Part shown: positions 1-64,000 of the stretch, piece after piece | Layout of the letters: each line of letters starts with the position of its first letter | Numbering within the stretch: position 1 is the stretch's first letter | Source: Pseudofrankia inefficax | GTDB taxonomy: Bacteria > Actinomycetota > Actinomycetes > Frankiales > Frankiaceae | Direction: 5' to 3' | Assembly (NCBI RefSeq): GCF_000166135.1 | Contig: NC_014666.1 | Location: 1,116,001 to 1,180,000, forward strand | Length of the DNA stretch: 64,000 nt | Notes under the pieces: model-generated | What the model was told of the DNA's origin: nothing | The model's database searches: none | The model's input: only the letters and a program-made list of their open reading frames with translations | Program-made: the position numbers and the translations under genes

Positions 1-46
1 CTGGAAGATCGATCAGCTCGTCATCAAGGACCGCGGCACATGCTGA
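1..46 (+). CDS. 3' end of an upstream gene (partial)
   Basis: An open frame enters from the left edge (first full codon at position 2) and ends at TGA 44-46, giving the tail WKIDQLVIKDRGTC. It overlaps the ATG of the next gene by 7 nt, which suggests translational coupling with the secreted protein that follows. Too little is visible to name a family. Confidence 0.4.
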   Translation, partial: WKIDQLVIKDRGTC

Positions 47-975
47 CCGCCCGGCGCGTCGCCGCCCTGGTCGTCGTGCTGGTCGTGACGCTCGGACTCG
101 GGGCTGGCCAGGCGCGGGCCGGCGGTCACTTCGACGGTTCGGCGAACTGCGACAACCAACTCCACGGCTGCGACCTATGGGCGTCCGTCGCCGGCGCCCC
201 CCAAATGGCGGCCTCCGTCCCGACGGCCGCGGCGAAGGCCCCGTCAGGCGGGCAGGTCTGCCGCCCGCCGGGTGCGCAGGCGCCGGTGCCGTGCGTGGAC
301 CCGGAGTTCGGCTGGCTGGGTAGCGATGGCTGCTACTACAAGCCGGCCACGGACTTCACCCCCGCCACCACGATGCTCGCCGCCGTGACACCCGGCGTCG
401 AAGGCGGCTGGTATGAGTGGAACTGCCTCGGGGTCAGCACAGGAGGCGGCGTCCGCTGGCTGCCGAACACCGCAGCCGACCAGTTCATCCCCGTCACCCC
501 CCAGATCCTCGCCCAGCGGGCAGAACGCCGCCTCGGACTGCCGGTCCTGCGGATCGTGATGAACCCGGTGGCCGATCAGCTGGTGGGTCTGCCGACCTGG
601 CTGTGGGTCGACACCGCCGGCTGGGCACCAGTGTCGGCGACGGCGACGGCGGGCGGGGTCGCGGTCACCGCGGTGGCCAGGCCGGTGTCGGTGACCTGGT
701 CGATGGGGGATGGCGCGATCGTGACGTGTGCCGGCCCGGGGACGCCGTACACGCAAGGCCTGGACCCGAAAAGCGCGTCACCGGACTGCGGCTACACCTA
801 CCGCCACCGGTCTCTCGACGAGCTCGGTGGGACGTTCACGGTGACCGCGACGATTCGCTGGGATGCCTCCTGGGCCGGCGCCGGCCAAGGCGGGCAGTTC
901 CCAGGGCTGACGACGGTGTCGGCGCGGCAGACCCGGGTCATTGATATTCCCGCGCTCACCACCGGTGGCGGCTGA
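40..975 (+). CDS. Predicted secreted protein with PKD-like domain
   Basis: A 311-residue protein with a classical signal peptide: two arginines (RR), a hydrophobic run of about 18 residues, then an AxA-type cleavage site near residue 27 (GQARA-GG). Six or more cysteines in the mature part suit an exported, disulphide-bonded protein. Residues about 215-290 (VSVTWSMGDG, later CGYTYRHRS and GGTFTVTATI) look like a PKD/Ig-like fold. Secreted proteins of this layout are common in conjugation-type loci of actinobacterial elements, which would fit the island, but that role is inferred. It is coupled to a gene cut off at the window edge. Confidence 0.6.
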   Translation: MLTARRVAALVVVLVVTLGLGAGQARAGGHFDGSANCDNQLHGCDLWASVAGAPQMAASVPTAAAKAPSGGQVCRPPGAQAPVPCVDPEFGWLGSDGCYYKPATDFTPATTMLAAVTPGVEGGWYEWNCLGVSTGGGVRWLPNTAADQFIPVTPQILAQRAERRLGLPVLRIVMNPVADQLVGLPTWLWVDTAGWAPVSATATAGGVAVTAVARPVSVTWSMGDGAIVTCAGPGTPYTQGLDPKSASPDCGYTYRHRSLDELGGTFTVTATIRWDASWAGAGQGGQFPGLTTVSARQTRVIDIPALTTGGG

Positions 976-1948
976 GAAACCACCGCGGATCGCCCTGGCT
1001 GGGCGCGGCCCGTGCTCGGACTACCGGAACCGCCCCGGCGTGCCGACGGAATTTCAGCCGGTGTGGAGTAGTGCGCATCAGGTGCGTCCGGGCATGGCGA
1101 ATTCCCCCCAACGCGTCAGCGGAGTTGGTGACCGCCGTAACCGTGGGAATCGCGGTTCGGCCGTCGTGAGATATTTTCTCCAGCGAACCGAGCGAACCGC
1201 TCGCCGTGTTCACCGCAGCGGGCAGGCCTGCCACGGCGGCGGCTCCTCGCCGCCCGAAGAACCCGCGGACGGGCTCCCGACACCGCGCTGTCGGGCTTGC
1301 ACCCGCAAGCCTGCCATCGGCCGGACCGGCCGGGACAGCTGACCGTAACCCGCGGCGCCTAGCGATCTTGCCAGCGGTGAGTATCGGCTGGTCACGCGCC
1401 CTGCGTGGCTCGTCCTGGGACCGGCCCGTCGCATCGGCTCGGCGCCAACGGCCCCGAGCGGGCCAGCCTCGGCAACCCTCCACCCCATCGCACCCCCTGT
1501 CCGTTAGCCAATACGGTCGCCCGTTTGATGGGCTACCCCACGGGCCGGGGTTCCCGCAGGTCAGCGGCCCGCTGGCACTACCGGAGTACAGCCAGACTGG
1601 GTTAGCGACAGCGTTCCTTTATTAGTCGCGCCGGGGGGCGGGCGCGCTGGAGGCGCGGGTCCCGTGTGGTCGGGTGGCTGTTTCACTGCTCCACTCTCCC
1701 CATTTAAATCTCTTTGTGTATGACTGCCGATGCAGGAATCCGAACTCCATTTCCTTTCCCCTCCCCATTCTTTTCTCTCCCCCCGAAAAGGTCTCTGGCC
1801 TGCGGAAACGCGGCCGGAAGAATCATGGGAAATGCGCGAGAAGGGCGCCGATTGGTATTGAATTCCGCGCGCGCGGGAGGGACTATTAGATATCGGCGCG
1901 TCGCGCTCGGCGTGCGGCGCTAAATCCCTCTCTTGCATGGAGCCTTCC
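976..1948 (+). other. Long non-coding stretch with AT- and pyrimidine-rich leader
   Basis: No convincing gene is seen across about 970 bp. The last 250 bp are clearly AT-richer than the surroundings. They include a tract at 1745-1784 that is 38 of 40 pyrimidines, then a purine-rich stretch. This probably carries the promoter and a long 5' leader of the sigma-like gene at 1949. Confidence 0.4.
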
Positions 1949-2761
1949 ATGTCGCATTCCTTCATTCCGCCTGTCTTCTCTCGGGACATTCCTTCGACTG
2001 TTGCCGGTGAGGCGGCGACGGCTGAGGACATGGCGCGGGTCACTGAAGCGGACTGGGCTGAGATCGTCGGCCACGCCCGTCGGTACTGTCGGAAGATCGA
2101 CGCCACCCGGTCACGGAAGCGTGCGGACGGTTCGGCCACGATCGCGCGAGACGGCTACGGGAGCTACGGCAGTGACGACGTGGCCGACGACGTCGCCCAG
2201 GACGCCGTCCTGATCTTCGCCCGCCGGCTCGGTGTGATCATGAGCCGGTGTGTGGTCGCGTCCGTCAACGTGGCCACCCGCGAACCCGACCAGTGGCAGT
2301 ACCAGCCGAAGGTGGGGGAGATGTTCCTCGCGGATCGTGCCCTGATCCGGGCGTGGGCCGTGCCGGAAGCGGCCAAGCGCAACGGCTACCGCCCGGTCAA
2401 GCCCACGGACGCCACCTCGCCGGAAGTGGTCGACCAGCGTGCCCGGTATCTGGCCACCGTCACGTTCCTCGCGGGCATGTCCGAAGCGATCTTCGCGGAA
2501 GCGTGGGCCGACGGAAGCGACTTCCCGATTCTCAGCAAGGTCATGGACGTGGCGAGCCGCGCCGATGACCTCGGCCGGACCGGTGTGTTCTCGGGCGTGG
2601 CCCAGCAGATGTACGGCGGCAAATACGGCTCGGGACGTCCCGTGCGCAAGGTCCGGGACGCTGCCCGCGCGGAAGCACACGAACTCACCGAACGCTGTGA
2701 CGCCATCCGCGACCGACTCACCTACCAAGAACAGCCCAAAGACCACCCCCCGACCGACTGA
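1949..2761 (+). CDS. Sigma-70 region 2-like protein of unknown role
   Basis: 270 residues from the ATG at 1949, which has GGAG six bases upstream; an ATG at 1937 in the same frame is the alternative and contains that GGAG. Residues about 25-85 resemble sigma-70 region 2, with an acidic SDDVADDVAQDAVLIFARRL helix like the DAEDxxQEvFlrlw core-binding helix. No region 4 is recognisable, so it may be a degenerate or diverged sigma-like regulator. The C-terminal 100 residues (GSDFPILSKVMDVASRADDL and following) recur in a broken paralogue at 5625-6049. A strong terminator and then a 40-unit repeat array follow the stop. Function unknown; the sigma link is an inference from sequence pattern. Confidence 0.6.
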   Translation: MSHSFIPPVFSRDIPSTVAGEAATAEDMARVTEADWAEIVGHARRYCRKIDATRSRKRADGSATIARDGYGSYGSDDVADDVAQDAVLIFARRLGVIMSRCVVASVNVATREPDQWQYQPKVGEMFLADRALIRAWAVPEAAKRNGYRPVKPTDATSPEVVDQRARYLATVTFLAGMSEAIFAEAWADGSDFPILSKVMDVASRADDLGRTGVFSGVAQQMYGGKYGSGRPVRKVRDAARAEAHELTERCDAIRDRLTYQEQPKDHPPTD

Positions 2762-2779
2762 CACCCCAGCACCGACCAG

Positions 2780-2808
2780 GGAGCCTCCGAGCACAGCTCG
2801 GAGGCTCC
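2780..2808 (+). terminator. Strong intrinsic terminator
   Basis: A perfect 13-bp stem (GGAGCCTCCGAGC / GCTCGGAGGCTCC) with a 3-nt ACA loop, followed by tcccctttt, lies 19 bp after the stop of the sigma-like gene. A related hairpin follows the broken paralogue at 6075-6097. Confidence 0.85.
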
Positions 2809-2821
2809 TCCCCTTTTCACC

Positions 2822-3581
2822 GTGCCGGGCTCCGCCGGCCGTGCCGGGCTCCGCCGGCCGTGCCGGGCTCCGCCGGCCGTGCCGGGCTCCGCCGGCCGTG
2901 CCGGGCTCCGCCGGCCGTGCCGGGCTCCGCCGGCCGTGCCGGGCTCCGCCGGCCGTGCCGGGCTCCGCCGGCCGTGCCGGGCTCCGCCGGCCGTGCCGGG
3001 CTCCGCCGGCCGTGCCGGGCTCCGCCGGCCGTGCCGGGCTCCGCCGGCCGTGCCGGGCTCCGCCGGCCGTGCCGGGCTCCGCCGGCCGTGCCGGGCTCCG
3101 CCGGCCGTGCCGGGCTCCGCCGGCCGTGCCGGGCTCCGCCGGCCGTGCCGGGCTCCGCCGGCCGTGCCGGGCTCCGCCGGCCGTGCCGGGCTCCGCCGGC
3201 CGTGCCGGGCTCCGCCGGCCGTGCCGGGCTCCGCCGGCCGTGCCGGGCTCCGCCGGCCGTGCCGGGCTCCGCCGGCCGTGCCGGGCTCCGCCGGCCGTGC
3301 CGGGCTCCGCCGGCCGTGCCGGGCTCCGCCGGCCGTGCCGGGCTCCGCCGGCCGTGCCGGGCTCCGCCGGCCGTGCCGGGCTCCGCCGGCCGTGCCGGGC
3401 TCCGCCGGCCGTGCCGGGCTCCGCCGGCCGTGCCGGGCTCCGCCGGCCGTGCCGGGCTCCGCCGGCCGTGCCGGGCTCCGCCGGCCGTGCCGGGCTCCGC
3501 CGGCCGTGCCGGGCTCCGCCGGCCGTGCCGGGCTCCGCCGGCCGTGCCGGGCTCCGCCGGCCGTGCCGGGCTCCGCCGGCC
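2822..3581 (+). repeat. 40 perfect tandem copies of a 19-bp unit
   Basis: The 760 bp are exactly 40 copies of GTGCCGGGCTCCGCCGGCC with no visible variant. Each unit contains GCCGG-GCTCCG-CCGGC, a 5-bp stem with a 6-nt loop, so the array is a row of 40 small hairpins on either strand. The unit has no stop in any frame and 19 is not a multiple of 3, so all six frames stay open and give long spurious ORFs. The array starts 14 bp after a terminator and ends in a partial unit (gtgc). Confidence 0.97.
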
Positions 3582-3883
3582 GTGCAGTTGCTGAGGCGGG
3601 GTGTGATGGCCCTGCTGCCGCGTGGTTTTTGCTTCGCCTGGCAGGTCGGCGCTGCTTCCTCCTCGCCGTCCTGCCTGCCCACCGGCCTTCTCGCTCGTCT
3701 TCCCACCTGCTTGTGCCTGATCGCGTCGTGGGCTGGGAAGATGGCGTTGCGCTGAGCCGCGCTGACCGGTAGTCCGTGCTGGGTCGGCATTGCGCCGTTC
3801 GTTGGATCCGTGCGGATGGTGCCCGGGTGGAGCCGTGTCTGCCGGTGGTGGCTTCCTGCCTACTTGTGAGCGGCACCGTGGAC
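3582..3883. other. Non-coding spacer after the repeat array
   Basis: About 300 bp between the array and the end of the minus-strand gene at 3884. Open frames here are extensions of the repeat frames. I see no gene, terminator or clear repeat. Confidence 0.4.
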
Positions 3884-4342
3884 CTATGCGACCACCTGGC
3901 CGAGTTCGCGGGCGGGCAGCCGTGTGAGGTAGAGCCGCGTGGGGCGCATCGGCAGCCAGTGGATGATCGCCCAGTTCTCCTCTCGTTCGTGGAGCCGTAG
4001 GCCGGCGACGCCGAGGAGCGTCCCGTCGGAGAGGGTCGGTAGGAGGAGTTCGAGTACGTGCGTGAGTGTCGGGCCGCCTGCCCACTCGAACCGCGCCGTC
4101 GTGCCTGCGGTCCACCCGTCGGTCCAGTCGGACGAACCCAGCGAGGTACGCAGTTCCGCGGTGACGAGGCCGAGTAGCTCGTTGGCTGGGGTGCGGTCGC
4201 GGCCGAACGAACTCCATTCGGCTTCGGACATGAAGGGCCCGCAGAGAGGCGAGCTCGCTGCCTCGGGCTCGCCCCCGTCGGCTGCACGTAGCTCGGGACG
4301 CTCGTTCGCTGGCCGGGATGGGTCCTGTTCGTCATGTGGCAT
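3884..4342 (-). CDS. Hypothetical protein (about 150 aa)
   Basis: 152 residues from the ATG at 4342 (ATG at 4354 is an alternative; the frame is open much further but without protein-like composition). The protein has a charged, proline-rich N-terminus, then a compact region with several Trp residues (SDWTDGWTAGTTARFEWAGG, ENWAIIHWLPMRP). No signal peptide or membrane segment is visible. It lies downstream of, and on the same strand as, the zinc-finger-like protein at 4456-5160 (113 bp gap), so the two may be co-transcribed with the small membrane protein at 5245. Family not recognised. Confidence 0.55.
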   Translation of the reverse strand: MPHDEQDPSRPANERPELRAADGGEPEAASSPLCGPFMSEAEWSSFGRDRTPANELLGLVTAELRTSLGSSDWTDGWTAGTTARFEWAGGPTLTHVLELLLPTLSDGTLLGVAGLRLHEREENWAIIHWLPMRPTRLYLTRLPARELGQVVA

Positions 4343-4455
4343 GGCGGCGACCATACGGCCACGGACGACCGAGCCCAGGGACCTATGGTCGAAGACTACG
4401 CCAGGGGCAACATTGTGGCATGTCCGCATTGCGCGCCGTGCCGCGTGCCTCCGAT

Positions 4456-5160
4456 CTAGTCGGCGAGTGATGTCTCGGCCGTGGAGACTGCGATCATTGT
4501 TTGTAGCCAGCGGTGTGCCGTGACACTGGCGGCTTTGTTTCGAGCGGCTTGCTGTGCCTTTCTCAACGCCTGAGAATGGGCCAGTCCCTGCGATTTCTCG
4601 CGCTCGTAGACGGCTTTCTCGTGATCGTCGAGGTGGCGCTCGCATCCGGATGCCCATCGCCCTTCGATGCTCTGCACACGGTTGCGGCACGGCAGACCTG
4701 TTTGCGTCTCTTTACCGCACTGTGGCCGCTCCCCTTCTGGCAGGGGTGGCAGCGGCGGTGGCGAGATATCCTGCGGCCCGATCTGTGCGGCTGGATCGGG
4801 TCGTCCGAGGCGGTAGACGATATAGTCGTCGCACGGTTCGGGACGTGAGCCGGAAGCCATTGCTTCTGTGCGTCTCGCGAGAATCACGTGAGCTTCGGTC
4901 GCCGACGCGACTGCGCGGGGCGGGGCTAACTCCACTCCGGCCGCGGACACGGCGAGTGCCTCATGCGCGGCGCGGGCCTGGTCAAGAACCGGCCAGAAGC
5001 TTTGCTGTAGACGGCTGAACCGGAGGCCGGTGGTTGCTTCGAGGTGTTGGACGATGTCGCTTGATTCGGCGAGCAACGTGCGGAGCAGGACGATCAGGCG
5101 GTTCGCGTCGTCCCGGGTGCGGTCATCGTCGCTTTGGTCTACCGACGTATCTGTGGTCAT
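4456..5160 (-). CDS. Hypothetical protein with Cys/His zinc-site candidate
   Basis: 234 residues. The N-terminal half is acidic and helical (DANRLIVLLRTLLAESSDIV and following). Around residues 145-178 a Cys-x8-Cys (CGKETQTGLPC) followed by GCERH suggests a metal-binding site. A proline-rich linker (PPPLPPLPEGE) precedes it and a charged, alanine-rich helix (HSQALRKAQQAARNKAAS) follows. The start lies 84 bp downstream of the small membrane-protein gene at 5245-5439 on the same strand, suggesting one transcript behind the conserved leader hairpin. Function not recognised. Confidence 0.6.
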   Translation of the reverse strand: MTTDTSVDQSDDDRTRDDANRLIVLLRTLLAESSDIVQHLEATTGLRFSRLQQSFWPVLDQARAAHEALAVSAAGVELAPPRAVASATEAHVILARRTEAMASGSRPEPCDDYIVYRLGRPDPAAQIGPQDISPPPLPPLPEGERPQCGKETQTGLPCRNRVQSIEGRWASGCERHLDDHEKAVYEREKSQGLAHSQALRKAQQAARNKAASVTAHRWLQTMIAVSTAETSLAD

Positions 5161-5244
5161 AGATAGCTGTTCCCTGTGTCCGGGCCAATGGGGGCCGAGC
5201 TGATCTTCTCCCGTCGGCGTCCAGCGGGTGGAAGACTGGCGATG

Positions 5245-5439
5245 CTACAGAATCCCCACCGCCGCGAGCACACCGAGCGCCAGGCCCAGCGCGCCGCCGA
5301 ACGCAGCCCCGCCGCGCAGGACGGCGGCAGGCAGGCTTGGAGCCATCGCGCGGCTGAGAATGCCAGCCACCAGAGCAACGATAACGGCCGTTGTCGCGCT
5401 CAGCGCGACAACGAGCACCTTCAGAAGAACTGTGTTCAC
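5245..5439 (-). CDS. Small membrane protein (64 aa)
   Basis: 64 residues from a GTG start, mostly hydrophobic, with two predicted membrane segments (about residues 5-27 and 42-63) joined by SRAMAPSLPAAVLRGG. A second gene of the same size and layout lies at 14068-14268; both begin MN, end in a hydrophobic helix and share a GGAAF turn. Their upstream DNA is far more alike than their coding DNA, including a hairpin placed exactly 40 nt before each GTG. First gene of a likely operon with 4456-5160. Unknown function. Confidence 0.6.
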   Translation of the reverse strand: MNTVLLKVLVVALSATTAVIVALVAGILSRAMAPSLPAAVLRGGAAFGGALGLALGVLAAVGIL

Positions 5440-5506
5440 GTCTATTCCCGCCCGGCGCCCCGTCCCCTGGCCCGGCGGGGCGCTGGAGGCAGCGCGAAGC
5501 GGACCC
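5434..5506 (-). promoter_or_regulatory. Conserved leader hairpin, copy 1
   Basis: About 70 nt overlapping and upstream of the GTG start resemble 14263-14334. The identical core is 26 nt and includes GCGCTG-GAGG-CAGCGC (5480-5495), a perfect 6-bp stem with a 4-nt loop. In the mRNA sense the loop is CCUC, complementary to a Shine-Dalgarno GAGG. Confidence 0.6.
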
Positions 5507-5624
5507 TACGATTTCCGGGAGCTGCGCTGCGGAGAAGGCGACTGAGAGGGAAGTGAGAGTGAGAGTGAGATGCGTGGCGGGTCGAGTGTGTGTGGCGACG
5601 GGCCCGGCGCGGCCAGGACCCGCT

Positions 5625-6049
5625 ACGGGCCAAGGCTCCCAAACGCGGCGAACCACCAGAAGCGGGATTGCGCCGCGACTACCACCCTACTGGTCGCCTG
5701 GGTGCGAGCCACCGGCGGTCGAGCAGAGCGCCCGACGGCTGGCGTCGGCCACCTACCTCGCCGGCATGTCAGGTGCGATCTTTCCGTGTGGGGTGACGGC
5801 AGCGACTTCCCGATCCTGAGCAAGGTCATGGACGTGGCGAACCGGGCCGATGACCTCGGTCGGGCCGGTCTGTTCTCCGAGGCCGCCCGGCAGATGTACG
5901 GCGGCAAACGCGCATCCGGCCGGCCCATGCGCACGGTCCGCGACGGTGCCCTCGCCGAAGCCCGCGAACTGTCCGCCAGCTGCGACGCCGTCCGCGACGA
6001 TCTCGCGCAGCGCAACCGACTCACCAAGCACACCCGGCCCGAGGACTAA
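5625..6049 (+). pseudogene. Truncated, frameshifted paralogue of the 1949-2761 gene
   Basis: From about 5820 to the stop at 6049 the frame encodes a close match to the C-terminal 85 residues of the sigma-like protein (GSDFPILSKVMDVANRADDL, then RQMYGGKRASGRP). Just upstream, the homologous ATYLAGMSGAIF is in another frame, consistent with a net 4-bp deletion near 5783-5790 (paralogue GCGGAAGCG against CCGTG). Further upstream, weak similarity shifts frame again and the first roughly 150 residues, including the sigma-like part, are absent. Clearly a decayed copy. Confidence 0.8.
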
Positions 6050-6074
6050 ACGCAGCCCTACCACCCCCACAGAA

Positions 6075-6097
6075 CCTCTGAGCACCACGCTCGGAGG
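6075..6097 (+). terminator. Terminator of the decayed paralogue
   Basis: CCTCTGAGC-accac-GCTCGGAGG, a 9-bp stem with one G-T pair, in the same place relative to the stop as the terminator at 2780-2808 and with the same stem sequence. It shows that gene and terminator were duplicated together. Confidence 0.65.
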
Positions 6098-6126
6098 CTC
6101 CGCCCATCTCCCCGCCGTTTCAGCCC

Positions 6127-6144
6127 GTGCCCGCAGCGCCGGCC
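6127..6144 (+). repeat. Single degenerate unit of the 19-bp repeat
   Basis: GTGCCCGCAGCGCCGGCC followed by gtgccgg lies 30 bp after the paralogue's terminator. It matches the 19-bp unit of the 40-copy array (also placed just after its terminator) apart from one missing base and a few changes. The array seems to have expanded at one copy of the module only. Confidence 0.5.
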
Positions 6145-6284
6145 GTGCCGGCCACGGGGCGGCGCGGTGGCGTGCTGCCGTGCCGGGCGGTGCCGTGCCC
6201 GCAATGTCGGTCCGGCCCGCCCCGGCCTACCCGGCCCGCACCGGCCCGGCGGCCGGAGCTGCGGGTGTGGGTCGAGCGGTCGTG

Positions 6285-6440
6285 GGTGTGTCCGGTCGGC
6301 GGCCGGACCGGTCGGTGGGGTGACCGGGGCGGGTCCGGGTCCGGACCCGGACCTCGCGATCGGGCTGATGGTCCGATTCATGTCTCGGTGGACGGTCGGG
6401 GTTGGTTGCCGTGCGGTTGAGGGGGACCCGCGATGGGGGA
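6285..6440. repeat. Dispersed GC-palindrome element, copy 1
   Basis: Contains a perfect 22-bp palindrome at 6332-6353 whose inner 20 bp are GTCCGGGTCCGGACCCGGAC. The flanks (tgtccggtcggcggccggaccggtcgg before, cggtggacggtcgggg after) reappear around 30348-30455, and the palindrome recurs at 26049-26068 and, with one mismatch, at 31848-31869. The stretch 6098-6579 holds no gene. Confidence 0.6.
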
Positions 6441-6579
6441 GGCGGACCTGGCCAGCCGGGTGCCGGTCGCGCCGGGCCCTTGATCGCTCCGGTACTGGAG
6501 GAAGTACCGAAGAGTGCACGCACGGTTCCCCTGTGGATGGGATCATGGCGATGGGGAGACCAGTGTGACGAGGAGTGGC

Positions 6580-7776
6580 ATGCGGGACATCGCGTTGTAC
6601 TACCCATGGACGCGGGTCCGTGATGACACATGGCTGAAGGCCGCGGCGCTGTACTGGCCTCGGCTCGCGGTGCTGACCCCGTACGACTACCCGCGGGGGC
6701 AGGAGTCCGTGACCACCCGGGTGTTGCGCGACGAGCTGGACTTCCTCGTCGAGGCGAACCCGGCGCCGCGAGCCAACCAGCTCGCCGATGACTTCCTGGC
6801 ACTGATCAGCCAGCAGGGTGACGCCCTGGTTCGACGCTACGGATGGTTGCGGGAGTTCCCCGGCGACCCGGGGAACGTTCTCGATCACTGCTTCGAGGAG
6901 AATCCGCTCGATGATGATCGAGTCGGATGGGTGCACCTCGGCAAGCTGCGCCCGGAGCTTGCCGATCGCCTGACCGCCACCGGACTCGGCGTTTTGAGCG
7001 ACAACAGGTTCTGGGTCGGGCTGCACCCCCGACTCGCCCAGGTGTATCTGACCGCGCTCGCCGATCGAGTGGCGCGGGCCAACGACCTGGCCACGGTCAC
7101 CGATCAGCCCTCCAGCTACGGGGCCCTCAATGGCTGGACCCTGGAGACGCTCGCCCGGGTGCTGCTCACCGACGACGCCGATGAACGTCCCGCTACCACG
7201 GTCGAGGACGTCGCCGCGATGTACGCGGCGGTAGCGATCGCCACGGTGGTCCCCGCAGGGCTCGGCGATGTCCCGGTCGAGCGGATCGTGCGGGCGCGCC
7301 GCACGCTCGCGGTCGAGTTCGACGCTTTCCGCGATCATGTGGAGACGTTGACCGACCAGCTTGGCGCGATGACGTCGAACGAGGGCCCGGAGTTCGTGCG
7401 GGCCCGGCTCAAGCTGCTCGTCGAACGTGACCTTCGCCGGTCGACCGCCGATCTGGAACGGGGACTGCGCCAGCTGGGCCTGGAACCGGCCCGCGCCGTG
7501 CTCGGGATGACGTCCCTGGAGCTCCCCGCCGCGGCTGCCGCCGTCGCCTCGGGTGCGGGTCTTCCCCTCGCCGCTGGACAGGCAGGGCTGGTCGCCGCCC
7601 AACTCATCGCCTCCAGCGCGCACGCCCACCAGCAAGCTCGCGACCAGCGCCGCGGCGCCGCCGGCTACCTGCTGGGACTACAGGAGGAACTGAACCCCAC
7701 CAGCGTCGTAGACCGCGTCCGTCGCATGTTCCGTCGCGTGTCCGATCCGGCGCTGCCGGCGACCCGGAGCGCCTGA
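6580..7776 (+). CDS. DUF6236-like family protein
   Basis: 398 residues from the ATG at 6580, chosen because GAGGAG lies just upstream; GTG 6565 is in frame too. The N-terminal MRDIALYYPWTRVRDDTWLK and YWPRLAVLTPYDYP are typical of the DUF6236 family as I recall it, a poorly characterised actinobacterial group. The middle is rich in acidic and hydrophobic helices. The C-terminal part has an alanine-rich stretch (PAAAAAVASGAGLPLAAGQA) then a basic tail. No enzymatic motif stands out. It is a single-gene unit between two repeat-bearing non-coding stretches; several such families occur in mobile islands, but no role is known to me. Confidence 0.7.
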   Translation: MRDIALYYPWTRVRDDTWLKAAALYWPRLAVLTPYDYPRGQESVTTRVLRDELDFLVEANPAPRANQLADDFLALISQQGDALVRRYGWLREFPGDPGNVLDHCFEENPLDDDRVGWVHLGKLRPELADRLTATGLGVLSDNRFWVGLHPRLAQVYLTALADRVARANDLATVTDQPSSYGALNGWTLETLARVLLTDDADERPATTVEDVAAMYAAVAIATVVPAGLGDVPVERIVRARRTLAVEFDAFRDHVETLTDQLGAMTSNEGPEFVRARLKLLVERDLRRSTADLERGLRQLGLEPARAVLGMTSLELPAAAAAVASGAGLPLAAGQAGLVAAQLIASSAHAHQQARDQRRGAAGYLLGLQEELNPTSVVDRVRRMFRRVSDPALPATRSA

Positions 7777-7924
7777 AGGCCCGATGACGTGGAAGGCCGG
7801 TCCCGAGGTTCATGCTGATCCGCCGCTGGCGGCGACGCGGCGCAGCGGCAGAGAGACGAGAACGCCGCGCAACGCGCGTCCCGGAGCGGGCGGGGCGCTG
7901 ATCGTCCCCATCGGAGCGGGCCGG

Positions 7925-8035
7925 GTTTGTGTTTCGGGCGGACGGTCGGGGGCCCCGGACCGGCGTCTGTTGAGGGTGGGGACCGAGCGGCCGAAGCGGC
8001 TCGCCGGACGTCGAGCCGCGCAGCATCCGTGGGCG
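7925..8035 (-). repeat. Copy of the tail of a BNR/sialidase-like remnant
   Basis: The minus-strand reading LRGSTSGEPLRP and the DNA gcggacggtcgggggcccc ... ggccgaagcgg ... cgccggacgtcg parallel 26086-26205, where the same LRGPTSGGPLRP follows a recognisable BNR-like remnant. Only the end of that region is present here. Confidence 0.45.
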
Positions 8036-8181
8036 GGGCTGCGGGCCTCGGTCCTGGCAGTCATCGGCGTTTCTGCCCTTGTCAGGTGAGCGGTCTCTCT
8101 TGCCGGGAAACGGGCCACGCCCGCTGGCCGGGCCCTTCTGGAGGGCGTGCATAGCCGATTGTCTTGTCGCTGCGCACAGGC

Positions 8182-8331
8182 CTAGTACGGTCGAGTCGTT
8201 GATCGCTGGCATGCGCGGCAGGCGTCCTGGCGGACGCCTCGAAATCTTTTCAAGATTTTTCGCCGGGCGTCTGGAGGGCCGGGCGTGCGACCCGCTGGCA
8301 CGAGCCCGCCGGTACCCGTGGACCGCTGGCA
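8182..8331. repeat. Iteron-like cluster with AT-rich palindrome, copy A
   Basis: CGCTGGCA occurs in the same orientation at 8204, 8293 and 8324 around the palindrome AAATCTT-TTC-AAGATTT (8242-8258). The order ctagtNcggtcg, ttgatCGCTGGCAtg, palindrome, gggcg is shared with 30709-30800. AT-rich palindromes are rare in this GC background. Confidence 0.6.
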
Positions 8332-8382
8332 GCGATACCGGTCGAGTGTGGCTTGTGCTCGCGAGTAGCACCGGTCGGATGA

Positions 8383-8919
8383 TCAGCTTTTTCTCTCTGG
8401 CTCGTCGGGGTCGAACCTCGTTCGGCGCGAACCGTCCGGGAGGAGGTAGTCGCCGCTGTCCGCGTCGTAGATGGGCTGACCGGAGCGCGAGGCTTCGGCG
8501 TGGAGTGTGGTCTCGCGGTCTTTGGATTCTCCGCCGGGAAGGAACGAGACTTCGTGTGGTACGTCTTCGCGTTGACCTGGGCACACCGCTTTCTTACCCT
8601 TGAGGAGCGGGAGGTGAATTTCGGAGAGCCACGGAGCGAGGTAGCCAAGGATGAAGCCGGTCTGAAGCTCCATCATGTCGTGGTCGTATCCACCGGCGCT
8701 GTTCCGATGGCCTTCGATGTCGAGGAACAGCCCCCGGCGGACCCCGGGTTGGGCTTCGGCTGCCTTCCGAACGAGTTCCAGCAGCATCCTCGCCGCGGTT
8801 TCGAAATCTTCACCAGGTCGCACCACGTGGTAGAGCGCTATTCCTGCGGATCCGGAACGGCGGGCCGAACCGTCGGGAGTCTCCTTGCCAGACAATGATG
8901 TAACCTCCGAGGCTCTCAC
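8383..8919 (-). CDS. Hypothetical protein of accessory island
   Basis: 178 residues from GTG 8919, taken because an earlier start would overlap the upstream gene by 70 bp. The core reads GIALYHVVRPGEDFETAARM, then RRGLFLDIEGHRNSAGGYDH and FILGYLAPWLSEIHLPLLKG, with a basic, charged tail. The conserved-looking D-x-E-G-H could be a metal or active site. It follows the gene 8952-9851 after 32 bp on the same strand, so the two very likely form an operon. I do not recognise the family. Confidence 0.6.
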   Translation of the reverse strand: MRASEVTSLSGKETPDGSARRSGSAGIALYHVVRPGEDFETAARMLLELVRKAAEAQPGVRRGLFLDIEGHRNSAGGYDHDMMELQTGFILGYLAPWLSEIHLPLLKGKKAVCPGQREDVPHEVSFLPGGESKDRETTLHAEASRSGQPIYDADSGDYLLPDGSRRTRFDPDEPERKS

Positions 8920-8951
8920 GAGGGGGCGGAGTAGTCGACCTGTCCAGTGCG

Positions 8952-9851
8952 TCAATCGAAGATGTAGTGTTCGGCGGCGTCGTTGATGAGCCACTGGCAC
9001 ACCGAGTCCGGGAGTTCCCACGGCTTCGTGAGCATCTTCTTCCTGACGTCCACGAGGTTCACCCCGTCGGGCGGGGGTGGTATCGGACGATTCTGCCAGG
9101 TCCGATGACCGGGGTCGGCGAGTACCGCGAACACGCGGTCAACGTGGGAGGGGTAGTCCGGCAGGCCCCACCAGCGGCGGGCCCACACGGTGGCGAAAAG
9201 CGCCGGGCTGTAGAGCACCGAACGCGGGTCGTACTCGTCCATGGACTCCAACAGATAACCTGCGGCGCCCGCGACTTGGTTGTCGTAATCCTCAAGTTCG
9301 GTCTCGGTCGTGACGTTGTCTGGTACGTCACAGTCGGGATGCGTCCGCGCGTTGCTCAGCGTCTGAGCAACCACGTCGCGAAGGGTGGTCCCGATGATCA
9401 GCGTCCGGTTTGGGTTCGTGAACCAGCGATAAAGGTTGTAGAAGACCCTGTTCAACGGTGCTGGGTCGGCGTCTGCCACGTCGACCATCGTGTGAAGACC
9501 CTGCTCCCGCCGCCACCGCCGCAGCCGTTCCCGCACCTTGGCGGTGGTGTGGGTATTGATTCGATACATATCGACGTCAGACAAGGCGCCGATCGCGGAA
9601 CCGGCGTGCCAGTCCTCGACCTTGGTGTTCCGCCACCACCTCGCCGTGATACCGACCGCCGCGACGTCCACCATCTGATCGACATCGTCAGGTGCGAGTC
9701 CGCGTTCGGCCAGTAACTCATGTAGATCATCCGGTGAGGGGCGACGGTCGTCCTCAGCCGCCTCGTCGCCGGCGTCCGCCGAGGCGCTGGCCGCCGGATG
9801 GGCGGGAACCCCGCCCGGCTCGGACGTGTCCTGTCCTTTCACCACGACCAT
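8952..9851 (-). CDS. Hypothetical protein, first gene of a two-gene unit
   Basis: 299 residues from ATG 9851 (a TTG at 9899 would add 16). A low-complexity Ala/Asp/Glu-rich N-terminus (about residues 12-45) precedes a globular part with many Trp and Arg residues (ITARWWRNTKVEDWHAGSAI, WARRWWGLPDYP). No signal peptide, membrane helix or known motif is visible. It is followed 32 bp later by 8383-8919. The pairing of two unknown proteins in an island suggests a joint job, but nothing shows what. Confidence 0.6.
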   Translation of the reverse strand: MVVVKGQDTSEPGGVPAHPAASASADAGDEAAEDDRRPSPDDLHELLAERGLAPDDVDQMVDVAAVGITARWWRNTKVEDWHAGSAIGALSDVDMYRINTHTTAKVRERLRRWRREQGLHTMVDVADADPAPLNRVFYNLYRWFTNPNRTLIIGTTLRDVVAQTLSNARTHPDCDVPDNVTTETELEDYDNQVAGAAGYLLESMDEYDPRSVLYSPALFATVWARRWWGLPDYPSHVDRVFAVLADPGHRTWQNRPIPPPPDGVNLVDVRKKMLTKPWELPDSVCQWLINDAAEHYIFD

Positions 9852-10176
9852 CCCGCTCGCCGACTGTTCATGCTCCGCCTCGTAGCGTAACGCACCCAAG
9901 GGCGCGAACTACTCCAGATGCCTCCCACCTCGGAGAAGAATGGTCGATGAGCCGAGGAGGCTCCTGAGCCCGAACCTGCCCTCGGCGCGAACGTCACCAC
10001 AAGGCGGCCCCGCCGGCTCCAGAACGCCGAGCAACGCCCAGAGCCGGTCCGCGTTCGGCGGACTCCAAGTGTTCTCCCAGAACCGCCGCGTGATCTACAC
10101 GACGGCACCATCCTGAACCGCGCCTACGGGGCCAGGCCGCCGAACCGGGCGCGGCCTGAATCCGACATCCTCATGA

Positions 10177-10524
10177 TCAGATCGAAGGTGGGTTACCAGG
10201 CCGGGTGCGGGCTGGGAGGGCTTCGGCGACGATGCGTGCCACGATCTCGTCCTGGCTCTCACTCGCACTGATGATCTTTTCGTCGAGGATGTTGAGCAGG
10301 TCATCGGGGACGTGCCAGTCGGCGAGCTCACGGGCGCCGTAGTCGCTGGCATCGGCCTTCGTCGCGTGCCGGCGCAGCGTCTCCTCCAACGACAGGGCGA
10401 AGTAGTAGGTGTGGGTCGGGCCTGAATGCGCGGCGATGACCGCCCGCTGTGCGTCGCCGTAGCGGGAGGCGTCGAGGATGCCTTCGAGGATCACGTCGTA
10501 GCCGGCCGCAAGGCACCGCCTCAC
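10177..10524 (-). pseudogene. Headless P-loop kinase remnant
   Basis: From GTG 10524 the frame gives RRCLAAGYDVILEGILDASR, then a middle with YYFALSLEETLRRHATK and ADWHVPDDLL. This matches the C-terminal two thirds of small AAA/zeta-like P-loop kinases (LEGIL after the second strand, then the LRRHATR lid-type segment). The expected GxxGxGKS/T Walker A and first strand should lie in 10525-10620. That frame stays open but has no such motif, so the ATP-binding head is lost or scrambled. Confidence 0.6.
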
Positions 10525-10831
10525 GATCAGCGAGATCAGGTCGTACAGCTTGCGTACGGCAGTGCCCGCCGCGCGCGAAGTGCTCGACCGCTGGCGGCTC
10601 TGACACCAACTCCCGTCACATGAGGAACCGGCGCAGTCCCATTAGCGGGACACCGCGACCTGACCCGTCGAGCGCGGCGTCTGATGCGGCACGTGTGGCA
10701 ACCGAACAGTCCGCCACGGTGCTGGCAGTCGGATGGAACTCGCGTAAGGTTGTGATCCTCCAGCGGCATTCAGCGGGTCGCGACAGCTCGTTCCGGCGAG
10801 CGCAAGTGGCTCCAACCTTGGATCGCCGAAG
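10525..10831. other. Spacer with degenerate kinase head
   Basis: About 300 bp between the kinase remnant and the nuclease-like gene. It holds no gene; the right half, nearer the nuclease gene, becomes AT-richer and presumably carries its promoter. Confidence 0.35.
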
Positions 10832-12508
10832 GTGGAGCAGATCGGACACAGAGGCGTAGAGGATCTTGGGGCGGCTTGGGTGAGCTTTATCCAATGGAAA
10901 GACAAAGATCCGAATCTTATCGAGCAAGCCATCAAGACTCTGCTACTCTCACTATTCCCTGGCGCAAGGCCGATCGACGGCCGGGGCGGAGATGATGGAC
11001 GAGATCTCCGATGGGATTCCAGTGGCGGTCTTGTGATTTTCGAGATCAAGTCTTTTGCGCGCGTCCGTCTAACGGCTAGCCAGCGGAGAGAGGTCGAGCG
11101 CTCGCTGAAAAGGGCCGTCAAGCACAATCCAGTGCGTTGGATTCTCATTCTTCCGTTGGATCATTCGCCCAGCGAGGAGCGCTGGTTCGACAGGTTGAAG
11201 GAGCAGAACCGGGGCATCGAACTGGAGTGGTGGGGCCTCACGTGGCTCAATCTCTCCTTTGCTCCCAGAGATGATTTGAGGCGCCTCGTCGAGAGCGAGG
11301 ATTATGAACTTCTGCGGCGCGCCCACGAAGTCGACATCGAAGGGCGAGTTCCAGCCAACCTAACGGCCTCTGTCGGCCGCCTCAATGTCTTGATGAACCG
11401 CACCCAGGAGCTTTCTCCCTACTGGCGAGCGGATTTCTCGACCGCGCCAGACGGCATCACTGTCACCTACAACGAGCGTTTTCCTGGCGCAGCTGACCTC
11501 GACCCGGTCCAGCTACGCGCCATCTTCAGATTTCCTACCTCCGATGGTCGGGCCGCTGCGGCGGAGCGTCGCCTGAAGGATGCGCTCGACTACGGCGGCG
11601 ATATTGAGGTCGACGGCCGCTATGTGGAAAACTTCGAGATTATGTCCTCGCTCGCGAGCCGAGCGATGTTTGAGGCGCCGGGCCCCCTGGAACGGTTCGC
11701 GCTTTCCTCTCTCGACAGCCCGAAAGATCGAGGATTTACCCTGCAGATGGCCGTCGTGGCGACGACTGGCGAGGTCAAGTATCGCCTCCCCATGCAGGTC
11801 GACCAGCACACGGCTGGTGTCAGGGGCGTGAGGATCCGAGCGCGCGACGCAACAGAGAGCCTTGAGGCAGAGCTCAAGGTTGATCGCAAGGATCAGGGCG
11901 GCCGCCTGTCCGCTCGAATCACATGGCGAGGTGTCACAGGAAAATTCCCGTACAAAATACGTCCCGGGTTCGAGATCTTCACGCGTGTCGAGCGGGATGA
12001 CCACATCGAGTTGAGAATAGACAACCAAAGCGTGGCCAGGCATCACGCCGGAACGGCTCGGTTCCTTGTCGAGGCACGGCTGTGCGCCGATATGATCGTC
12101 GCCCTGGAAAAGCTACAGGATCATTGTAAGCAGACCTTCCCGATCCCGGATGACATCACCTGGAAGGATGCTCACGATATCATCGCCGCCGCTCAAGTGC
12201 TGTCCGGACAGTCGATTCGGACCGGGCGAACCGGAATCGAGCTCTCCATAAAGCCCGGACACGTCGCGAGCTTCTTGAAGACTGCGAGGCCCCTCGGCAT
12301 CACCCATCTCAGGGGAGAGATGATCTACGGCATCACGTGCGGCGGCCATCAAATGAATATCGGCCGAGTTTTCATCACGACTCCACGCGTTCGCTTGACG
12401 AATCTCGCCGAACTGGAGGCGATAGCAGACATCGCGTCCGAACCGGTTGCCCGCTACGTGTGCGTGGACGATGACAGCATCGATATGCAGCTCGTGGCGC
12501 CAAACTGA
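10832..12508 (+). CDS. Protein with PD-(D/E)XK-like nuclease domain
   Basis: 558 residues from GTG 10832; a GTG at 10880 has better upstream spacing (TTGGGG) and would remove 16 residues. The N-terminal domain shows D58 in GDDGRDLRW followed by E71-I-K73 in LVIFEIKSF, the spacing of the PD-(D/E)XK nuclease fold (Mrr-like restriction enzymes and many others). The remaining 450 residues are not recognised and may bind target or partner. Base composition is visibly lower in GC than its neighbours, suggesting recent transfer. No methylase or second subunit lies beside it. A defence nuclease is plausible by motif and context, but unproven. Confidence 0.65.
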   Translation: MEQIGHRGVEDLGAAWVSFIQWKDKDPNLIEQAIKTLLLSLFPGARPIDGRGGDDGRDLRWDSSGGLVIFEIKSFARVRLTASQRREVERSLKRAVKHNPVRWILILPLDHSPSEERWFDRLKEQNRGIELEWWGLTWLNLSFAPRDDLRRLVESEDYELLRRAHEVDIEGRVPANLTASVGRLNVLMNRTQELSPYWRADFSTAPDGITVTYNERFPGAADLDPVQLRAIFRFPTSDGRAAAAERRLKDALDYGGDIEVDGRYVENFEIMSSLASRAMFEAPGPLERFALSSLDSPKDRGFTLQMAVVATTGEVKYRLPMQVDQHTAGVRGVRIRARDATESLEAELKVDRKDQGGRLSARITWRGVTGKFPYKIRPGFEIFTRVERDDHIELRIDNQSVARHHAGTARFLVEARLCADMIVALEKLQDHCKQTFPIPDDITWKDAHDIIAAAQVLSGQSIRTGRTGIELSIKPGHVASFLKTARPLGITHLRGEMIYGITCGGHQMNIGRVFITTPRVRLTNLAELEAIADIASEPVARYVCVDDDSIDMQLVAPN

Positions 12509-12654
12509 TCGTCCGATTTGGCGCGGTCACCGTCTGCGGGCAGGCTCCCGTGGCGCCCGTTCACTGTTCAAGCATCCCACATGGGCACGAACCGTCACCA
12601 GACCCGCCGCTGCCCGACCAGCAGAGGCGCCAGCGCCGACGTTCGTGCGCCTTG

Positions 12655-12802
12655 CCACGTCGACGACGAGCAACTCGTCAACGGCGACTACTACATCGAC
12701 CGCCGCCCGGCGCCGCTCGTCCCGCTGGTCGAGAACGGGGCGTTCCGCCGGGCGCTGTGGCTGCGCTCCGCCGAGCTCGTCGGCGTCAGCGCGACGGCGT
12801 GA
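12655..12802 (+). pseudogene. C-terminal remnant, possibly of a short-chain dehydrogenase
   Basis: The frame ending at TGA 12800-12802 reads DEQLVNGDYYIDRRPAPLVP and later FRRALWLRSAELVGV. This resembles the end of short-chain dehydrogenases, which often finish in LW-x2-S-x-EL(V/T)G. No Rossmann part is seen upstream in any frame. The family assignment is tentative. Confidence 0.35.
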
Positions 12803-12834
12803 CCGCGCCGCCGCGCGGGCCACCTGGCGGCGGG

Positions 12835-13608
12835 TTATTCGTCTGGCTTTGATGAGCGTGCGCCCTGTTCCTGGAGCCAGGTGATGACGTTTTCCTGCCG
12901 GGTGCCCAGGCCTTTGGCGGTGTCCAGTGGCGTTCCCTGGGCGTAGTCGGGGACCCAGTGGAGATCGGCTCCACGGGTCAGCAGGTATTCCGCGGCGCGG
13001 CGCTGGCCGCCCGCACACGCGTGCCAGAACGCCTGCGACACCTTGTCGGCGGCTGGTTGATCGCCGAGCAGTTCATCGAGTCGACCGAGCATTCCCAGCG
13101 CGGCTGCCTCCCACGGCTGGCTGACCTCGGCGCCGCGGGCCACCATCAGCCTGGCGACGTGCCAGCAGGCGTACCCGACCGCGTTGGCCAGTGGAGTGCC
13201 GATCGATCCATCCGGCGCATTGATGTCCGCGCCCCCATCGATCAGTGCTGCTGCGACGTCGACGTCGTCGCTGCTGGCTGCATAGTGCAGTGGGGTTTCC
13301 CCGGGTTCCCCCGCCCGGTCGGTCGTCCGGGCGTTCGGATCGGCGCCCGCTTCGATCAGAAGACGGACGATCTCTGGGCCATTACGGAAGTAGCCGGGCC
13401 AGTCGGTGACTACCAGCAGCGGAGTACTCGTGCCCCCACGCCTGGCGAGGATCCGAGCTGACGCAAGACTCGGGTCCTCCGCGAGGAGCCGCCTGACCGC
13501 ATCCACATCGCCACCGTGAACCGCGAGCACCAGCTCCGCCGCGATCGGGTCATCCTCGGGGATCAGCCTGCCCATCGGCTCCGCCGTCACGACTCCAGAT
13601 CGTGGCAT
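12835..13608 (-). CDS. Ankyrin-repeat protein
   Basis: 257 residues built of about six ankyrin repeats. Signature pieces are AAELVLAVHGGDVDAVRRLL, IVRLLIEAGADPNART, ETPLHYAASSDDVDVAAALI, DGGADINAP and RRAEYLLTRGADLHW. No other domain, signal or membrane helix is present, so it is probably a cytoplasmic protein-protein interaction module. It stands alone, 32 bp after the oxidoreductase-like remnant on the other strand. The partner is unknown. Confidence 0.85.
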   Translation of the reverse strand: MPRSGVVTAEPMGRLIPEDDPIAAELVLAVHGGDVDAVRRLLAEDPSLASARILARRGGTSTPLLVVTDWPGYFRNGPEIVRLLIEAGADPNARTTDRAGEPGETPLHYAASSDDVDVAAALIDGGADINAPDGSIGTPLANAVGYACWHVARLMVARGAEVSQPWEAAALGMLGRLDELLGDQPAADKVSQAFWHACAGGQRRAAEYLLTRGADLHWVPDYAQGTPLDTAKGLGTRQENVITWLQEQGARSSKPDE

Positions 13609-14067
13609 CTCCCACCCCCGCCGTCACACGCCACCCTCCCGCCGGTTTGAGGCAGCCGTCCCCGTGATCCGTCGGCCGCCGCGCGGTCGTGGTAGCGGGA
13701 CCATTCCGGGAATAGTGGTCTAGGCGCGGGATCCCCTGCGTACTATGCGTCGCCTCGACCGTCGCGGGGGTGCCGGTGCCGGCGATGAGGGCCGTCGACC
13801 TGCCGGCGCCGAGGCGCCCGCCGTCGAACTACACCGGCTCGGACACCCTGCCGTGCATCGCCGAGGCGTGCCGGCGTCGCGACGAGACCGGCACGATTCC
13901 CAGTCTGAGCGCCCCGGTCTCAGCGGCGCGGACCTGTGCCGGAAGGTCTACGAGGACCCAGAAGAGCGGCGCCGTATGGCCAAGATCGTGCGGAACTGGC
14001 TGCCGAGGATGCCCTGTCTGAGTGGGCAGACCAGTGCTCCGAGCCCAGCGCGGCGACCGAGGAGTTT
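13609..14067. other. Stretch with degenerate coding traces
   Basis: Short protein-like runs appear in different + frames (for example DLCRKVYEDPEERRRMAKIV near 13940-13995), but no continuous gene. Most likely a decayed gene of unknown family. Confidence 0.35.
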
Positions 14068-14268
14068 TTACAGCAAGCCCAGCTTCTCGGCGACCGTCAG
14101 CGTGACCGGCAGTACGAGGACGAACGCGGCGCCGCCCGCGAGGAACGCGGCCACGAGGTCGGCGCCACCGGCGTAGGCAAGGACGCCGGCCGTCTGGCCG
14201 CCGAGGGCAGCGAGCGCCGCGCACAACCCGACGGCGAGGACGCGCACGAGGACACGATCGGGGTTCAC
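14068..14268 (-). CDS. Small membrane protein (66 aa), paralogue-like of 5245-5439
   Basis: 66 residues from GTG 14268 with GGAG seven bases upstream. Two hydrophobic segments (about residues 6-26 and 38-58) with AYAGGADLVAAFLAGGAAF between them, ending EKLGLL. Its size, MN start and topology match the 64-residue protein at 5245. The leader upstream shares a 26-nt identical core at the same spacing. No operon partner lies close by; the next gene downstream on this strand is the ankyrin protein 460 bp on. Function unknown. Confidence 0.55.
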   Translation of the reverse strand: MNPDRVLVRVLAVGLCAALAALGGQTAGVLAYAGGADLVAAFLAGGAAFVLVLPVTLTVAEKLGLL

Positions 14269-14334
14269 GTCTGGCTCCAGTCGTGCGCCCCGCCCCCTGG
14301 CCGGCGGAGCGCTGGAGGCAGCGCGAAGCGGACC
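14263..14334 (-). promoter_or_regulatory. Conserved leader hairpin, copy 2
   Basis: The hairpin GCGCTG-GAGG-CAGCGC lies at 14309-14324, 40 nt before the GTG at 14268, exactly as in copy 1 (5480-5495 before 5439). Similarity runs from the start codon through gcgaagcggacc. Confidence 0.6.
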
Positions 14335-14559
14335 TTGCGTGATCCCCGGGTTTGCCGTCGGCAGATGAGTTCGGTTCGTCGCGCCGCGCGGCTTCGGCCC
14401 GAGGCGGCCAGGGGAAGGACGCGCCGGACATGGGAAACCCCGAGTTCGGCGCCGGGCCACACGACAGACCAGGCACCGCACTGATCACTTTGCAGGCCGC
14501 CCGCGGCCGGCCTGTCGAGGCCGGTGGCCTCTCTGTGGCGAGATCGAATCCGTCGACTC

Positions 14560-14829
14560 CTCGCGGGCGGAAACACCCGCCGCGACCAGCCGGCTCCGCC
14601 CTGGGCAACGGCCCACCCTGTCCGTCGTCAATACCGGTCCGGACGTCCCGGCTGCCGATGTGGTCCGACTGCTCCAGCCCTTCCAACGTCTTGCCGCGGA
14701 GACGGAATCGGCCTTGGGCTCTCCATCGTGGACGCGGTCGCGACCGCACACGGCGCCCGGCCGACCGTCGAGCCACGGGCAGGCGGCGGGCTGGAAGTCA
14801 CCGTGTCCTTTCCGCCGGCCAGCACGTAG
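14560..14829 (+). pseudogene. Remnant of a sensor histidine kinase ATPase domain
   Basis: One frame gives LSVVNTGPDVPAADVVRLLQ and PFQRL, the G1-box region of HATPase_c. The next frame gives GIGLGLSIVDAVATAHGARP and LEVTVSFPP, the G2 box and C-terminal strand. The two are fused across a short deletion and frame change near 14700. The dimerisation and sensor parts are missing. It is a fragment of a two-component kinase. Confidence 0.75.
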
Positions 14830-15090
14830 CCACGCTGGTCACGCCGGGTGACGGCACGTTGGGCGCAGCCAGGGATGGGGCCGGCTAGCCACAAGGCCGT
14901 GATCAAGCTGGCTCTCCGAGCCCGCCAACCTCGCCGCGTGGCGACCCGCAAAGCCCGACACCACCACAGCTACCGGCGGCGCCTGCGGCCCGCCTCCTGC
15001 TGAGCGGACCGCGCGCGGCCCGCGGGTGAAGACGTGCGGTGAGCGGGTACCGGGCGTGTGGTCTGGATCTCCGCGCGGGTGTTGGCGTTG

Positions 15091-15684
15091 TCAGGGTGCG
15101 ATGAACTGAAGGTCGAGGTCGATTTTGATCTTGTCGCTGAGGGCGAGTTTCCCGGCGCCGAGGGGCATGTTGAAGTCGATGCCGTAGTCGCTGCGGCGGA
15201 TTTCGGTGGTGGCGGCGAAGCCGGCTCTGGTTCGGCCGTCTGCGGGGTGGACGTCGACGCCGTTGAACTCGACCGTGAGGGTCACTGGTTGGGTGGTCCC
15301 GTTGATGGTCAGTTCGCCGTCGACTTGGTAGCCGTCCTCGCTTTCGGTGACGGATAGTGACCGGTAGTACATGGTGGGGTGGTGTTCGACGTCGAAGAAG
15401 TCGGTGGAGCGTAGGTGGGCGTCTCGGTCGGGCTGGTTGGTGTTGACCGAGGCCATGTCGATGGTCGCGTCGATGGCGACGTCCGCGAGGGTCTCGCCGA
15501 TGGTGAGTGTGCCGTTGAACAGGTCGAATCGGCCGCGGACGTTGGTCAGGCCGAGGTGGCGGACCTGGAAGTAGACCCCGGAGTGTGCGGGGTCGATGGG
15601 CCAGACGCCGGCAGACAGCGGCAGGGCGCTTCCTGTCGTGGGGAGTGCTGGCGTCGACGGGTTGGACACGGATGGAGTCGTCAC
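15091..15684 (-). CDS. YceI-family protein
   Basis: 197 residues. YceI proteins are lipocalin-like barrels that bind isoprenoid-type lipids. Family hallmarks are WPIDPAHSGVYFQVRHLGLT near the start, VRGRFDLFNGTL, the LRSTDFFDVEHHPTMYY segment, and YGIDFNMPLGAGKLALSDKI at the end. No signal peptide is evident, so this is a cytoplasmic form, as usual in actinobacteria. It is divergent from the HxlR regulator at 15786 across 101 bp containing an inverted repeat, so that regulator probably controls it. Confidence 0.92.
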   Translation of the reverse strand: MTTPSVSNPSTPALPTTGSALPLSAGVWPIDPAHSGVYFQVRHLGLTNVRGRFDLFNGTLTIGETLADVAIDATIDMASVNTNQPDRDAHLRSTDFFDVEHHPTMYYRSLSVTESEDGYQVDGELTINGTTQPVTLTVEFNGVDVHPADGRTRAGFAATTEIRRSDYGIDFNMPLGAGKLALSDKIKIDLDLQFIAP

Positions 15685-15726
15685 GACCGACCTTCCTCGA
15701 AGAACATCATGGGTTACAAAAGGTTA

Positions 15727-15749
15727 GTTGCCGCCTAAAATATAGCAAC
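15727..15749. promoter_or_regulatory. Candidate operator between yceI-like gene and HxlR regulator
   Basis: GTTGC-N13-GCAAC (15727-15731 and 15745-15749) sits in a locally AT-rich spacer between divergent genes, the normal place for an HxlR-type regulator to bind. Confidence 0.5.
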
Positions 15750-15785
15750 AGTCGGCGGTGGGGTGGCTGTCGGTACCATCGGTGG

Positions 15786-16160
15786 ATGGGGCCGGGCGAG
15801 CGGGACGGGGTGAGCTGTCATGCGCTCACGCCGGTCTTTGCGTTGCTCGGGAAGAGGTGGAGCGGTCTGATCATCGGCACGCTGTTGGCTGGGCCGGCGC
15901 GTTTCTCGGAGATCTCCAGGCTGGTGCCCGGTGTCAGCGAGCGGATGTTGTCGGGGCGGTTGAACGAACTCGTTGCGGCCGGTCTGGTGGCCCGTGAGGT
16001 GATCGAGGGCCCGCCGGTCGGCGTCCGGTACAGGCTCACGGTCCGCGGTGAGGCGCTGCGCCCCGCGCTGGCTGAACTTGAACGCTGGGCGACCGAACAC
16101 CTGATCACCGACGCCGTCGACGTCCCGCCCAGCGATCGGACCGCGCCGGTGGAGATGTAG
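15786..16160 (+). CDS. HxlR-family winged-helix regulator
   Basis: 124 residues from ATG 15786. The HxlR fold is clear: a conserved Cys near the N-terminus (SCHALTPVFALLGKRWSGLI), helix-turn-helix with ARFSEISRLVPGVSERMLSG and RLNELVAAGLVAREV, then the wing PPVGVRYRLTVRGEALRPAL. Such proteins are small DNA-binding repressors or activators that often respond to redox or electrophiles through a cysteine. Divergent partner of the YceI-like gene and its likely controller. Confidence 0.9.
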   Translation: MGPGERDGVSCHALTPVFALLGKRWSGLIIGTLLAGPARFSEISRLVPGVSERMLSGRLNELVAAGLVAREVIEGPPVGVRYRLTVRGEALRPALAELERWATEHLITDAVDVPPSDRTAPVEM

Positions 16161-16326
16161 ACGCTCGCGAACCAGCTGCTTGCGGACGGGCTCTCGGTAG
16201 CCCGGTCAGGATGTGCTGGAGTGCGAGTAGTCATCGGAGTAGGAACCGGCTGGCCTGATCGCGCCGCTGCCCCGCTGGGCTGCGGCGCGATCAGGCGTCG
16301 GCGAGTCGCGTCTAGCCGGTGTGGTG

Positions 16327-17010
16327 TCAGGGGCGGAACACGCGCTCGGCCTCGTCACGCTGGGTGGTGTGTAGCTCCCAGTAGAGCGGAGCGATCTGCT
16401 CGGGTTGGGCTGTCGGCAGGCCGGGGATGACGGAGACACCGATCGAGGAGTCGATGCCGACGTGCGCGGCCTGGATGCCGGTGTCGGCGTCGGCGAGTTC
16501 CTTGTGCAGGTTCATCGCCCAGTTGCGTAGCGCTGCGGCGGCGGCGTTGACGTTCGCGACCCGCGGGTCTGGCCAGATCGAGCCGGCGCCGGTCGTGTAG
16601 AGCAGGGTGCCGGCGCCGGTTTCGCGCATCGTGGGCAGGACCGCTTTCGTGGCGGCGATCGCGCCGTACAGCTGGAAGTTCATCTCGAACTCCACCTCCG
16701 ACGGGTCGGTCTCGGCTGGGGCGGTCAACGTGGTGATCCCGAATGTTCCGACTGGGGAGTACTCCAGGACATCGATCCCGCCGAAGTGGGTGGCGGCCTC
16801 CTTGAGCGCTTGGGTGAGCCCGGCGCGGTCGAGCACGTTCGCGGGGAACGCGGCGGCGGTGATGCCCTCGGCGCCGAGCGTGTCGACGAGCTCGTCGAGC
16901 TTGGTGCGGTTGCGGGCGATCAGGGCGACGTCGAAGCCGTGGGAGCCGAAGGTGCGGGCGATGGCCAGGCCCAGCTGGGGTCCGGCTCCGACGATGGCGA
17001 GGACAGGCAT
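16327..17010 (-). CDS. Short-chain dehydrogenase/reductase (SDR)
   Basis: 227 residues with an N-terminal Rossmann fold. The glycine motif is AIVGAGPQLGLAIARTFG, a variant of TGxxxGxG, followed by IARNRTKLDEL, which suggests NADP preference through the Arg residues. The Tyr-x3-Lys pair of classical SDRs is not obvious: TTGAGSIWPDP then NVNAAAAALRNW occupies that region, so the enzyme may be an atypical or non-catalytic SDR. It is divergent from a TetR regulator, with three palindromic sites between; the pair is a self-contained regulated unit. Confidence 0.88.
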   Translation of the reverse strand: MPVLAIVGAGPQLGLAIARTFGSHGFDVALIARNRTKLDELVDTLGAEGITAAAFPANVLDRAGLTQALKEAATHFGGIDVLEYSPVGTFGITTLTAPAETDPSEVEFEMNFQLYGAIAATKAVLPTMRETGAGTLLYTTGAGSIWPDPRVANVNAAAAALRNWAMNLHKELADADTGIQAAHVGIDSSIGVSVIPGLPTAQPEQIAPLYWELHTTQRDEAERVFRP

Positions 17011-17035
17011 GACGAACCTTCCGAGAGAGCGATGT

Positions 17036-17049
17036 GGATAGGCCTATCC
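17036..17049. promoter_or_regulatory. TetR operator site 1
   Basis: Perfect 14-bp palindrome GGATAGGCCTATCC, 26 bp upstream of the SDR start. Confidence 0.75.
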
Positions 17050-17062
17050 GATTCGCAGATCT

Positions 17063-17076
17063 GGATAGGCCTTTCC
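17063..17076. promoter_or_regulatory. TetR operator site 2
   Basis: GGATAGGCCTTTCC, the same palindrome with one changed base, 13 bp after site 1. Confidence 0.65.
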
Positions 17077-17098
17077 GGTTTGCTCGGCCAGCGTAGCA

Positions 17099-17124
17099 CG
17101 AACCGGATAGGCCTATCCGGTTCG
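17099..17124. promoter_or_regulatory. TetR operator site 3
   Basis: A perfect 26-bp palindrome with the same core GGATAGGCCTATCC extended by CGAACC on the left and GGTTCG on the right. It ends 13 bp before the ATG of the TetR gene, so binding would block its own transcription. Confidence 0.8.
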
Positions 17125-17137
17125 CTAGGATGGGGGC

Positions 17138-17842
17138 ATGAACCCCGGAGGTCAGCCGACTGGCGGCACCGCCGAGCCCCCCGGCCAGCCGTTGCGCAGC
17201 GACGCCGAGCGCAACCGGGAGCGGATCCTCGCCGCTGCGCGGAAGGTGTTCGGACGCGACGGCCTGCACGCCTCGATGGCCTCGGTAGCCCGCGAAGCGG
17301 GCGTGGGCATCGCGACCATGTTCCGCCGCTTCCCCACGAAGGAGGAACTGGTCGCCGCGGTGTTCGCCGACCGGATGGACGCCTACGTCGCCGCTGTCGC
17401 CGCTGCCCTGGATCACCCCGACCCTTGGGACGGGTTCGCCGGGTTCATCGAGACCGTCTGCGCCATGCAGGCCGCCGACCGCGGTTTTGCTGACATCCTG
17501 ACCATGACCTTCCCTGCCGCCGAAGCCCTCGAAGCCCGCCGCGCCGAGGCCTACCACGGCTTCCTCGCCCTGATCGCCCGAGCGCACGACAGCGGACACC
17601 TGCGCGAGGACTTCACCAGCCGCGATCTCGTCCTGCTGCTCATGGCCAACGCCGGCGTCGTCAACGCCACCGCGGACGCCGCCCCCGACGCCTGGCGCCG
17701 CCTCGTCGCCCTCATGATCCAGTCGTTCCGAGCCCCCTCCCGCGGCCCGCTACCTGACCCACCCGCAGAAGCCGCGCTCTACCAGGCCATGCTCCTCGCG
17801 AGCCGCGGCATCAGCGCACCAGAAGCAGTACAAGGCAACTGA
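17138..17842 (+). CDS. TetR-family transcriptional repressor
   Basis: 234 residues. The DNA-binding domain is at about residues 25-75: RERILAAARKVFGRDGLHAS, then VAREAGVGIATMFRRFPTKE, the standard TetR helix-turn-helix with the FRRFPTKEEL stretch. The C-terminal part is the ligand-binding and dimer domain. The three GGATAGGCCTATCC-type palindromes in its 127-bp divergent promoter region are its evident binding sites, controlling itself and the SDR. The inducer is unknown, perhaps the SDR substrate. Confidence 0.93.
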   Translation: MNPGGQPTGGTAEPPGQPLRSDAERNRERILAAARKVFGRDGLHASMASVAREAGVGIATMFRRFPTKEELVAAVFADRMDAYVAAVAAALDHPDPWDGFAGFIETVCAMQAADRGFADILTMTFPAAEALEARRAEAYHGFLALIARAHDSGHLREDFTSRDLVLLLMANAGVVNATADAAPDAWRRLVALMIQSFRAPSRGPLPDPPAEAALYQAMLLASRGISAPEAVQGN

Positions 17843-18457
17843 TCACCTGGCCGAGCATGCCGCTGACCGGCCACGCGCAGAACGGCGAGCCGCGGGTCGC
17901 CGCCGCCGGCGACACCCACAGATGGCCTGGGTCGCGGGAGATCGGAGTGGTCCCGGTGGGTCCTTCCCACGCGGAGAGCCGGGCCAGGCAGCGCGGGCAC
18001 CCCGCCAGCGGCTGGGACCGGCGGGTCCGGCTTGATGGGCGCGTGGCTATGACCGCGAAAAGTGACCGCGAATGCTCGCCGGTTTGAGCCGCAGTCGAGA
18101 ACTCGGGACCATGATTAATGACTTGCGGGAAGTGACCGCGCTCCTGCGCAGGAACGCGCTCGACCGAGGTCGGTGGCCGGGATCTCATCGACCAGGCGGG
18201 TGCGTGCCCAGAGCGCGAGGCTTCCAGTCCTGCGCCCAGCGGAAGGTCGGCTCCGCCGACGGCGAACTCCCCAATGACCACGTGCAGCTCGTCAGTTGGC
18301 CGTGGCACCTGGGCCGGCTCGGTCTGGCATGCATGCGCCCTCTGGCTGGAGGCCGCCCCGCCGGGGGCGCCATGTCCGCCACCGGACAGACCTGCCGTCA
18401 CGTTCGTACTCGCGGTGGAAGCGCATTCCCCGCTTGGCCCCGTGCGGGAAGGGCGTG
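17843..18457. other. Non-coding stretch, possible gene remnant on minus strand
   Basis: About 615 bp with no clear gene. On the minus strand, 17850-18010 reads CPRCLARLSAWEGPTGTTPI and HLWVSPAAATRGSPFCAW, which looks protein-like (paired Cys) but has no supported start or continuation. It may be a decayed gene. Confidence 0.35.
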
Positions 18458-19273
18458 TCAGGTGCGGGCGACTCCGCAGTAGCTGCCGACGGCGGTGGGG
18501 GTGGTGTCGGGTGCGGGTCGCCACAGCGAGGTGGAGACGACGCCCGGTGCGACGAGGTGCAGGCCGTCGAAGAACCGGGCGATCTGTTCGGGGGTGCGTG
18601 CGTAGTACGGGTCGCCGGCTTCCTCGCGGCGGCGGGAAGCCTCGCGGGCCGCGGCGGCGGCCTCGTCGGTGCGGCTCGTGCCGTCGTTGACGACGAGGTA
18701 GCTTCCGGCCGGCACGGCGTCGACGAGTCGTTTGACGATGCTGTGGGCCTCGTCGGTGTCGGCGACGTTGCCGAGGATGCCCAGCATCATCAGCGCGACC
18801 GGTCGGGTGAGGTCCAGGGTGCGGGCCGCGGCGGCCAGGATGGTGTCGGGGTCGTGGACGTCGGCGTCGACGTAGGCGGTCCTGCCGCCTGGTGTGCTGG
18901 TCAGCAGAGCGCGGGCGTGCATCAGGACCAGCGGGTCCTTGTCCACATAGACGATCCGGGCATCCGGGGCGACCAGCTGGGCTACCTCATGGGTGTTATC
19001 GGCGGTCGGCAGGCCGGTGCCGATATCGAGGAACCCGCGGATGCCCGCCTCACCGGCGAGGAACCGTACGGCTCGGCCGAGGAACGCACGCGACTCGCGG
19101 GCAATATCGATGATCTCCGGGTAGACGTCGCGGACCTGCTCGCCGACGGCCCGGTCGATGGGGTAGTTGTCTTTCCCGCCCAGCCAGTAGTTCCACACCC
19201 GCGCCGAGTGCGGGACGGACGTTTCGATCATGGGTGGCGGGCCGCTGTCAGGGTCAGGCGCGTTCGTCGTCAC
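18458..19273 (-). CDS. SAM-dependent methyltransferase (Methyltransf_19-like)
   Basis: 271 residues from GTG 19273, preceded by GAGG. Begins with HSARVWNYWLGGKDNYPIDR and contains FLDIGTGLPTADNTHEVAQL (SAM-binding glycine motif), ARIVYVDKDPLVLMHARALL (acidic residue for the SAM ribose) and ARTPEQIARFFDGLHLVAPG. These mark the actinobacterial family often called DUF574, of unknown substrate. It is divergent from an XRE/DUF5753 regulator at 19624, a typical partnership in Frankia and Streptomyces. A second family member lies at 23303. Confidence 0.88.
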   Translation of the reverse strand: MTTNAPDPDSGPPPMIETSVPHSARVWNYWLGGKDNYPIDRAVGEQVRDVYPEIIDIARESRAFLGRAVRFLAGEAGIRGFLDIGTGLPTADNTHEVAQLVAPDARIVYVDKDPLVLMHARALLTSTPGGRTAYVDADVHDPDTILAAAARTLDLTRPVALMMLGILGNVADTDEAHSIVKRLVDAVPAGSYLVVNDGTSRTDEAAAAAREASRRREEAGDPYYARTPEQIARFFDGLHLVAPGVVSTSLWRPAPDTTPTAVGSYCGVART

Positions 19274-19623
19274 CGTGGCCTCTTTCAACGTGTCGTTTCC
19301 GTAGAGCCTAGACTCCCACACCTCCTCGGTCGCCACCGAGTGTCGCACACTGTTGACGCTCTCGTGACTCTCGGTTGGATTGCCGTGCGGCGTGGCGGGC
19401 CGCCGTTCGCGCCAGTACACAGCCGCCGTCAGCGGCTTTGCGGGCCACGGGTGCACGCACGGACCGGCGGGCCGTCACCAAGCGTTCAGCAAGCCCCTCG
19501 GCCCCGGCGGCTGGTGCTGATCCTCACTGTTTTCTCGCCGTCAACGAGGAGGCGTGAGCGCAATCAGGGCTGGGTTGCTGGTGACCCAGAAGGCTATGAT
19601 GTGAACACACTGTCACTTTCAAC
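19274..19623. promoter_or_regulatory. Divergent promoter region with two inverted repeats
   Basis: 350 bp between the methyltransferase and XRE genes. It contains AGTGT-CGC-ACACT (19339-19351) near the methyltransferase and GTGA-N8-TCAC (19601-19616) eight bases before the XRE start. The second is well placed for autoregulation by the XRE protein. Confidence 0.45.
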
Positions 19624-20553
19624 ATGTCCAGCGGTTCTAGCGGCTCCAGCGCGACGACGTCCCAACCAGCGAGCGGAAGCGGGGAACCAGGCGTGGCTGT
19701 TCCCCCGGGCAGCGGGCCGACCGTGCGCCGAATCCTCCTCGGCTCCCAGCTACGGCGGCTCCGGGAACGCAACGACATCAGCCGCGAGGACGCCGGCTAC
19801 CACATCCGCGCCTCCGAATCGAAGATCAGCCGCCTGGAGCTCGGCCGGGTCGGATTCAAGAAACGCGACGTCGAGGACCTGCTCACCCTCTACCAGGTAA
19901 CGGACCAGGCCGAACGCGCCCACGTTCTGACCCTGGTCCGCGAAGCCAACCAGCAGGGTTGGTGGCAGCCCTACGCCGATGTCCTTCCCTCCTGGTTCCA
20001 GCCCTACATCGACCTTGAGGAATCAGCCTCACTCATCCGGTCCTACGAGCTGCAGTTCATCCCCGGACTCCTGCAAACCGAGGAGTACGCCCGCGCCGTC
20101 ATGTCCCGGCGACCAGGCGTGCCCAAAGACGTCATCGATGGGCGCGTCGAGGTACGGATGACCCGCCAGAAGCTGCTCACCCGACCCGACGGCCCACGGC
20201 TGTGGATGGTCATCGACGAAGCCGCGTTACGCCGCCGGATCGGCGGGCGACGCATCGCCCGGACGCAGATCGCGCATCTCCTCGCGCTCACCGACCATCC
20301 CACGCTGACCCTGCAGGTGACACCATTCACCGCCGGCAGCCACGCCGCCGACGGCGGCGCGTTCAGCATCCTGCGGTTCCCCGACCCCGACCTCACCGAC
20401 CTCGTCTACCTGGAACGACTCACCGGCGCCTCGTACCTCGACAAACGCGACGACGTCGACGAATACACCATCGCCATGAACCAGCTCTGCCTCGACAGCG
20501 CCACCCCCGACCGCACCACCGGCATCCTCCACGAGATCACCAAAACCCTGTAG
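19624..20553 (+). CDS. XRE-family regulator with DUF5753 (Scr1-like) domain
   Basis: 309 residues. After a Ser/Gly-rich N-terminus, residues about 35-95 form an XRE helix-turn-helix (LGSQLRRLRERNDISREDAG, SESKISRLELGRVGFKKRDV). The rest is the DUF5753 domain, recognised by ELQFIPGLLQTEEYARAVMS, a long central basic helix, and FSILRFPDPDLTDLVYLERL near the end. These regulators usually sit next to a small DUF397 protein and often control a membrane or modifying enzyme. No DUF397 gene is seen here; the divergent methyltransferase is the likely target. Start uncertain, as no good Shine-Dalgarno precedes ATG 19624. Confidence 0.92.
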   Translation: MSSGSSGSSATTSQPASGSGEPGVAVPPGSGPTVRRILLGSQLRRLRERNDISREDAGYHIRASESKISRLELGRVGFKKRDVEDLLTLYQVTDQAERAHVLTLVREANQQGWWQPYADVLPSWFQPYIDLEESASLIRSYELQFIPGLLQTEEYARAVMSRRPGVPKDVIDGRVEVRMTRQKLLTRPDGPRLWMVIDEAALRRRIGGRRIARTQIAHLLALTDHPTLTLQVTPFTAGSHAADGGAFSILRFPDPDLTDLVYLERLTGASYLDKRDDVDEYTIAMNQLCLDSATPDRTTGILHEITKTL

Positions 20554-20699
20554 GCAGCGAGTCACCCACGCACCAACCCAACCGCCGTGCTCGCGCGCGG
20601 CTACCGCGACGGCTCGGCCTCGCAGCCCGACCCGCCGTCGTCGACGTCGGAACCAGCCACAGAGCGCGCTTACCAGACAGCCCGTCGCGGCAACCCGCG

Positions 20700-20862
20700 T
20701 CCACCTCACCGAGCTCGGGGTAGGCGTCGTCGGTGGTGTGGCCGATCTGGGCGACGACGGTGAGCATCCTGGCCGGTTCACCTTGTAGACGTGGGCATTG
20801 TCCGCGCAGTAGACGTCGCCGGTGGTGTCGACGGCGAACTGGCCGTCGAGCTCACCACCGGT
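20700..20862 (-). pseudogene. NHL-repeat fragment, minus strand
   Basis: On the minus strand, LDGQFAVDTTGDVYCADNAH and VYKVN form a recognisable NHL blade (AVDxxGxVYVADxxxxxVxKV). After a frame change it is followed by MLTVVAQIGHTTDDAYPELG. It directly abuts a + strand NHL fragment. Confidence 0.5.
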
Positions 20863-21324
20863 CCGCTCGGCGCACTCGCCGCCCGCGACGGCCGACTCTA
20901 CGGGACCGACCTCGAACACAACGAGATCAAGATGCTCAGTGCCGGTGGCCACGTCACCACCGTCGCCGGCACCGGCACACAGGGCGACACCGGCGACGGC
21001 GGACCCGCGACCGCCGCAGCCCTCGACCTCTCCAAAGGGCTCAACCGATACCAGGCCGGCCTGACCGTCGACGCAGCCGACCTGTTCCTCGCGGAGCCAT
21101 CCCGAGCGCGTGTCCGCCGCGTCGACCGCACCGGCACCGTCACGACCGTCGCCGGCACCGGAATCGTGGGCGAGCCCACCGACACCGGTCCCGCACGTGC
21201 GACGCAGCTCGGTTTCCCCTACCAGGTCACCGCCGCACCCGACGGCTCCATCTTCATCGTCGACCTCTACGACATCCTCAGCGCCGGAACAACCGGGCTA
21301 CTCGGGATTCTCGTCCACCACTGA
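20863..21324 (+). pseudogene. NHL-repeat fragment, plus strand
   Basis: The + frame ending at 21324 contains two NHL-type blades: GHVTTVAGTGTQGDTGDGGP and VRRVDRTGTVTTVAGTGIVG, each followed by the usual PATAAALDLSKGL-like linker. The open frame reaches back to GTG 20791, but the first 70 bp are antisense to the minus-strand NHL piece. A complete beta-propeller would need about six blades, so this is a remnant, probably rearranged by inversion near 20860. Confidence 0.55.
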
Positions 21325-21769
21325 CTCAGCCGCGGAAGTATCACGCTAACGGCCAGGTAGACCGGGGACGAGCGGGCCTGGTCCCGGCCGGGTGCGCTCG
21401 GAGAGGTCGGCGGGCTGCCCGGGAGTCTGCCCGGACGCTGGCCGGCGTGCTGGCGGAGATCGGCGGCGTCGCGCGTGTGGCGTTCGGCGCGGGCGATCGG
21501 TCGCGACCTGCCACGTCGCGGTCGCGGCTCGGGTGTAGATCCGCGGGCACTTCCGCGGAGGGCGCCGGGTAGCTCCTGCAGACTGCCGACAACGTGGTCG
21601 ACGACCGCCTCCCGCGGCGATCGTGAACCTCATGGTCACCGGAGGTGACGGTCTGATCGCGGCGAACGCCTCACAGCCACCGGTATCAGCCCTCCATCGG
21701 CACAGCAGAGCCAGCCCTTGCCGGTCGGCTGCGTCGCGCCCGCCGCGTGAGGAGATCAGGAGTAGCTCC
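21325..21769. other. Non-coding spacer
   Basis: About 445 bp. No gene or repeat recognised; the last part holds GGAGATCAGGAG, the ribosome binding site of the following frameshifted gene. Confidence 0.35.
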
Positions 21770-22232
21770 GTGAAACTCACCATGATCCTCTGCGATGCGG
21801 CCCAGGTCGCGGGGGGCAAGCTGTACATCCTCGGCGGCGGCTGGAATCTCATCGGGCCGTCGCCTGCCCCGTCCGCCCTCGGCATCCTGATCGCGCTGCC
21901 CTGGGACCGTGCGAACGCACCGTGCACGCTCCGACTTAAGCTCCACGATCAGGACGGCGCACCGGCCATCCAGCCCAGGGCCGGCCGGCCCTCAGCCCGT
22001 ACAGCTGGAAGCAATCATCGAGGCGGGCCGCCCCCCAGGCCTGGCCGAGGGCTCCCCCCTGCAGATCCCTCTCGCGATCACCGTGCCGCCACTGGCACTC
22101 ACCGCGGGCACACGCTACCGATGGGAGGCCACCATCGCCGGCGAACCGGAACACGACGACTGGAACGTCAGCTTCCAGACCAGGCCAGCCACACCCCCAC
22201 TCACCCCACGCGCCGGCGGACCGGACGACTGA
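21770..22232 (+). pseudogene. Frameshifted DUF6941-like gene
   Basis: Starts at GTG 21770 with a good ribosome binding site. The first 65 residues (VKLTMILCDAAQVAGGKLYI, then LGGGWNLIGP, LIALPWDRANAPCTLRLKLH) match the N-terminal half of the small actinobacterial DUF6941 family. The second half continues in the next frame from about 21995 (VQLEAIIEAGRPPGLAEGSP, RYRWEATIAGEPEHDDWNVS), ending at 22232. A single frameshift lies between 21965 and 21995. Either a recent pseudogene or a sequencing error, since both halves are otherwise well preserved. Confidence 0.7.
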
Positions 22233-22409
22233 ATCACGAGCACCTCGCCACGACACAGACCACCACTGCGTTCCTGGCGCTCGGACAGGTAGGCGGCGAT
22301 GGCGGCGAGCGGCGCGCTGAAGGCGACTTGGCCGTGGACGCCGTCGGCGGTATGGCCGGCGAGGGTGGGGGAGTTGGAGAAGGCCGGCGGTCGAGCGCAT
22401 CCCGTCGGG

Positions 22410-22760
22410 CTACCTGATGTACGGCGCGGAGGCGGTGGAGCGGTTGGTGTTCATCTCCTCCGGGGTGCGTGTCTTTCTGACTTGGCGTCGCTGCTCGTCG
22501 CGCAGCCGGGGGCAACCGCGGCGGTAGGTAAGGCCCCTGTCGCTGAACACGGAATGCTCTTTCGCGCAGTTCGGGCACGTGAAAACGTAGTCGATGTATC
22601 CGTCAACCCGATAGTAGGAGCCATATCTTATCGCCTGGAAGCCCTCGGCGTACTCCGTGGTGAGATCGACGAGTTCCGCCCTGAACGACCGTTTGCAGCG
22701 GTCGCACGCCGTACGCCACTCCCACGGCGCCGATTCAGGTGGTGACGCTACGCCTCTCAC
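22410..22760 (-). CDS. Hypothetical zinc-ribbon-like protein
   Basis: 116 residues from GTG 22760. Two Cys-x2-Cys pairs (CDRCKRSF near residue 19 and CPNCAKEH near residue 62), separated by about 40 residues with several aromatic residues (FQAIRYGSYYRVDGYIDYVF), indicate a zinc ribbon. A basic C-terminal tail (RDEQRRQVRKTRT) may contact nucleic acid. No neighbour suggests a pathway. Confidence 0.5.
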   Translation of the reverse strand: MRGVASPPESAPWEWRTACDRCKRSFRAELVDLTTEYAEGFQAIRYGSYYRVDGYIDYVFTCPNCAKEHSVFSDRGLTYRRGCPRLRDEQRRQVRKTRTPEEMNTNRSTASAPYIR

Positions 22761-22920
22761 CGATTCTCCATGTGTACGCTGCGCTTCCTCGCCCGCCCCA
22801 GCAGCTTAGTCGGGAGGGGACACTGCGAAAGACGGGCCCCGCCGACCGGCTCAGAACGCAGGCAATCCGCGCGTCGTCTCGCTGCCGAGCCCGCGCGCGG
22901 GGCGGGCCAAGACCGCATCC

Positions 22921-23139
22921 CTAGACGGGTCGGGCCGTGTCTCCCGAATCCCAATCCCCAGTCGGGTCCAGCCGGAACGCGAAAGGGCGGCCCGGATGAT
23001 TTTTCTCCATGGCTTGCTCGACCGCCGCGATGAGCTGACTCACCCCGCCACGGTGCAGTACCTCAGCGGACGGCAGTACCGCCCACCACGCATTGCCGGT
23101 CTGCGCGCGACCAAAGCGAACAACCGGAGGTTCAGCCAT
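22921..23139 (-). CDS. Small hypothetical protein (72 aa)
   Basis: 72 residues with balanced composition: MAEPPVVRFGRAQTGNAWWA, then SQLIAAVEQAMEKNHPGRPF and FRLDPTGDWDSGD. The composition looks like a real folded protein rather than an antisense shadow, but there is no motif or partner. Short length limits certainty. Confidence 0.4.
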   Translation of the reverse strand: MAEPPVVRFGRAQTGNAWWAVLPSAEVLHRGGVSQLIAAVEQAMEKNHPGRPFAFRLDPTGDWDSGDTARPV

Positions 23140-23302
23140 GGCCGGATGCTACCGTTGCGCCGCCTAGTACACCTGGTGTCCGGCGCGTCACCGAGGCCGA
23201 CATCAACGCGGCACGCGCGGCAGCCCTGCGGTCCCGGCCCGAGCACGACGACCTGTCCGCGCGCACCACGCAGCGTCCGGACGGCGGACCAGGTGCAGTG
23301 TG

Positions 23303-24190
23303 TCAGGGTTTGCGGGCGACGCCGCCGTAGAGCCATTCGGTGCGGGGGCTGTCGTCGTCGCCGGGGTGCCACTGCCAGGGCCGTACCAGGCCGGGCTCGA
23401 CGAGTTCCAGGCCGTCGAAGAAGCTCGCGATCGTGGCGCGCGGCCGGAACCTCATGGGCGAGGTGGCGTTCTCGTAGGCCGCCTCGGTGCGGGCGACGCC
23501 CTCGGCCGGCGGGCCGTCGGTGGTCAAATGAGACAGGACCAGATAGGAGCCGGAGGGAACGGCGTCCAGGAACTCGGCGAGCAGACCGGCCGGATTCTCG
23601 CTGTCCCGGATGAAGTGGAACAGCGCGACCAGCAGGACGGCGACGGGCCGGGAGAAGTCCAGCAGCCCTGTCGCGTCGGGATGGGTGAGAATACCCGCGG
23701 GCTGCCGCGCGTCCGCCGTGATGATCGTCGTGGTGTGATCACTGGCCAGCAGCGCACGGCCATGCGTCGCGACGATCGGGTCGTTGTCGACGTAGACGAC
23801 GTGCGGGGCCGTCACGACCTGCTTGGCGATCTCATGCACATTGCCCTGCGTGGGCAGGCCGGTGCCGATGTCGAGGAACTGGTCGATACCCGCGCTCGCG
23901 AGCCAGCGGGTCGCCCGCTGCAGGAAACGGCGGTTCTCCCAGACGACGTCATAGGTCACCGTGCGCCCCAGCGCGGCGTCTACTTTGGCCGCCGCCTCCC
24001 GGTCGACCTCGAAGTTGTCCTTGCCACCGAGGAAGTAGTCGTACATCCGCGCGGGCGTCGGCTGGTCAGTCCGCAGATCCACAGGCGCACTGCCCTGCTC
24101 ACCAGATACCGCCGACTCGAAGTCCCAGCCTGTCATCATCCCGCCCGTCGAGAGCTCAGCCCGAACGGCCCCAGCGACCGCGGTGGCCAT
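23303..24190 (-). CDS. SAM-dependent methyltransferase (Methyltransf_19-like), second copy
   Basis: 295 residues from ATG 24190; ATG 24199, 24268 or 24139 are alternatives. It shares family marks with 18458-19273: PTPARMYDYFLGGKDNFEVD, FLDIGTGLPTQGNVHEIAKQ, HVVYVDNDPIVATHGRALLA and IASFFDGLELVEPGLVRPWQ. The two proteins are clearly related but differ enough to be old paralogues. No regulator of the XRE type sits beside this copy; the next gene is the divergent DevR-like regulator. Substrate unknown for the family. Confidence 0.88.
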   Translation of the reverse strand: MATAVAGAVRAELSTGGMMTGWDFESAVSGEQGSAPVDLRTDQPTPARMYDYFLGGKDNFEVDREAAAKVDAALGRTVTYDVVWENRRFLQRATRWLASAGIDQFLDIGTGLPTQGNVHEIAKQVVTAPHVVYVDNDPIVATHGRALLASDHTTTIITADARQPAGILTHPDATGLLDFSRPVAVLLVALFHFIRDSENPAGLLAEFLDAVPSGSYLVLSHLTTDGPPAEGVARTEAAYENATSPMRFRPRATIASFFDGLELVEPGLVRPWQWHPGDDDSPRTEWLYGGVARKP

Positions 24191-24527
24191 GTGAGCCATC
24201 TCGACGAACCACCGACCGACCGAGACACACCCACCGAGCGCGACGTTACTGCGCCACACACCACACAAGTCCGTCGGGCCTCACAAACCGACCACCACAA
24301 GCGCGGCGATACTCCACGCACGCCTCCGTCACCAGCCGCTCAGACTCCGGCGCTTGAACTGCGAGCCGTTGCCCACACCGACGGCTGATCGCGGCAGTGC
24401 ATCGTCGGAGACTGGCACGCCGCCGCGCCGCACCCATGGGCGACCGGCCCTAGACCACCAGGACAGCACGCAGGCCACGCCGGCTGCCTCACCGGATTTC
24501 CGCAACCTCACAGGTATCGTGCCGATC

Positions 24528-25202
24528 ATGGAGGGTGTGCGGGTGTTCCTCGTGGACGACCACGAAGTCGTCCGGCGAGGCATCCGGGAAACACTTCAGG
24601 ACACCGGCGAGATCGAGGTCGTCGGCGAGGCGTCGACAGCCGCCGAGGCGCTGCGCCAGATCCCCACCGCCGCGCCGAACGTCGCCGTGCTCGACGCCCG
24701 ACTGCAAGAAGGCAGCGGCATCGAGGTCTGTCGGGAGATCCGTGCGGACCATCCCGAGATCGGCTGCCTGATCCTCACCTCCTACGACGACGACGAGGCC
24801 CTCTTCTCGGCGATCACGGCCGGAGCGGCCGGCTACGTGCTCAAACAGATCGTCGGTGCCGATCTGGTTGGCGCGATCCACGCGGTCGCCGCGGGCCGTT
24901 CGCTCCTCGACCCGGCCGTCACGCGACGGGTCCTGCACCGGCTCCGCGAAGGTCCGGTACAGGACCCGCGCCTCGCCCCGCTGGGCGACCGGGAACGAGA
25001 GGTCTTCCACCTCCTCGGCGAAGGACTCAGCAACCGCCAGATCGCCGGCCGCCTCGGCCTGTCAGACAAGACCGTCAAGAACTACGTCTCCTCTATGCTG
25101 AGCAAACTCAGGCTGACCAGCCGCACCCAAGCCGCGATCCTCGCCACCAAAACAGACACACTCGCCTTGCCGACGCAGCCGCTCAGACCCGTCGGAGGGT
25201 GA
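24528..25202 (+). CDS. DevR/DosR-like NarL-family response regulator
   Basis: 224 residues from ATG 24528; the open frame extends upstream without regulator-like sequence. The receiver domain shows VRVFLVDDHEVVRRG (acidic pocket), the phosphoacceptor in VAVLDARLQEGSG, and LTSYDDDEAL and GYVLKQI (conserved Thr/Ser and Lys). The LuxR helix-turn-helix follows: LGDREREVFHLLGEGLSNRQ, LSDKTVKNYVSSMLSKL, then TQAAILA. The KNYVSSMLSKLRLxxRTQAA form is characteristic of DevR/DosR, regulators of hypoxia and dormancy genes such as hsp20 and universal stress proteins, both found downstream here. No sensor kinase adjoins; the histidine-kinase scrap at 14560 lies 10 kb away. Confidence 0.88.
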   Translation: MEGVRVFLVDDHEVVRRGIRETLQDTGEIEVVGEASTAAEALRQIPTAAPNVAVLDARLQEGSGIEVCREIRADHPEIGCLILTSYDDDEALFSAITAGAAGYVLKQIVGADLVGAIHAVAAGRSLLDPAVTRRVLHRLREGPVQDPRLAPLGDREREVFHLLGEGLSNRQIAGRLGLSDKTVKNYVSSMLSKLRLTSRTQAAILATKTDTLALPTQPLRPVGG

Positions 25203-26150
25203 GACCGGGAACTGGCCTGTGGATCGGGGCGGCCATCGCGTCCAGCAGCGGCCCGGCCAGGGCCGGTCTCGTCGACATCTCCCGGGCTAGCCGTAGCTGA
25301 CGGCGTCCGAGCCGGGCTTCTGCCCGGCGGCGTGGTCAGGGCGCCAAGCGCCGCAGGACCGCGACGATCGTGAGCGCGGACAGCGTCAGGCCAGGGGCGC
25401 CTCGCGGCCGATCGTGGCGCTCAGGGCAGTGCCGGTTGTCAGGGCCACGACCAGTGCCACCGCGATTCGCGATGAAACCGGCGCCGCGAGCAACGCGACC
25501 ATCTGTCGATCACCTGCTGGACGAGTCCGGCAGTTGAGAGCGGACAGCGGCGGTCCGCCGACTCCTGGCCGATTGGCGGGCCACCGCTGTGCACGCAGCG
25601 TAGCCGCCTTGGGGGAGGTTGTCGTGATCCGTCGTGCGTCGTGGTGGCGGGCGGGGTGCATGTCGAAGCGGGACGCTGTCCACGCGGCGGGTAGGTCGAC
25701 AGGCGAGCAGAACCCCGGACGCCCACGGCCACAAACGGCCGGGCAGGCCGGGTTCCGGACGGGAACTCTCTGACTCGCATGGCAGGATAGGCGGCGGTGG
25801 CCCGCCGAGGTCGTCGAGTCCCTGCGGCGGGCCACCGTTACGACCGACAGGCGCTCGCGTCCGCGCCGAGCGATGGCTGGCTGTGGTCTCGCACGTACGG
25901 CTCCCGCGCGGTCGCCTGTGTCCGCCGATCGTGTGCGGGGCAGTGCCCCGTTGGGCTGGGCTCCGGTCGGTCGGTCGGCCGGTCGGGATCGCGGGTCGTG
26001 TCCGTGTCCGGTCGGGGTGCGGTTCGGTCTGAGGACCGACCTTTCCGAGTCCGGGTCCGGACCCGGACCGGGGGACCGCTTCGTGCTCGGGCGGACGGTC
26101 GGGGGCCCGGGGCCGGCGTTTGTCAAGGGCGGGGATCGAGCGGCTGGGTG
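25203..26150. other. Long stretch without a supported gene
   Basis: About 950 bp. A short minus-strand hydrophobic frame at 25386-25502 (38 residues, AVALVVALTTGTALSATIG) might be a small membrane peptide but has no other support. From 25960 the sequence joins the dispersed palindrome family. Confidence 0.35.
26049..26068. repeat. Dispersed GC-palindrome element, copy 2
   Basis: Perfect 20-bp palindrome GTCCGGGTCCGGACCCGGAC, identical to the inner part of the 6332-6353 palindrome. The surrounding 25960-26110 is also similar to the other copies. Confidence 0.65.
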
Positions 26151-26164
26151 TCAGCCACTGAGAT

Positions 26165-26512
26165 GGCCGAAGCGGTCCGCCGGACGTCGGGCCGCGCAGC
26201 AGGCCGCCGATCTCGACGCCGAGTGCGAGGTCCGTGCAATGTGGCCGTTGCGGCAGTCCGCTCGACGCGATCTGCCAGGTATCGCCTTGGTCGCGGCTGA
26301 CGAAGACCCGTGCGTCGGTGGCGACGAAGACCTCGCGCCCGTCGCTGGCCTCGACCGCGAACAGCTGTTCGGTCGGCAGGTTCCGGGCGGCCCGCCAGCC
26401 GAACCTCTCCGAGCAGCAGTTCGCTGCCACGGATCGCGTACGCGCTCTCGTAGGAGTCGAAGACGACGATGTGGCGTATGGCGTCGCGGATGGCGGTGCT
26501 GGTTGGCGCCGG
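26165..26512 (-). pseudogene. BNR/sialidase-like remnant
   Basis: The minus strand reads IRHIVVFDSYESAYAIRGSE, then in another frame TEQLFAVEASDGREVFVATD and ARVFVSRDQGDTWQIASSGL. The S-x-D-x-G-x-T-W Asp-box is the hallmark of BNR repeats in sialidases and related beta-propellers. The frame changes near 26410 and only about two blades remain, so it is a fragment. Its tail (26086-26205) has a second copy at about 7925-8035. Confidence 0.6.
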
Positions 26513-26630
26513 CCCCCCCGAGCTCGCCGTGTACTACGGATGTGATCGATCCGGCGCGGGCGTTCAACCGGCGGGCGTGGTGTTCGGGGCCTCGTCGCGC
26601 CGGTGGGCTCTTGGGATCGGTGTTGCTGTC

Positions 26631-26969
26631 TCAGTCCGTGCGTCGACGGCGGGTCGGCCGGGGAGTCGGCGCAGCGTCCGGGGCTTGAGCCAGTTCGAGT
26701 TCGGCGCGCAGCCGCGCGTTCTCCGTTTCCAGCTGGAGGACCTTGGCGATTCCGGCGAGGTTCAGCCCGGCCGCGAGTAGATGCCCGATCCGTTCCAGCC
26801 GGGCCAGGTCGTCGCTGCTGTAGCGACGGGTCCCGCCGTCGGAGCGGGCTGGCTCCAGCAGCCCGCGCCGCTCGTACAGGCGCAGGCTTTGGGGGTCCAT
26901 CCCGACCAGATCGGCGGCCACCGAGATCCCGTACACCCCTTGGGTCGGGTCGACATCAGATGGGCTCAC
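26631..26969 (-). CDS. hspR: HspR-like MerR-family heat-shock repressor
   Basis: 112 residues from GTG 26969. The MerR helix-turn-helix follows the HspR pattern: GVYGISVAADLVGMDPQSLR, LYERRGLLEPARSDGGTRRY, then ERIGHLLAAGLNLAGIAKVL and a coiled-coil helix QLETENARLRAELELAQ. HspR represses chaperone genes until heat stress. Here it is divergent from an hsp20 gene, 151 bp apart, with a long inverted repeat between, so direct control is likely. It is shorter than dnaK-operon HspR and probably a local paralogue. Confidence 0.85.
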   Translation of the reverse strand: MSPSDVDPTQGVYGISVAADLVGMDPQSLRLYERRGLLEPARSDGGTRRYSSDDLARLERIGHLLAAGLNLAGIAKVLQLETENARLRAELELAQAPDAAPTPRPTRRRRTD

Positions 26970-27045
26970 GGGCGCCTCCTGCGACTTCGCCGGGACCGCC
27001 GGCCGGGGACTTGCCTCAGTCTGCCACCGGTGCTATACACAAATC

Positions 27046-27078
27046 TAGGTCAGCCACCACAGATAAGTGGATGACCTA
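27046..27078. promoter_or_regulatory. Long inverted repeat between hspR-like and hsp20 genes
   Basis: TAGGTCAGCCAC, 9-nt spacer, GTGGATGACCTA: 12-bp arms with one mismatch, 43 bp upstream of the hsp20 ATG. It differs from the HAIR consensus (CTTGAGT-N7-ACTCAAG) known for HspR. Confidence 0.7.
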
Positions 27079-27120
27079 ACGCTCTGATCTGTAGATCGTG
27101 ATCGTGGAGGTGGAGTTCCG

Positions 27121-27552
27121 ATGTTGGTGCGCACCGACCCGTTCCGGGAGCTGGACCGGCTGAGCCAGCAGGTGTTCGGCACCCTGGGCACGGTGGCCCG
27201 CCCGTCCGGGATGCCGATCGATGCGTGGCGCGAGGGTGAGGAGTTCGTGGCGGAGTTCGATCTGCCCGGCGTGGACCCCGCCACCGTGGATCTGGACGTC
27301 GAACGCAACGTGCTGACCGTGCGGGCCGAACGCCCGGCGCTGAAGGGGAACGGCGAGGTCCTGGTCGCCGAGCGGCCCCGCGGTGTGTTCAGCCGCCAGC
27401 TGATCCTCGGCGACAACCTGGACACCGAGAAGATCACCGCCAGCTACCACGCCGGCGTGCTGACCCTGCGGATCCCGGTCGCAGAGAAGGCCAAGCCCCG
27501 GAAGATCGCGATCGAGACGTCCAGCGACGACCGCCAGGCCATCAACGCCTAA
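27121..27552 (+). CDS. Hsp20 / alpha-crystallin small heat-shock protein
   Basis: 143 residues, the usual length. Small heat-shock proteins hold unfolding proteins in a refoldable state. N-terminal [13 protein letters not shown], then the alpha-crystallin domain from about residue 35 ([35 protein letters not shown]) to [20 protein letters not shown], with the I-x-I-type tail KIAIE. Ribosome site GGAGGTGGAG precedes the ATG. It is controlled from the palindromic region shared with the HspR-like gene; in mycobacteria a homologue (HspX) is a main DosR target, and a DosR-like gene lies 2 kb upstream. Confidence 0.95.
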
Positions 27553-27567
27553 CCCGGGGCGGGACCG

Positions 27568-27909
27568 ATGACGACCCTCCAGGGGACGGCGCCGGTCCGG
27601 CCGGTCGAGGCGCAGCTGGCCGACCTGATCTGCGCCGACCCCGACCTGCTCCAGGCCGAGTTCGACGCGATCATCTCGGCCGGGTGGGACAACGACGCCC
27701 CACCAGACGGGCCAAGGCGGCCAGGGCGGCCACCCGCGCCGAGACCTGTCTGGCCACGACCACCGGCGAGGGCGGACCACGCCCGCCCGCACCCGCCCGA
27801 ACAGCCGACAGCCCGACGGCTCCAACTGCGCGCCGGGCAGCGAGCACCGCCCCACAGCCCAACCCCCGACCGGACTGAAAGGCACGGCGAAGGGAGGCAC
27901 AGCCACTAG
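27568..27909 (+). CDS. Small hypothetical protein downstream of hsp20
   Basis: 113 residues, starting 15 bp after the hsp20 stop, so co-transcribed. The first 45 residues (PVEAQLADLICADPDLLQAE, FDAIISAGW) are protein-like and resemble short proteins often found near actinobacterial hsp20 genes. The remainder is a Pro/Arg-rich run with HPPEQPTARR and may be out of frame: the +1 frame (KAARAATRAETC) is equally open. A frameshift around 27690-27710 is possible. Function unknown. Confidence 0.5.
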   Translation: MTTLQGTAPVRPVEAQLADLICADPDLLQAEFDAIISAGWDNDAPPDGPRRPGRPPAPRPVWPRPPARADHARPHPPEQPTARRLQLRAGQRAPPHSPTPDRTERHGEGRHSH

Positions 27910-28035
27910 CCACGATCCCAAACAATGATCATAGGCACGTCGTCTCGTGTGCCGGTCTGGCCCCGGTCACCCCGACCGGGGCCAGACCGGCGTCCCGACC
28001 GAACGGATCTGTTGGTCGCCGGATCAATGATCAGT

Positions 28036-28217
28036 GCTGCTCGACCGTCCCGGTGGCCCTCGGCGACCCGTTCACCGAGCTGAGGCACACGGCTACGGAG
28101 GTGGCAGCAGATCTGGTCGTGGTCGGTGCCTCCTCCAGCGCGGGACACCGCCTGGTCGGATCGATCGCGACCCGCCTGGTGAAGCTGGGGCTTTGGCCGG
28201 TGACCGTTGTCCCCTGA
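28036..28217 (+). pseudogene. Universal stress protein C-terminal remnant
   Basis: The frame ending at TGA 28215-28217 reads DPFTELRHTATEVAADLVVV, then GASSSAGHRLVGSIATRLVK and WPVTVVP. This is the C-terminal ATP-binding part of a universal stress protein (G-x2-G-x9-G(S/T)-like). About two thirds of the family length is missing upstream and there is no start codon. Its place beside hsp20 fits a stress or dormancy island. Confidence 0.7.
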
Positions 28218-28465
28218 CCTCGGGCGACCCCGGGTCGGCCGGGAACACGGGATGAGGCTGGGCCGGGCTGTGCTCAGGTCCGTCAGATCCCGCGTACATC
28301 CAGCGGGCGGCAAAGCGGTCGGACGTAGCCGCTGGACGCCGCGCGGCCACGCGGTCATAGCCCTGCTCGCCGATCTTCTGCGCCGAGCTGACCAGTAACC
28401 CGGCAACCGCATCCAGCCCCCGAACGTGACACCGGTCAACGCCCGCAGCGCGGGCGCACTGATGA

Positions 28466-29800
28466 TCAAGTACTACAGGGCGCAGATCCGGGGGCATCTG
28501 GACTTCCAGGAGTGGGCTGTGGCCGTAGGGGACACTCTGACCGGGTGGTGCTCGGCGCTGGGCCGTGATGCGTTGCTGGCGCGGTGCCGCGCAGGGCGGA
28601 TCGAACCGCGAGTGAATCTGGTTTGCCGAGCAGGTAGCCCTGCCCGAAAGTTATGCCGATCATGGCGATGGTATCCCGTTCCTGGGGGGTCTCGATCCCC
28701 TCCGCGATTACACTAGCGTTGATCGCGTCGGCCAGGCGGGCGATGCCCATTGCGAGTGCGCAGCGGACGGGATCGCGGTCGATTCCCCCGGTGAGGGCGT
28801 GGTCGATTTTGATGAGGTGCGGCCGAAGTTGGATGAGCTGCTCAAGGCCGGAGTATCCGGTTCCTGCGTCGTCGACGGCGATGCGTATGCCGCGGGAACG
28901 CAGGCGCTCGACGCCCCTGAGAGCGGCCGGGGTCTCGGTCCACCGTTCGTGTTCGGTCAACTCGATGATGAGGCGGTCTCGTTCCGGCAGGTCGCAGACC
29001 AACTGCGGGAGACGCTCGGAGACTGTGTCGGGCGAGGCGTTGATCGCGATTTTGACCGTGGGTGGGAGACTTGAGAATGCCTTGATGGCTTGCTGGGCGA
29101 TGAGTGTCTCCAGGTCCACATGGAGATTGACGGTTCTGGCCTCCGCGAACCAGCCCTCGGTGTCGAGGGCATGCCCGAAACACGAAGGCGGGAAGCGAGA
29201 CAACGCCTCGACCGCGACTGTCTCGCCGGTGGTCAGCCGGACCACGGGCTGATAGACAATGCGGGGTCCACCTGAGTCGATAAGGTCACTGATACAGCGC
29301 GAAATCCCGCTCCGCAGCTCCCACAGCTTACGGAGATCCAGCAGATAGTCCTTGAGGAAAGAAGCCATCAGAGACAGAAAGCGGCCCTCCCGCTGCGCCA
29401 GGCCCGGCATGGTCCGGTGGGACAGACAGTAAAGTATCCCGTAAGGCTTGCCCTCTGCGTCTGCCAGACTTGTCATTGCATATGATTCGATGTTTGAAGA
29501 TCTGATCACGTCCCGTGGCGCCGCCCTGGGATCTCTACGAGCCTCGCCGGTGATAGCAGTCACCAGGCCGGTTTGGAGATCGCGAAAGAAACTTTTGTCG
29601 ATACCGAATGTTACCCCCGGGGAAATACCGAAGCTCGCACCGTCCCCGGCAACAACCTGTGTGACGAGGCTGCTGTCCTGCCAGATCGACAGCCCCGCCA
29701 TATCCATTTTCATATGAGAAGATAGGACACTTAGCAGCTCCTTTACTTTTTGGTCGGTTTCCTGTATTCCGCTGGGGGCTATAAACGACATTTTCGTCAT
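28466..29800 (-). CDS. GAF-EAL cyclic-di-GMP phosphodiesterase
   Basis: 444 residues from ATG 29800 (a TTG at 29812 is the far alternative). Residues about 15-165 form a GAF-like sensory domain. From about 190 the EAL domain has the full catalytic set: VAVEALSRF (the EAL Glu), IAINASPDT (Asn), LIIELTEHE (Glu), IAVDDAGTGYSGLEQL (Asp pair), LIKIDHAL (Lys), SVIAEGIET (Glu), GQGYLLGKP. It is therefore probably active in cleaving c-di-GMP. No GGDEF domain is present. A Pro/Ser-rich tail of 40 residues follows. Cytoplasmic; the GAF ligand is unknown. Stand-alone gene. Confidence 0.9.
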   Translation of the reverse strand: MTKMSFIAPSGIQETDQKVKELLSVLSSHMKMDMAGLSIWQDSSLVTQVVAGDGASFGISPGVTFGIDKSFFRDLQTGLVTAITGEARRDPRAAPRDVIRSSNIESYAMTSLADAEGKPYGILYCLSHRTMPGLAQREGRFLSLMASFLKDYLLDLRKLWELRSGISRCISDLIDSGGPRIVYQPVVRLTTGETVAVEALSRFPPSCFGHALDTEGWFAEARTVNLHVDLETLIAQQAIKAFSSLPPTVKIAINASPDTVSERLPQLVCDLPERDRLIIELTEHERWTETPAALRGVERLRSRGIRIAVDDAGTGYSGLEQLIQLRPHLIKIDHALTGGIDRDPVRCALAMGIARLADAINASVIAEGIETPQERDTIAMIGITFGQGYLLGKPDSLAVRSALRGTAPATHHGPAPSTTRSECPLRPQPTPGSPDAPGSAPCST

Positions 29801-30390
29801 GTGCTCACCCAAATTCGGAGGTAACTTGCTGCTCAGCTACGGGATGACTCCATCAACTCGTCCTACCCCAAGGTGAGGGAGGAGCCCTCGCGTCCTGCCT
29901 GCGCCGAGCGTGGATCTGTGGTCGGGTGGGACCAGCGGACAGCGCGACGGGCACCCGACGAACCTCACGACAACTCGGGATGTCGAAGGTTTGCCCGGAG
30001 ATCGACGCGGGAACTGCGGTTGTCGCCATGGCAGGCGGCCCGCCGACAGTCACGCCTCAAGCGCTCGCGGCGGCCGGTGGACAGGCACGGTCGATCGGCG
30101 TGTTGATGCGGACGCTCGCCAGCCAAGCCGCGCGGCCGAGGGCGCCAGCTACGGCGACATCAGCCGAGTACTCGGGACCACCCCGGCAAGGAGCGCGCAA
30201 ACGCTTCCCCGGACTGCGCGGCACCGGCCACCCGGCGGCAGTCACTGTTACCGGCCTGCCCGCGCCTCCCATGCGCGACAGGCCGGACACAACAACCACA
30301 GTTACTGCGCCACCTCCCGCCGCTTCCCGGGTGCGGGTCCTGCGTCGTGGATGTGTCCGGTCAGCGGCCAGACCGGTCGGCCACCCGACC

Positions 30391-30406
30391 GGTCCGGCCC
30401 CGGACC
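30391..30406. repeat. Dispersed GC-palindrome element, diverged copy
   Basis: GGTCCGG-CC-CCGGACC, arms of 7 bp. It is bounded by gtgtccggtcagcggccagaccggtcgg on the left and agcggacggtcgggttgg on the right, which align with the flanks of the 6332-6353 palindrome. Confidence 0.5.
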
Positions 30407-30693
30407 TCGCCGTCCGGAGTGACGGTCGGACTCGTGCCTCAGCGGACGGTCGGGTTGGAGTCCGCGCGGATGAGGAGAGAGGACGCGATGGGCCACCGCC
30501 CACGCGCGGTCAGGCGCGCACGGTGGTCATAGCCGGCTCTGGGAACGGCGACGATCGATGGCGTGTGCTGGGGATATTGACCTGGTTCGGCTTTCGCCGG
30601 GTGCCAGCGGAGGGCTAGCGGTCCGCGTGTTGGGCGCGGCTGCCAGCGATTGGCGTGCATTCCCTACCGCGTGCGTGCGTGGACACTTTTCAC

Positions 30694-31030
30694 CGCTGGC
30701 ATCGGGGCTAGTCCGGTCGGACTATTGATCGCTGGCATGGCGCAGCTGCATTGCGAGGGTCGTTCCAAATCTTTTCCAAGATTTTCTGCTGGGCGCCTAG
30801 GGGAGCCCGCGGTGCGGTCCGCTGGGCAGAAGCAAGGGCCGCCGGTGCGTGGACGGCGATGTGACAGCGTGGCAGCTCACAGGCCTGCTGTCAGGTCGGT
30901 GGGGGTCGCTGGCACGGGTCTGGCGGGCGGGGGCTGGGGCTGTGTGCATGGGCGTGCTGTGCGCGTCGCTGTCTGCACAGTGATCTTCGCTGGGCATGGT
31001 GTGCAAGATCGCGCTGTCTTTTCGCTGGCA
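30694..31030. repeat. Iteron-like cluster with AT-rich palindrome, copy B
   Basis: CGCTGGCA at 30694, 30730, 30907 and 31023, all in one orientation, with AAATCTT-TTCC-AAGATTT at 30767-30784. The segment 30709-30800 aligns with 8182-8275 (ctagtccggtcg, ttgatcgctggcatg, the palindrome, then gggcg), so both copies derive from one element. Confidence 0.6.
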
Positions 31031-31693
31031 TCGATGTGGTGTCCTCAAGGCCCCGCCACCCGAAACCTTAGGGCCAACTGGAAAAGGACACCTCGCCGTG
31101 CTCGACGAAACGCTTTCCCTTTCCGCGCGAACCGCTGACCGGGCCGCGCGGGTTCCCCTCGCCCCGGGGCTCCCGCGGATACGCCACGCGAATCGCTATC
31201 CCGGTGCCGGAGCCGATCGGTCACCCGCGCCGGCCGCGTCGCGGCGCGCTCGGCGGCCCGGCGCGACGATGCCCGCCTGGCGGACCGTCCGATCGACGAC
31301 CTCCCGGCGCGCGGTCATCGCCCAAGGGCCGGACCCCATCCCGGGCGGTCCGCAGCCGGACGACGGCATCGGGCCCGGTCGGTCTTCGGTCCGGGCGGCT
31401 TGGCGCGTCCGGCGATCACCATTCGATCGGACTAGTCCGCGGACATTCATGTCCGCTGTGAATGCACGTCAGAGCCTATTTCGATCTCCTAACCTGGCGC
31501 TCCGATGGGTATGCCCCGTTCCTACTATCCGGGACACGGAACCCCTGGTGCCCAGCGGTTCGCTGGGCACCAGCCCCGTAGCTTGCCGCACAACGGTCGG
31601 ACAACTCTGGAGATCGGGTGGCGGAAAATGGGGGTCAAAACCGGGTTTCTTTTATAGCGGCTCCCCCAGCCGCGCGGAAGGAGGCCCGACCCG

Positions 31694-32488
31694 ATGACCG
31701 ACCCGACCCGCCCTGACCCCGACCGTTCCGCCGGCGAGCAGCCACGCCCCCGGCGCCCGCTATCCCCTGCGGCACAGCAGCCAGACCGTCCGCGCCTGGC
31801 CCCCGCGCCCTCGGCGCCGCCGCCCGTGGGCGGGGACGGGCAGGACGGGTCCGAGTCCGGACCCGGACCCTTTCCCGGTCTGTCCTCCGCCCCCGCCCTA
31901 AACGGGAATCCGGACCCGGACCTGGCGGTCGTATGCCCGCGGTCCATTCCCGGATCGGAGTATTTCCCGTGCTTGATGGGTTCCCTTCCCGACCGTCCGG
32001 GGGTTATTCTTGTCGTCAATGAGCCGGATACTGCCCCGTGCCCTGCTGGGAGCGGCTGCCCGATCCTGCCCCCTGCGTCGCCGTTTCCCGAGGCGCCCGG
32101 AGGCGCTATGACGGCCCCCGGCGCCCCGGCCGGCGGCGGGCCGCGGATCACCCGGCCCGACGACGATCACTCTGGCCGGATCGACCAAGCCGCCGCGACG
32201 GGCTCCGGCCCGGCCGGTGCCGGCCCGGAGGCGTCGGTGGGGGAGCGGCCCGACGGGCCGGACGCGCGGGTTCTCCCCTTGCGGCCTCGGTCGCGGGGCA
32301 GAGCGGGCGGGTCGGCCCGGGGGTGGGTGTTCCACGGCGAGGTCGAGACGATCACCGGCCCGGAAGCCGACCGGATCCGGGCGGAGTTGGCGGACGTGCT
32401 CCGTGATCTTCTGCTCTGGGCCGCCGGCCACGACGACGGCGGCACGGCGCAGGACGGCGGACCGGTCCAGGAAGGGGAGGCCGCATGA
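31694..32488 (+). CDS. Hypothetical protein coupled to the recombinase
   Basis: 264 residues from ATG 31694 with AAGGAGG ten bases upstream. ATG 32108 also has a good site (GGAGG) and would leave only the last 126 residues. The N-terminal 200 residues are Pro/Gly/Ala-rich with no fold, partly because a dispersed palindrome lies inside the frame. The last 50 residues look folded (GWVFHGEVETITGPEADRIR, AELADVLRDLLLWAAG). Its stop overlaps the recombinase start by 4 bp (ATGA), so the two are translated together; it may be a small accessory or directionality protein, which is inference. Confidence 0.55.
   Translation: MTDPTRPDPDRSAGEQPRPRRPLSPAAQQPDRPRLAPAPSAPPPVGGDGQDGSESGPGPFPGLSSAPALNGNPDPDLAVVCPRSIPGSEYFPCLMGSLPDRPGVILVVNEPDTAPCPAGSGCPILPPASPFPEAPGGAMTAPGAPAGGGPRITRPDDDHSGRIDQAAATGSGPAGAGPEASVGERPDGPDARVLPLRPRSRGRAGGSARGWVFHGEVETITGPEADRIRAELADVLRDLLLWAAGHDDGGTAQDGGPVQEGEAA
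31848..31869. repeat. Dispersed GC-palindrome element, copy inside a gene
   Basis: Same 22-bp palindrome as 6332-6353 but with one mismatched pair (GGTCCGAGTCC / GGACCCGGACC). A half-copy (aatccggacccggacc) follows near 31911. It lies in the low-complexity N-terminal part of the gene at 31694. Confidence 0.55.
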
Positions 32489-34458
32489 TCGATCCCGGTG
32501 AGCTGTCCCGGGCGGCCGATCCCGGCCGTCCGGGGCTCGGCCCGGCGAGCCGGGCGACGGATCCGGCGCGTCCGGCGCTGTCGGACCTGGCGGTGTCGCC
32601 GTTCGCGTTGCCGATGGCCTTGTTGGAGCGGGAGGTCCGGGTCGCGTTCGCGGGGCGGACCTCGACCGAGGAGCAGCAGGACCCCCGCCAGTCGCTGATC
32701 CGCCAGCTCGGCCGGGCGAAGTCCGCGCTGCCGGAGACGTGGGTGATCGTCGCGCACTACTACGACGTCGAGTCCGGCCGCAAGGATCTCGAACAGCGGG
32801 GCCATGGGGCGGACGTGTCGCGGTTCGACATCCCGATCCCCCGGGACGGCGGCATCGATGATCTTCTCGCGGAGGCTTCGCATCCGAACCGCCGGTTCGA
32901 TGTGGTGATCTGTGAGTCGATGTCGCGGATCGCCCGGCGGATGTACGAGACGCTCGCGATCGAGCGCCAGCTCGAAGCGGCCGGCGTCGCGCTGTTGGCG
33001 TGGAACGAGCCGATCAAGACCGACGGTCCGCGGGCGTCCGCGATCCTGCATCGGCGGATCAACCAGTCGGTCGCCGAGTACGAGGTCTGGCAGACCCTCG
33101 AAAGCTCGTGGGGTGGGCTGTGCACCCACGTCCGGGACGGCTGGAACATCGGGAAACCGCCCTACGGCTACCGGGCGAAGAGCGTGCGGCATCCGAACTC
33201 GGCGAAAGCGGACCGGGGGGCGACCAAGTCGCGGCTGGAACCGGACGGGGCGCGCGGGGAGACCGTCACGCAGATCGCCCACTGGCGTTACTACCGCAAG
33301 CTCGGCTACGGGGCGATCGCCGAGGCGCTCAACGCCGACCTCGAACGCTACCCACCCCCCGAACCGGTCGGCGGGGCCCACCGCGCCCGGGGTGCCTGGG
33401 GGAAGTCGACCGTCGCGGACCTGTTGCGCAACCCGAAGTACACCGGCTACCAGGTGTTCAACCGCCGCGCCAGCCGGTCACGGCACGGCGCGGTCAACGG
33501 GCCGGAGAAATGGGTGTGGTCCGAGCAGCCCGTCCACGAACCGCTGATCCCGAAGTGGATGTTCGACGAGTTCAACGCCCACCGCACCGAGCGGCGCGGC
33601 TCCCGCCAGACCAACACGCTGAACAGCCACCCCGCGACGAAGCGGACCTATGTGTTCCGGGGCATGGTCCACTGCACCTGTGGACGGCGGATGGCCGGGA
33701 ACGTCCGCGAACCCGGCGCACCGGTCTGGTACATCTGCTGGCCCAAGGCGAACAACCGAGGCCGCGACGACAAACTCGACCAGCACCCGAAGACCGTCCG
33801 CATCCGCGAGGACGTCCTGGAGAAAGCGATCGGGGAGTTTTACGCCGAACGGGTCTTCGGCCGCAGCCGGATCACCCTGCTCACCGCGGAACTGGCGTCC
33901 TACGACGACCGCGCCGCCAACGAGCGTGCCGCCGAACGCGGCCGGCTCCAGAAGAAGATCGACGACCTGACGCGCCGGCAGGCCAACCTGCTGCGCCAAG
34001 CCCAGGACGGCGACCCCGACGACCCGTTCACCCAAGGGCTACGCGCCACGTACAACGACCTCGACGCGGAACGCAAGGTCACCCTCGCGAAGATCCAAGA
34101 ACTAGACGAGGCCGACGACGCCGAACCCGAACGGCCCGGACCCGACAACCTCCAACTCCTCGACGCCCTACCGGAACTCGCCCTCAAGCTCCACCAGGCA
34201 CCCGAAGCGTTGCAACGACGCCTCTACGAGATCACCCAACTCACCGTCCAACTCGATCACGAAAGGCAGGAAGTCAAGATGATGATCAAAATACCGGCCG
34301 TCGACCTCGACCAGGTCGCAACCCTCGCGGAAGGAGCCGCCAAGCCCCCCGCGCGCACGGCACCCACAAGAACTCTCTCTCGCGTGGATGCTGTACGTGC
34401 CCCCGGCAGGATTCGAACCTGCGCACCTGCCTCCGGAGGGCAGTGCTCTATCCCCTGA
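32485..34458 (+). CDS. Large serine recombinase (integrase)
   Basis: 657 residues. Catalyses site-specific strand exchange through a serine nucleophile. Resolvase domain from about residue 50: VRVAFAGRTSTEEQQDPRQS (Arg58, Ser60 as nucleophile candidate), CESMSRIARRMYE. The recombinase domain (YGYRAK, YYRKLGYGAIAEALNAD, WGKSTVADLLRNPKYTGYQV) follows, then a zinc-ribbon-like part (MVHCTCGRRMAG, WYICWPKAN) and a coiled coil at about 475-550. The last 20 residues are encoded by the antisense of tRNA-Arg (34398-34469), so the gene ends inside the presumed attachment site. Most tRNA-targeting integrases are tyrosine enzymes, so this arrangement is unusual. Confidence 0.93.
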   Translation: MIDPGELSRAADPGRPGLGPASRATDPARPALSDLAVSPFALPMALLEREVRVAFAGRTSTEEQQDPRQSLIRQLGRAKSALPETWVIVAHYYDVESGRKDLEQRGHGADVSRFDIPIPRDGGIDDLLAEASHPNRRFDVVICESMSRIARRMYETLAIERQLEAAGVALLAWNEPIKTDGPRASAILHRRINQSVAEYEVWQTLESSWGGLCTHVRDGWNIGKPPYGYRAKSVRHPNSAKADRGATKSRLEPDGARGETVTQIAHWRYYRKLGYGAIAEALNADLERYPPPEPVGGAHRARGAWGKSTVADLLRNPKYTGYQVFNRRASRSRHGAVNGPEKWVWSEQPVHEPLIPKWMFDEFNAHRTERRGSRQTNTLNSHPATKRTYVFRGMVHCTCGRRMAGNVREPGAPVWYICWPKANNRGRDDKLDQHPKTVRIREDVLEKAIGEFYAERVFGRSRITLLTAELASYDDRAANERAAERGRLQKKIDDLTRRQANLLRQAQDGDPDDPFTQGLRATYNDLDAERKVTLAKIQELDEADDAEPERPGPDNLQLLDALPELALKLHQAPEALQRRLYEITQLTVQLDHERQEVKMMIKIPAVDLDQVATLAEGAAKPPARTAPTRTLSRVDAVRAPGRIRTCAPASGGQCSIP

Positions 34459-34469
34459 GCTACGGGGGC
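34398..34469 (-). tRNA. tRNA-Arg (anticodon CCG)
   Basis: The minus strand folds as a 72-nt cloverleaf: acceptor GCCCCCG/CGGGGGC with discriminator A, D arm GCTC-AGGGGATA-GAGC, anticodon arm CTGCC-CTCCGGA-GGCAG (anticodon CCG, reading CGG), 4-nt variable loop, T arm GCAGG-TTCGAAT-CCTGC. No CCA is encoded. Its 3' end faces the serine recombinase and the island. Confidence 0.97.
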
Positions 34470-34587
34470 GTACTGGCTCGAGACTGCTTGGAGCGTGCGT
34501 CTCGCCGCCGGATCGCCTTGGCAACGAGGCATACCGTACCAGGTGCGATCGCCGGACCGGGGAGCGGGCTCGCCGTAAGCTTCCGCC

Positions 34588-34974
34588 GTGCACCTTGAAC
34601 CCCCGCGTGTCCTGGTCGTCGACGACGACCCGACTCTGCGCCAGCTCGTGGTCGTGAACCTGGAGCTGGAGGGTTTCGAGGTTCATGAGGCGGTGGACGG
34701 CCAGGACTGTCTGGAACGGATCCACGAGATCGCTCCGGCCGTGGTGACGTTGGACATCATGATGCCCCGGGTCGACGGCTGGGAGGTCGCGAGCCGGCTG
34801 CGGGGGGACCCCGCGACCGCGGACATCAAGCTCATCGTGCTGACCGCCGCCACGCGCGAGGCGGACGTGCGCCGGGGCGCCCGGGTCGGAGTGGACTACT
34901 ACCTGACCAAGCCGTTCGACCCGGACGACCTGATCGGCGTGGTGCAGCGTCTGGTCTCGGGCCAGCGGGTCTGA
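34588..34974 (+). CDS. Single-domain response regulator
   Basis: 128 residues from GTG 34588, only a CheY-like receiver with no output domain. Acidic pocket VLVVDDDPTLRQL, phosphoacceptor Asp in VVTLDIMMPRVDG, LIVLTAAT (Thr) and YYLTKPFDPDDL (Lys). It lies between the tRNA and argS and is followed by its own hairpin terminator at 35020, so it is a single-gene unit. Cognate kinase and target unknown; it may work by protein contact. Confidence 0.92.
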   Translation: MHLEPPRVLVVDDDPTLRQLVVVNLELEGFEVHEAVDGQDCLERIHEIAPAVVTLDIMMPRVDGWEVASRLRGDPATADIKLIVLTAATREADVRRGARVGVDYYLTKPFDPDDLIGVVQRLVSGQRV

Positions 34975-35019
34975 GCCCGCGCCGGAACGAACAGCAGGCC
35001 CCGCACCCAGCACTCGATC

Positions 35020-35050
35020 CCCAAACGCCGGCTCATGATCGGCGTTTGGG
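35020..35050 (+). terminator. Hairpin after the response-regulator gene
   Basis: CCCAAACGCCG, 9-nt loop, CGGCGTTTGGG: a perfect 11-bp stem 45 bp after the stop. A smaller inverted repeat (GGTCGTA / TACGACC, 35060-35086) follows. Confidence 0.75.
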
Positions 35051-35228
35051 CCCTGGGATGGTCGTAAGTCGGGCTCCGCTACGACCAGCCCGGGGCCGAA
35101 ATGGCGATCATGAAGGGCCGGTGTAGGCGCTCCTGGCTTCCGGTCGCGGGTCGGCGGCGGGGCGGACGCGAGATCCGGCCGGTTTTATGCCGGCGACTAC
35201 TGTCCGACCGCGCCGATAGCATCGCGGC

Positions 35229-36905
35229 ATGACTCCCGCCGACCTTGCCGACGTGATCGTGTCGGCCGTCCGCGCCGCGGTGACGGACGGTGCGATCGAC
35301 GTCGCCGTCCCCGCGACGGTTCCGGTGGAGCGCCCGAAGAACCCGGAGCACGGCGACTACGCCTCCCCGGCGGCGCTCCAGCTCGCGAAGGCGGCCCGGC
35401 GCGCGCCGCGCGAGGTCGCCGAGCTGCTCGCCGACCGGCTGCGCAAGGACCCGGGAATCGCGACCGTCGACGTGGCCGGCCCCGGCTTCCTGAACATCAA
35501 GCTCGCCTCGGACGCGCTCGGTGAGCTCGCCCGCGCGATCGTGCGGGCGGGGGAGGCCTACGGCCGGGCCCCCCAACGCAAGGGCGTCCGGGTGAACGTC
35601 GAGTTCGTGTCGGCGAACCCGACCGGCCCGGTCACCCTCGCGTCCACCCGGTGGGCGGCGGTCGGTGACGCGCTGGTGCGCATCTTCGATGCCGCCGGGT
35701 ACGACACGGCCAGCGAGTACTACGTCAACGACGCGGGCGTGCAGATCGCCAGGTTCGGCGCGTCGGTGCTCGCCGCCGCGAAGGGTGAGCCGACACCCGA
35801 GGACGGCTACCACGGTGCCTACGTGGCGGAGATCGCGGCGCGCCTGCTGGCCGACCACCCGGACCTGCTGGCCGGCGACGACGCGCAGGCGCTCGCCGTG
35901 GCGGCCCGCGACGGGCTCGCGCTCATGCTGACCGAGATCCGCTCGACGCTGGAGGGCTTCGGCGTCCACTTCGACGTGTGGAAGTCGGAGCTCTCGATGC
36001 ACGAGGCCGGCGAGCTGGAGGCGGCGGTGGCCGACCTGCGGACGCACGGGCACGTCTACGACGCCGACGGCGCGGTCTTCCTGCGGACCACCGACTTCGG
36101 CGACGACAAGGACCGGCCGCTGATCAAGTCGGACGGCCAGCCGACCTATTTCTGCGCCGACGCCGCCTACTACCGGAACAAGCGCGGCCGGGGCTTCGAC
36201 CGGCTCGTCCTGCTGCTCGGCGCCGACCATCACGGCTACATCGGCCGGCTTCAGGCCCTCGCGGCCTGTTTCGGCGACAACCCGGACGAGTCCCTCGACG
36301 TGATCATCGGCCAGCTGGTGACGCTGTCGCGCGGCGGCGAGCCGGTGAAGATGTCCAAGCGGGCCGGCAACTTCCTCACGCTGGCCGACCTGGTCGACGT
36401 CGTCGGCGTGGACGCGGCGCGGTACTCGCTGGTCCGCTCGTCGCTCGACTCGTCGCTCGACCTCGACCTCGACCTCATCGCGAAGCAGACGAACGACAAC
36501 CCGGTGTTCTATGTGCAGTACGCGCACGCCAGGATCGCGTCGCTGCTGCGCAACGCCGCCGCGCTGGGGATCACCCCGGCGGACGGGCCGGGGGCGGTCC
36601 TCGACGGGATCGACGTGTCGCTGCTGGAGCATCCCCGGGAGGGTGACCTGCTGCGGGCGCTCGGCGAGCTGCCGACCGTGGTCGCGTCGGCCGCGTCGTT
36701 GCGGGCGCCGCACCGGGTAGCCCGTTACCTGGAGGAGCTGGCCGGGACCTACCACCGGTTCAACGACGCCTGCCGGGTCCTGCCGCGCGGGGACGAGGAG
36801 CCGACTCCGCTGACCGCAGCGCGGCTGCTGCTGGTCGAGGCCACCAAGGTGGTCCTCGCGAACGGGCTGCGGCTGCTCGGCGTCTCGGCCCCGGAACGCA
36901 TGTGA
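35229..36905 (+). CDS. argS: Arginyl-tRNA synthetase
   Basis: 558 residues, near the usual 550. Charges tRNA-Arg. N-terminal Add-1-like domain ([20 protein letters not shown]), catalytic Rossmann core, KMSKR loop intact ([18 protein letters not shown], about residue 374) and C-terminal helical anticodon domain ending LGVSAPERM. Oddity: the class I HIGH motif, expected as HIGG after SANPTGP in actinobacterial enzymes such as that of M. tuberculosis, is TLAS here ([20 protein letters not shown], about residue 130). First gene of the run leading to lysA and the threonine genes; lies 0.8 kb from a tRNA-Arg gene. Confidence 0.95.
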
Positions 36906-36918
36906 CCCCGAAGCGCTA

Positions 36919-36975
36919 GACCCGAATGTGACAGCTAGGCCCAACTGTGACTTCTGGGCCCGAATGGATGTGAAT
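36919..36975 (+). repeat. 19-bp imperfect triplicate in the lysA leader
   Basis: Three imperfect 19-bp units between argS and lysA: gacccgaatgtgacagcta, ggcccaactgtgacttctg, ggcccgaatggatgtgaat. Each carries a (G/C)CCC-N2-A-N-TGTGA-like motif. They end 3 bp before the lysA start. Confidence 0.45.
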
Positions 36976-36978
36976 GTG

Positions 36979-38388
36979 ATGTCGCAAGCCTCGGGCGCCT
37001 CGGCGACGACGCCGGTGGCGGTACCCGTGGCGCCGCTGGAGGAACAGGTGTGGCCGGCGACGGCCGCGCTCGACTCCGACGGGGTGCTGCGGGTCGGTGG
37101 CCTGCGGGTCGACGAGCTGGCCGACGAGTTCGGCACACCGGCCTTCTTCCTCGACGAGGACGACTTCCGGGCCCGCGCCCAGGCGTGGCGGGCCGGCTTC
37201 CCGGACGGGGACGTCTACTACGCCGGCAAGGCCTTCCTGTGCCGGGCGGTGGCCCGCTGGGTCGCGGACGAGGGCCTGAGCCTGGACGTCTGCACCGGTG
37301 GCGAGCTGGCCGTCGCAGCGTCGGTGGACTTCCCGCCGGCCCGGCTGCTGTTCCACGGCAACAACAAGTCCGTCGAGGAGCTGCGCCGGGCGGTCGCCTA
37401 CGGTGTGGGCCGGATCGTGCTCGACTCCTTCGCCGAGATCGAGCGGCTCGCCACCGTGGCCCGCGCCGCCGGTGTCCGCCAGCGGGTGCTGATCCGCGTC
37501 ACCCCGGGCGTCGAGGCGCACACCCACGAGTACATCGCCACCGGCCAGGAGGACCAGAAGTTCGGCTTCTCGCTGGCCAGCGGTGCCGCGCTTGACGCCA
37601 TCGGCCGGGTGCTGGCCGCCACGGACGCGCTGGAGCTCGTCGGCCTGCACGCGCACATCGGCTCGCAGATCTTCGACACGGCCGGTTTCGGCCTGGCCGC
37701 CCACCGGATGGTCGGCCTGCTCGCCACCGTCCGCGACGCCCACGGCGTCGAGCTGCCCGAGCTCGACCTCGGCGGCGGCCTCGGCATCGCGTACACCGGC
37801 GAGGACGCGCCGCTGCCCGTCGCGGACGTCGCCGACCGGCTGCACACGATCGTCGGCAAGGAGTGCGCCAGCGCGGGGCTCGCGGTTCCGCGGCTGGCTG
37901 TCGAGCCGGGCCGGGCGATGGTCGGGCCGACCACGATCACCCTCTACCGGGTCGGCACCGTCAAGGAACTGCCAGGCCTGCGCACCTACGTCAGCGTCGA
38001 CGGCGGCATGAGCGACAACATCCGCACCGCCCTCTACGACGCCCGCTACACCGCCCGGCTGGTCTCCCGGCCGGGCGCGGCCGAGCACCACGTCGTCACC
38101 CTGGTCGGGAAGCACTGCGAGTCCGGTGACGTGGTCGCGCACGACGTCTCGCTGCCCGCGGACGTCGCGCCAGGCGACCTGGTCGCCGTCCCCGCCACCG
38201 GTGCCTACCACCGCTCGATGGCCAGCAACTACAACCACGTCGGCCGCCCGCCGGTCGTCGCCGTCCGCGCCGGCGCCGCGCGGGTCGTCGTCCGGCGTGA
38301 GACGGAGGACGACCTGCTGCGCCTGGACGTCGACGATCCGGCCGGCGCGGGCGCCGCCGGGCCGAAACCGGGGGAGGCTGGCCGATGA
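36979..38388 (+). CDS. lysA: Diaminopimelate decarboxylase
   Basis: 469 residues from ATG 36979 (36964 and 36928 are in-frame alternatives that would include the leader repeats). Decarboxylates meso-diaminopimelate to lysine, last step of the pathway. PLP-binding lysine in [14 protein letters not shown] (about K84), HIGSQIFD, the glycine loop [25 protein letters not shown], and the substrate Cys in GKHCESGDV. The stop overlaps the start of hom by 4 bp. Confidence 0.96.
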
Positions 38389-39668
38389 AGATCGCGCTGC
38401 TGGGTTGTGGCGTCGTCGGCTCCGAGGTGGTGCGGCTGCTGGTCGAGCAGGCCGCCGACCTCACCGCCCGGGTCGGCGAGCCGCTGGAGCTCGCCGGCAT
38501 CGCCGTGCGGCGGCTCGACCGCGACCGGGACGTGCCGGTCGGCCCCGAGCTGTTCACGACCGACGCCGCCGCGCTGGTCGGCCGCGACGACGTGGACATC
38601 GTCGTCGAGGTCGTCGGGGGCATCGAGCCGGTCCGCTCCTGGCTGCTCGCGGCCCTCGACGGGGGAAAGTCGGTCGTCAGCGCCAACAAGGCCTTGCTGG
38701 CCTCGGACGGCTCGACCCTGCATGACGCGGCCACGGCCGCCGACGTCGACCTGTACTACGAGGCAGCGGTCGCCGGGGCGATCCCGCTGCTGCGGCCGCT
38801 GCGCGAGAGCCTCGCCGGGGACAGGGTCCGCCGGGTGCTCGGCATCGTCAACGGCACCACGAACTTCATCCTGACCCGGATGGACGAGACCGGGGCGTCG
38901 TTCACCGACGCGCTGGAGGAGGCGACCGCCCTCGGATACGCCGAGGCCGACCCGACGGCCGACATCGACGGCTACGACGCCGCGGCCAAGGCGGCGATCC
39001 TCGCCCAGCTCGCGTTCCACACCCGGGTCACGCTCGCCGACGTGCACCGCGAGGGCATCGCCGCCGTCACCGCCGCCGACATCGCCAGCGCCAAGGCGAT
39101 GGGCTGCACCGTGAAGGCACTGGCCATCGCCGAGCGCTCATCCGAGCGGCCCGGGGTCAGCGTCCGGGTGCATCCGGCGATGGTGCCGCGCTCGCACCCG
39201 CTGGCCAGCGTGCGTGAGGCGTTCAACGCGGTCTTCGTCGAGGCGGAGGCCGCCGGACAGCTGATGTTCTACGGCCGGGGCGCCGGCGGCTCGCCGACGG
39301 CGTCGGCGGTGCTCGGCGACCTCGTCGCGGTCGCCCGCAACCGCGTCGCCGGCCGGCGCGGCCCGGGGGAGTCGGCCTACGCCGACCTGCCCGTCCTGCC
39401 GATGGGTGAGACCATCACCAGCTACCACGTCAATCTCGACGTCACGGACAAGACCGGTGTCCTGGCCACGGTGGCCGGCGCGTTCGCCAACCACGGCGTG
39501 TCCATCCGCAGCGTGCGACAGGACGGCCGGGGCGACGATGCGAGCCTGGTGCTGGTGACCCACGCCGCCGCGGATGCCGCGCTGGCGGCGACAGTTGAGG
39601 ACCTGCGGGGTCTGGACATCGTGCGCGCGGTGGCCGGGGTGCTGCGGGTCGAGGGAGGTGAGCCATGA
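38385..39668 (+). CDS. hom: Homoserine dehydrogenase
   Basis: 427 residues. Reduces aspartate semialdehyde to homoserine, the branch toward threonine and methionine. N-terminal NAD(P) site [15 protein letters not shown], catalytic region VSANKALLA and FEAAVAG-like [46 protein letters not shown]-terminal ACT domain (about 345-420, [20 protein letters not shown]) suggests feedback control by threonine. ATGA overlaps on both sides couple it to lysA and thrC. Confidence 0.96.
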
Positions 39669-40849
39669 CCACCACGACCACGTCAGCCACGACCACGTCA
39701 TCGGCGCGGCCGGTGGACGGGCACACGAACGGGAGCGCAGGAGTGGACATCGCGGGTGCGTCGAACCCGTTCGTCGGGCCGGGCCGCGCCGCGCCCCGAA
39801 CCTGGCGCGGGATCATCGAGGAGTACCGCGACCGGCTGCCGCTGCCCGCGGACGCCCCGGTCATCACCCTGCTGGAGGGCGGCACCCCGCTCGTCCCCGC
39901 CGGCCACCTGTCCGAGGTCATCGGCTGCGACGTGCACCTGAAGGTCGAGGGCGCGAACCCGACCGGCTCCTTCAAGGACCGCGGCATGACGATGGCGATC
40001 AGCGCCGCGGCCGGCGAGGGCTCGAAGGCCGTCATCTGCGCGTCCACCGGCAACACCAGCGCCTCCGCGGCGGCCTACGCGGCCCGGGCCGGGATGATCT
40101 GCGCCGTCCTGGTCCCCAGCGGGAAGATCGCGCTGGGCAAGATGGCCCAGGCGCTCGTGCACGGGTCCCGGCTGCTGCAGCTCGACGGCTCGTTCGACGA
40201 CTGCCTGCGGGTGGCCAGGGAACTGGCCGAGGCCTACCCGGTGACGCTGGTCAACTCGGTCAACCCGCTGCGGCTGGAGGGCCAGAAGACCGCGTCCTTC
40301 GAGATCGTCGAGGCGCTCGGGGCGGCCCCCGACATCCACTGCCTGCCGGTTGGGAACGCGGGCAACATCACCGCCTACTGGCGCGGCTACCTGGAGGCGG
40401 ACAAGGAGGCCGGCACCGGCCGGCCGCGGATGTTCGGGTTCCAGGCGGCCGGCGCGGCCCCGATCGTGCGCGGCAGCGTCGTCACCTCGCCGCAGACGAT
40501 CGCGACCGCGATCCGGATCGGCAACCCGGCCTCCTGGGACTTCGCCGTCGACGCGCGTGACTCGTCCGGCGGGCTGATCGACGCGGTGAACGACCGGCAG
40601 ATCCTGGCCGCCTACCGGCTGCTCGCCCGCACCGAGGGCGTGTTCGTCGAGCCGTCCAGCGCCGCGAGCGTCGCCGGGCTGCTCGCCGCGCACGAGGCCG
40701 GCAAGATCGACCCGGGCCAGCGGATCGTCTGCACGGTCACCGGCAACGGTCTGAAGGACCCGGACTGGGCGATCAGCGGCGCGGCCAAGCCGGAGACGAT
40801 CCGGCCGACCGTCGCCGGCGCGGCCGAGGCGCTCGGGCTGCGGCAGTGA
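39665..40849 (+). CDS. thrC: Threonine synthase
   Basis: 394 residues. Converts O-phosphohomoserine to threonine with PLP. The PLP lysine is in [20 protein letters not shown] (about K104); SNP-like [19 protein letters not shown] binds the phosphate group, and [12 protein letters not shown] is the glycine loop. The N-terminal 40 residues before [10 protein letters not shown] are low complexity, so the true start may be later. It overlaps hom by 4 bp; thrB follows after 70 bp. Confidence 0.96.
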
Positions 40850-40919
40850 GCCCTGCGCGTCGCGCGCCGGCCTCGCGGCCGCGAGCCCGCTTGGTCGGCG
40901 TGACGGGCGAGGCCCGGCC

Positions 40920-42131
40920 TTGACCGGGGTCTTCGGCCGCTCGTCCGTCAGTTCCGCGGCGGGCCCGGGTAGCACGACCGACCTGGGCCACGCGGCGTCC
41001 GGCGCGGGTCAGGCGGGCTCCGGGCCTGACGAGGACGGGCCCCGGGTCGGCGTCCGGGTCCGGGTGCCGGCGACGAGCGCGAACCTCGGCCCGGGCTTCG
41101 ACGCCTACGGGCTGGCCCTCGGCTACTACGACGACGTCGAGGTGACCCTGCGCCGCCGTGGCCTCGCGGTCAACGTCACGGGGGCCGAGCAGGTCTCCGA
41201 CGGCGAGGACAACCTGGTCGTGCGCGCGATCCGCGCCACGTTCGACGAGCTGGGCCGGCCGCAGCCGGGCCTGGACGTGCGCTGCGTCAACCGGATCCCG
41301 CACGGCCGCGGCCTCGGCTCGTCGGCCGCGGCGATCGTGGCCGGCGTGGCCGCGGCCTGGGCTCTCGACCCGGGCGCCTATCTGGCCGCCGAGACCGGTG
41401 GCTCCAGCTCGGGCGCACCCGCGGGCCTCTCCAGCGGGGCCGACGCGTTCGACCGGTCCGGCGCGCTGCGGGTGGCGACCGCGATCGAGGGCCACCCGGA
41501 CAACGTCGCCGCCGCGCTGTTCGGCGGCTTCACCGCCGCCTGGACCGGACCTGACGGCGTGGCGGTCCACCGCGCCGAGCCGGTCGCCGAGCTGCGCCCG
41601 GTCGCGTTCGTACCGTCCGTGCGGACCTCGACGTCGGCCTCGCGCGGCCGGCTGCCCGAACTGCTGGCCCATGAGGACGCGGCCTTCTCGGCCGGGCGCG
41701 CCGGCCTGCTCGCCCTCGCGCTCACGCTGCCCGTCAGCGCCCCAGGTGGCCAAAATGCCCCCGGTGGCCGATCTGTCGCCGGCAACCACGGTGTCCCCGG
41801 CAACCACGGTGTCCCCAGCAACGACGGTGTCCCGGGTGACCCGACGGCGGCCGTCGCCGCGCGCGCTCGGCTGCTGATGGCGGCCACCGAGGACCGGCTG
41901 CACCAGCCCTACCGGCTGCCCGCCGTGCCCGAGTCGGCGGCTCTGGTGGAGCGGCTGCGGGCGGCCGGGGTGGCGAGCGTGCTGTCCGGCTCCGGCCCGA
42001 CCGTGCTCGCTCTCGCCGTCGGTGGCGCGCAGGCCGCGACCGCGGTTGGCGTGCCCGCCCCTGGCTTCGCGGTCCTCCCGCTGGCCGTCGACCGTGACGG
42101 CCTCCGGGTCATCTCGGCCGGGAGCCGTTAG
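40920..42131 (+). CDS. thrB: Homoserine kinase with repeat insertion
   Basis: 403 residues from TTG 40920; the conserved part begins at VGVRVRVPATSANLGPGFDA (about residue 45), so a later start is possible. GHMP kinase with the ATP loop NRIPHGRGLGSSAAAIVAG, the EGHPDNVAAALFGG motif and C-terminal VASVLSGSGPTVLAL. It is about 100 residues longer than usual. The extras are a Ser/Gly-rich stretch after the ATP loop and, at about residues 282-307, a Gly/Asn-rich insertion made by three 18-bp tandem repeats (41781-41834). Confidence 0.93.
   Translation: MTGVFGRSSVSSAAGPGSTTDLGHAASGAGQAGSGPDEDGPRVGVRVRVPATSANLGPGFDAYGLALGYYDDVEVTLRRRGLAVNVTGAEQVSDGEDNLVVRAIRATFDELGRPQPGLDVRCVNRIPHGRGLGSSAAAIVAGVAAAWALDPGAYLAAETGGSSSGAPAGLSSGADAFDRSGALRVATAIEGHPDNVAAALFGGFTAAWTGPDGVAVHRAEPVAELRPVAFVPSVRTSTSASRGRLPELLAHEDAAFSAGRAGLLALALTLPVSAPGGQNAPGGRSVAGNHGVPGNHGVPSNDGVPGDPTAAVAARARLLMAATEDRLHQPYRLPAVPESAALVERLRAAGVASVLSGSGPTVLALAVGGAQAATAVGVPAPGFAVLPLAVDRDGLRVISAGSR
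41781..41834 (+). repeat. 18-bp tandem triplicate inside thrB
   Basis: Two identical copies of GGCAACCACGGTGTCCCC and a third with three changes, encoding GNHGVP-GNHGVP-SNDGVP in frame. The preceding 18 bp look like an older degenerate unit. Confidence 0.85.
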
Positions 42132-42977
42132 CCACCGCGGCTCCCGGGTGCGACAGCTGGGCCCCTCGGCCGGGCCGGGTCGGGGCCGCGGCAGGGAATA
42201 ACCGGCTCGCGGCGGGCGCTGTCGTCTTCGCGACGATCTCCGGCAACTCGGCTGGGGGCAGCCTGCGCGCCGCTGGGCGACATGGCTCGGCACGGCGCGG
42301 TGGCCGGCGGCTGGCAACGATCTCGGTGACAGGCAGCTGCCCGGGGACATTGACCTGAACCGGCCTGTTTTGCGGCGTGACCTGGGTGACCTTCGACGAC
42401 GATCGCGTCGACGTCGAAGACGGCGGGTACGGTGAAGAGGCGAGGACCGCGGTTTCGGGACGAGCTGTGTGACCCGAGGCGCGAGGGACGGCGATCGGCC
42501 CGCTGATGGCCGAAAGCGCGACCTTGGCGTCAGGACAACCCCAGGTTGTTGCCGAGGTGTCTCCGTCTGGATAGTCTGATGGCTGCACCCGCCGCGCCGC
42601 GGCGCGTGCTCGCCCCGCCGGTCTGGCTGGAGCTTTCTCTAGTCCGTCCTGGTACAGGATTCCGGTGCCTCGCGCCTCGCCGCCGTTGCCTCGGCTCGAC
42701 ACCGGCGATGTGGCGGGTGAGCCTGGTCGCTGACCTTTGGTCAGTCTTCCGGGTTGGCCCGCGATGTCTCCCGGGGGCGACGACCCCCGGATCCCCCGGG
42801 GATTCCGGGTTCGTTCGCGGCCGTCGGCCTCTGTGTCGTCGATGGGCGCGTCATTCGGCCCGGCCAGCGGCGATATCTCCCGTACCTGTCAGCCATGTAG
42901 GCGGTGGAGCCAGGTGACGGGGGTCCATACGCATCACCCGGCTCGAGAGGAGCCGGTTCCTTCAGGGAAGGAAAACC
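42132..42977. other. 850-bp spacer and leader upstream of rho
   Basis: No supported gene. It contains an inverted repeat CTTCGACG / CGTCGAAG (42391-42419) that could end the thr transcript, and just before rho a 7-bp hairpin (42938-42956) directly ahead of the ribosome site. The length suggests an independent promoter and a long 5' leader for rho, which is often autoregulated. Confidence 0.5.
42938..42956 (+). promoter_or_regulatory. Hairpin next to the rho ribosome binding site
   Basis: CCGGCTC-GAGAG-GAGCCGG, 7-bp stem, ends 7 nt before GGGAAGGAAAA, the ribosome site of the TTG start at 42978. Confidence 0.5.
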
Positions 42978-45143
42978 TTGAGCGACACCACCGACGTGCT
43001 GCCTGAGAGCGCACGTGAGTCAGCGGCGCCCGCACCGCTCCCCGTCAGCCAGCCGGCCGCGCTCGCGCCGACCGCGCCGGCTGCTCCGGTGCTGGTAGAG
43101 GGCGGGGCCGGCCAGGTGCCGGCGGACGACGCGACTCCAGGCTCGGCCACTCCGCGCCGTCGCCGTAGCGGTACCGGCCTTCAGGCCATGCTCCTGCCGG
43201 AGCTGCAGTCCATGGCGAGTTCGTTGGGGATTCAGGGCACCGGCCGGCTCCGGAAGGGGCAGCTGATCGCCGCTATCCAGAACGTGCAGAACGGCCTGGC
43301 GCCCATGGCGAACGGCGCCGGCGCCGAGCCCGAGGAGCAGGCCGCTGAGCCGGCCGCGCCTCGGGCCAGGAGCCGGCGCGTCACCCGCGGCATCGTCAGC
43401 CCCGAGCAGGCCGAGCTTGTCGAGGCGCCGGCCCGGGAAACCACCGAGCCGCCCGCCGCCGACCAGCCGGCCGCGGCGGCCCCCACCGGCAGCACCGGCA
43501 CCACCAGCACTCCCCGTGCCCGCGAGGACCGCCGCGACCGTGGCGAGCGCGCGGACCGTGGCGAGCGCGCGGACCGAGGCGAGCGCCCGGACCGGAGCGA
43601 GCGCGCGGACCGTGGCGAGCGCCCGGAGCGTCCCGAGCGTGGCGACCGTCCCGAGCGTGGCGAGCGTGCCGACCGGGGCGAGCGTCCCGAGCGTGGCGAG
43701 CGTCCCGAACGGGGTGAGCGCCCTGAGCGCTCCAACGGCCGGCAGACCGACCGCCAGGGCTCGCGCCAGGACCGGCAGCAGTCCGATCGGTCGGACCGCC
43801 AGTCCGACCGCCCCGACCGGCAGTCGGACCGCCCGGACCGCCAGTCCGACCGCACGAACGACCGCCAGGGCACCCGCGCCGCTGCCCAGCAGCAGCCGGA
43901 TGACGACGAGGACGGCAACCGGCGGCGTGGGCGGTTCCGTGAGCGCGGCCGCAACCGTGGCCGTGGCCAGGGCGGCACCACCGAGAACGAGCCGGTGGTG
44001 CGCGAGGACGACGTCCTCATCCCGGTCGCCGGCATCCTCGACGTCCTGGACAACTACGCCTTCGTCCGGACCAGCGGCTACCTGACCGGCCCGGCCGACG
44101 TCTACGTCAGCCTTGCCCAGGTCCGCCGGCACGGCCTGCGCCGCGGCGACGCCATCACCGGTGTCGTGCGCGCCCCGCAGGAGGGCGAGCCCCGCCGGGA
44201 CAAGTACAACGCGCTCGTCCGCCTGGACACCATCAACGGGATGGACCCGGAGGAGGCCCGCGGCCGCCCCGAGTTCACCAAGCTGACCCCGCTCTACCCG
44301 CAGGACCGCCTGCGGATGGAGACCGAGCCGCACGTCATGACCACGCGGATCATCGACCTGGTGATGCCGATCGGCAAGGGCCAGCGCGCGCTCATCGTCA
44401 GCCCGCCCAAGGCCGGCAAGACGATGGTGCTGCAGTCGATCGCGAACGCGATCACCACGAACAACCCGGAAGTCCACCTCATGGTCGTGCTCGTCGACGA
44501 GCGGCCGGAGGAGGTCACCGACATGCAGCGGTCGGTGAAGGGCGAGGTCATCGCCTCGACCTTCGACCGGCCGCCGTCGGACCACACCAACGTCGCCGAA
44601 CTGTCCATCGAGCGGGCCAAGCGGCTCGTGGAGCTGGGCCAGGACGTCGTGGTGCTGCTGGACTCGATCACCCGGCTCGGCCGTGCCTACAACCTGGCGG
44701 CGCCGGCGTCCGGCCGCATCCTGTCCGGTGGTGTCGACTCGACGGCGCTGTACCCGCCGAAGCGGTTCCTCGGCGCGGCCCGCAACATCGAGAACGGCGG
44801 CTCGCTGACGATCATCGCCACCGCCCTCGTCGAGACCGGCTCCACCATGGACACGGTCATCTTCGAGGAGTTCAAGGGCACCGGCAACGCCGAGCTCAAG
44901 CTCGACCGCAAGATCGCCGACAAGCGGATCTTCCCGGCGGTGGACGTGGACGCGTCCAGCACCCGTAAGGAGGAGATCCTGCTCGCACCCGACGAGCTGG
45001 CGATCATGCACAAGCTGCGCCGCGTGCTGCACACCCGTGAGCCCCAGCAGGCCATCGAGCTCCTGCTCGGCCAGCTCAAGCAGACGCGGACGAACTACGA
45101 GTTCCTGATGCAGATCGCGAAGACGACGCCGACCGCGGACTAG
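42978..45143 (+). CDS. rho: Transcription termination factor Rho
   Basis: 721 residues from TTG 42978 with a strong ribosome site. Hexameric RNA helicase that ends transcription. N-terminal SAP-like helix ([20 protein letters not shown]), then a long Arg/Asp/Glu insertion (about 180-335) made of RGERAD/RPER-like hexads and DRQSDRP repeats, typical of actinobacterial Rho and able to bind structured RNA. RNA-binding domain with [12 protein letters not shown], Walker [12 protein letters not shown] (about 476-486), Walker [16 protein letters not shown], and R loop [16 protein letters not shown]. Perfect hairpin at 45167 follows. Confidence 0.97.
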
Positions 45144-45166
45144 CGGACGCCGCTCGCCGGCCTGGC

Positions 45167-45195
45167 CCCGAGGTCCCGCCCGACGGGACCTCGGG
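45167..45195 (+). terminator. Hairpin after rho
   Basis: CCCGAGGTCCCG-CCCGA-CGGGACCTCGGG, perfect 12-bp stem, 23 bp after the rho stop; no U tract follows. Confidence 0.75.
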
Positions 45196-45357
45196 ACTAG
45201 GACGCGGGAGGCCGGTGTTACAGGGCTGGCGGCGGGCCGTGGGCGCGCCGTTGGCTCGGTCGAAGGTCTGGCAGACTTGGGCTGGTAACAGGCTCCGGTT
45301 CACGCCGTGGCGACACGCGACGGCGACCCGGCGGCCAACGTGAGAAGAGGGACCACC

Positions 45358-45594
45358 ATGAGGGCTGACATCCACCCGACGTACGAGGACACGACCGTGG
45401 TGTGTTCGTGCGGGAGCACGTTCACCACGAAGAGCACCAAGGCGGGCGGCACGATCCACGCCGAGGTCTGCTCGCAGTGCCACCCGTTCTACACCGGCAA
45501 GCAGAAGATCCTGGACGTCGGCGGCCGAGTGGAGAAGTTCGAGCGCCGTTTCGGCAAGCGCCAGCCCGGCCAGAAGGCCACTGGCGTCAAGTAA
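45358..45594 (+). CDS. rpmE: Ribosomal protein L31, zinc-binding form
   Basis: 78 residues from ATG 45358, the conserved family start. Large-subunit ribosomal protein. Zinc ligands in VVCSCGSTF and [12 protein letters not shown] mark the C+ form, replaced by a C- paralogue under zinc limitation in many actinobacteria. C-terminal [14 protein letters not shown] is basic and binds rRNA. It has its own spacer and a hairpin downstream. Confidence 0.96.
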
Positions 45595-45603
45595 GGCAGG
45601 CGC

Positions 45604-45636
45604 GCGGCGCTCGTCCGGGTCACGGGCGGGCGCCGC
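45604..45636 (+). terminator. Probable terminator after rpmE
   Basis: GCGGCGC ... GCGCCGC stem (45604-45610 / 45630-45636) followed by ttgctttgg. Confidence 0.5.
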
Positions 45637-45681
45637 TTGCTTTGGTCCTGCCTTCCTACTTGTGCTGTGAAGAGGTAACTG

Positions 45682-46764
45682 ATGGCTTCGGCGTTGGAGC
45701 GGATGCTCGACGAGCACGCCGTCATCGAGAAGCGGCTCGCCGACCCCGCGGTGCACAACGACGTCGGCGAGGCGCGTGCGCTGGGCCGCCGCTACGCCGA
45801 GCTGGCCCCGATCGTCGAGCTGGCCCGCGAGATCGAGCAGGCGAACGGCGACCTGGAGACGGCCCGGGAGCTGGCCGTCGAGGACCCGTCGTTCCGCGCC
45901 GAGGTGACCGACCTGGAGACGGCCATCCAGGACCGGCGCCAGCGGCTGCGCACGCTGCTCGCGCCGACCGACCCGGACGACGGCCGCGACGCGATCCTTG
46001 AGGTCAAGGCGGGCGCCGGCGGCGAGGAGTCCGCGCTGTTCGCGGGCGACCTGCTCCGGATGTACCTGCGCTACGCCGAGCGGCGTGGCTGGAAGACCGA
46101 GATCCTCGAGGCCAACCCCAGCGACCTGGGCGGCTACCGGGACGTCAGCGTCGCCGTGAAGTACCGCGGCCAGGTTCCCCCCGGCCAGCCGGGCGTGTAC
46201 GGCCGGCTGCGGTTCGAAGGCGGCGTGCACCGCGTGCAGCGGGTGCCGGTCACCGAGTCGGCCGGGCGGATCCACACCTCCGCCGCCGGTGTGCTGGTGA
46301 TGCCGGAGGCGGAGGAGGTCGACGTCCAGATCGACCCGAACGACCTGCGCATCGACGTGTTCCGGTCGTCGGGGCCTGGTGGCCAGAGCGTCAACACGAC
46401 CGACTCCGCGGTCCGCATCACCCACGTGCCGACGGGTGTCGTCGTCTCCTGCCAGAACGAGAAGAGCCAGCTGCAGAACAAGGAGTCGGCGCTGCGCATC
46501 CTGCGGGCCCGGCTGCTGACGGTGGCCCGGGAGAAGGCCGAGTCGGAGAAGTCGGCGGCCCGGGCGAGCCAGGTCCGCACGATGGACCGCTCCGACAAGG
46601 TGCGTACGTACAACTTCCCGGAGAACCGGATCGCCGACCACCGGGTGAACTACAAGGCGCACAACCTGGAAGCGGTCCTCGACGGCGATCTGGACGACGT
46701 GCTCGACGCCCTTGCCGCCGCCGACCTCCAGGCACGCCTGGCCGGGGACTCCGACGGCGACTGA
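45682..46764 (+). CDS. prfA: Peptide chain release factor 1
   Basis: 360 residues, the normal length. Releases peptides at UAA and UAG. The PxT recognition element lies in [20 protein letters not shown] and the catalytic GGQ in [20 protein letters not shown] (G233-G234-Q235). The C-terminal [20 protein letters not shown] is diagnostic for RF1 over RF2. prmC, which methylates the GGQ glutamine, overlaps the 3' end. Confidence 0.97.
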
Positions 46765-47686
46765 CCGGCTGCTGACGGCCGAGCTCGCGGCGGCGACCCG
46801 CCGGCTGGAGGCGGCCGGCGTCGCGAGCCCGCGGACGGACGCCCAACTGCTGGCGGCGCACGTGCTCGGGGTGCCCCGCGGCCGGCTCCCGCTGGTCCGG
46901 GAGGTCCCGGCCGACGTGCTCGACCGGTTCTGGGACCTGGTGGGCCGCCGGGCCGGCCGGGCGCCGTTGCAGCACCTGACCGGTGAGGCCTACTTCCGCC
47001 ACCTCACGCTCGCCGTCGGCCCAGGGGTCTTCGTGCCCCGGCCCGAGACGGAGGCGGTGGTCGGCTGGGCCATCGACACCCTCGCGGCCGAGGCGTCCTC
47101 GATGCCGGCCGAGCGCCCCGGCCCGGTCTGTGTGGACCTGTGCGCGGGGTCGGGCGCGATCGCGCTGGCGCTGGCCGACGAGGTTGCCGGGGCCGAGGTA
47201 CACGCCGTCGAGGCCGACCCTGCCGCGCTCACCTACCTGCGCCGCAACGTCGCCGCCACCGGCCCGCCGGTGCGGGTCCACGCCGCTGACGTGCTGGGCA
47301 TCCCCACCGGGTATGGCCCCGTCGGCGCCTGGGCTCAGGTGCCCGTGCTGGACGGGCTCGCGGGGCTGGTCGGGCGGGTCGACGCGGTGGTCTCGAACCC
47401 GCCGTACCTGCCCGATGCGGACCGGGCCGTCGTGGAGCCCGAGGTCGGCCGCCACGACCCGCCCTGGGCGTTGTGGGGTGGCGGCGGTGACGGCCTGGCC
47501 GGTCCGCGCGCGGTGGCCGCCGCGGCCGCGGCCCTGCTGCGGCCGGGTGGCCTGTTCGCGATGGAGCACGCCGACGGGCAGGGCGCGGCCATCCGCGCGC
47601 TGCTGGCCGCGGCCGGTGGCTGGAGCGAGATCGCCACCCGCCGCGATCTCGCTGGTAGGGACCGGTTTGTCACGGCGCGTCGGTAG
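46712..47686 (+). CDS. prmC: Release factor glutamine methyltransferase
   Basis: 324 residues from TTG 46712, overlapping prfA by 53 bp; no ATG or GTG is available before the conserved [20 protein letters not shown], so a start at a CTG or TTG slightly downstream is possible. Methylates the GGQ glutamine of RF1/RF2 with SAM. Helical N-domain; SAM site [20 protein letters not shown]; catalytic [10 protein letters not shown] (NPPY, about 229-232). C-terminal [15 protein letters not shown] is the usual family end. Confidence 0.93.
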
Positions 47687-47894
47687 GGATTCCGGATCCC
47701 GCCGGCCCGGCGAAAGCCCACGGGTGATGGCGCGGGCCACCCACGGGGAACGGGGCCGTCCGGGCGAGGCAGTAGGTTGGGCGCGTACGTAGCGCTTCCG
47801 AGATCCGCGGCGCGCGTCGCCGGGCGGGCCCGGCCGAGCCGAGCGCGGGGCCTCGTGGCGGTCGCGGTGACGGAATGGCTGTGAGGGACGAACG

Positions 47895-48551
47895 ATGCGG
47901 CGGTTCGACTGCACGGACCCGGCGGCTCGCCAGGCCGGCCTGGAGGCGGCCGCGAGCGCGGTCGGCCGGGGCGACCTGGTCGTCCTGCCCACGGACACGG
48001 TGTACGGCCTCGGCGCCGACGCCTTCGACGCCTCGGCGGTGCGGGCCCTGCTCGCGACCAAGAACCGGGGCAGGAACATGCCGGTCCCGGTGCTCATCGG
48101 CTCCTGGCGCACGCTGGACGGCCTGGTCAGCCACGTCTCGATGCCGGTGCGCGAGCTCACCCGGGCGTTCTGGCCGGGCGGCCTGACCGTCATCGTGCGC
48201 CAAGCGCCGTCGCTGCGCTGGGACCTCGGCGAGAGCCGTGGCACGGTCGCGGTGCGCATGCCGCTGCACCCGGTCGCGATCGACCTCCTCGGCCGGACCG
48301 GCCCGATGGCCGTCTCGAGTGCCAACCTCAGCGGCCAGCCGGCCGCGACCACGGCGGACGAGGCGGTCGCCCAGCTTGGTGAGCAGGTCGACGTCTACCT
48401 GGACGCGGGCCCCGCGACCCACGGCGTGGCGTCGACCATCGTCGACTGCACCACCGACGTTCCCCGGGTCGTCCGGCTCGGCGCCATCGATCTTCCGACG
48501 CTGCGCTCGGTGCTCCCGCTGGTCGAGGCACCCTCGGAGGTCCCCTCGTGA
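47895..48551 (+). CDS. tsaC: L-threonylcarbamoyladenylate synthase (Sua5/YrdC family)
   Basis: 218 residues from ATG 47895. Makes threonylcarbamoyl-AMP for the t6A37 modification of tRNAs reading ANN codons. YrdC fold: GDLVVLPTDTVYGLGADAFD, NRGRNMPVPVLI, RAFWPGGLTVIVRQAPSLRW, GTVAVRMPLHPVAIDLL, MAVSSANLSGQPAATTADEA. The short Sua5 C-terminal domain is absent, so this is the YrdC/TsaC form. Gene order prmC-tsaC-wecA-atp is standard for actinobacteria. Confidence 0.95.
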   Translation: MRRFDCTDPAARQAGLEAAASAVGRGDLVVLPTDTVYGLGADAFDASAVRALLATKNRGRNMPVPVLIGSWRTLDGLVSHVSMPVRELTRAFWPGGLTVIVRQAPSLRWDLGESRGTVAVRMPLHPVAIDLLGRTGPMAVSSANLSGQPAATTADEAVAQLGEQVDVYLDAGPATHGVASTIVDCTTDVPRVVRLGAIDLPTLRSVLPLVEAPSEVPS

Positions 48552-48563
48552 CGGGGCGGACCC

Positions 48564-49709
48564 GTGCGTGAGTACCTGCTCGTCTTCGTCGTCGCCGCGG
48601 CCGTCACGTTCCTCGCGACGCCCGTCGCCCGGGCGCTGGCGCTGCGCATCGGCGCGGTCGCCGGCGTGCGCGACCGGGACGTGCACGCCAAGCCGACGGC
48701 GCGCCTCGGCGGCGTGGCGATGCTCGCGGGCCTCTACGCGGGGCTCGGGGTCGCCGACCGGCTGCCGTTCCTGTCCCAGGTGTCGCGTGACTGGTCGGAA
48801 CCGCGCGCGGTCCTGGTCGCCGCGACGCTGATCTGCCTGCTCGGGGTCGCCGACGACAAGTGGGAGCTGGACTCGCTGACCAAGCTCGCCGGGCAGATGG
48901 TGGCCGCGGCGGTGATGGTCCAGCTCGGGGTGCAGTTCACGTTCGCGATCAACTGGAACAGCGAGACGACGCTCAGCCTCGGCCCCGAGACCGCCGTCCC
49001 CATCTCGATCCTGGCCGTCGTCGTGCTGATCAACGCGATCAACTTCATCGACGGCCTGGACGGCCTCGCGGCGGGCGTCACCGCGATCGCCGCCGGGGCG
49101 ACGTTCTACTACGCCTACCGGCTCGCCGTGGTCGACGGCTTCTCCCGGGCGGCGCCCGCGGCCCTGCTGGCGGCGGTGACCGCGGGGGTGTGCGTCGGCT
49201 TCCTGCCGCACAACTTCAACCCGGCCCGGCTGTTCATGGGCGACTCGGGCTCGATGCTGATCGGCCTGCTGTCGGCGTCCTCGATGATCTCGGTGACCGG
49301 CCAGGTCGCCTACGGCGGCTACGCCGGGCCGTCCCGCTCGCTGCCGTCCCTCATCCCGCTGGCGATCCCGCTCGCCGTGCTGGCGGTGCCGTTCCTCGAC
49401 CTGGGGCTGGCGGTCATCCGGCGGACCAGGGCCGGCCGGTCGCCGTTCGCGCCGGACAAGATGCACCTGCACCACCGGATGCTGGAGATCGGGAAGTCGC
49501 AGATCCGGGCTGTGCTGTTCATGTACTTCTGGGCGGCGCTGGTCGGTTTCGGCGGGGTGGCCGCGTCGTTCTCGTCCGCGCCGCTGCCGATCCTGCTCGC
49601 GACCCTGGGACTGGGCCTGCTGGGCCTGGTCGCGCTGCTCCTGCTCGGCCAGCGCGCCGCCCGCCGAGCCGCCGCGACCGCGCCGGTCAGCACCTCCACC
49701 TCGGTCTGA
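48564..49709 (+). CDS. wecA: Undecaprenyl-phosphate GlcNAc-1-phosphate transferase (MraY/WecA family)
   Basis: 381 residues from GTG 48564, twelve bases after tsaC. Transfers GlcNAc-1-P to polyprenyl phosphate, in actinobacteria the first step of linkage-unit synthesis for arabinogalactan or teichoic acids. About eleven membrane helices. Family motifs: VHAKPTARLGGVAMLAG, GVADDKWELDSLTKLAGQM (Mg-binding Asp pair), NFIDGLDGLAAGVTAIAAG, FNPARLFMGDSGSMLIG and the HLHHRML loop. The gene symbol is by family; wecA/rfe/tagO are used for homologues. Confidence 0.93.
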   Translation: MREYLLVFVVAAAVTFLATPVARALALRIGAVAGVRDRDVHAKPTARLGGVAMLAGLYAGLGVADRLPFLSQVSRDWSEPRAVLVAATLICLLGVADDKWELDSLTKLAGQMVAAAVMVQLGVQFTFAINWNSETTLSLGPETAVPISILAVVVLINAINFIDGLDGLAAGVTAIAAGATFYYAYRLAVVDGFSRAAPAALLAAVTAGVCVGFLPHNFNPARLFMGDSGSMLIGLLSASSMISVTGQVAYGGYAGPSRSLPSLIPLAIPLAVLAVPFLDLGLAVIRRTRAGRSPFAPDKMHLHHRMLEIGKSQIRAVLFMYFWAALVGFGGVAASFSSAPLPILLATLGLGLLGLVALLLLGQRAARRAAATAPVSTSTSV

Positions 49710-49842
49710 CGGGTTCGCGGCGACCGGTCTGGCCGGCTCGGCCGAGGCTGACGCCGGTCCTGGCCGTTACCGTGGGACGAGGGCCGACGACGGACGGGCT
49801 GTGACGAACGGACGATGACGAGCCGACGGATGGGGAGCACGG

Positions 49843-50370
49843 GTGGCGAAGGGAACGGGTGACCAGGCGCTGATCGGGATGCCGGTGCTGCGGCTGGGCC
49901 TGGTGATCAGTGCCGTGATCGCCGTCCCGGCGATCGCGCTCGGCGCCGCGCTGTTCGGCGGGGCGGGAGCAGCGGGGGCGCTGGTCGGCATCGCCGTCGT
50001 CGCCGGATTCTTCTCGATGGGCAAGCTCGCCGTCGCGTTGGTCGCCCGCCGGGCGCCGCACCTGCTGCTGCCGGCCGCGCTCGGGACGTACACCGGCCAG
50101 ATCGGGCTACTCGGCATCCTGCTGATCTCGCTGGACGGGGTCGAGGCCATCCACCTGCTGACGCTCGCCTGGACGGTCTTCGTCGGCGTCTTCGGCTGGA
50201 TGGGCGCCGAGCTCTGGGTCGCGACGCACACCAGGGTGCCCTTCTTCGACCCGGCCGCCTTCGCCGCCCGTCAGGCGGCGCTGGCCCAGGCCGGTCGGCC
50301 CGCGAGCGCCGACCAGAGCCCCGCCGCCTCGGCCCCAGTCGCCGCGGAGCGACGCGCGGCGGGCCGGTGA
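49843..50370 (+). CDS. atpI: AtpI-like membrane protein
   Basis: 175 residues from GTG 49843. Four hydrophobic segments (about 17-38, 40-62, 74-95, 103-125), then a soluble Ala/Pro-rich tail. Position before the ATP synthase genes and topology match ATP synthase protein I, thought to help c-ring assembly or Mg/Ca handling. Sequence similarity to the family is weak, as usual. The next gene, an AtpZ-like protein, starts 11 bp later. Confidence 0.75.
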   Translation: MAKGTGDQALIGMPVLRLGLVISAVIAVPAIALGAALFGGAGAAGALVGIAVVAGFFSMGKLAVALVARRAPHLLLPAALGTYTGQIGLLGILLISLDGVEAIHLLTLAWTVFVGVFGWMGAELWVATHTRVPFFDPAAFAARQAALAQAGRPASADQSPAASAPVAAERRAAGR

Positions 50371-50380
50371 CCGGGGCATC

Positions 50381-50713
50381 ATGACGAAAGACGAGGTCCC
50401 GGGCGGTAAGCAGGAGGCCGACGCCGGCCCGCCCCGCTCGGACGGGCCGGACCAGCCCGGCTCACCCACCGGTCAGGGGCCCCACTCCGGCCGCGGCCCG
50501 GGCCGGCCACGGCGGCCGGCGGACATGGACAGCAACCCGGGCCTGGCCTGGAACGTGGTCGGGACGCTGGGCGCAGGCATCGCCTTCTGGGGTTTCGTCG
50601 GCTGGGGCATCGACCGGCTCACCCACCTGCACCACGTGTTCCTGCCGATCGGCATCGTTCTCGGCCTGGCCGCCGCGATCTATCTGGTCATCTACCAGGC
50701 GCTGCGCCGCTAG
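50381..50713 (+). CDS. AtpZ/AtpI-family membrane protein
   Basis: 110 residues. A disordered, charged N-terminus of about 50 residues precedes two membrane helices: LAWNVVGTLGAGIAFWGFVG and HVFLPIGIVLGLAAAIYLVI, with the conserved GWGIDRLTH loop between. This is the AtpZ (F0F1 subunit, PF09527-type) layout; AtpZ acts with AtpI. Probably co-transcribed with the gene before. Confidence 0.8.
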   Translation: MTKDEVPGGKQEADAGPPRSDGPDQPGSPTGQGPHSGRGPGRPRRPADMDSNPGLAWNVVGTLGAGIAFWGFVGWGIDRLTHLHHVFLPIGIVLGLAAAIYLVIYQALRR

Positions 50714-51472
50714 CCGGCCTCTCGCGACCTGCGACAGGCGTGTCGTAGCCATGTTGCGAACAGTAATCATTTGGGGGGACTGTCCGTCGCGGCATCGCTG
50801 ACCGTAGCTGCTCGATCGGGTGCTCGCCGCGTTCGGCTGGCCGGGTGCCGGCCGGTCTGGTCGCCCGGCGTGCTCGGTCGGGTGCGTTACGCCAAGACGG
50901 GCACAACAGAACGAAACGTGTCGGCAACGTGTAGATGAACCCGACGCGGGGCGGATCGCAGCGCGTGCCGCGTAGGCGAAGGTGTGGATAGTATTCGCGG
51001 TACCGGGCGCCGACGCCGTCGGCCCCCGGTGGAGACGAGTCCCCGCTGGGCCGCGCCGAGCGACCGAGGGATGCGCGAACGAACGGTGTTCGCGCCTCTG
51101 GAGGTCTTCAGACGTGACATCAGCCAACGGGTGGGCGATCATGCGATGGTCGCGGTTCCGGTGGTCAGTGTGACACGGTCGAACGGTCGCGCGATCACCA
51201 TGTTGGTCGCGTGTCTGTCCGCCGAGGTCGACTGACCGCCGGCCGCGTCAGCGGCAGGTTCGGTCGCGATCCCGGCGGCTCCGGTGACACGGTCGACGGA
51301 TGCCAATCAGCAACTGGTCGCCTGTTCTTCCGCTTCTGTGACATCGTGTGCCCGAGCTTCGGTCACGATGAGTACATCCTGGGCGGTCGGGCGGAGTGCA
51401 CCGATAGGGTGGGATCCCTTTCCACCGGGGCGAGCCCGCGTCGCCTGGTGACAGTGCGTAGGAATTTGGATC
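50714..51472 (+). promoter_or_regulatory. 760-bp region upstream of the atp operon
   Basis: No supported gene; an 83-codon open frame at 50984-51235 lacks protein-like features. The region contains two exact copies of GTGACACGGTCGA (51170-51182 and 51284-51296) and AT-richer patches (aacagtaatcattt near 50760). It is the likely promoter and leader of atpBEFHAGDC. Confidence 0.5.
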
Positions 51473-52363
51473 ATGGAGGTGTGTTGCGTGCCCGTCCTCG
51501 CCCATGGTGACGAGGGCTTCCAGGGTCCCACCACTGCGGTGTTCAACCCGCCGCACTGGTTTGACGCGCACCTGGGTCCGATCGACCTTTACCTGAACAA
51601 GGCCACCGCGCTGGTCATCTTCGCGGCGCTCTTCGTCGGCGTCCTGTTCTGGCTGGCCTACCGCCGCGCCTCGGTCGTTCCGCGTGGCCTGCAGAACTTC
51701 GTGGAGTCGATCTACGACTTCATCGACACCCAGATCGCCCGGGACATCATCGGCAAGTCCGGTGCGCGCTACACGCCGTACCTGGTCGTGCTCTTCTGCT
51801 TCGTCCTGGTCTGCAACGTTCTGTCCATCATCCCGGTGGCCCAGTTCCCGGCGACCTCGCGCATCGCGATCCCGATGATCCTGGCGCTCATCACCTGGGT
51901 GATGTTCAACTTCGCCGGCATCAAGGCCAACGGGGCCGGCGCGTACTTCAAGGAGATGCTCGACCCGGCGCCGAACGCCCCCTTCGGGATTCGGCTCATC
52001 CTCGCGCCGATCGAGCTTCTCTCGACGATCATCGTGCGGCCGTTCACGCTGGCGGTCCGGTTGTTCGCCAACATGTTCGCCGGCCACATGCTGCTGCTGA
52101 TCTTCTCGACGGGCGCCGAGTACCTGATCCAGCGCCCGCCGTACGTCTTCGGTGCGGTCTCGTTCCTCGTGACGATCATCATGACCGGGTTCGAGCTGGT
52201 CATCGACCTGCTGCAGGCGTACATCATCACCGTGCTCACCGCCGCCTACATCGGCGGAGCACTGGCCGCGCACGGCGGCGGCGACCACGACGAGGGCCAC
52301 AGCCTCGAAGATCCCGGGCTGGCGCAGCCCGGCGTGCTGGCCCCGGCCGCGGCGCACTCCTGA
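51473..52363 (+). CDS. atpB: ATP synthase Fo subunit a
   Basis: 296 residues from ATG 51473. Forms the stator half of the proton channel. Five to six membrane helices. The essential Arg lies in [20 protein letters not shown]; conserved N and Q positions follow in [20 protein letters not shown] and [19 protein letters not shown]. The C-terminal extension after the last helix ([16 protein letters not shown]) is a soluble His/Asp-rich tail. First gene of the operon. Confidence 0.97.
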
Positions 52364-52428
52364 GTTTTCGGACACCCCGACCGCACCGGCCGAGTCCCGG
52401 TGCCCGATTGGATAGGAACATCTCGACC

Positions 52429-52683
52429 ATGGCGTTTGAAAGCACTGCCCCCCTCGTCCTGGCCGCGGCCGACAAGGTCACAGGCAGCCTGGGTGCGGTG
52501 GCCTACGGTCTCGCCGCCATCGGCCCCGGTATCGGCGTTGGCATCATCTTCGGTCTTGGCGTCCAGGCGATCGCCCGGCAGCCCGAGGCGGAGCAGGTCG
52601 CCTTCCGGTACATGCTCATCGGCTTCGCGCTGGTCGAGGCCCTTGCGCTGATCGGTTTCGTCGTTCCCTTCGTCTTCAGCTAG
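52429..52683 (+). CDS. atpE: ATP synthase Fo subunit c
   Basis: 84 residues from ATG 52429. Forms the rotating c-ring. Two membrane helices joined by the polar loop ARQPEAE. First helix GLAAIGPGIGVGIIFGLGVQ with the Gly packing motif; the proton-carrying Glu is E70 in MLIGFALVEALALIG. No Na+-type ligands are seen, so a proton ring. Confidence 0.97.
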   Translation: MAFESTAPLVLAAADKVTGSLGAVAYGLAAIGPGIGVGIIFGLGVQAIARQPEAEQVAFRYMLIGFALVEALALIGFVVPFVFS

Positions 52684-52686
52684 CCG

Positions 52687-53271
52687 ATGACGCGCGTCGA
52701 CGCCACATCAGTCATCCTGGCCGCCGCCGAGAAATCGAACGAGAACGTCCTGGTTCCGCCGCTTGGCGAACTCATCATCGGCACCATCTCGTTCGGCCTG
52801 CTGGTCGCCTTCTTCTTCTGGAAGGTCAAGCCGCAGGTCCAGAAGTACTACGCCGAGCGCACCGAGCGGATCGAGGGCGGCCTGGCTCGTGCCTCGTCCG
52901 CCCAGGCCGAGGCGCAGGCCGTGCTGGAGCAGTACCGCGCCCAGCTGGCCGACGCACGGGCTGAGGCGGCCCGCATCCGCGACGAGGCGGCCGTCCAGGG
53001 CCGTCAGATCGTGGCGGAGCTGCGGGCTCAGGCCGACCGCGAGGTCGCCGAGATCCGGGCCCGTGGCGAGGCACAGCTCGCCGCCGAGCGGTCGCAGATC
53101 GTCTCGCAGCTGCGTGGCGAGCTGGGCGGGGTCGCGCTGGAGCTGGCAACCAAGATCGTCGGCCACGAGCTGGCGCGTCCGGACGAGCACAGCCAGCTGA
53201 TCGACGACTTCATCGCGTCGCTCGACGCCGGTGACGCGGCAGCCGCCGCGCCCGCCGGATCGGGGGGCTGA
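52687..53271 (+). CDS. atpF: ATP synthase Fo subunit b
   Basis: 194 residues from ATG 52687, four bases after atpE. Peripheral stalk. One N-terminal membrane helix (ELIIGTISFGLLVAFFFWKV), then a long charged coiled coil (ERTERIEGGLARASSAQAEA through REVAEIRARGEAQLAAERSQ), and a C-terminal part contacting delta (GVALELATKIVGHEL). Separate from delta, unlike the fused b-delta protein of mycobacteria. Confidence 0.96.
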   Translation: MTRVDATSVILAAAEKSNENVLVPPLGELIIGTISFGLLVAFFFWKVKPQVQKYYAERTERIEGGLARASSAQAEAQAVLEQYRAQLADARAEAARIRDEAAVQGRQIVAELRAQADREVAEIRARGEAQLAAERSQIVSQLRGELGGVALELATKIVGHELARPDEHSQLIDDFIASLDAGDAAAAAPAGSGG

Positions 53272-53273
53272 CG

Positions 53274-54122
53274 GTGGAGGGACCCAGCCGGGCGGCTCTC
53301 GCCGCGGCGCGGGCCACGCTCGACGAGCTCACCGCGGTTCCGCCGGAAGGCGGGGCCGCGGCCCGTCAGTCGACCGTCGCGGCGGCCGGCCAGGTCGCGT
53401 CCGACCTGAGGGCCGTCGCCGACCTGCTCGGCACGGACCTCACGCTGCGGCGCGCGCTGCACGACCCGAGCGCCCCCTCGGCGGCCCGGGTCGGACTCGC
53501 CGACCGGCTGTTCGGCACCCGGATCGCCGCGCCGTCGCTCGCCGTCCTCAAGTCGGCGGTCGCCGGCCGCTGGTCGCGGGCGATCGACCTGCGGCTCGGG
53601 CTGATCGAGCTGGCGGTCGAGGCGCTCCTTGTGGACGCCGAGACCGCGGGCGCGCTGGACGAGGTCGAGGACGAGCTGTTCCGGTTCGGCCGGGTTCTCG
53701 ACCGCAACCCGCGGCTCGCGCTCGCGCTGACCGACCCGGCCGCGCCGACGTCGGCCAAGGAGGCGCTCGTCCATCGGCTGCTGGCGGACAAGGCGCACCC
53801 GGTGACGGTGCGGCTGGCCACGCAGGCGGTCGCCGACCGTGAGTTCGGTGACCTGTCCCGTCGGCTGGAGGAGCTCAGCCGGATCGCCGCCGGGCGGCGT
53901 AACCGGGTGGTCGGGGTAGTGCGCACCGCGGTGCCGCTCGACGACGCCCAGTTCACCCGGCTGCGGGCCGCGCTGTCCCGCTACTTCGGCCGTGAGATCC
54001 AGCTGCAGGCCGACCTCGATCCGACGGTGCTCGGCGGTGTCGTGGTGCGCGTCGGCGACGAGGTGGTCGACGGCTCCGTGCTGCGCCGGCTCGCCGCCGC
54101 CCGCCAGGCTCTGACCCGGTAA
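53274..54122 (+). CDS. atpH: ATP synthase F1 subunit delta
   Basis: 282 residues from GTG 53274. Joins the peripheral stalk to the top of F1. The conserved OSCP-like core is in the second half, with LDRNPRLALALTDPAAPTSA and the C-terminal FGREIQLQADLDPTVLGGVV, VRVGDEVVDGSVLRRL. About 100 residues longer than the E. coli protein, as is common in actinobacteria such as Streptomyces. It follows atpF after 2 bp; a 224-bp spacer with 30-bp repeats separates it from atpA. Confidence 0.95.
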   Translation: MEGPSRAALAAARATLDELTAVPPEGGAAARQSTVAAAGQVASDLRAVADLLGTDLTLRRALHDPSAPSAARVGLADRLFGTRIAAPSLAVLKSAVAGRWSRAIDLRLGLIELAVEALLVDAETAGALDEVEDELFRFGRVLDRNPRLALALTDPAAPTSAKEALVHRLLADKAHPVTVRLATQAVADREFGDLSRRLEELSRIAAGRRNRVVGVVRTAVPLDDAQFTRLRAALSRYFGREIQLQADLDPTVLGGVVVRVGDEVVDGSVLRRLAAARQALTR

Positions 54123-54346
54123 CGCGTGAACACGACGACTCGTGGCCCCGCCGTCGGCGCCCGCCGCAGGCGGCGTGGCCCTTGTCTCTGGTCCGCCCCG
54201 AATTCGATCGCTCCGGTCTCGACAAGGCCGGACCGTAACCAGCCGGCCTCGCCGAGGCCGGGCTGTGACCAGCCGGCCCTTCCGGGGCCGGACCTTGCCC
54301 ATGCTCGGGCCGCACACTCCATGCCCAGCAATGAAGGACCGAAGCG
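54123..54346 (+). repeat. Intra-operon spacer with 30-bp repeats
   Basis: Between atpH and atpA. Units at 54226-54255, 54256-54285 and a half unit at 54286-54300 share GGCCGG(A/G)C-N3-GACCAGCCGGCC-like sequence. Internal GCCGG/CCGGC stretches can form hairpins in the mRNA. Confidence 0.6.
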
Positions 54347-56005
54347 ATGACTGAGCTGACCATCAGGCCGGAGGAGATTCGCGACGCCCTCCGGGACTAC
54401 GTCGAATCCTTCGAGGCCACCTCCGCCGACCGGGAGGAGGTCGGCCGCGTCATTCTGACCGGTGACGGGATCGCGCGGGTGGAAGGCCTCCCGCACGCGA
54501 TGACCAACGAGCTGCTGGAGTTCCACGGCGGCGTGCTCGGCCTCGCCCTCAACCTCGAGGTCGGTGAGATCGGCTGCGTCATCCTCGGCGAGGGATCGCA
54601 CATCGAGGAGGGCCAGGAGGTCCGCCGGACCGGGCGCATCCTGTCGGTGCCGGTCGGTGACGGGTACCTCGGCCGGGTCGTCGACCCGCTGGGGCGCCCG
54701 ATCGACGGCCTCGGCCCGGTCGCCACCGAGGGCGAGCGTGCCCTGGAGCTCCAGGCCCCCACGGTCGTGCAGCGCCAGCCCGTCAAGGAGCCGCTGCAGA
54801 CCGGCATCAAGGCCATCGACGCGATGACCGCGATCGGCCGTGGCCAGCGCCAGCTGATCATCGGTGACCGGCAGACCGGCAAGACCACGGTCGCCATCGA
54901 CGCGATCATCAACCAGCGGGCCAACTGGGAGAGCGGCGACCCGAAGAAGCAGGTCAAGTGCGTCTACGTCGCCGTCGGCCAGAAGAAGTCGACCATTCGT
55001 GAGGTCGTCAACACGCTGGAAGAAGCCGGCGCGCTGGCGTACACCACGATCGTCGCGGCTCCGGCGGACGAGCCGGCCGGCTTCAAGTACATCGCTCCCT
55101 ACAGCGGCTCGGCGATCGCCCAGCACTGGATGTACAACGGCCAGCACTCGCTGATCGTCTTCGACGACCTTTCCAAGCAGGCCGAGGCCTACCGGGCGAT
55201 CTCGCTGCTGCTGCGCCGCCCGCCGGGCCGTGAGGCCTACCCGGGCGACGTCTTCTACCTGCACTCGCGCCTGCTGGAGCGTTGCGCCAAGCTCTCCGAC
55301 GAGCTGGGCGGTGGCTCGCTGACCGGTCTTCCGATCATCGAGACCAAGGGCAGCGACATCTCGGCGTACATCCCGACGAACGTCATCTCCATCACCGACG
55401 GCCAGATCTTCCTGGAGTCGGACCTGTTCAACCAGGGTGTCCGCCCGGCCATCAACGTCGGTACGTCGGTCTCCCGGGTCGGCGGTTCCGCCCAGGTCAA
55501 GGCGGTGAAGTCGGTCGCCGGCCGGCTGCGCCTCGACCTGGCCCAGTACCGAGAGCTGGAGGCTTTCTCGGCCTTCGGCTCCGACCTGGACAAGGCGTCG
55601 CGCGACCAGCTGGCCCGTGGCTCCCGCCTCGTCGAGCTGCTCAAGCAGCCGCAGAACCAGCCGTACCCGGTCGACCGGCAGGTCGTCTCGCTCTGGGCCG
55701 GCACCACCGGCCAGCTCGACGAGGTGCCGGTCGGGGACGTCCGCCGGTTCGAGACGGAGTTCCTGGACTTCGTCGGCCGCTCGTACCCGGGCATCTACGA
55801 GGTCATCTCGGCGACGGGCAAGCTCGAGGACGCGACGACCGCCGACCTGGAGAAGGCGATCGACGCGTTCAAGGGCCAGTTCACGCTGAGTGGCGGCGAG
55901 CCGCTGGTCGTCAACGAGGCCGCGCCCGAGCCGCTGGCGCCGGGCGAGGTGCACCACGAGTCGATCACGGTGCACCACCCGAAGCCGACGGACGAAGAGG
56001 CCTGA
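54347..56005 (+). CDS. atpA: ATP synthase F1 subunit alpha
   Basis: 552 residues. Non-catalytic nucleotide-binding subunit of F1. P-loop [15 protein letters not shown] (about 173-187), SIREVV-type [14 protein letters not shown], the alpha/beta signature [17 protein letters not shown], and Arg finger in that stretch. Ends with an acidic tail ([10 protein letters not shown]). atpG starts 4 bp after the stop. Confidence 0.98.
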
Positions 56006-56009
56006 TCGG

Positions 56010-56906
56010 ATGGCCGGCCAACTTCGCCAGTACCGGCGGCGCATCCGCACGGTCCAGTCGACGAAGAAGATCACCCGGGCGATGGAGCTGATCGCCGCGT
56101 CCCGGATCGTCAAGGCCCGGACGCGCGTGGCGGCCTCGCGGCCGTACGCGCAGGAGATCACCCGGGTGATCTCCGCGGTCGCCTCGCAGTCGACGATCAA
56201 GCACCCGCTCACCACCGAGCGGACCGGGGTCACCCGGGCCGCGGTGGTGGTCGTCACCTCCGACCGCGGCCTCGCCGGCGGTTACAGCTCCAACGCGATC
56301 CGGCGTGCCGGTGAGCTCATGGAGCTGCTGGACGACGAGGGCAAGTCGGTGGCGCTGTACGTGGTCGGCCGCAAGGGCGTCACGTACTACCGGTTCCGCA
56401 ACCGGGCGATCGCCGGCGAGTTCACCGGCTTCACCGAGCAGCCCACGTACGCGGACGCGAAGGCGGTCGCGGACGAGCTGCTCGCGGCCTTCGCCGTGCC
56501 CGAGGCGGACGGCGGCGTGGGCGAGATCCACGTCGTCTACACCGAGTACGTCAGCGCGCTGACGCAGACCCCGGGCGCGCACCGGCTGCTGCCGATGAAG
56601 CTGACCGAGTCGGACGAACCGCCGGCGGGCGGCCCGCTGCCCGTCTACGAGTTCGAGCCGTCGGCGGAGGGGGTGCTCGACGCGCTGCTGCCCCGGTACG
56701 TCGAGAGCCGCCTGTACGTCGCGCTGCTGGAGGCGGCCGCCTCCGAGTCGGCGTCCCGCCAGCGGGCAATGAAGTCGGCGACGGACAACGCCACCGAGCT
56801 GATCCGCACCTACACCCGGCTGGCGAACCGCGCCCGCCAGGAGGCGATCACCCAGGAGATCTCGGAGATCGTCGGCGGCGCGAACGCACTCGCCGACGCC
56901 GGCTAG
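56010..56906 (+). CDS. atpG: ATP synthase F1 subunit gamma
   Basis: 298 residues from ATG 56010, chosen because [20 protein letters not shown] is the conserved gamma N-terminus. Central rotor shaft. N-terminal helix [16 protein letters not shown], Rossmann-like middle with [16 protein letters not shown], and C-terminal coiled-coil helix with [20 protein letters not shown] and the [12 protein letters not shown] end. A 437-bp spacer follows before atpD. Confidence 0.97.
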
Positions 56907-58782
<1,876 letters not shown>

Positions 58783-58783
<1 letters not shown>

Positions 58784-59046
58784 TGCCGACCATGCGGGTC
58801 GCGGTCGTCTCTCCGGAGGAGAAGGTCTGGGAAGGCGAGGCGAACTTCGTCCTCGCCACGACGACCGACGGTGACCTCGGCGTCTGGCCCCGTCACGTCC
58901 CACTGTTGGGCGTGCTCAAGGACGGTGCCGACGTCAAGGTCGAGACCCCGGGTGGCGACCTGCTCTACACGGTTGGCGGCGGCTTCATCTCCGTCACCCA
59001 CGACGGCGTCAGCATCCTCGCGGAAAGCGCCGCGCTGAAGGCCTGA
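58783..59046 (+). CDS. atpC: ATP synthase F1 subunit epsilon
   Basis: 87 residues from ATG 58783 (TAATG overlap with atpD). Contains the beta-sandwich domain only: MRVAVVSPEEKVWEGEANFV, DGDLGVWPRHVPLLGVLKDG, LLYTVGGGFISVTHDGVSIL. The C-terminal helical hairpin of E. coli epsilon is missing, as in many actinobacteria, so the usual inhibitory extension is absent. Last gene of the operon; a very strong terminator follows 18 bp after the stop. Confidence 0.96.
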
Positions 59047-59064
59047 CGTCTCGTCGCTCGCTCC

Positions 59065-59107
59065 ACGAAGCGGGGCACGTTCGGATCCCGAACGTGCCCC
59101 GCTTCGT
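59065..59107 (+). terminator. Strong terminator of the atp operon
   Basis: Perfect 20-bp stem with a 3-nt ATC loop: left arm 59065-59084 (ACGAAGCGGGGCACGTTCGG), right arm 59088-59107. It may also end the convergent cobalamin adenosyltransferase transcript. Confidence 0.9.
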
Positions 59108-59180
59108 CGTTCCCGCCGCCCGCCCGCCCGCGCCGCCCGCCGCGGCCGGGCCGCCGCCCGCCGGCCCCGGCGCAATGCCG

Positions 59181-59257
59181 AAGATCGCCGTTTCGGCCTT
59201 CTGGTGGTTGCGATCTGGGCTCTGCGACGACCATGCCAGGGCCCAAGCGGCGATCTT
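59181..59257. repeat. Inverted repeat in the atpC / adenosyltransferase spacer
   Basis: AAGATCGCCG (59181-59190) and CGGCGATCTT (59248-59257) flank 57 nt. It lies between convergent genes, in a spacer without a gene. Confidence 0.4.
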
Positions 59258-59336
59258 GACTGCCGGCGTGGGTTACGGTCGCCGCACGGCAGGGCCGGAT
59301 CCTGAATGGCGGGCCGGGCCGGGCGTTCCGGGAGAC

Positions 59337-59909
59337 TCAGGCGTTGCCGCCGGGCTTCCAGAGGACGTCGCCGCCGGGATTCGCGACGCGGCTGAGGATG
59401 AACAGCAGGTCTGACAGGCGGTTGAGGTATTGGGCCGTCAGGGGGTTCGTCCGCTCCCCGTCCACCGCGAGCAGCGCCCAGACGTTGCGTTCGGCGCGCC
59501 GGGCCACCGTGCGGGCCACGTGCAGCAGCGCGGCCGCCGCCGTCCCGCCGGGCAGGATGAACGAGTCCAGCTTCGGCAGGTCCTCGTTGAACGCGTCGCA
59601 GGCCGCCTCGAGCCGGTCGACGTAGGCCTGGGTGACCCGCAGCGGCGGGTACTTCGGGTCGGGCACGATCGGCGTCGCGAGATCCGCGCCGACGTCGAAC
59701 AGGTCGTTCTGCACCTGCCGGAGCACGTCACGGACGTCGTCGCGCGGCGCCCCGAGGGCGAGCGCCACCCCGATGGCCGCGTTGGTCTCGTCCGTGTCCG
59801 CGTAGGCCGTCAGCCGCGGGTCGGTCTTCGACGTCCGGGACATGTCGCCGAGCGCCGTCGTCCCGTCGTCGCCGGTCCGGGTGTAAATCCGCGTCAGATG
59901 GACAGCCAT
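59337..59909 (-). CDS. Cob(I)alamin adenosyltransferase, PduO type
   Basis: 190 residues. Transfers the adenosyl group of ATP to cob(I)alamin, making coenzyme B12. Family motifs: LTRIYTRTGDDGTTALGDMS (ATP site), YADTDETNAAIGVAL, LPGGTAAAALLHVARTVARR with the catalytic Arg in ARRAERNVWAL, and LNRLSDLLFILSRVAN. A B12-dependent mutase lies 2.4 kb away, the likely user of the cofactor. Convergent with the atp operon. Confidence 0.95.
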   Translation of the reverse strand: MAVHLTRIYTRTGDDGTTALGDMSRTSKTDPRLTAYADTDETNAAIGVALALGAPRDDVRDVLRQVQNDLFDVGADLATPIVPDPKYPPLRVTQAYVDRLEAACDAFNEDLPKLDSFILPGGTAAAALLHVARTVARRAERNVWALLAVDGERTNPLTAQYLNRLSDLLFILSRVANPGGDVLWKPGGNA

Positions 59910-60004
59910 ACGCCTACCCTAGGGGCGCCACCGGTCCCGGCGCGTCGCCCAGGCATGGGTCACAGGCGCCGTCGCCGGGGGAGCGGTGAGACTCGGTCAT
60001 CGGC

Positions 60005-60826
60005 TCAGATCTCGGCCCAGACCACGGTCGCGTCGTCATGGGCACCAAACCTGGGCGTCCGCACGCAGTCCGGGTCCGCGGCCTCGGCGGCCCGCAGGTC
60101 GGCCAGCAGCTGGGCCGCGCCCCCCGCGACGATCCGGTCCATCAGCCCGCGGGTGTCGCTTACGAGGCCAAAGGGCCACAGCGCACGAGCGAAGCCGTCG
60201 GACATCAGTACGACGTTCGTGCCGGGCGGCGCGGGGAACGAGTCGATCGCCGCGTGCCGCGCGGCCTCAGGCGCCGCCGCCAGGATCCACAGCCCGGCCG
60301 GCGAGTTGCGCTCCAGGCGTCGCTGCCGCAGCTGTACCCGGATCTCCCGGTAGACGGTCGCGGCGGCGACGCCGCTGTCCAGCCGGTCGCGGACCCACGC
60401 CAGCGCGGTGTCCTCGGCTCCCTCGAACTGGGGATCCATCACCTCGATCGGCTTGCCCTCGACGTCGATCAGCACCGTGCAGTCCCCAAGCGAGCAGACC
60501 TCCATCCGGTCATCCGCCCGGCGAACCAGCGAGATGGCCGCGGTAGGGAACTCCCGGCCGGTCAACCCGTGCGCCGCGCCCTGATCGCGCAGCTGGCCGA
60601 TCAGGGACCGCATGACGTCCGAAAGGGGCCGCCCCGCCCAGGGGAGGTCGCGAAGGATCTCGCTCGCCGTGTGGCTGAGCCAGGCCGCCGGGCTGACGCC
60701 CGCGACCAGCGGGGGCTCGTCAAGCGGGGTCGCACCGTCGATCACCCAGAGACCATCGTCCCGGCTGCCGTAGGCATCCTCGTTGGCGCTCTTGAACGAC
60801 CCGCTGATGGCCTCCCGCACCCGCAT
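60005..60826 (-). CDS. PP2C-like serine/threonine phosphatase
   Basis: 273 residues from ATG 60826; the open frame runs further upstream but into the preceding gene. PP2C-type metal phosphatase motifs are all present though diverged: GSFKSANEDAYG, LWVIDGATPL, CSLGDCTVLI, VVLMSDGFARALWPFG, and the C-terminal AHDDATVVW. This suggests an active Mn/Mg-dependent protein phosphatase. It begins 11 bp after the membrane TPR-like gene on the same strand, so the two form an operon, possibly a signalling pair. Confidence 0.85.
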   Translation of the reverse strand: MRVREAISGSFKSANEDAYGSRDDGLWVIDGATPLDEPPLVAGVSPAAWLSHTASEILRDLPWAGRPLSDVMRSLIGQLRDQGAAHGLTGREFPTAAISLVRRADDRMEVCSLGDCTVLIDVEGKPIEVMDPQFEGAEDTALAWVRDRLDSGVAAATVYREIRVQLRQRRLERNSPAGLWILAAAPEAARHAAIDSFPAPPGTNVVLMSDGFARALWPFGLVSDTRGLMDRIVAGGAAQLLADLRAAEAADPDCVRTPRFGAHDDATVVWAEI

Positions 60827-60837
60827 CCGCCGGCCCC

Positions 60838-61860
60838 TCACCACTCGATCTGTCCCCACCCCGTCACCAGAAGCATGACGCCAAGCAGGAGCACCACTAT
60901 TCGGTGACGTCCCCGCGGAGTGTCGACCACCAGCAGGTGGAACGACCAGAACACCAGGAGCACGACGCCACCGGTAAGGGTCATCAGACCACCAGCCGCA
61001 CGGGCCTGCTGCCCTGAGGCGATGTTGGCTGCGGTCGTGATGAGCGCGATGACAGCCGCCAACAGGCCCATGATCTCGAGGATCTGGCCACGGATGCGGC
61101 GTAGCTCGTCCGACGCTTCTTCTTGCCGGCGGCGTAGCTGCTCGGTCTCCTGGGCGTACTGGATGCGGTACCTGATCAGTTGGTACCCGCCGATCCGAAT
61201 TCCGTACTCGGGGTCGGAGCCGTTCTCGCCGTCGATCGCGCGAGCGATGCTGGCCCGGGCGCCCCCGAAGTCGCCACGCAGGGCGCACAGCCGCGCCAGC
61301 GTGGCGTGGTAGCGAGGGTAGCGGGATGAGCTGATGGCGATCGCCTGACGGACGTGCCTGTCGGCGAAGAGAAGCAGGTCGCGATCCGGAGCTGCCTGCC
61401 GGTCCGCGTAGTCCGCGCTGATCTCCGCGGCCAGGTGCAGCACTCCCGGCACTCCCGGCAGCCTTTCCACGGCCAGTTCGGCGAACCGCATGGCCGCCTC
61501 AAGATTGATCAGATCGTCGTCCAGCGAGGCGTAGTACTCGGCCTGCATAAAGAAGAACATCGGGTGACGACCGAACTGGGCCTGGTATCGGTCGGTGTTG
61601 GCGCGATGTCGGCTGTAGTCTTTCCGCTGCCAGGCGCGAGCCTGCAGGCAATAGAAGGCGTTGAACCTGCTCTGCTCTGGAGCCGCGTCGTCCTCGACCA
61701 GCGTGCTCAGCTGATCGTCGGTCGGGCTCAGGTCGCGGAGCAGGCCGCGCGCCTGGCTGCCGTAGTCGGGATGTGTCTCGTCCGGCAGCGCGGCCATCGC
61801 CACGCCGAGCGGGCCATGGTCCACGTCGCCAGCGTAGCCAAATCGGTACGTTCGGCTCAT
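60838..61860 (-). CDS. TPR-like protein with C-terminal membrane anchor
   Basis: 340 residues from ATG 61860; GTG 61824 is a plausible later start. Helical, TPR-like repeats occupy the first 220 residues (FNAFYCLQARAWQRKDYSRH, HPMFFFMQAEYYASLDDDLI, YHATLARLCALRGDFGGARA). A short coiled coil (ETEQLRRRQEEASDELRRIR) follows, then two or three membrane helices (IMGLLAAVIALITTAANIAS, GGLMTLTGGVVLLVFWSFHL, IVVLLLGVMLLVTG). The soluble part is probably cytoplasmic and may scaffold the PP2C-like phosphatase encoded next. The ATG shares two bases with the divergent Nudix ATG. Confidence 0.75.
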   Translation of the reverse strand: MSRTYRFGYAGDVDHGPLGVAMAALPDETHPDYGSQARGLLRDLSPTDDQLSTLVEDDAAPEQSRFNAFYCLQARAWQRKDYSRHRANTDRYQAQFGRHPMFFFMQAEYYASLDDDLINLEAAMRFAELAVERLPGVPGVLHLAAEISADYADRQAAPDRDLLLFADRHVRQAIAISSSRYPRYHATLARLCALRGDFGGARASIARAIDGENGSDPEYGIRIGGYQLIRYRIQYAQETEQLRRRQEEASDELRRIRGQILEIMGLLAAVIALITTAANIASGQQARAAGGLMTLTGGVVLLVFWSFHLLVVDTPRGRHRIVVLLLGVMLLVTGWGQIEW

Positions 61861-62317
61861 GCATTCGGTCGGCGTTGCTGGGGTGGTACGGCGGGCGGAC
61901 GGGCGAGTCCTCTGTATACGGCGCCGGGACGATGGCACCTGGCAGATCCCAGGGGGCGTACTGGAGGCCGGCGAACACATTCCGGCCGGGCTGCGGCGGG
62001 AAGTCCTGGAGGAGACGGGGCTCGCCGTCGAGCCCGTCCGGCTTACCGGCGTGTATCTGAATGTCGTGCGGAATGTCGTCGCGCTGGTCTTCGCGTGCCG
62101 GCTGGCCAGCGACGCGGGCGAGGCCAGCACCCAGACCGAGGAATCAGCCGAGATCAGCTGGCTGACGCTGGATGAAATTCGCCAGCGTTCTGTCCCCGCC
62201 TTCGCGATCCGAGTACTGGACGCCTGCGCGGACAACGCGGAAACGGCGATCCGCAGCCACGACGGCCTCAACCTGATCGCCGCCGGCCTCGAAGGCTCCA
62301 TAGCCGACGCCTCCTGA
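61859..62317 (+). CDS. Nudix hydrolase
   Basis: 152 residues from ATG 61859. Hydrolyses nucleoside diphosphates linked to another group X. A perfect Nudix box spans GGVLEAGEHIPAGLRREVLE and ETGL (G-x5-E-x7-REVLEETGL, about residues 37-60), preceded by strand VAGVVRRADGRVLCIRRRDD. The box alone does not fix the substrate. Only a two-base overlap separates its start from that of the divergent gene, so the mRNA is probably leaderless. Confidence 0.93.
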   Translation: MHSVGVAGVVRRADGRVLCIRRRDDGTWQIPGGVLEAGEHIPAGLRREVLEETGLAVEPVRLTGVYLNVVRNVVALVFACRLASDAGEASTQTEESAEISWLTLDEIRQRSVPAFAIRVLDACADNAETAIRSHDGLNLIAAGLEGSIADAS

Positions 62318-62337
62318 GCCTGGCGGGGCGCGGGCGG

Positions 62338-64000
62338 CTAGGTCAGCCCGCCTGCCTCGCGGATGATGTCGACGAAGCCGGACATGATGTCGGTGAGGCC
62401 GTAGTCCTTCGGGGTGTACACGGCGGCCACGCCGGCGGCGCGTAGGGTCTCGGCGTCGCGGTCGGGGATGATGCCGCCGACGACGACCGGAAGGTCGGCG
62501 AGGCCCGCGGCGCGCAGGCCGTCGAGGACCTGGGGGACCAGCTCCAGGTGCGAGCCGGACAGGATCGACAGCCCGACGAGGTGGACGTCCTCCTGGACCG
62601 CGGCGGCGACGATCTGTTCGGGCGTCAGGCGGATGCCCTGGTAGACGACCTCGAAGCCGGTGTCGCGGGCGCGCACGGCGATCTGCTCGGCGCCGTTGGA
62701 GTGGCCATCGAGGCCTGGCTTGCCGATGAGGACCTTCAGCCGCCGGCCCAGCTCGTCGCCGGTCGCCGCCACGCGGGCCCGGACGGCCGCGAGCTCGTCG
62801 CCCTGGGAGCCGGCGCCGACCGTCGCGCCGACGGCCACGCCGGAGACGCCGGTGGGAGCGCGGTACTCGCCGAAGACCTCGCGCAGCACCCCCGACCACT
62901 CGCCGGTCGTCACCCCGGCGCGGGCGCAGACCAGCGTGGCGGGCACCAGGTTGGCCTCGGTCTTGGCGGCCTCGCGCAGCGCGAGGAGGGCCTCGTCGAC
63001 GGCGGCCGGGTCGCGCCGCGCCTTCCAGCTGGCGAGCGACTTTCGGGCGGCCTCCTCGACGGCGGGGTCGACCGTCTGGATCGCGGTGTCCAGGTCGGCG
63101 AGCAGCGGGTTCGGCTCGGTCTCGGTGAAGCGGTTGACGCCGACGACGACGTCCTCGCCACTCTCGATCCTGGCGCGGCGCAGCGCCTGCGACCCGACCA
63201 GCTGCGACTTCATGTAGCCGGACTCGACGGCGGCCACCGCGCCGCCCATCGCCTGCACCCGGTCGATCTCGGCCTTCGCCGCCGCCACCAGCTCGCCGAC
63301 GCGACGCTCGACGACGACCGAGCCGGTGAAGATGTCCTCGTACTCCAGCAGGTCGGTCTCGTAGGCGAGGATCTGCTGGATCCGCATCGACCACTGCTGG
63401 TCCCACGGCCGGGGCAGGCCTAGTGCCTCGTTCCATGCCGGCAGCTGAAGCGCCCGGCAGCGGGCGTCCTTCGACAGCGTGACGCCGAGCGCCTCCAGGA
63501 CGATGCGGATGACGTTGTTCTCCGGCTGCGCCTCGGTCAGGCCCAGCGAGTTGACCTGCACCCCGTAGCGGAACCGGCGGTGCTTCGGGTTCTGCACGCC
63601 GTACCGGGTGCGCAGCAGGTCGTCCCAGAGCGCCACGAAGGCGCGCATCTTGCACAGCTCCTCGACGAACCGGACCCCGGCGTTGACGAAGAACGAGATA
63701 CGGGCGCAGACCTCACCCAGCCGCTCGGCCGGCACCTGCCCGGACGCGACGACGGCGTCCAGCACCGCGATGACGGTGCAGATCGAGTAGGCCAGCTCCT
63801 GCACCGGCGTGGCCCCGGCCTCCTGCAGGTGGTAGCTGCAGATGTTGATCGGGTTCCACTTCGGGATCTCGGTGACCGTGTAGGCGATCAGGTCGGTGAT
63901 CAGCCGCAGCGACGGGCCGGGCGGGAACACGTACGTCCCCCGGGACAGGTACTCCTTGATGATGTCGTTCTGGGTCGTCCCGTTCAGCAGGGCCGGGTCG
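62338..64000 (-). CDS. meaA: B12-dependent MeaA-type (ethylmalonyl-CoA) mutase, 5' end outside window
   Basis: The frame is open to the right edge (DPALLNGTTQNDIIKEYLSR near the edge), so about 550 C-terminal residues are seen. Acyl-CoA mutase TIM barrel: LITDLIAYTVTEIPKWNPIN, ICSYHLQEAGATPVQELAYS, RRFRYGVQVNSLGLTEAQPE-N. The NICSYHLQEAGATPVQE form is that of MeaA/ethylmalonyl-CoA mutase rather than methylmalonyl-CoA mutase. The C-terminal cobalamin domain has the base-off signature KPGLDGHSNGAEQ (DxHxxG), LSILSGSH and VVGGIIP. It would isomerise ethylmalonyl-CoA to methylsuccinyl-CoA. Cofactor supply fits the adenosyltransferase at 59337. Confidence 0.9.
   Translation of the reverse strand, partial: DPALLNGTTQNDIIKEYLSRGTYVFPPGPSLRLITDLIAYTVTEIPKWNPINICSYHLQEAGATPVQELAYSICTVIAVLDAVVASGQVPAERLGEVCARISFFVNAGVRFVEELCKMRAFVALWDDLLRTRYGVQNPKHRRFRYGVQVNSLGLTEAQPENNVIRIVLEALGVTLSKDARCRALQLPAWNEALGLPRPWDQQWSMRIQQILAYETDLLEYEDIFTGSVVVERRVGELVAAAKAEIDRVQAMGGAVAAVESGYMKSQLVGSQALRRARIESGEDVVVGVNRFTETEPNPLLADLDTAIQTVDPAVEEAARKSLASWKARRDPAAVDEALLALREAAKTEANLVPATLVCARAGVTTGEWSGVLREVFGEYRAPTGVSGVAVGATVGAGSQGDELAAVRARVAATGDELGRRLKVLIGKPGLDGHSNGAEQIAVRARDTGFEVVYQGIRLTPEQIVAAAVQEDVHLVGLSILSGSHLELVPQVLDGLRAAGLADLPVVVGGIIPDRDAETLRAAGVAAVYTPKDYGLTDIMSGFVDIIREAGGLT

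Follow-up and report, generated by a model that had tools for sequence, protein, structure and literature searches.

Comparison with described repeat arrays and sigma factor systems

Among described bacterial systems, minisatellite or VNTR loci, ECF sigma factors with their target promoters, plasmid iterons, and the arrays of ToxIN-type antitoxin RNAs and CRISPR come closest to the locus analyzed here. This locus lies in a stretch of 64,000 nucleotides from Pseudofrankia inefficax (the window), in which a 19-bp tandem array follows a gene for a sigma-like protein. Bacterial minisatellites are likewise built of a short head-to-tail unit in perfect copies, with length and variant differing by species, and the 40.3 units of 19 bp at 100% match fall among head-to-tail, near-identical units of 10–100 bp. 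However, this array keeps to a single gene family and a single position, with units replaced between branches, whereas a gene partner is no defining feature of ordinary VNTR loci. The resemblance to ECF sigma factors and their target promoters (e.g., ECF41; PMC3426412) consists of a weak similarity of the gene product to sigma region 2, a bipartite motif of fixed spacing that adjoins the gene and has CGT(A) as its second block, and the recurrence of a similar motif at further island genes. The differences are a first block GGACGG in place of the typical AAC, the location of several tandem motifs past the gene's own terminator, the failure to identify an anti-sigma gene, and a product that is not recognized by the Pfam sigma models.

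Plasmid iteron arrays share direct repeats of about 19–22 bp beside a DNA-related gene and a mobile-type island, but the 40 copies found here and the unrelated units of the orthologues set the locus apart; iterons adjoin a Rep-family gene, and no Rep match was obtained for the present gene in Pfam, NCBIfam, or PHROG. Tandem short repeats with a terminator between gene and array are also seen in ToxIN-type and CRISPR loci, unlike which the present array is without spacers, comes after and not before the gene and terminator, and has neither a toxin or Cas partner nor a conserved RNA fold. A CRISPR array was rejected as the repeats are contiguous with no unique spacers, both by direct reading and by TRF, as the earlier note on this DNA had stated. 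A search of the literature found nothing on these arrays.

The 19-bp array and its genomic background

TRF analysis of the window revealed one tandem array at 2820–3585 with a period of 19 (40.3 copies, 100% match, zero indels, score 1532), and direct reading of the sequence concurred, giving 40 full units between 2822 and 3581. The earlier description of 40 × 19 bp without variants was thus reproduced, as was the start of the array shortly past a strong terminator, with 13 bp between the end of the hairpin at 2808 and position 2822. The exact 19-mer occurs in the whole 8,815,781-bp genome solely as these 40 in-register copies. In a census of the host genome, a 464-kb sample contained six other arrays with a TRF score of at least 110, each of 3–4 copies and 62–88 bp in length; the 19-bp array is far above this background. 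Further tandem repeats with units of 18–54 bp are present in the window at 41774–41833 and 43534–43868, in or beside frames resembling homoserine kinase and rho. The coordinates of the features are given in Table 1.

Table 1. Features of the locus, with positions in the 64,000-nucleotide window.
Feature	Position	Strand	Basis or remark
Conserved gene-proximal upstream region, TTGAATTCC...GGGACTATTAGATATCGGCGCG	1860–1936	+	Alignment of branch-A and branch-B upstream regions
Gene for 270-aa sigma-like protein	1949–2761	+	Orthologues; weak similarity to sigma region 2
Terminator-like hairpin, GGAGCCTCCGAGC-ACA-GCTCGGAGGCTCC	2780–2808	+	Arms invariant in branch-A orthologues; predicted fold at every branch-A locus
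Tandem array of GTGCCGGGCTCCGCCGGCC (40.3 identical copies)	2820–3585	.	TRF, 100% match; single genomic locus
Post-array block common with Frankia sp. AgB1.9: imperfect hairpin GGCAGGTCGGCG...CGCCGTCCTGCC, then CT-rich tract	3634–3712	+	Read directly
Fragment of second gene copy, C-terminal part	5750–6049	+	65% identical
Degenerate hairpin copy after gene fragment	6060–6118	+	82.5% match to AgB1.9 hairpin region
Partial promoter-like motif, GGACGGTCGGGG...	6390–6417	+	About 340 bp past gene fragment
Motif variant GGACGG-N18-CGTC	7940–7969	+	Also in AgB1.9
Motif variant GGACGG-N18-CGTT	26093–26122	+	Motif search
Large serine recombinase homologue	32485–34458	+	Adjoins tRNA-Arg and argS
tRNA-Arg	34397–34469	-	Beside serine recombinase and argS

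Other assemblies show breaks or Ns at this spot, as an assembly artefact would predict, but independent assemblies of different species also contain arrays, and real arrays themselves cause such breaks, making an artefact hardly credible. The array is taken as real, its copy number of 40 being the sole uncertain point with respect to assembly. It is also very improbable that the repeat is coding, i.e., that the array, open in several frames (57 bp corresponding to 19 codons), encodes a repetitive protein. Long open frames do traverse the array on both strands; however, stops are rare in GC-rich 19-mers anyway, a plus-strand frame begins inside the array, no conserved frame was seen outside it, and a 19-bp unit does not divide into whole codons.

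The sigma-like gene and the hairpin that follows it

Orthologues of the gene at 1949–2761 were found in 12 of 35 Frankiaceae genomes, and a profile search extended the family to a second actinobacterial family, where the gene is present in 26 of 299 genomes. An upstream ATG at 1937 could serve as an alternative start, but the alignment favors 1949, and the conserved region at 1860–1936 is probably the promoter and leader of the gene. No named family was found for the product in Pfam, PHROGs, NCBIfam, or PDB sequences. Comparison of a profile of 19 protein members with 21 sigma factors of the same genome gave a P-value of 5.6e-4 and a score of 31.5 against scores no higher than 22.6 among 20 column-shuffled controls, with a probability of 30%, owing to which the comparison is regarded as a lead. 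The segment GSDDVADDVAQDAVLIFARRL and the residues following it aligned in order to sigma region 2. The term "sigma-like" applied to the gene in the earlier note is hence weakly supported by the profile, with no match in Pfam, NCBIfam, or PHROG, and a weak similarity of the product to region 2 of sigma factors is suggested. Structure prediction by AlphaFold on a three-sequence alignment yielded a pLDDT of 39. No relatives of the protein were found in IMG/VR, INPHARED, or PLSDB, and a search of viral contigs with a dimer pattern of the 19-mer found no array; a phage or plasmid origin was rejected on these grounds.

The arms of the hairpin after the gene, GAGCCTCCGAGC and GCTCGGAGGCTC, are identical in all nine branch-A loci, the loop being variable. 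Across 35 genomes the palindrome occurs once per branch-A gene and at one further place only, a solitary copy (L088, position 9490; G014:C4:11490) without gene or array. In the other branches, hairpins of equal strength but different sequence mostly take its place. About 3 kb downstream, a truncated second copy of the gene is accompanied by a degenerate copy of the hairpin (5750–6118). The end of the array and the sequence beyond it (3492–3707) showed 77% identity to AgB1.9.

Linkage of the arrays to the gene and turnover of the unit

At 11 of 14 assessable Frankiaceae loci, the hairpin of the gene is followed by a tandem array whose start lies no more than about 170 bp from the gene, a count that leaves aside five more contigs ending within 180 bp of the gene. 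The units measure 19, 9, or 81–101 bp. Besides the window, 19-bp units were found in Frankia sp. AgB1.9 (CTGGGCTGCGCCGGTCGTG, at least five copies plus an assembly gap) and in G019 (CTGGGCTCCGCCGGTCGCG, seven copies); these numbers and the 40 copies of the window each come from one genome per species. The 9-bp unit CTCGGTGGC is present in G026, G015, and G016, and the units of 81–101 bp belong to a divergent branch (G018, G011, G010c with 12 copies, G016c, and G015b). In 315 kb of DNA flanking the loci, the TRF rows over threshold (11 rows at nine loci) all start 84–523 bp past the gene, and no array over the threshold was found elsewhere in these flanks.

The earlier note had reasoned that arrays of the 19-mer at unrelated loci would mark a plain satellite. 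A degenerate pattern of the 19-mer dimer covering the three variants matched in 3 of 394 actinobacterial genomes, each time right after an orthologue of the gene and at no unrelated locus; hence, the array is not an unlinked satellite, and its proposed link to the gene and terminator was borne out. As the relatives keep an array at the same spot with other units, the repeats belong to the neighborhood of the gene and are not random satellite DNA.

The recent expansion or homogenization proposed earlier agrees with the finding that each of the three species is fixed for a different 19-mer variant. The 19-mer is uniform or nearly so inside each species and differs between species at 2–3 of 19 positions, the common core being C.GGGCT.CGCCGG.CG.G. 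This divergence is about as large as that of the gene, whose DNA identity to the gene of the window is 91% in AgB1.9 and 82% in G019; the rest of the spacer is for the most part unalignable between species. Comparison of the sequences thus shows that the array keeps its position with respect to the gene and that its unit is uniform within each species but different between species, a pattern that is the signature of concerted evolution. Array type tracks the gene tree, with 19-mers in the window, AgB1.9, and G019, 9-mers in G026, G015, and G016, and none in G010a, G010b, and G016b, the support for grouping G019 with the other 19-mer loci being low (0.31). The array is not essential since three orthologous loci are without it. 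GC-rich degenerate repeats are present in the array-free relatives. An excess of CCGG motifs in the spacer was considered as a hallmark of branch A and rejected, being present in just two of eight loci.

Folding of the unit and the origin of the repeats

Each unit contains the inverted repeat GCCGG-GCTCCG-CCGGC with a 5-bp stem, and a lone unit folds at -10 kcal/mol. In a tandem-shuffle test, 88% of the shuffled-unit tandems were at least as stable as a four-unit stretch of the plus strand and 86% as the minus strand, and the units of the relatives likewise fold no better than their own shuffles. As the tandem shuffles are as stable as the real units, the mini-hairpin is an ordinary consequence of a GC-rich tandem repeat. 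The inverted repeat described earlier is therefore present, but its standing as the meaningful feature is not supported, the stem also becoming wobble-paired in two relatives and not being retained in the orthologous loci with 9-bp units.

These results make it improbable that read-through or antisense transcription yields an RNA with 40 stem-loops. Such an RNA would fit the 5-bp stem of each unit and the C-to-T changes of AgB1.9 and G019, which leave wobble pairs on the plus strand; however, shuffled units fold as well on either strand, the stem is lost in the 9-bp units, the gap between terminator and array is too short for a promoter on the plus strand, and no Rfam match to a known RNA family was obtained. 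Unusual stability or conservation of the stem, as a hairpin-RNA array would show, was not borne out, given the 88% in the shuffle test. The sister arrays described below suggest promoter-like repeats acting as DNA over RNA.

The folding results bear equally on the possible, if doubtful, alternative that the arrays are functionless by-products of slippage, arising because a GC-rich spacer beside a strong hairpin duplicates readily. Perfect copies, turnover of the unit, three array-free loci, folding no better than that of shuffled units, and the degenerate GC-rich repeats of the array-free relatives are all compatible with neutral slippage. Nevertheless, arrays are rare elsewhere, the six in 464 kb of the same genome being far smaller, and recurrence at one gene across genera calls for explanation.

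A bipartite promoter-like motif in related loci

In the divergent Frankia branch, every 81–101-bp unit contains GGACGG-N18-CGTAAC. At 28 of 30 loci examined in the second family, GGACGG-N18-CGTATTTAAGTGAGAG stands past the gene and hairpin in one to four diverged copies, which lie about 80–200 bp apart in most loci. The consensus is GGACGN-N18-CGTA, and the spacer measured 18 bp in all 51 distinct downstream sites having both blocks, with no 18-bp-spaced sites upstream of the same genes. The blocks are conserved and the spacer sequence less so, as judged by information content; two conserved blocks at a fixed distance of 18 bp have the architecture of a promoter. Related loci thus hold, in their sequences, a tandem bipartite promoter-like motif at the place where the array stands in the window. 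In 380 kb of control DNA, there were two loose matches, both without the rest of the motif.

Published ECF sigma promoters combine an AAC-type -35 with a CGT-type -10 element (PMC3426412). The second block of GGACGN-N18-CGTA fits the CGT type and AAC is absent from the first. A bipartite motif of fixed spacing with a CGT-type second block is found near the gene. With respect to autoregulation, a related motif, GGACGA-N18-CGTGCA, lies upstream of the gene in most branch-B members and is lacking in branch A, to which the locus of the window belongs, and in the second family. In G010 and G016, a conserved island gene is preceded by paired like motifs, and in the genome of the window its homologue is preceded by a single one (L087:2074, 1.10 Mb). 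The partial motif at 6390 occupies a position comparable to that of partial motifs 700–950 bp after the gene, beyond the repeats, in the branch-A relatives G019, G016, and G026. A palindrome, GGTCCGGGTCCGGACCCGGACC, is located at about 6330, some 60 bp ahead of this motif, which is likewise preceded by GTCCGGACCCGG(ACC)-like sequences in AgB1.9, G019, and G016 and by a diverged one in G026.

The largest sister array, twelve 81-bp repeats after a paralogue in a 5.43-Mb Frankia genome (L053; G010:C1:2057100–2058100), has two-letter variants (AT/GC) inside the unit that keep a short GAAA-loop hairpin paired. The branch-B units of L054, L051, and L053 contain GCGTAACAAGGTAG, of which 13 of 14 letters correspond to the 3' end of 16S rRNA (TCGTAACAAGGTAG); this likeness is not conserved across the family and was taken as a coincidence.

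The sister arrays bear on the idea that the 19-mers are themselves functional DNA, i.e., a putative decoy or sink to whose serial sites the sigma-like protein or a partner would bind, with expansion tuning its free level. Conservation of position across genera, the shared 19-bp period and core in three species while the remaining spacer fails to align, and promoter-like site arrays at the same spot in the sister branch are in its favor, but the GGACG...CGTA motif is missing from the 19-mer, the unit differs in the 9-bp branch, and three loci have no array; we consider it unlikely.

Genomic setting

A large serine recombinase lies a few kb from the branch-A gene in G019, G016, and G026. The same kind of recombinase near the gene in these three Frankiaceae relatives places the array on an integrative-type island. 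Branch B and some second-family loci are situated downstream of a tad-pilus-like cluster, its identity being read from the proteins and its synteny compared.

Proposed origin and significance of the array

Taken together, the locus is best explained, with a probability of roughly 0.5, as a gene-linked minisatellite homogenized by repeat turnover, directly downstream of the terminator of a sigma-like regulator and on an island. The spacer after the sigma-like gene would ancestrally have been an array of the regulator's target promoters in tandem; in the branch of the window, short GC-rich repeats would have taken over that spot, expanding and homogenizing, their homogeneity being kept by slipped-strand synthesis or unequal exchange. 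On the best reading, the array would sit between the terminator and the region where relatives hold tandem modules resembling target promoters. From this arrangement we infer that GGACGN-N18-CGTA may be an active promoter targeted by the sigma-like protein and that any role of the 19-mer would be played in cis by the DNA itself (as spacing, insulation, or a sink for binding) and not through 40 RNA hairpins. Counting against this explanation, neither the 19-bp nor the 9-bp unit contains the promoter-like motif, which leaves continuity of function between the kinds of array a conjecture; in addition, the sigma assignment is weak, three orthologous loci are array-free, and the placement of G019 has a support of 0.31. 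Of the interpretation in the earlier note, repeat turnover and the link to the gene stood, the sigma-like gene stood weakly, and the mini-hairpin as a feature did not.

A broader proposal, rather unlikely at present, is that the locus represents a regulatory unit of actinobacterial islands, in which the gene of an orphan sigma-like factor has, past its own terminator, target sites of that factor in an array able to expand. If true, amplification (12 copies of 81 bp, 40 19-mers) would serve to titrate the factor or to make more short transcripts, and the array unit would have been replaced repeatedly in evolution while the architecture was kept. A promoter-like site in up to 12 tandem copies would be an unusual sigma-factor sink or amplifier. 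GGACGN-N18-CGTA becomes the predicted target motif for an unnamed protein family in two actinobacterial families and is directly testable, and what appeared to be a satellite becomes a testable type of locus in which a regulator gene and a conserved hairpin are accompanied by an array that keeps its position but changes its unit.

Follow-up and report, generated by a model that had tools for sequence, protein, structure and literature searches.

Two genes for small membrane proteins, P1 and P2, in Pseudofrankia inefficax are each preceded by a conserved stretch whose best reading, judging from sequence, is that of a cis-acting translational-occlusion leader of a small hydrophobic protein. The 5′ arm of the leader (UUCGCG CUG CCUCCA) is predicted to form base pairs with its own mRNA at the Shine-Dalgarno region and at the GUG start codon, and we consider it reasonably probable that the full-length mRNA would be poorly translated by default. 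The P1 and P2 messages would then probably stay silent until something opens them. This reading draws on comparison, namely on conservation, on RNA folding and the pairing of the start codon, on a small number of compensatory changes, and on a second class of leader (class B) that has the same layout as the first (class A, to which P1 and P2 belong). Unless a genome is named, positions refer to the window, i.e., the whole stretch of 64,000 nucleotides that was analysed, and "Frankiaceae" denotes the family to which the genome collection assigns the window.

Table 1. Positions of the two genes, their predicted leader elements, and the class B leaders.
Feature	Position	Strand	Basis
P1, 64-aa two-helix membrane protein, GTG start	5245..5439	-	translation
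P2, 66-aa two-helix membrane protein, GTG start	14068..14268	-	translation
P1 leader hairpin (predicted), class A; 5′ arm UUCGCGCUGCCUCCAGCGCCCCGCC, 3′ arm with Shine-Dalgarno region and GUGAA	5435..5498	-	RNA folds, alignment, pair table
P2 leader hairpin (predicted); UUCGCGCUG.CUCCA-GCGCUCCGCC / GGCGGGGCGC-UGGAG.CAG.CGUGAA, over Shine-Dalgarno and start codon	14264..14327	-	RNA folds, pair table
P2 Shine-Dalgarno GGAG, paired to CUCC of the 5′ arm	14275..14278	-	pair table
16-nt hairpin, P1 copy; within the 5′ arm of the longer hairpin, weaker alternative fold	5480..5495	+	search, constrained fold
16-nt hairpin, P2 copy; within the 5′ arm, weaker alternative fold	14309..14324	+	search, constrained fold
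TAGGGT, putative -10-like hexamer 4 nt upstream of the P1 5′ arm	5503..5508	-	alignment, promoter scoring, interpretation
CAAGGT, putative -10-like hexamer, same place before P2	14332..14337	-	alignment, promoter scoring, interpretation
Class B leader L145	G000:C1:2561706-2561788		survey of family members
Class B leader	G032 C78:7893-7979		
Class B leader	G033 C191:29084-29171		
Class B leader	G019 C12:24998-25079		

P1 and P2 share 39% identity across 41 residues, and each has two hydrophobic segments, with hydropathy maxima of 2.1–3.2 in both halves. They belong to a family of proteins of 60–70 aa with two hydrophobic segments (consensus approximately VALVAGIL-R-DGASLPAAVLRGGAAFGGAL), whose profile P2 matches with an E-value of 3e-18. 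The profile has matches in 16 of 34 Frankiaceae genomes, at up to seven copies per genome, and the family also occurs in Streptomyces and other actinobacteria; family matches recorded for P1 fall in 12 of 35 Frankiaceae genomes. Neither P1 nor P2 had a match above the curated cut-off in Pfam, NCBIfam, PHROGs or PADLOC, weak single-member matches came from Pfam only and none from PHROGs or PADLOC, and a plasmid tblastn search and a viral-contig scan gave no matches. No shared neighbours of family members were found, the genes stand alone, and a function derived from operons or neighbours was dropped because the neighbours are not shared. P1 is followed on its own strand, after 84 nt, by a 234-aa open reading frame (4456–5160, minus strand), which may be cotranscribed with it; no relative of this frame was found among the compared loci. 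We think it most likely that these are membrane-active proteins whose production is kept under tight control.

An earlier note on this DNA had reported a 26-mer (GCGCTGGAGGCAGCGCGAAGCGGACC) repeated 40 nt before the GTG of both genes, and this was borne out: with up to three mismatches tolerated, the 8,815,781-bp genome contains exactly two copies, both 40 nt from the GTG (at 5439 for P1 and 14268 for P2), and the reversed 26-mer, used as a control, has no occurrence in it. The 16-nt palindrome GCGCTGGAGGCAGCGC matches without mismatch at its two sites, and all further matches in the window have three mismatches, which is the chance level. That the leader is better conserved than the coding part also held, though not the proposed extent of 26 nt, as the alignment of P1 and P2 is largely identical over ~75 nt from the -10-like hexamer through codon 2. 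Between P2 and its ortholog in genome G033, the leader differs at one of 75 positions, outside the hairpin, and the coding sequence at 11 of 198; the leader is conserved more strongly than the coding sequence, and the 150 bp upstream of P2 are likewise conserved.

Such a block might instead be a DNA promoter or operator bound by a regulator, with the hairpin being incidental, a reading that we regard as possible but unlikely. It would account for conservation that begins at a -10-like hexamer (TAGGGT, CAAGGT or CAGGGT, 4 nt before the arm in class A) and takes in the 150 bp upstream of P2, and for a 9-mer, GCGAAGCGG, found close to where transcription presumably starts, on one strand in class A and on the other in class B. 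An operator, however, does not need conservation that continues through the Shine-Dalgarno sequence to codon 2 and tracks pairing, and class B has the same layout with another sequence and with pair-preserving changes. No -35 element was recognised before P1 or P2 by promoter scoring. The 9-mer itself (window positions 5494–5502 and 14323–14331; GCGTAGCGG in some cases, with a related GAAGCGAAG in G033b and G009a) has a frequency of 8 per 400 kb, and it is a possible regulator site shared by classes A and B.

In RNA folding, a hairpin of ~64 nt is predicted (5′ UUCGCGCUG-CUCCA / UGGAG-CAG-CGUGAA 3′), with the 26-mer accounting for the greater part of its 5′ arm and with a 3′ arm that contains the Shine-Dalgarno GGAG, the start codon and the first bases of codon 2. 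When the mRNA strands of P2 and its relatives are folded, the 5′ arm UUCGCGCUGcCUCCA-GCGCYCCGCC pairs with GGCGGGGCGC-UGGAGcCAGaCGUGAA; the corresponding region of P1 is divergent at the Shine-Dalgarno sequence (GGCGGGAA), where its pairing is less perfect, with start-codon pairing retained. Folding z-scores were -2.45 and -1.12 for two stretches of the P2 leader, while the P1 leader had no advantage over shuffled sequence (z = 0.06 and 0.55), which weighs against the hairpin there, and at a GC content of 75% stable hairpins are common in any case. For the class A alignment, the consensus folding energy is lower than in shuffled alignments (z -2.0 to -2.4). Compared with a background of 148 genes with a Shine-Dalgarno sequence, taken from 20 regions scattered across this genome, in which the median pairing of the start codon with an upstream arm is 0.09, the class A leaders reach 0.83–0.99 and rank in the top 0.7–4% (an earlier background of 81 genes had put start-codon pairing in the top 0–1%).

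A Shine-Dalgarno sequence is also hidden by RNA thermometers and by riboswitches, and thermometers such as ROSE and fourU hold it together with the start codon in one hairpin, as is predicted here. Control of the small proteins by a thermometer or a metabolite riboswitch nevertheless seems hardly likely at all. The apical loop GGCCAG is largely conserved across class A, as might be expected of such a device, but the hairpins, at -36 to -45 kcal/mol, are too stable to melt over the growth range, the stem being much more stable than those of ROSE and fourU, with a GC content of ~75% and no U-run facing the Shine-Dalgarno sequence. A conserved multi-helix core and a match in Rfam are both absent.

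In proposing a cis-acting RNA leader of a small-membrane-protein family, the earlier note agrees with what is now the best reading; the 16-nt hairpin that it took as the element is probably not the functional unit. We judge it very improbable that GCGCUG-CCUC-CAGCGC acts as the element, with its loop binding ribosomal or other RNA. Its stem is perfect in P1, P2 and G033, and five pairs are kept in G032 despite a 2-nt insertion. Forcing it, however, costs 4–8 kcal/mol relative to the long hairpin (-32.0 versus -36.0 kcal/mol in P1 and -35.5 versus -40.6 kcal/mol in P2), and in the most distant leader, that of G010, the GCGCTG/CAGCGC stem is lost while the longer hairpin is largely kept. Nor do its stem pairs covary: the five inner pairs are identical in the four close copies. 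The idea that CCUC pairs with a ribosome site survives in kind, as the partner of CUCCA in P2, G032 and G033 is a UGGAG within the same mRNA; this pairing is imperfect in G010, and P1 uses other pairs.

The alignment of class A consists of four leaders (P1, P2, G032 and G033), in which 95.8% of 24 pairs are kept, against 26–53% when the partners are slid. One pair, 11-75, joins a leader base to a base of codon 2 and is U-A in P1, P2 and G033 and A-U in G032 and G010; in G032, the leader change from T to A accompanies a change of codon 2 from Asn (AAC) to Tyr (TAC). The remaining varying pairs are G-C/G-U, U-A/U-G and C-G/U-G. Because the observed covariation was matched by 132 of 500 column shuffles, it is suggestive only, resting as it does on one double change among what are effectively three to four independent leaders.

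The same leader architecture is seen in three Frankiaceae species. Covariance models searched against 35 Frankiaceae genomes returned the training sites and three extra places (E<=1e-3 in one or other model). As the earlier note had expected, the matches at this threshold are not scattered: five precede two-helix reading frames, among them a match on contig 759 of G010 before a 102-aa frame that is weakly related to the family. The other two extra matches, L095 (G000:C1:7853082-7853155) and L094 (G033 C212:114134-114207), are an orthologous pair with a class A leader and no intact gene: they are 93% homologous up to right behind the leader's start codon, with different sequence beyond in each. 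Since L094 runs ~30 nt into a family-like coding start (19–21 of 30 identities), the locus is read as a truncated gene, and a mobile-element or recombination site was rejected. This type of leader precedes four clear members of the family and the weakly related G010 frame; most members carry other leaders.

It is improbable, in our view, that P1 and P2, 9 kb apart, share a leader merely freshly copied by recent duplication or gene conversion. The two paralogs are neighbours, the rearranged region that contains them is syntenic with contig 221 of G033, and the homology of G000 and G033 at the remnant site ends right behind the leader. Yet the leader is also found in G032 and, more diverged, in G010, which is of another genus, the G033 ortholog of P2 keeps it unchanged, and copying does not explain the pair-preserving differences.

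Occlusion of the start by the leader gains further support from class B, a second, unrelated leader found upstream of further members of this unnamed family. A 10-bp helix, CGGGCGCCGC/GCGGUGCCUG, 95% paired, runs across the GUG start; behind the arm comes an internal hairpin, with AAGGAG between it and the start helix. The consensus fold is better than that of 300 of 300 shuffled alignments (z -4.0), and the internal hairpin has two double changes (C-G to A-U and G-C to C-G). All four leaders have a sigma-70-type promoter (TTGACG/TTGTCA-N17-18-TAGGAA/TATGAG) that ends 5–6 nt before the arm, which should place the arm at the transcript's 5′ end (approximately +1). A model built from these four gave no further matches in the 35 genomes. 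Start-codon pairing is 0.90–1.00 in three of them (top 0.7–1.4% of the background) and 0.68 in G019, a comparison that is partly selected because class B was noticed through start pairing itself; what supports class B independently is the position of its promoter and its covariation. Trans-pairing between the 5′ ends of class A and class B mRNAs was rejected, since 24% of random genomic 24-mers reach the energy of the 24-nt duplex and within genomes the A/T change in GCGWAGCGG shows no co-variation.

Start occlusion is not a family-wide rule. There is no excess of start-codon pairing in the remaining 25 Frankiaceae members (p 0.2) or in 15 from other actinobacteria (p 0.7), and a family-wide signal of p 0.0016 against 81 genes fell to p 0.03 with 148 genes and more members; because nothing was left of it outside the leader classes, the claim for the whole family was given up. 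Two other upstream regions were seen in the family. A further leader type lies ~40–75 nt before the ATG of a family gene in L011, L020 and L023 (G031, G000 and G033), with a hairpin CAGATGC..GCATCTG versus CCGATGCAC..GTGCATCGG and an apparent compensatory change from A-U to C-G. L009, L010 and L013 (G010, G029 and G030) have a common upstream region with repeated GTTCCGG motifs and proteins starting MYTDPMT, which may be another conserved control region.

Rfam gave no match at gathering score in the region and none at E<=1 in the class A and B loci, apart from one spurious microRNA match elsewhere; other matches across the window are unrelated. These include an L31-Actinobacteria ribosomal protein leader (45289–45336, plus strand), and the window also contains a tRNA (34398–34469, minus strand). 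Ribosomal-protein leaders such as that of L31 are likewise cis-acting, precede a gene and conserve structure; unlike them, neither P1 nor P2 encodes an RNA-binding protein able to feed back on its leader, and no Rfam model matches.

A closer likeness in layout is to type I toxin mRNAs (hok, tisB, zorO, aapA, timP), although we do not claim membership. These too encode a small hydrophobic protein and hide the ribosome binding site with an anti-Shine-Dalgarno stretch of their own mRNA, as is predicted here, and their loci are stand-alone genes, in several copies per genome, without conserved neighbours. Occlusion of the ribosome binding site in the primary transcript has been called a hallmark of type I loci (PMC6733600), in which the nascent mRNA is inactive and processing or rearrangement activates it (PMC11228461). 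Type I toxins mostly have one hydrophobic segment and fewer than 60 aa (PMC8309996), and the P1/P2 family differs from most of them in its two segments and 60–70 aa; a two-helix candidate is MsoT1 (PMC12390103). No sigma-70-like promoter for an antisense RNA was found at eight loci, by a scoring that class A sense promoters also escape and that detects actinobacterial promoters poorly. It would be tempting to see an actinobacterial type I toxin-like family in which unrelated, convergently built 5′ arms cover the Shine-Dalgarno sequence and/or the start codon and are opened by 5′ processing or by an unseen RNA, but we hold such a reading to be rather unlikely.

We propose that the conserved stretch would be the 5′ untranslated leader of both small-protein mRNAs, and that the 5′ end of the transcript would fold over the start as one long GC-rich hairpin, leaving the full-length mRNA silent. 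The hairpin might be opened by trimming of the 5′ end, by an RNA or protein partner, or by way of a metastable fold that forms while the mRNA is transcribed and may involve the 16-nt hairpin. Inferred in this scheme are the position of the arm at the extreme 5′ end of the transcript, the repression of translation, its release once the arm is removed or outcompeted, and the purpose of the arrangement. Two different leaders with one layout before the same kind of protein suggest that it matters to the cell that these proteins are not translated. The comparison yields two cis-acting RNA leaders that are not catalogued and a family of actinobacterial small membrane proteins that is widespread and has no name. 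Reports of type I systems come from Proteobacteria, Firmicutes and Tenericutes, and Cyanobacteria have candidates (PMC12390103). Should the P1/P2 family prove toxic, RNA-silenced hydrophobic toxins would extend to a phylum absent from the type I literature cited here.

Follow-up and report, generated by a model that had tools for sequence, protein, structure and literature searches.

A site of short direct repeats around an AT-rich stretch, shared with complete ICEs of related genomes, lies in two copies (A and B) in an integrated element of Pseudofrankia inefficax, and in our estimation, held with even confidence, it may be the origin-of-transfer region (plus operator sites) of an ICE family with a MOBC-type (PF13814) relaxase. 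The source element carries the site, an integrase and a PF13814 gene, and no conjugation operon was found in it, so it would be a mobilizable island using the secretion system of another element; the putative site is probably kept in the island so that this other element can move it. The window analyzed here is the whole stretch of 64,000 nucleotides (positions 1,116,001 to 1,180,000 of contig NC_014666.1), and its features are collected in Table 1.

Table 1. Positions of the site, its repeats, the related modules and the integration genes, counted from the first nucleotide of the window
Feature	Position	Strand	Remarks
Module part X	6278..6401	+	With palindrome GGTCCGGGTCCGGACCCGGACC; separated from copy A by DUF6236 gene
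Module part Y, left of copy A	7934..8025	+	88-92% like stretches of 26087-26201
Copy A, block 1 of the conserved site	8165..8299	+	Model R2, 113.6 bits; homology to B; no block 2 after it
Copy A repeats CGCTGGCA	8204, 8293, 8324 (span 8204..8331)	+	
Copy A AT-rich palindrome	8242..8258	+	AAATCTT-TTC-AAGATTT
Further module copy (X-Y)	25994..26201	+	Without repeats; 90-93% like L186/L187
Module part X, left of copy B	30343..30455	+	Diverged
Copy B repeats CGCTGGCA	30694, 30730, 30907, 31023; 30602, 30641 (span 30602..31030)	+; -	First four +, last two -
Copy B, block 1	30692..30826	+	Model R2, 95.4 bits
Copy B AT-rich palindrome	30767..30784	+	AAATCTT-TTCC-AAGATTT
Copy B, block 2	30924..31044	+	GATCTT..AAGATC..TTTTCGCTGGCA..GATGTGGTGTCC; model R1, 111.6 bits
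Leader, block 2 to integrase	31045..32484	+	Length 1436-1462 bp, nearly constant in six islands
Large serine integrase	32485..34458	+	Pfam Resolvase/Recombinase/Zn_ribbon; end overlaps tRNA-Arg
tRNA-Arg(CCG)	34397..34469	-	Integration site, right end of element

The window contains 12 occurrences of the repeat CGCTGGCA where 4.3 are expected, and none of 100 shuffles gave as many as 12; clusters A and B account for nine of them. Six sites inside 430 bp, as in cluster B, were never obtained in 20,000 random placements of 12 sites, while three sites inside 130 bp, as in cluster A, were obtained in 58 of 20,000. The three direct repeats in A and four in B of the preliminary description were confirmed, although it did not list the two minus-strand copies in B. 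The AT-rich palindromes that it reported are present in both clusters and have no further counterpart on the + strand of the window. As to the order and flanks that the clusters were said to share, A and B are indeed homologous (71% over about 160 bp, E 4e-7), but B runs on into block 2, absent from A, so that the whole copy B site covers 30692-31044. The exact 15-mer TTGATCGCTGGCATG has two occurrences in the 8,815,781-base genome and the block 1 model matched A, B and no third place in it; this rules out an ordinary repeat with many copies across the core chromosome, the case that had been named as fatal to the proposal.

The A/B pair is part of a larger repeated module (6278-6401, 7934-8440, 25994-26201 and 30343-31044). 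Copy A shows 79% identity to the L186/L187 islands of related genomes versus 71% to B. B, the copy close to the integrase, represents the site in full; A, with block 1 alone, is probably left over from an earlier accretion, and the island has the appearance of a mosaic made up of related islands. Several other observations concern these modules. The DUF6236 gene (6514-7776) lies between direct repeats TCGG(C/T)GGACGGTCGGGG (6385-6401 and 7934-7951) like a cassette insertion, and the module is unbroken in L186/L187; in the G006 island (L186: 644, 5379, 10156) X-Y modules occur three times at intervals of about 4.8 kb, a pattern that suggests accretion in repeated rounds. The DUF6236 gene between repeats and the G006 spacing prompted the idea of an integron-like cassette array of X-Y-Z modules served by a serine integrase, which was dropped because the breakpoints differ among modules. 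A further palindrome, GTCCGGGTCCGGACCCGGAC, is found at 6331-6353, 26047-26069 and 31847-31869, that is, in the element and upstream of the integrase.

Both clusters had been assigned to one island, and this holds: comparison with the tRNA locus of G001 places the left end between G000:C1:1081540 and 1082776, and the single integrated element is therefore about 68 kb long and contains A, B, the integrase and the PF13814 gene. The latter, the one PF13814 (Replic_Relax) gene of the genome (G000:C1:1082776-1083816; L233 6776-7816), lies about 33 kb left of the window, where the preliminary description had proposed to look for a Rep or Tra gene. It is an open reading frame; its G004 counterpart is split over two frames. 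At the right end, the integrase belongs to a family whose members adjoin the 3' end of a tRNA gene (Arg or Leu) in 9/9 relatives examined. This one serine integrase family is found beside tRNA-Arg (CCT, CCG) and tRNA-Leu (CAA) genes, a use of tRNA genes called rare for serine integrases in a 2011 survey (PMC3218068). No repeat of the tRNA 3' end, the expected att core, was found in the window, L198 or L233. In the leader, a GTG at 31098 appears to resemble the start of the ICE gene F2. The cargo includes the DUF6236 gene, EAL, HSP20 and MerR genes, SAM methyltransferases, lantibiotic dehydratases and WD40 proteins. A search of 104 kb covering the source element detected no relative of the ICE genes F1-F8, hence no mating-pore or conjugation operon, and between 1.08 and 1.15 Mb of G000 there was no match to PF01580 (FtsK/SpoIIIE-like Tra), the protein by which an AICE would be recognized. 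With its own integrase at a specific site (tRNA-Arg), no mating-pore operon found, an open PF13814 gene and a putative oriT, the element is a candidate integrative mobilizable element. The model search gave no further match of the site in the source genome, hence no resident helper of that kind was found.

Three features of the window stand apart from the site: a long, nearly perfect 19-bp tandem repeat at 2649-3500 (43 register copies reported), GGATAGGCCTATCC repeats at 17028-17126 between a short-chain dehydrogenase gene and a TetR-family gene, which are probably the operator of that regulator, and an L31-Actinobacteria ribosomal protein leader (Rfam RF03158) at 45289-45336.

We ran models of block 1 (R2, sequence only) and block 2 (R1) on 35 genomes of the related family, and they matched in 14 and 13 of them, respectively. 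Twelve of 14 further loci examined (11 distinct intergenics in 11 genomes, those of L273 and L274 being identical) have the site between the divergent genes F1 (-) and F2 (+), where it fills a gap of 543-670 bp at the head of a conjugation operon; of the remaining two, the G025 locus has block 2 only and that of G033 is a weak match. The leftward operon reads F1-F4-recombinase, and the rightward one in L275 encodes F2, a T4SS pilin, F5, a PrgI-domain protein, a VirB4-like ATPase, a VirD4/TraD-like coupling protein and PF13814. The PF13814 gene was found 9.2-9.6 kb right of the site in the loci long and intact enough (L275, L279, L280, L281 and L282); L276 has different genes at the expected position and the other loci end before it. 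Integrases differ among these loci (tyrosine type in L275, serine type in L277 and L282), which ties the site to the transfer genes and not to any one integrase. Beside the integrase, the leftward operon also encodes a 234-aa protein (L275: 4827-5531 and relatives) with a Recombinase domain only and no resolvase domain, possibly a regulator of integration. The GTCCGGGTCCGGACCCGGAC palindrome recurs in 9/14 loci scanned (9/12 ICE loci: L271-L274 and L278-L282), within F1/F4 coding sequence and in most of them about 420-460 bp left of the site, and is a possible second cis-acting site.

The density of the repeat in these loci depends strongly on place: CGCTGG(G)CA occurs 46 times in 7,004 bp of F1-F2 gaps versus 9 times in 150,749 bp elsewhere in the same loci (6.57 versus 0.06 per kb, about 110-fold). 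Among 28 pairs from 8 loci the F1-F2 gap is 75% identical (47% when shuffled), and the F3-F5 gap, taken as a control, is 69% identical (63% shuffled) and has the repeats in 0/8 loci. We aligned 16 rows, namely the 12 ICE loci, B, L186, L187 and L188, with A excluded; the stretches of at least 5 bases kept in at least 15 of the 16 rows were CGCTG (30694-30698), ATTGATCGCTG (30724-30734), CAAGATTTTT (30777-30786) and AGATC (31006-31010). The left palindrome arm is not conserved, relatives having for example AAGTCTT, AAAATTT or AAACTTT; thus the palindrome amounts to a conserved AT-rich arm, CAAGATTTTT, and a partner that matches it only sometimes. Of the iterons with an AT-rich palindrome first proposed, the repeats and the AT-rich stretch are therefore conserved in relatives, but of the perfect palindrome only the right arm is kept.

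The site is not present in all elements with like transfer genes. The ICE of G002, which holds the seventh integrase relative and is complete, encodes F1-F8 and PF13814, yet CGCTGG(G)CA is absent from its F1-F2 gap and neither model matched the element; both models likewise failed to find the site in three Streptomycetaceae plasmid regions with 55-61% identical VirB4; MOB-suite typed two of these plasmids as non-mobilizable and one as mobilizable with a MOBP relaxase. An oriT would be expected in such elements, though oriT may diverge. In plasmids, copy A and F2 had no match, and an ICE intergenic matched once, over 37 bp. A strict DNA pattern matched 95 stretches in genome contigs, and among the matches listed none looked actinobacterial; they were taken as chance, as were 38 matching stretches in viral contigs, in which the site model finds two short fragments only (E 0.04-0.09).

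Outside complete ICEs, the region upstream of the integrase is partly or wholly homologous to B in six relatives with a homologous integrase (L186-L191). Block 2 is present in 7/7 integrase-linked islands examined, the source island included, and it lies 1436-1462 bp from the integrase start in six of them, again including the source; in L191 the integrase match lacks the N-terminus. Block 1 is present in the source island, L186, L187 and L188 and absent in L189, L190 and L191, that is, missing in 3/7 islands (G015:C127, G016:C222 and G026:C8), and is therefore not essential to all of them. Relatives of F1-F8 were not found in the islands of G004 (45.5 kb), G006 (54 kb) and G016 (37.5 kb), nor in those of G019, G026 and G015, where the stretch searched was 6-17 kb each. 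Five of the seven island genomes also have a site-bearing ICE versus 6/28 others (Fisher p 0.02, kinship ignored); when G025, with block 2 and no integrase beside it, is counted as an island, the figure is 5/8 (two-sided p 0.08, one-sided 0.045).

These results fit a transfer origin in two respects: the site is a non-coding cis region in conjugative elements with a relaxase gene (12/14 loci, with PF13814 in 5), and its direct repeats (46 in 7.0 kb versus 9 in 150.7 kb) could serve as a putative relaxase binding site. PF13814 is listed as a MOBC relaxase (MobC) family in the excerpted text of a survey of streptococcal mobilizable elements (PMC5357655), MOBC relaxases are described as PD-(D/E)XK-like, and for one of them, TraX of pAD1, the binding site in oriT consists of five direct repeats at 70-120 bp from nic (PMC12857230). 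In the mechanism that we propose, the relaxase or an accessory protein would bind the CGCTGG(G)CA repeats, the strands would open more easily at the AT-rich CAAGATTTTT stretch, and one of them, after a nick close by, would be passed to the coupling protein; a helper element would then move the island with its secretion system. A repeat-rich non-coding site at the operon head, kept in operon-less islands with an integrase, fits known oriT-mimicking islands, in which oriT copies that of the helper ICE (PMC5397120, PMC11389934). A wider claim is that one common transfer origin of 550 bp, read by the MOBC relaxase through CGCTGG(G)CA, serves complete ICEs with a T4SS as well as islands lacking one throughout the family, and that the two versions in the source island, being of different lineages, could widen its set of helpers; as a whole we regard this as doubtful.

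The same layout could be purely regulatory, a divergent promoter/operator array by which an element-coded regulator (e.g. F2) switches the conjugation operon and which, in islands, would link the integrase to the regulator that an arriving ICE brings. This is the main rival of the transfer origin; we judge it rather unlikely, yet an array of this kind is still plausible because of the divergent promoters and the fixed spacing: the site lies between divergent operons, its distance to the next gene is near-constant among ICEs (F2, about 0.3 kb) and likewise among islands, the repeats are direct copies of one 8-9-mer, and cross-activation of islands of the SetCD/AcaCD type is known (PMC5397120). 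However, an integrase start 1.44 kb away in islands is far for an operator, copy A faces no gene of the element backbone, and F2 has no match in Pfam, NCBIfam or PDB, so the regulator stays hypothetical.

The preliminary description had left the choice between replication origin, transfer origin and binding array; a transfer origin and/or operator array is favoured here, since a PF13814 gene does lie left of the window and related elements have the site at the head of a T4SS operon. An origin of replication of the excised circle, with iterons and an AT-rich unwinding region and initiated by the PF13814 protein or a host factor, is improbable in spite of the direct repeats that flank an AT-rich stretch in a G+C-rich genome and of the name replication-relaxation given to PF13814. 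Among the genes scanned beside the site, in ICEs and islands, no match to an initiator was found, and with it no cognate Rep; the sole candidate is 9.5 kb off in ICEs and near the far end of the source island, and PF13814 is treated as a relaxase family in the survey cited above (PMC5357655).

That both copies are inert leftovers of decayed conjugative elements is still less probable. The source element has no conjugation operon, copy A lacks block 2, the module is scattered in pieces and the PF13814 gene of G004 is split, and for copy A alone this explanation is likely; but the constant spacing between block 2 and the integrase across several genera, in islands from which ICE genes are absent, argues for selection on B, and the PF13814 gene of the source element itself is open. 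Rightward transcription of the site into a structured RNA, as a leader or a small RNA, is very improbable: there are several hairpins, and changes compatible with G-U in few pairs, but folding energies are ordinary in most members and alike on both strands (z +0.7 to -3.4 on the + strand, source and relatives, the L188 stretch used being only partly homologous), covariation terms are near zero, Rfam has no match at the site, and the orientation of the repeats flips among relatives (L188), as expected of DNA sites. The GTCCGGGTCCGGACCCGGAC palindrome is reminiscent of the TRS octamer of Streptomyces TraB; a TraB/clt site was rejected, the element having no PF01580 gene, and in ICE loci this palindrome sits inside F1/F4 coding sequence.

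Should copy B be an oriT, it would account for the possible spread of large tRNA islands devoid of transfer genes among these actinobacteria. They are hard to transform, and an oriT would be useful there as a genetic tool, for which this short cis-acting sequence would be a candidate. It would also point to a conjugation system in soil actinobacteria invisible to a MOBF-restricted census. The actinobacterial census recorded 17 T4SS-type ICEs, one of them in Frankia; its T4SS search was confined to MOBF relaxases and would have passed over a MOBC family (PMC3218068). No description of the site was found in the literature on Frankia oriT and relaxases and on MOBC/pAD1 oriT repeats, a mostly open-access and partly excerpted body of text.

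Among known systems, the AICEs and the T4SS-type ICE Fcci3350 of Frankia (Ghinet et al. 2011) are alike in being integrative, mostly at tRNA genes, and probably belong to the same bacterial group, whereas the AICEs have one FtsK-like Tra protein (PMC3218068). The streptococcal IMEs with Rel_PF13814/MobC share with the source element a PF13814 gene, a serine integrase and the absence of a mating-pore operon, but the two described encode a VirD4 coupling protein, and none was found in the source element (PMC5357655). The oriT of the enterococcal plasmid pAD1, served by the MOBC relaxase TraX, is similarly a direct-repeat region in elements with a MOBC-family gene, a likeness of description and not of sequence (PMC12857230). 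The islands of the MGIVflInd1 type, mobilized by SXT/R391 ICEs, belong to another phylum and the source island, whose mobilization is putative, has its own PF13814/MOBC gene; yet both have an integrase, no mating-pore operon and a non-coding site shared with the transfer region of an ICE (PMC5397120).
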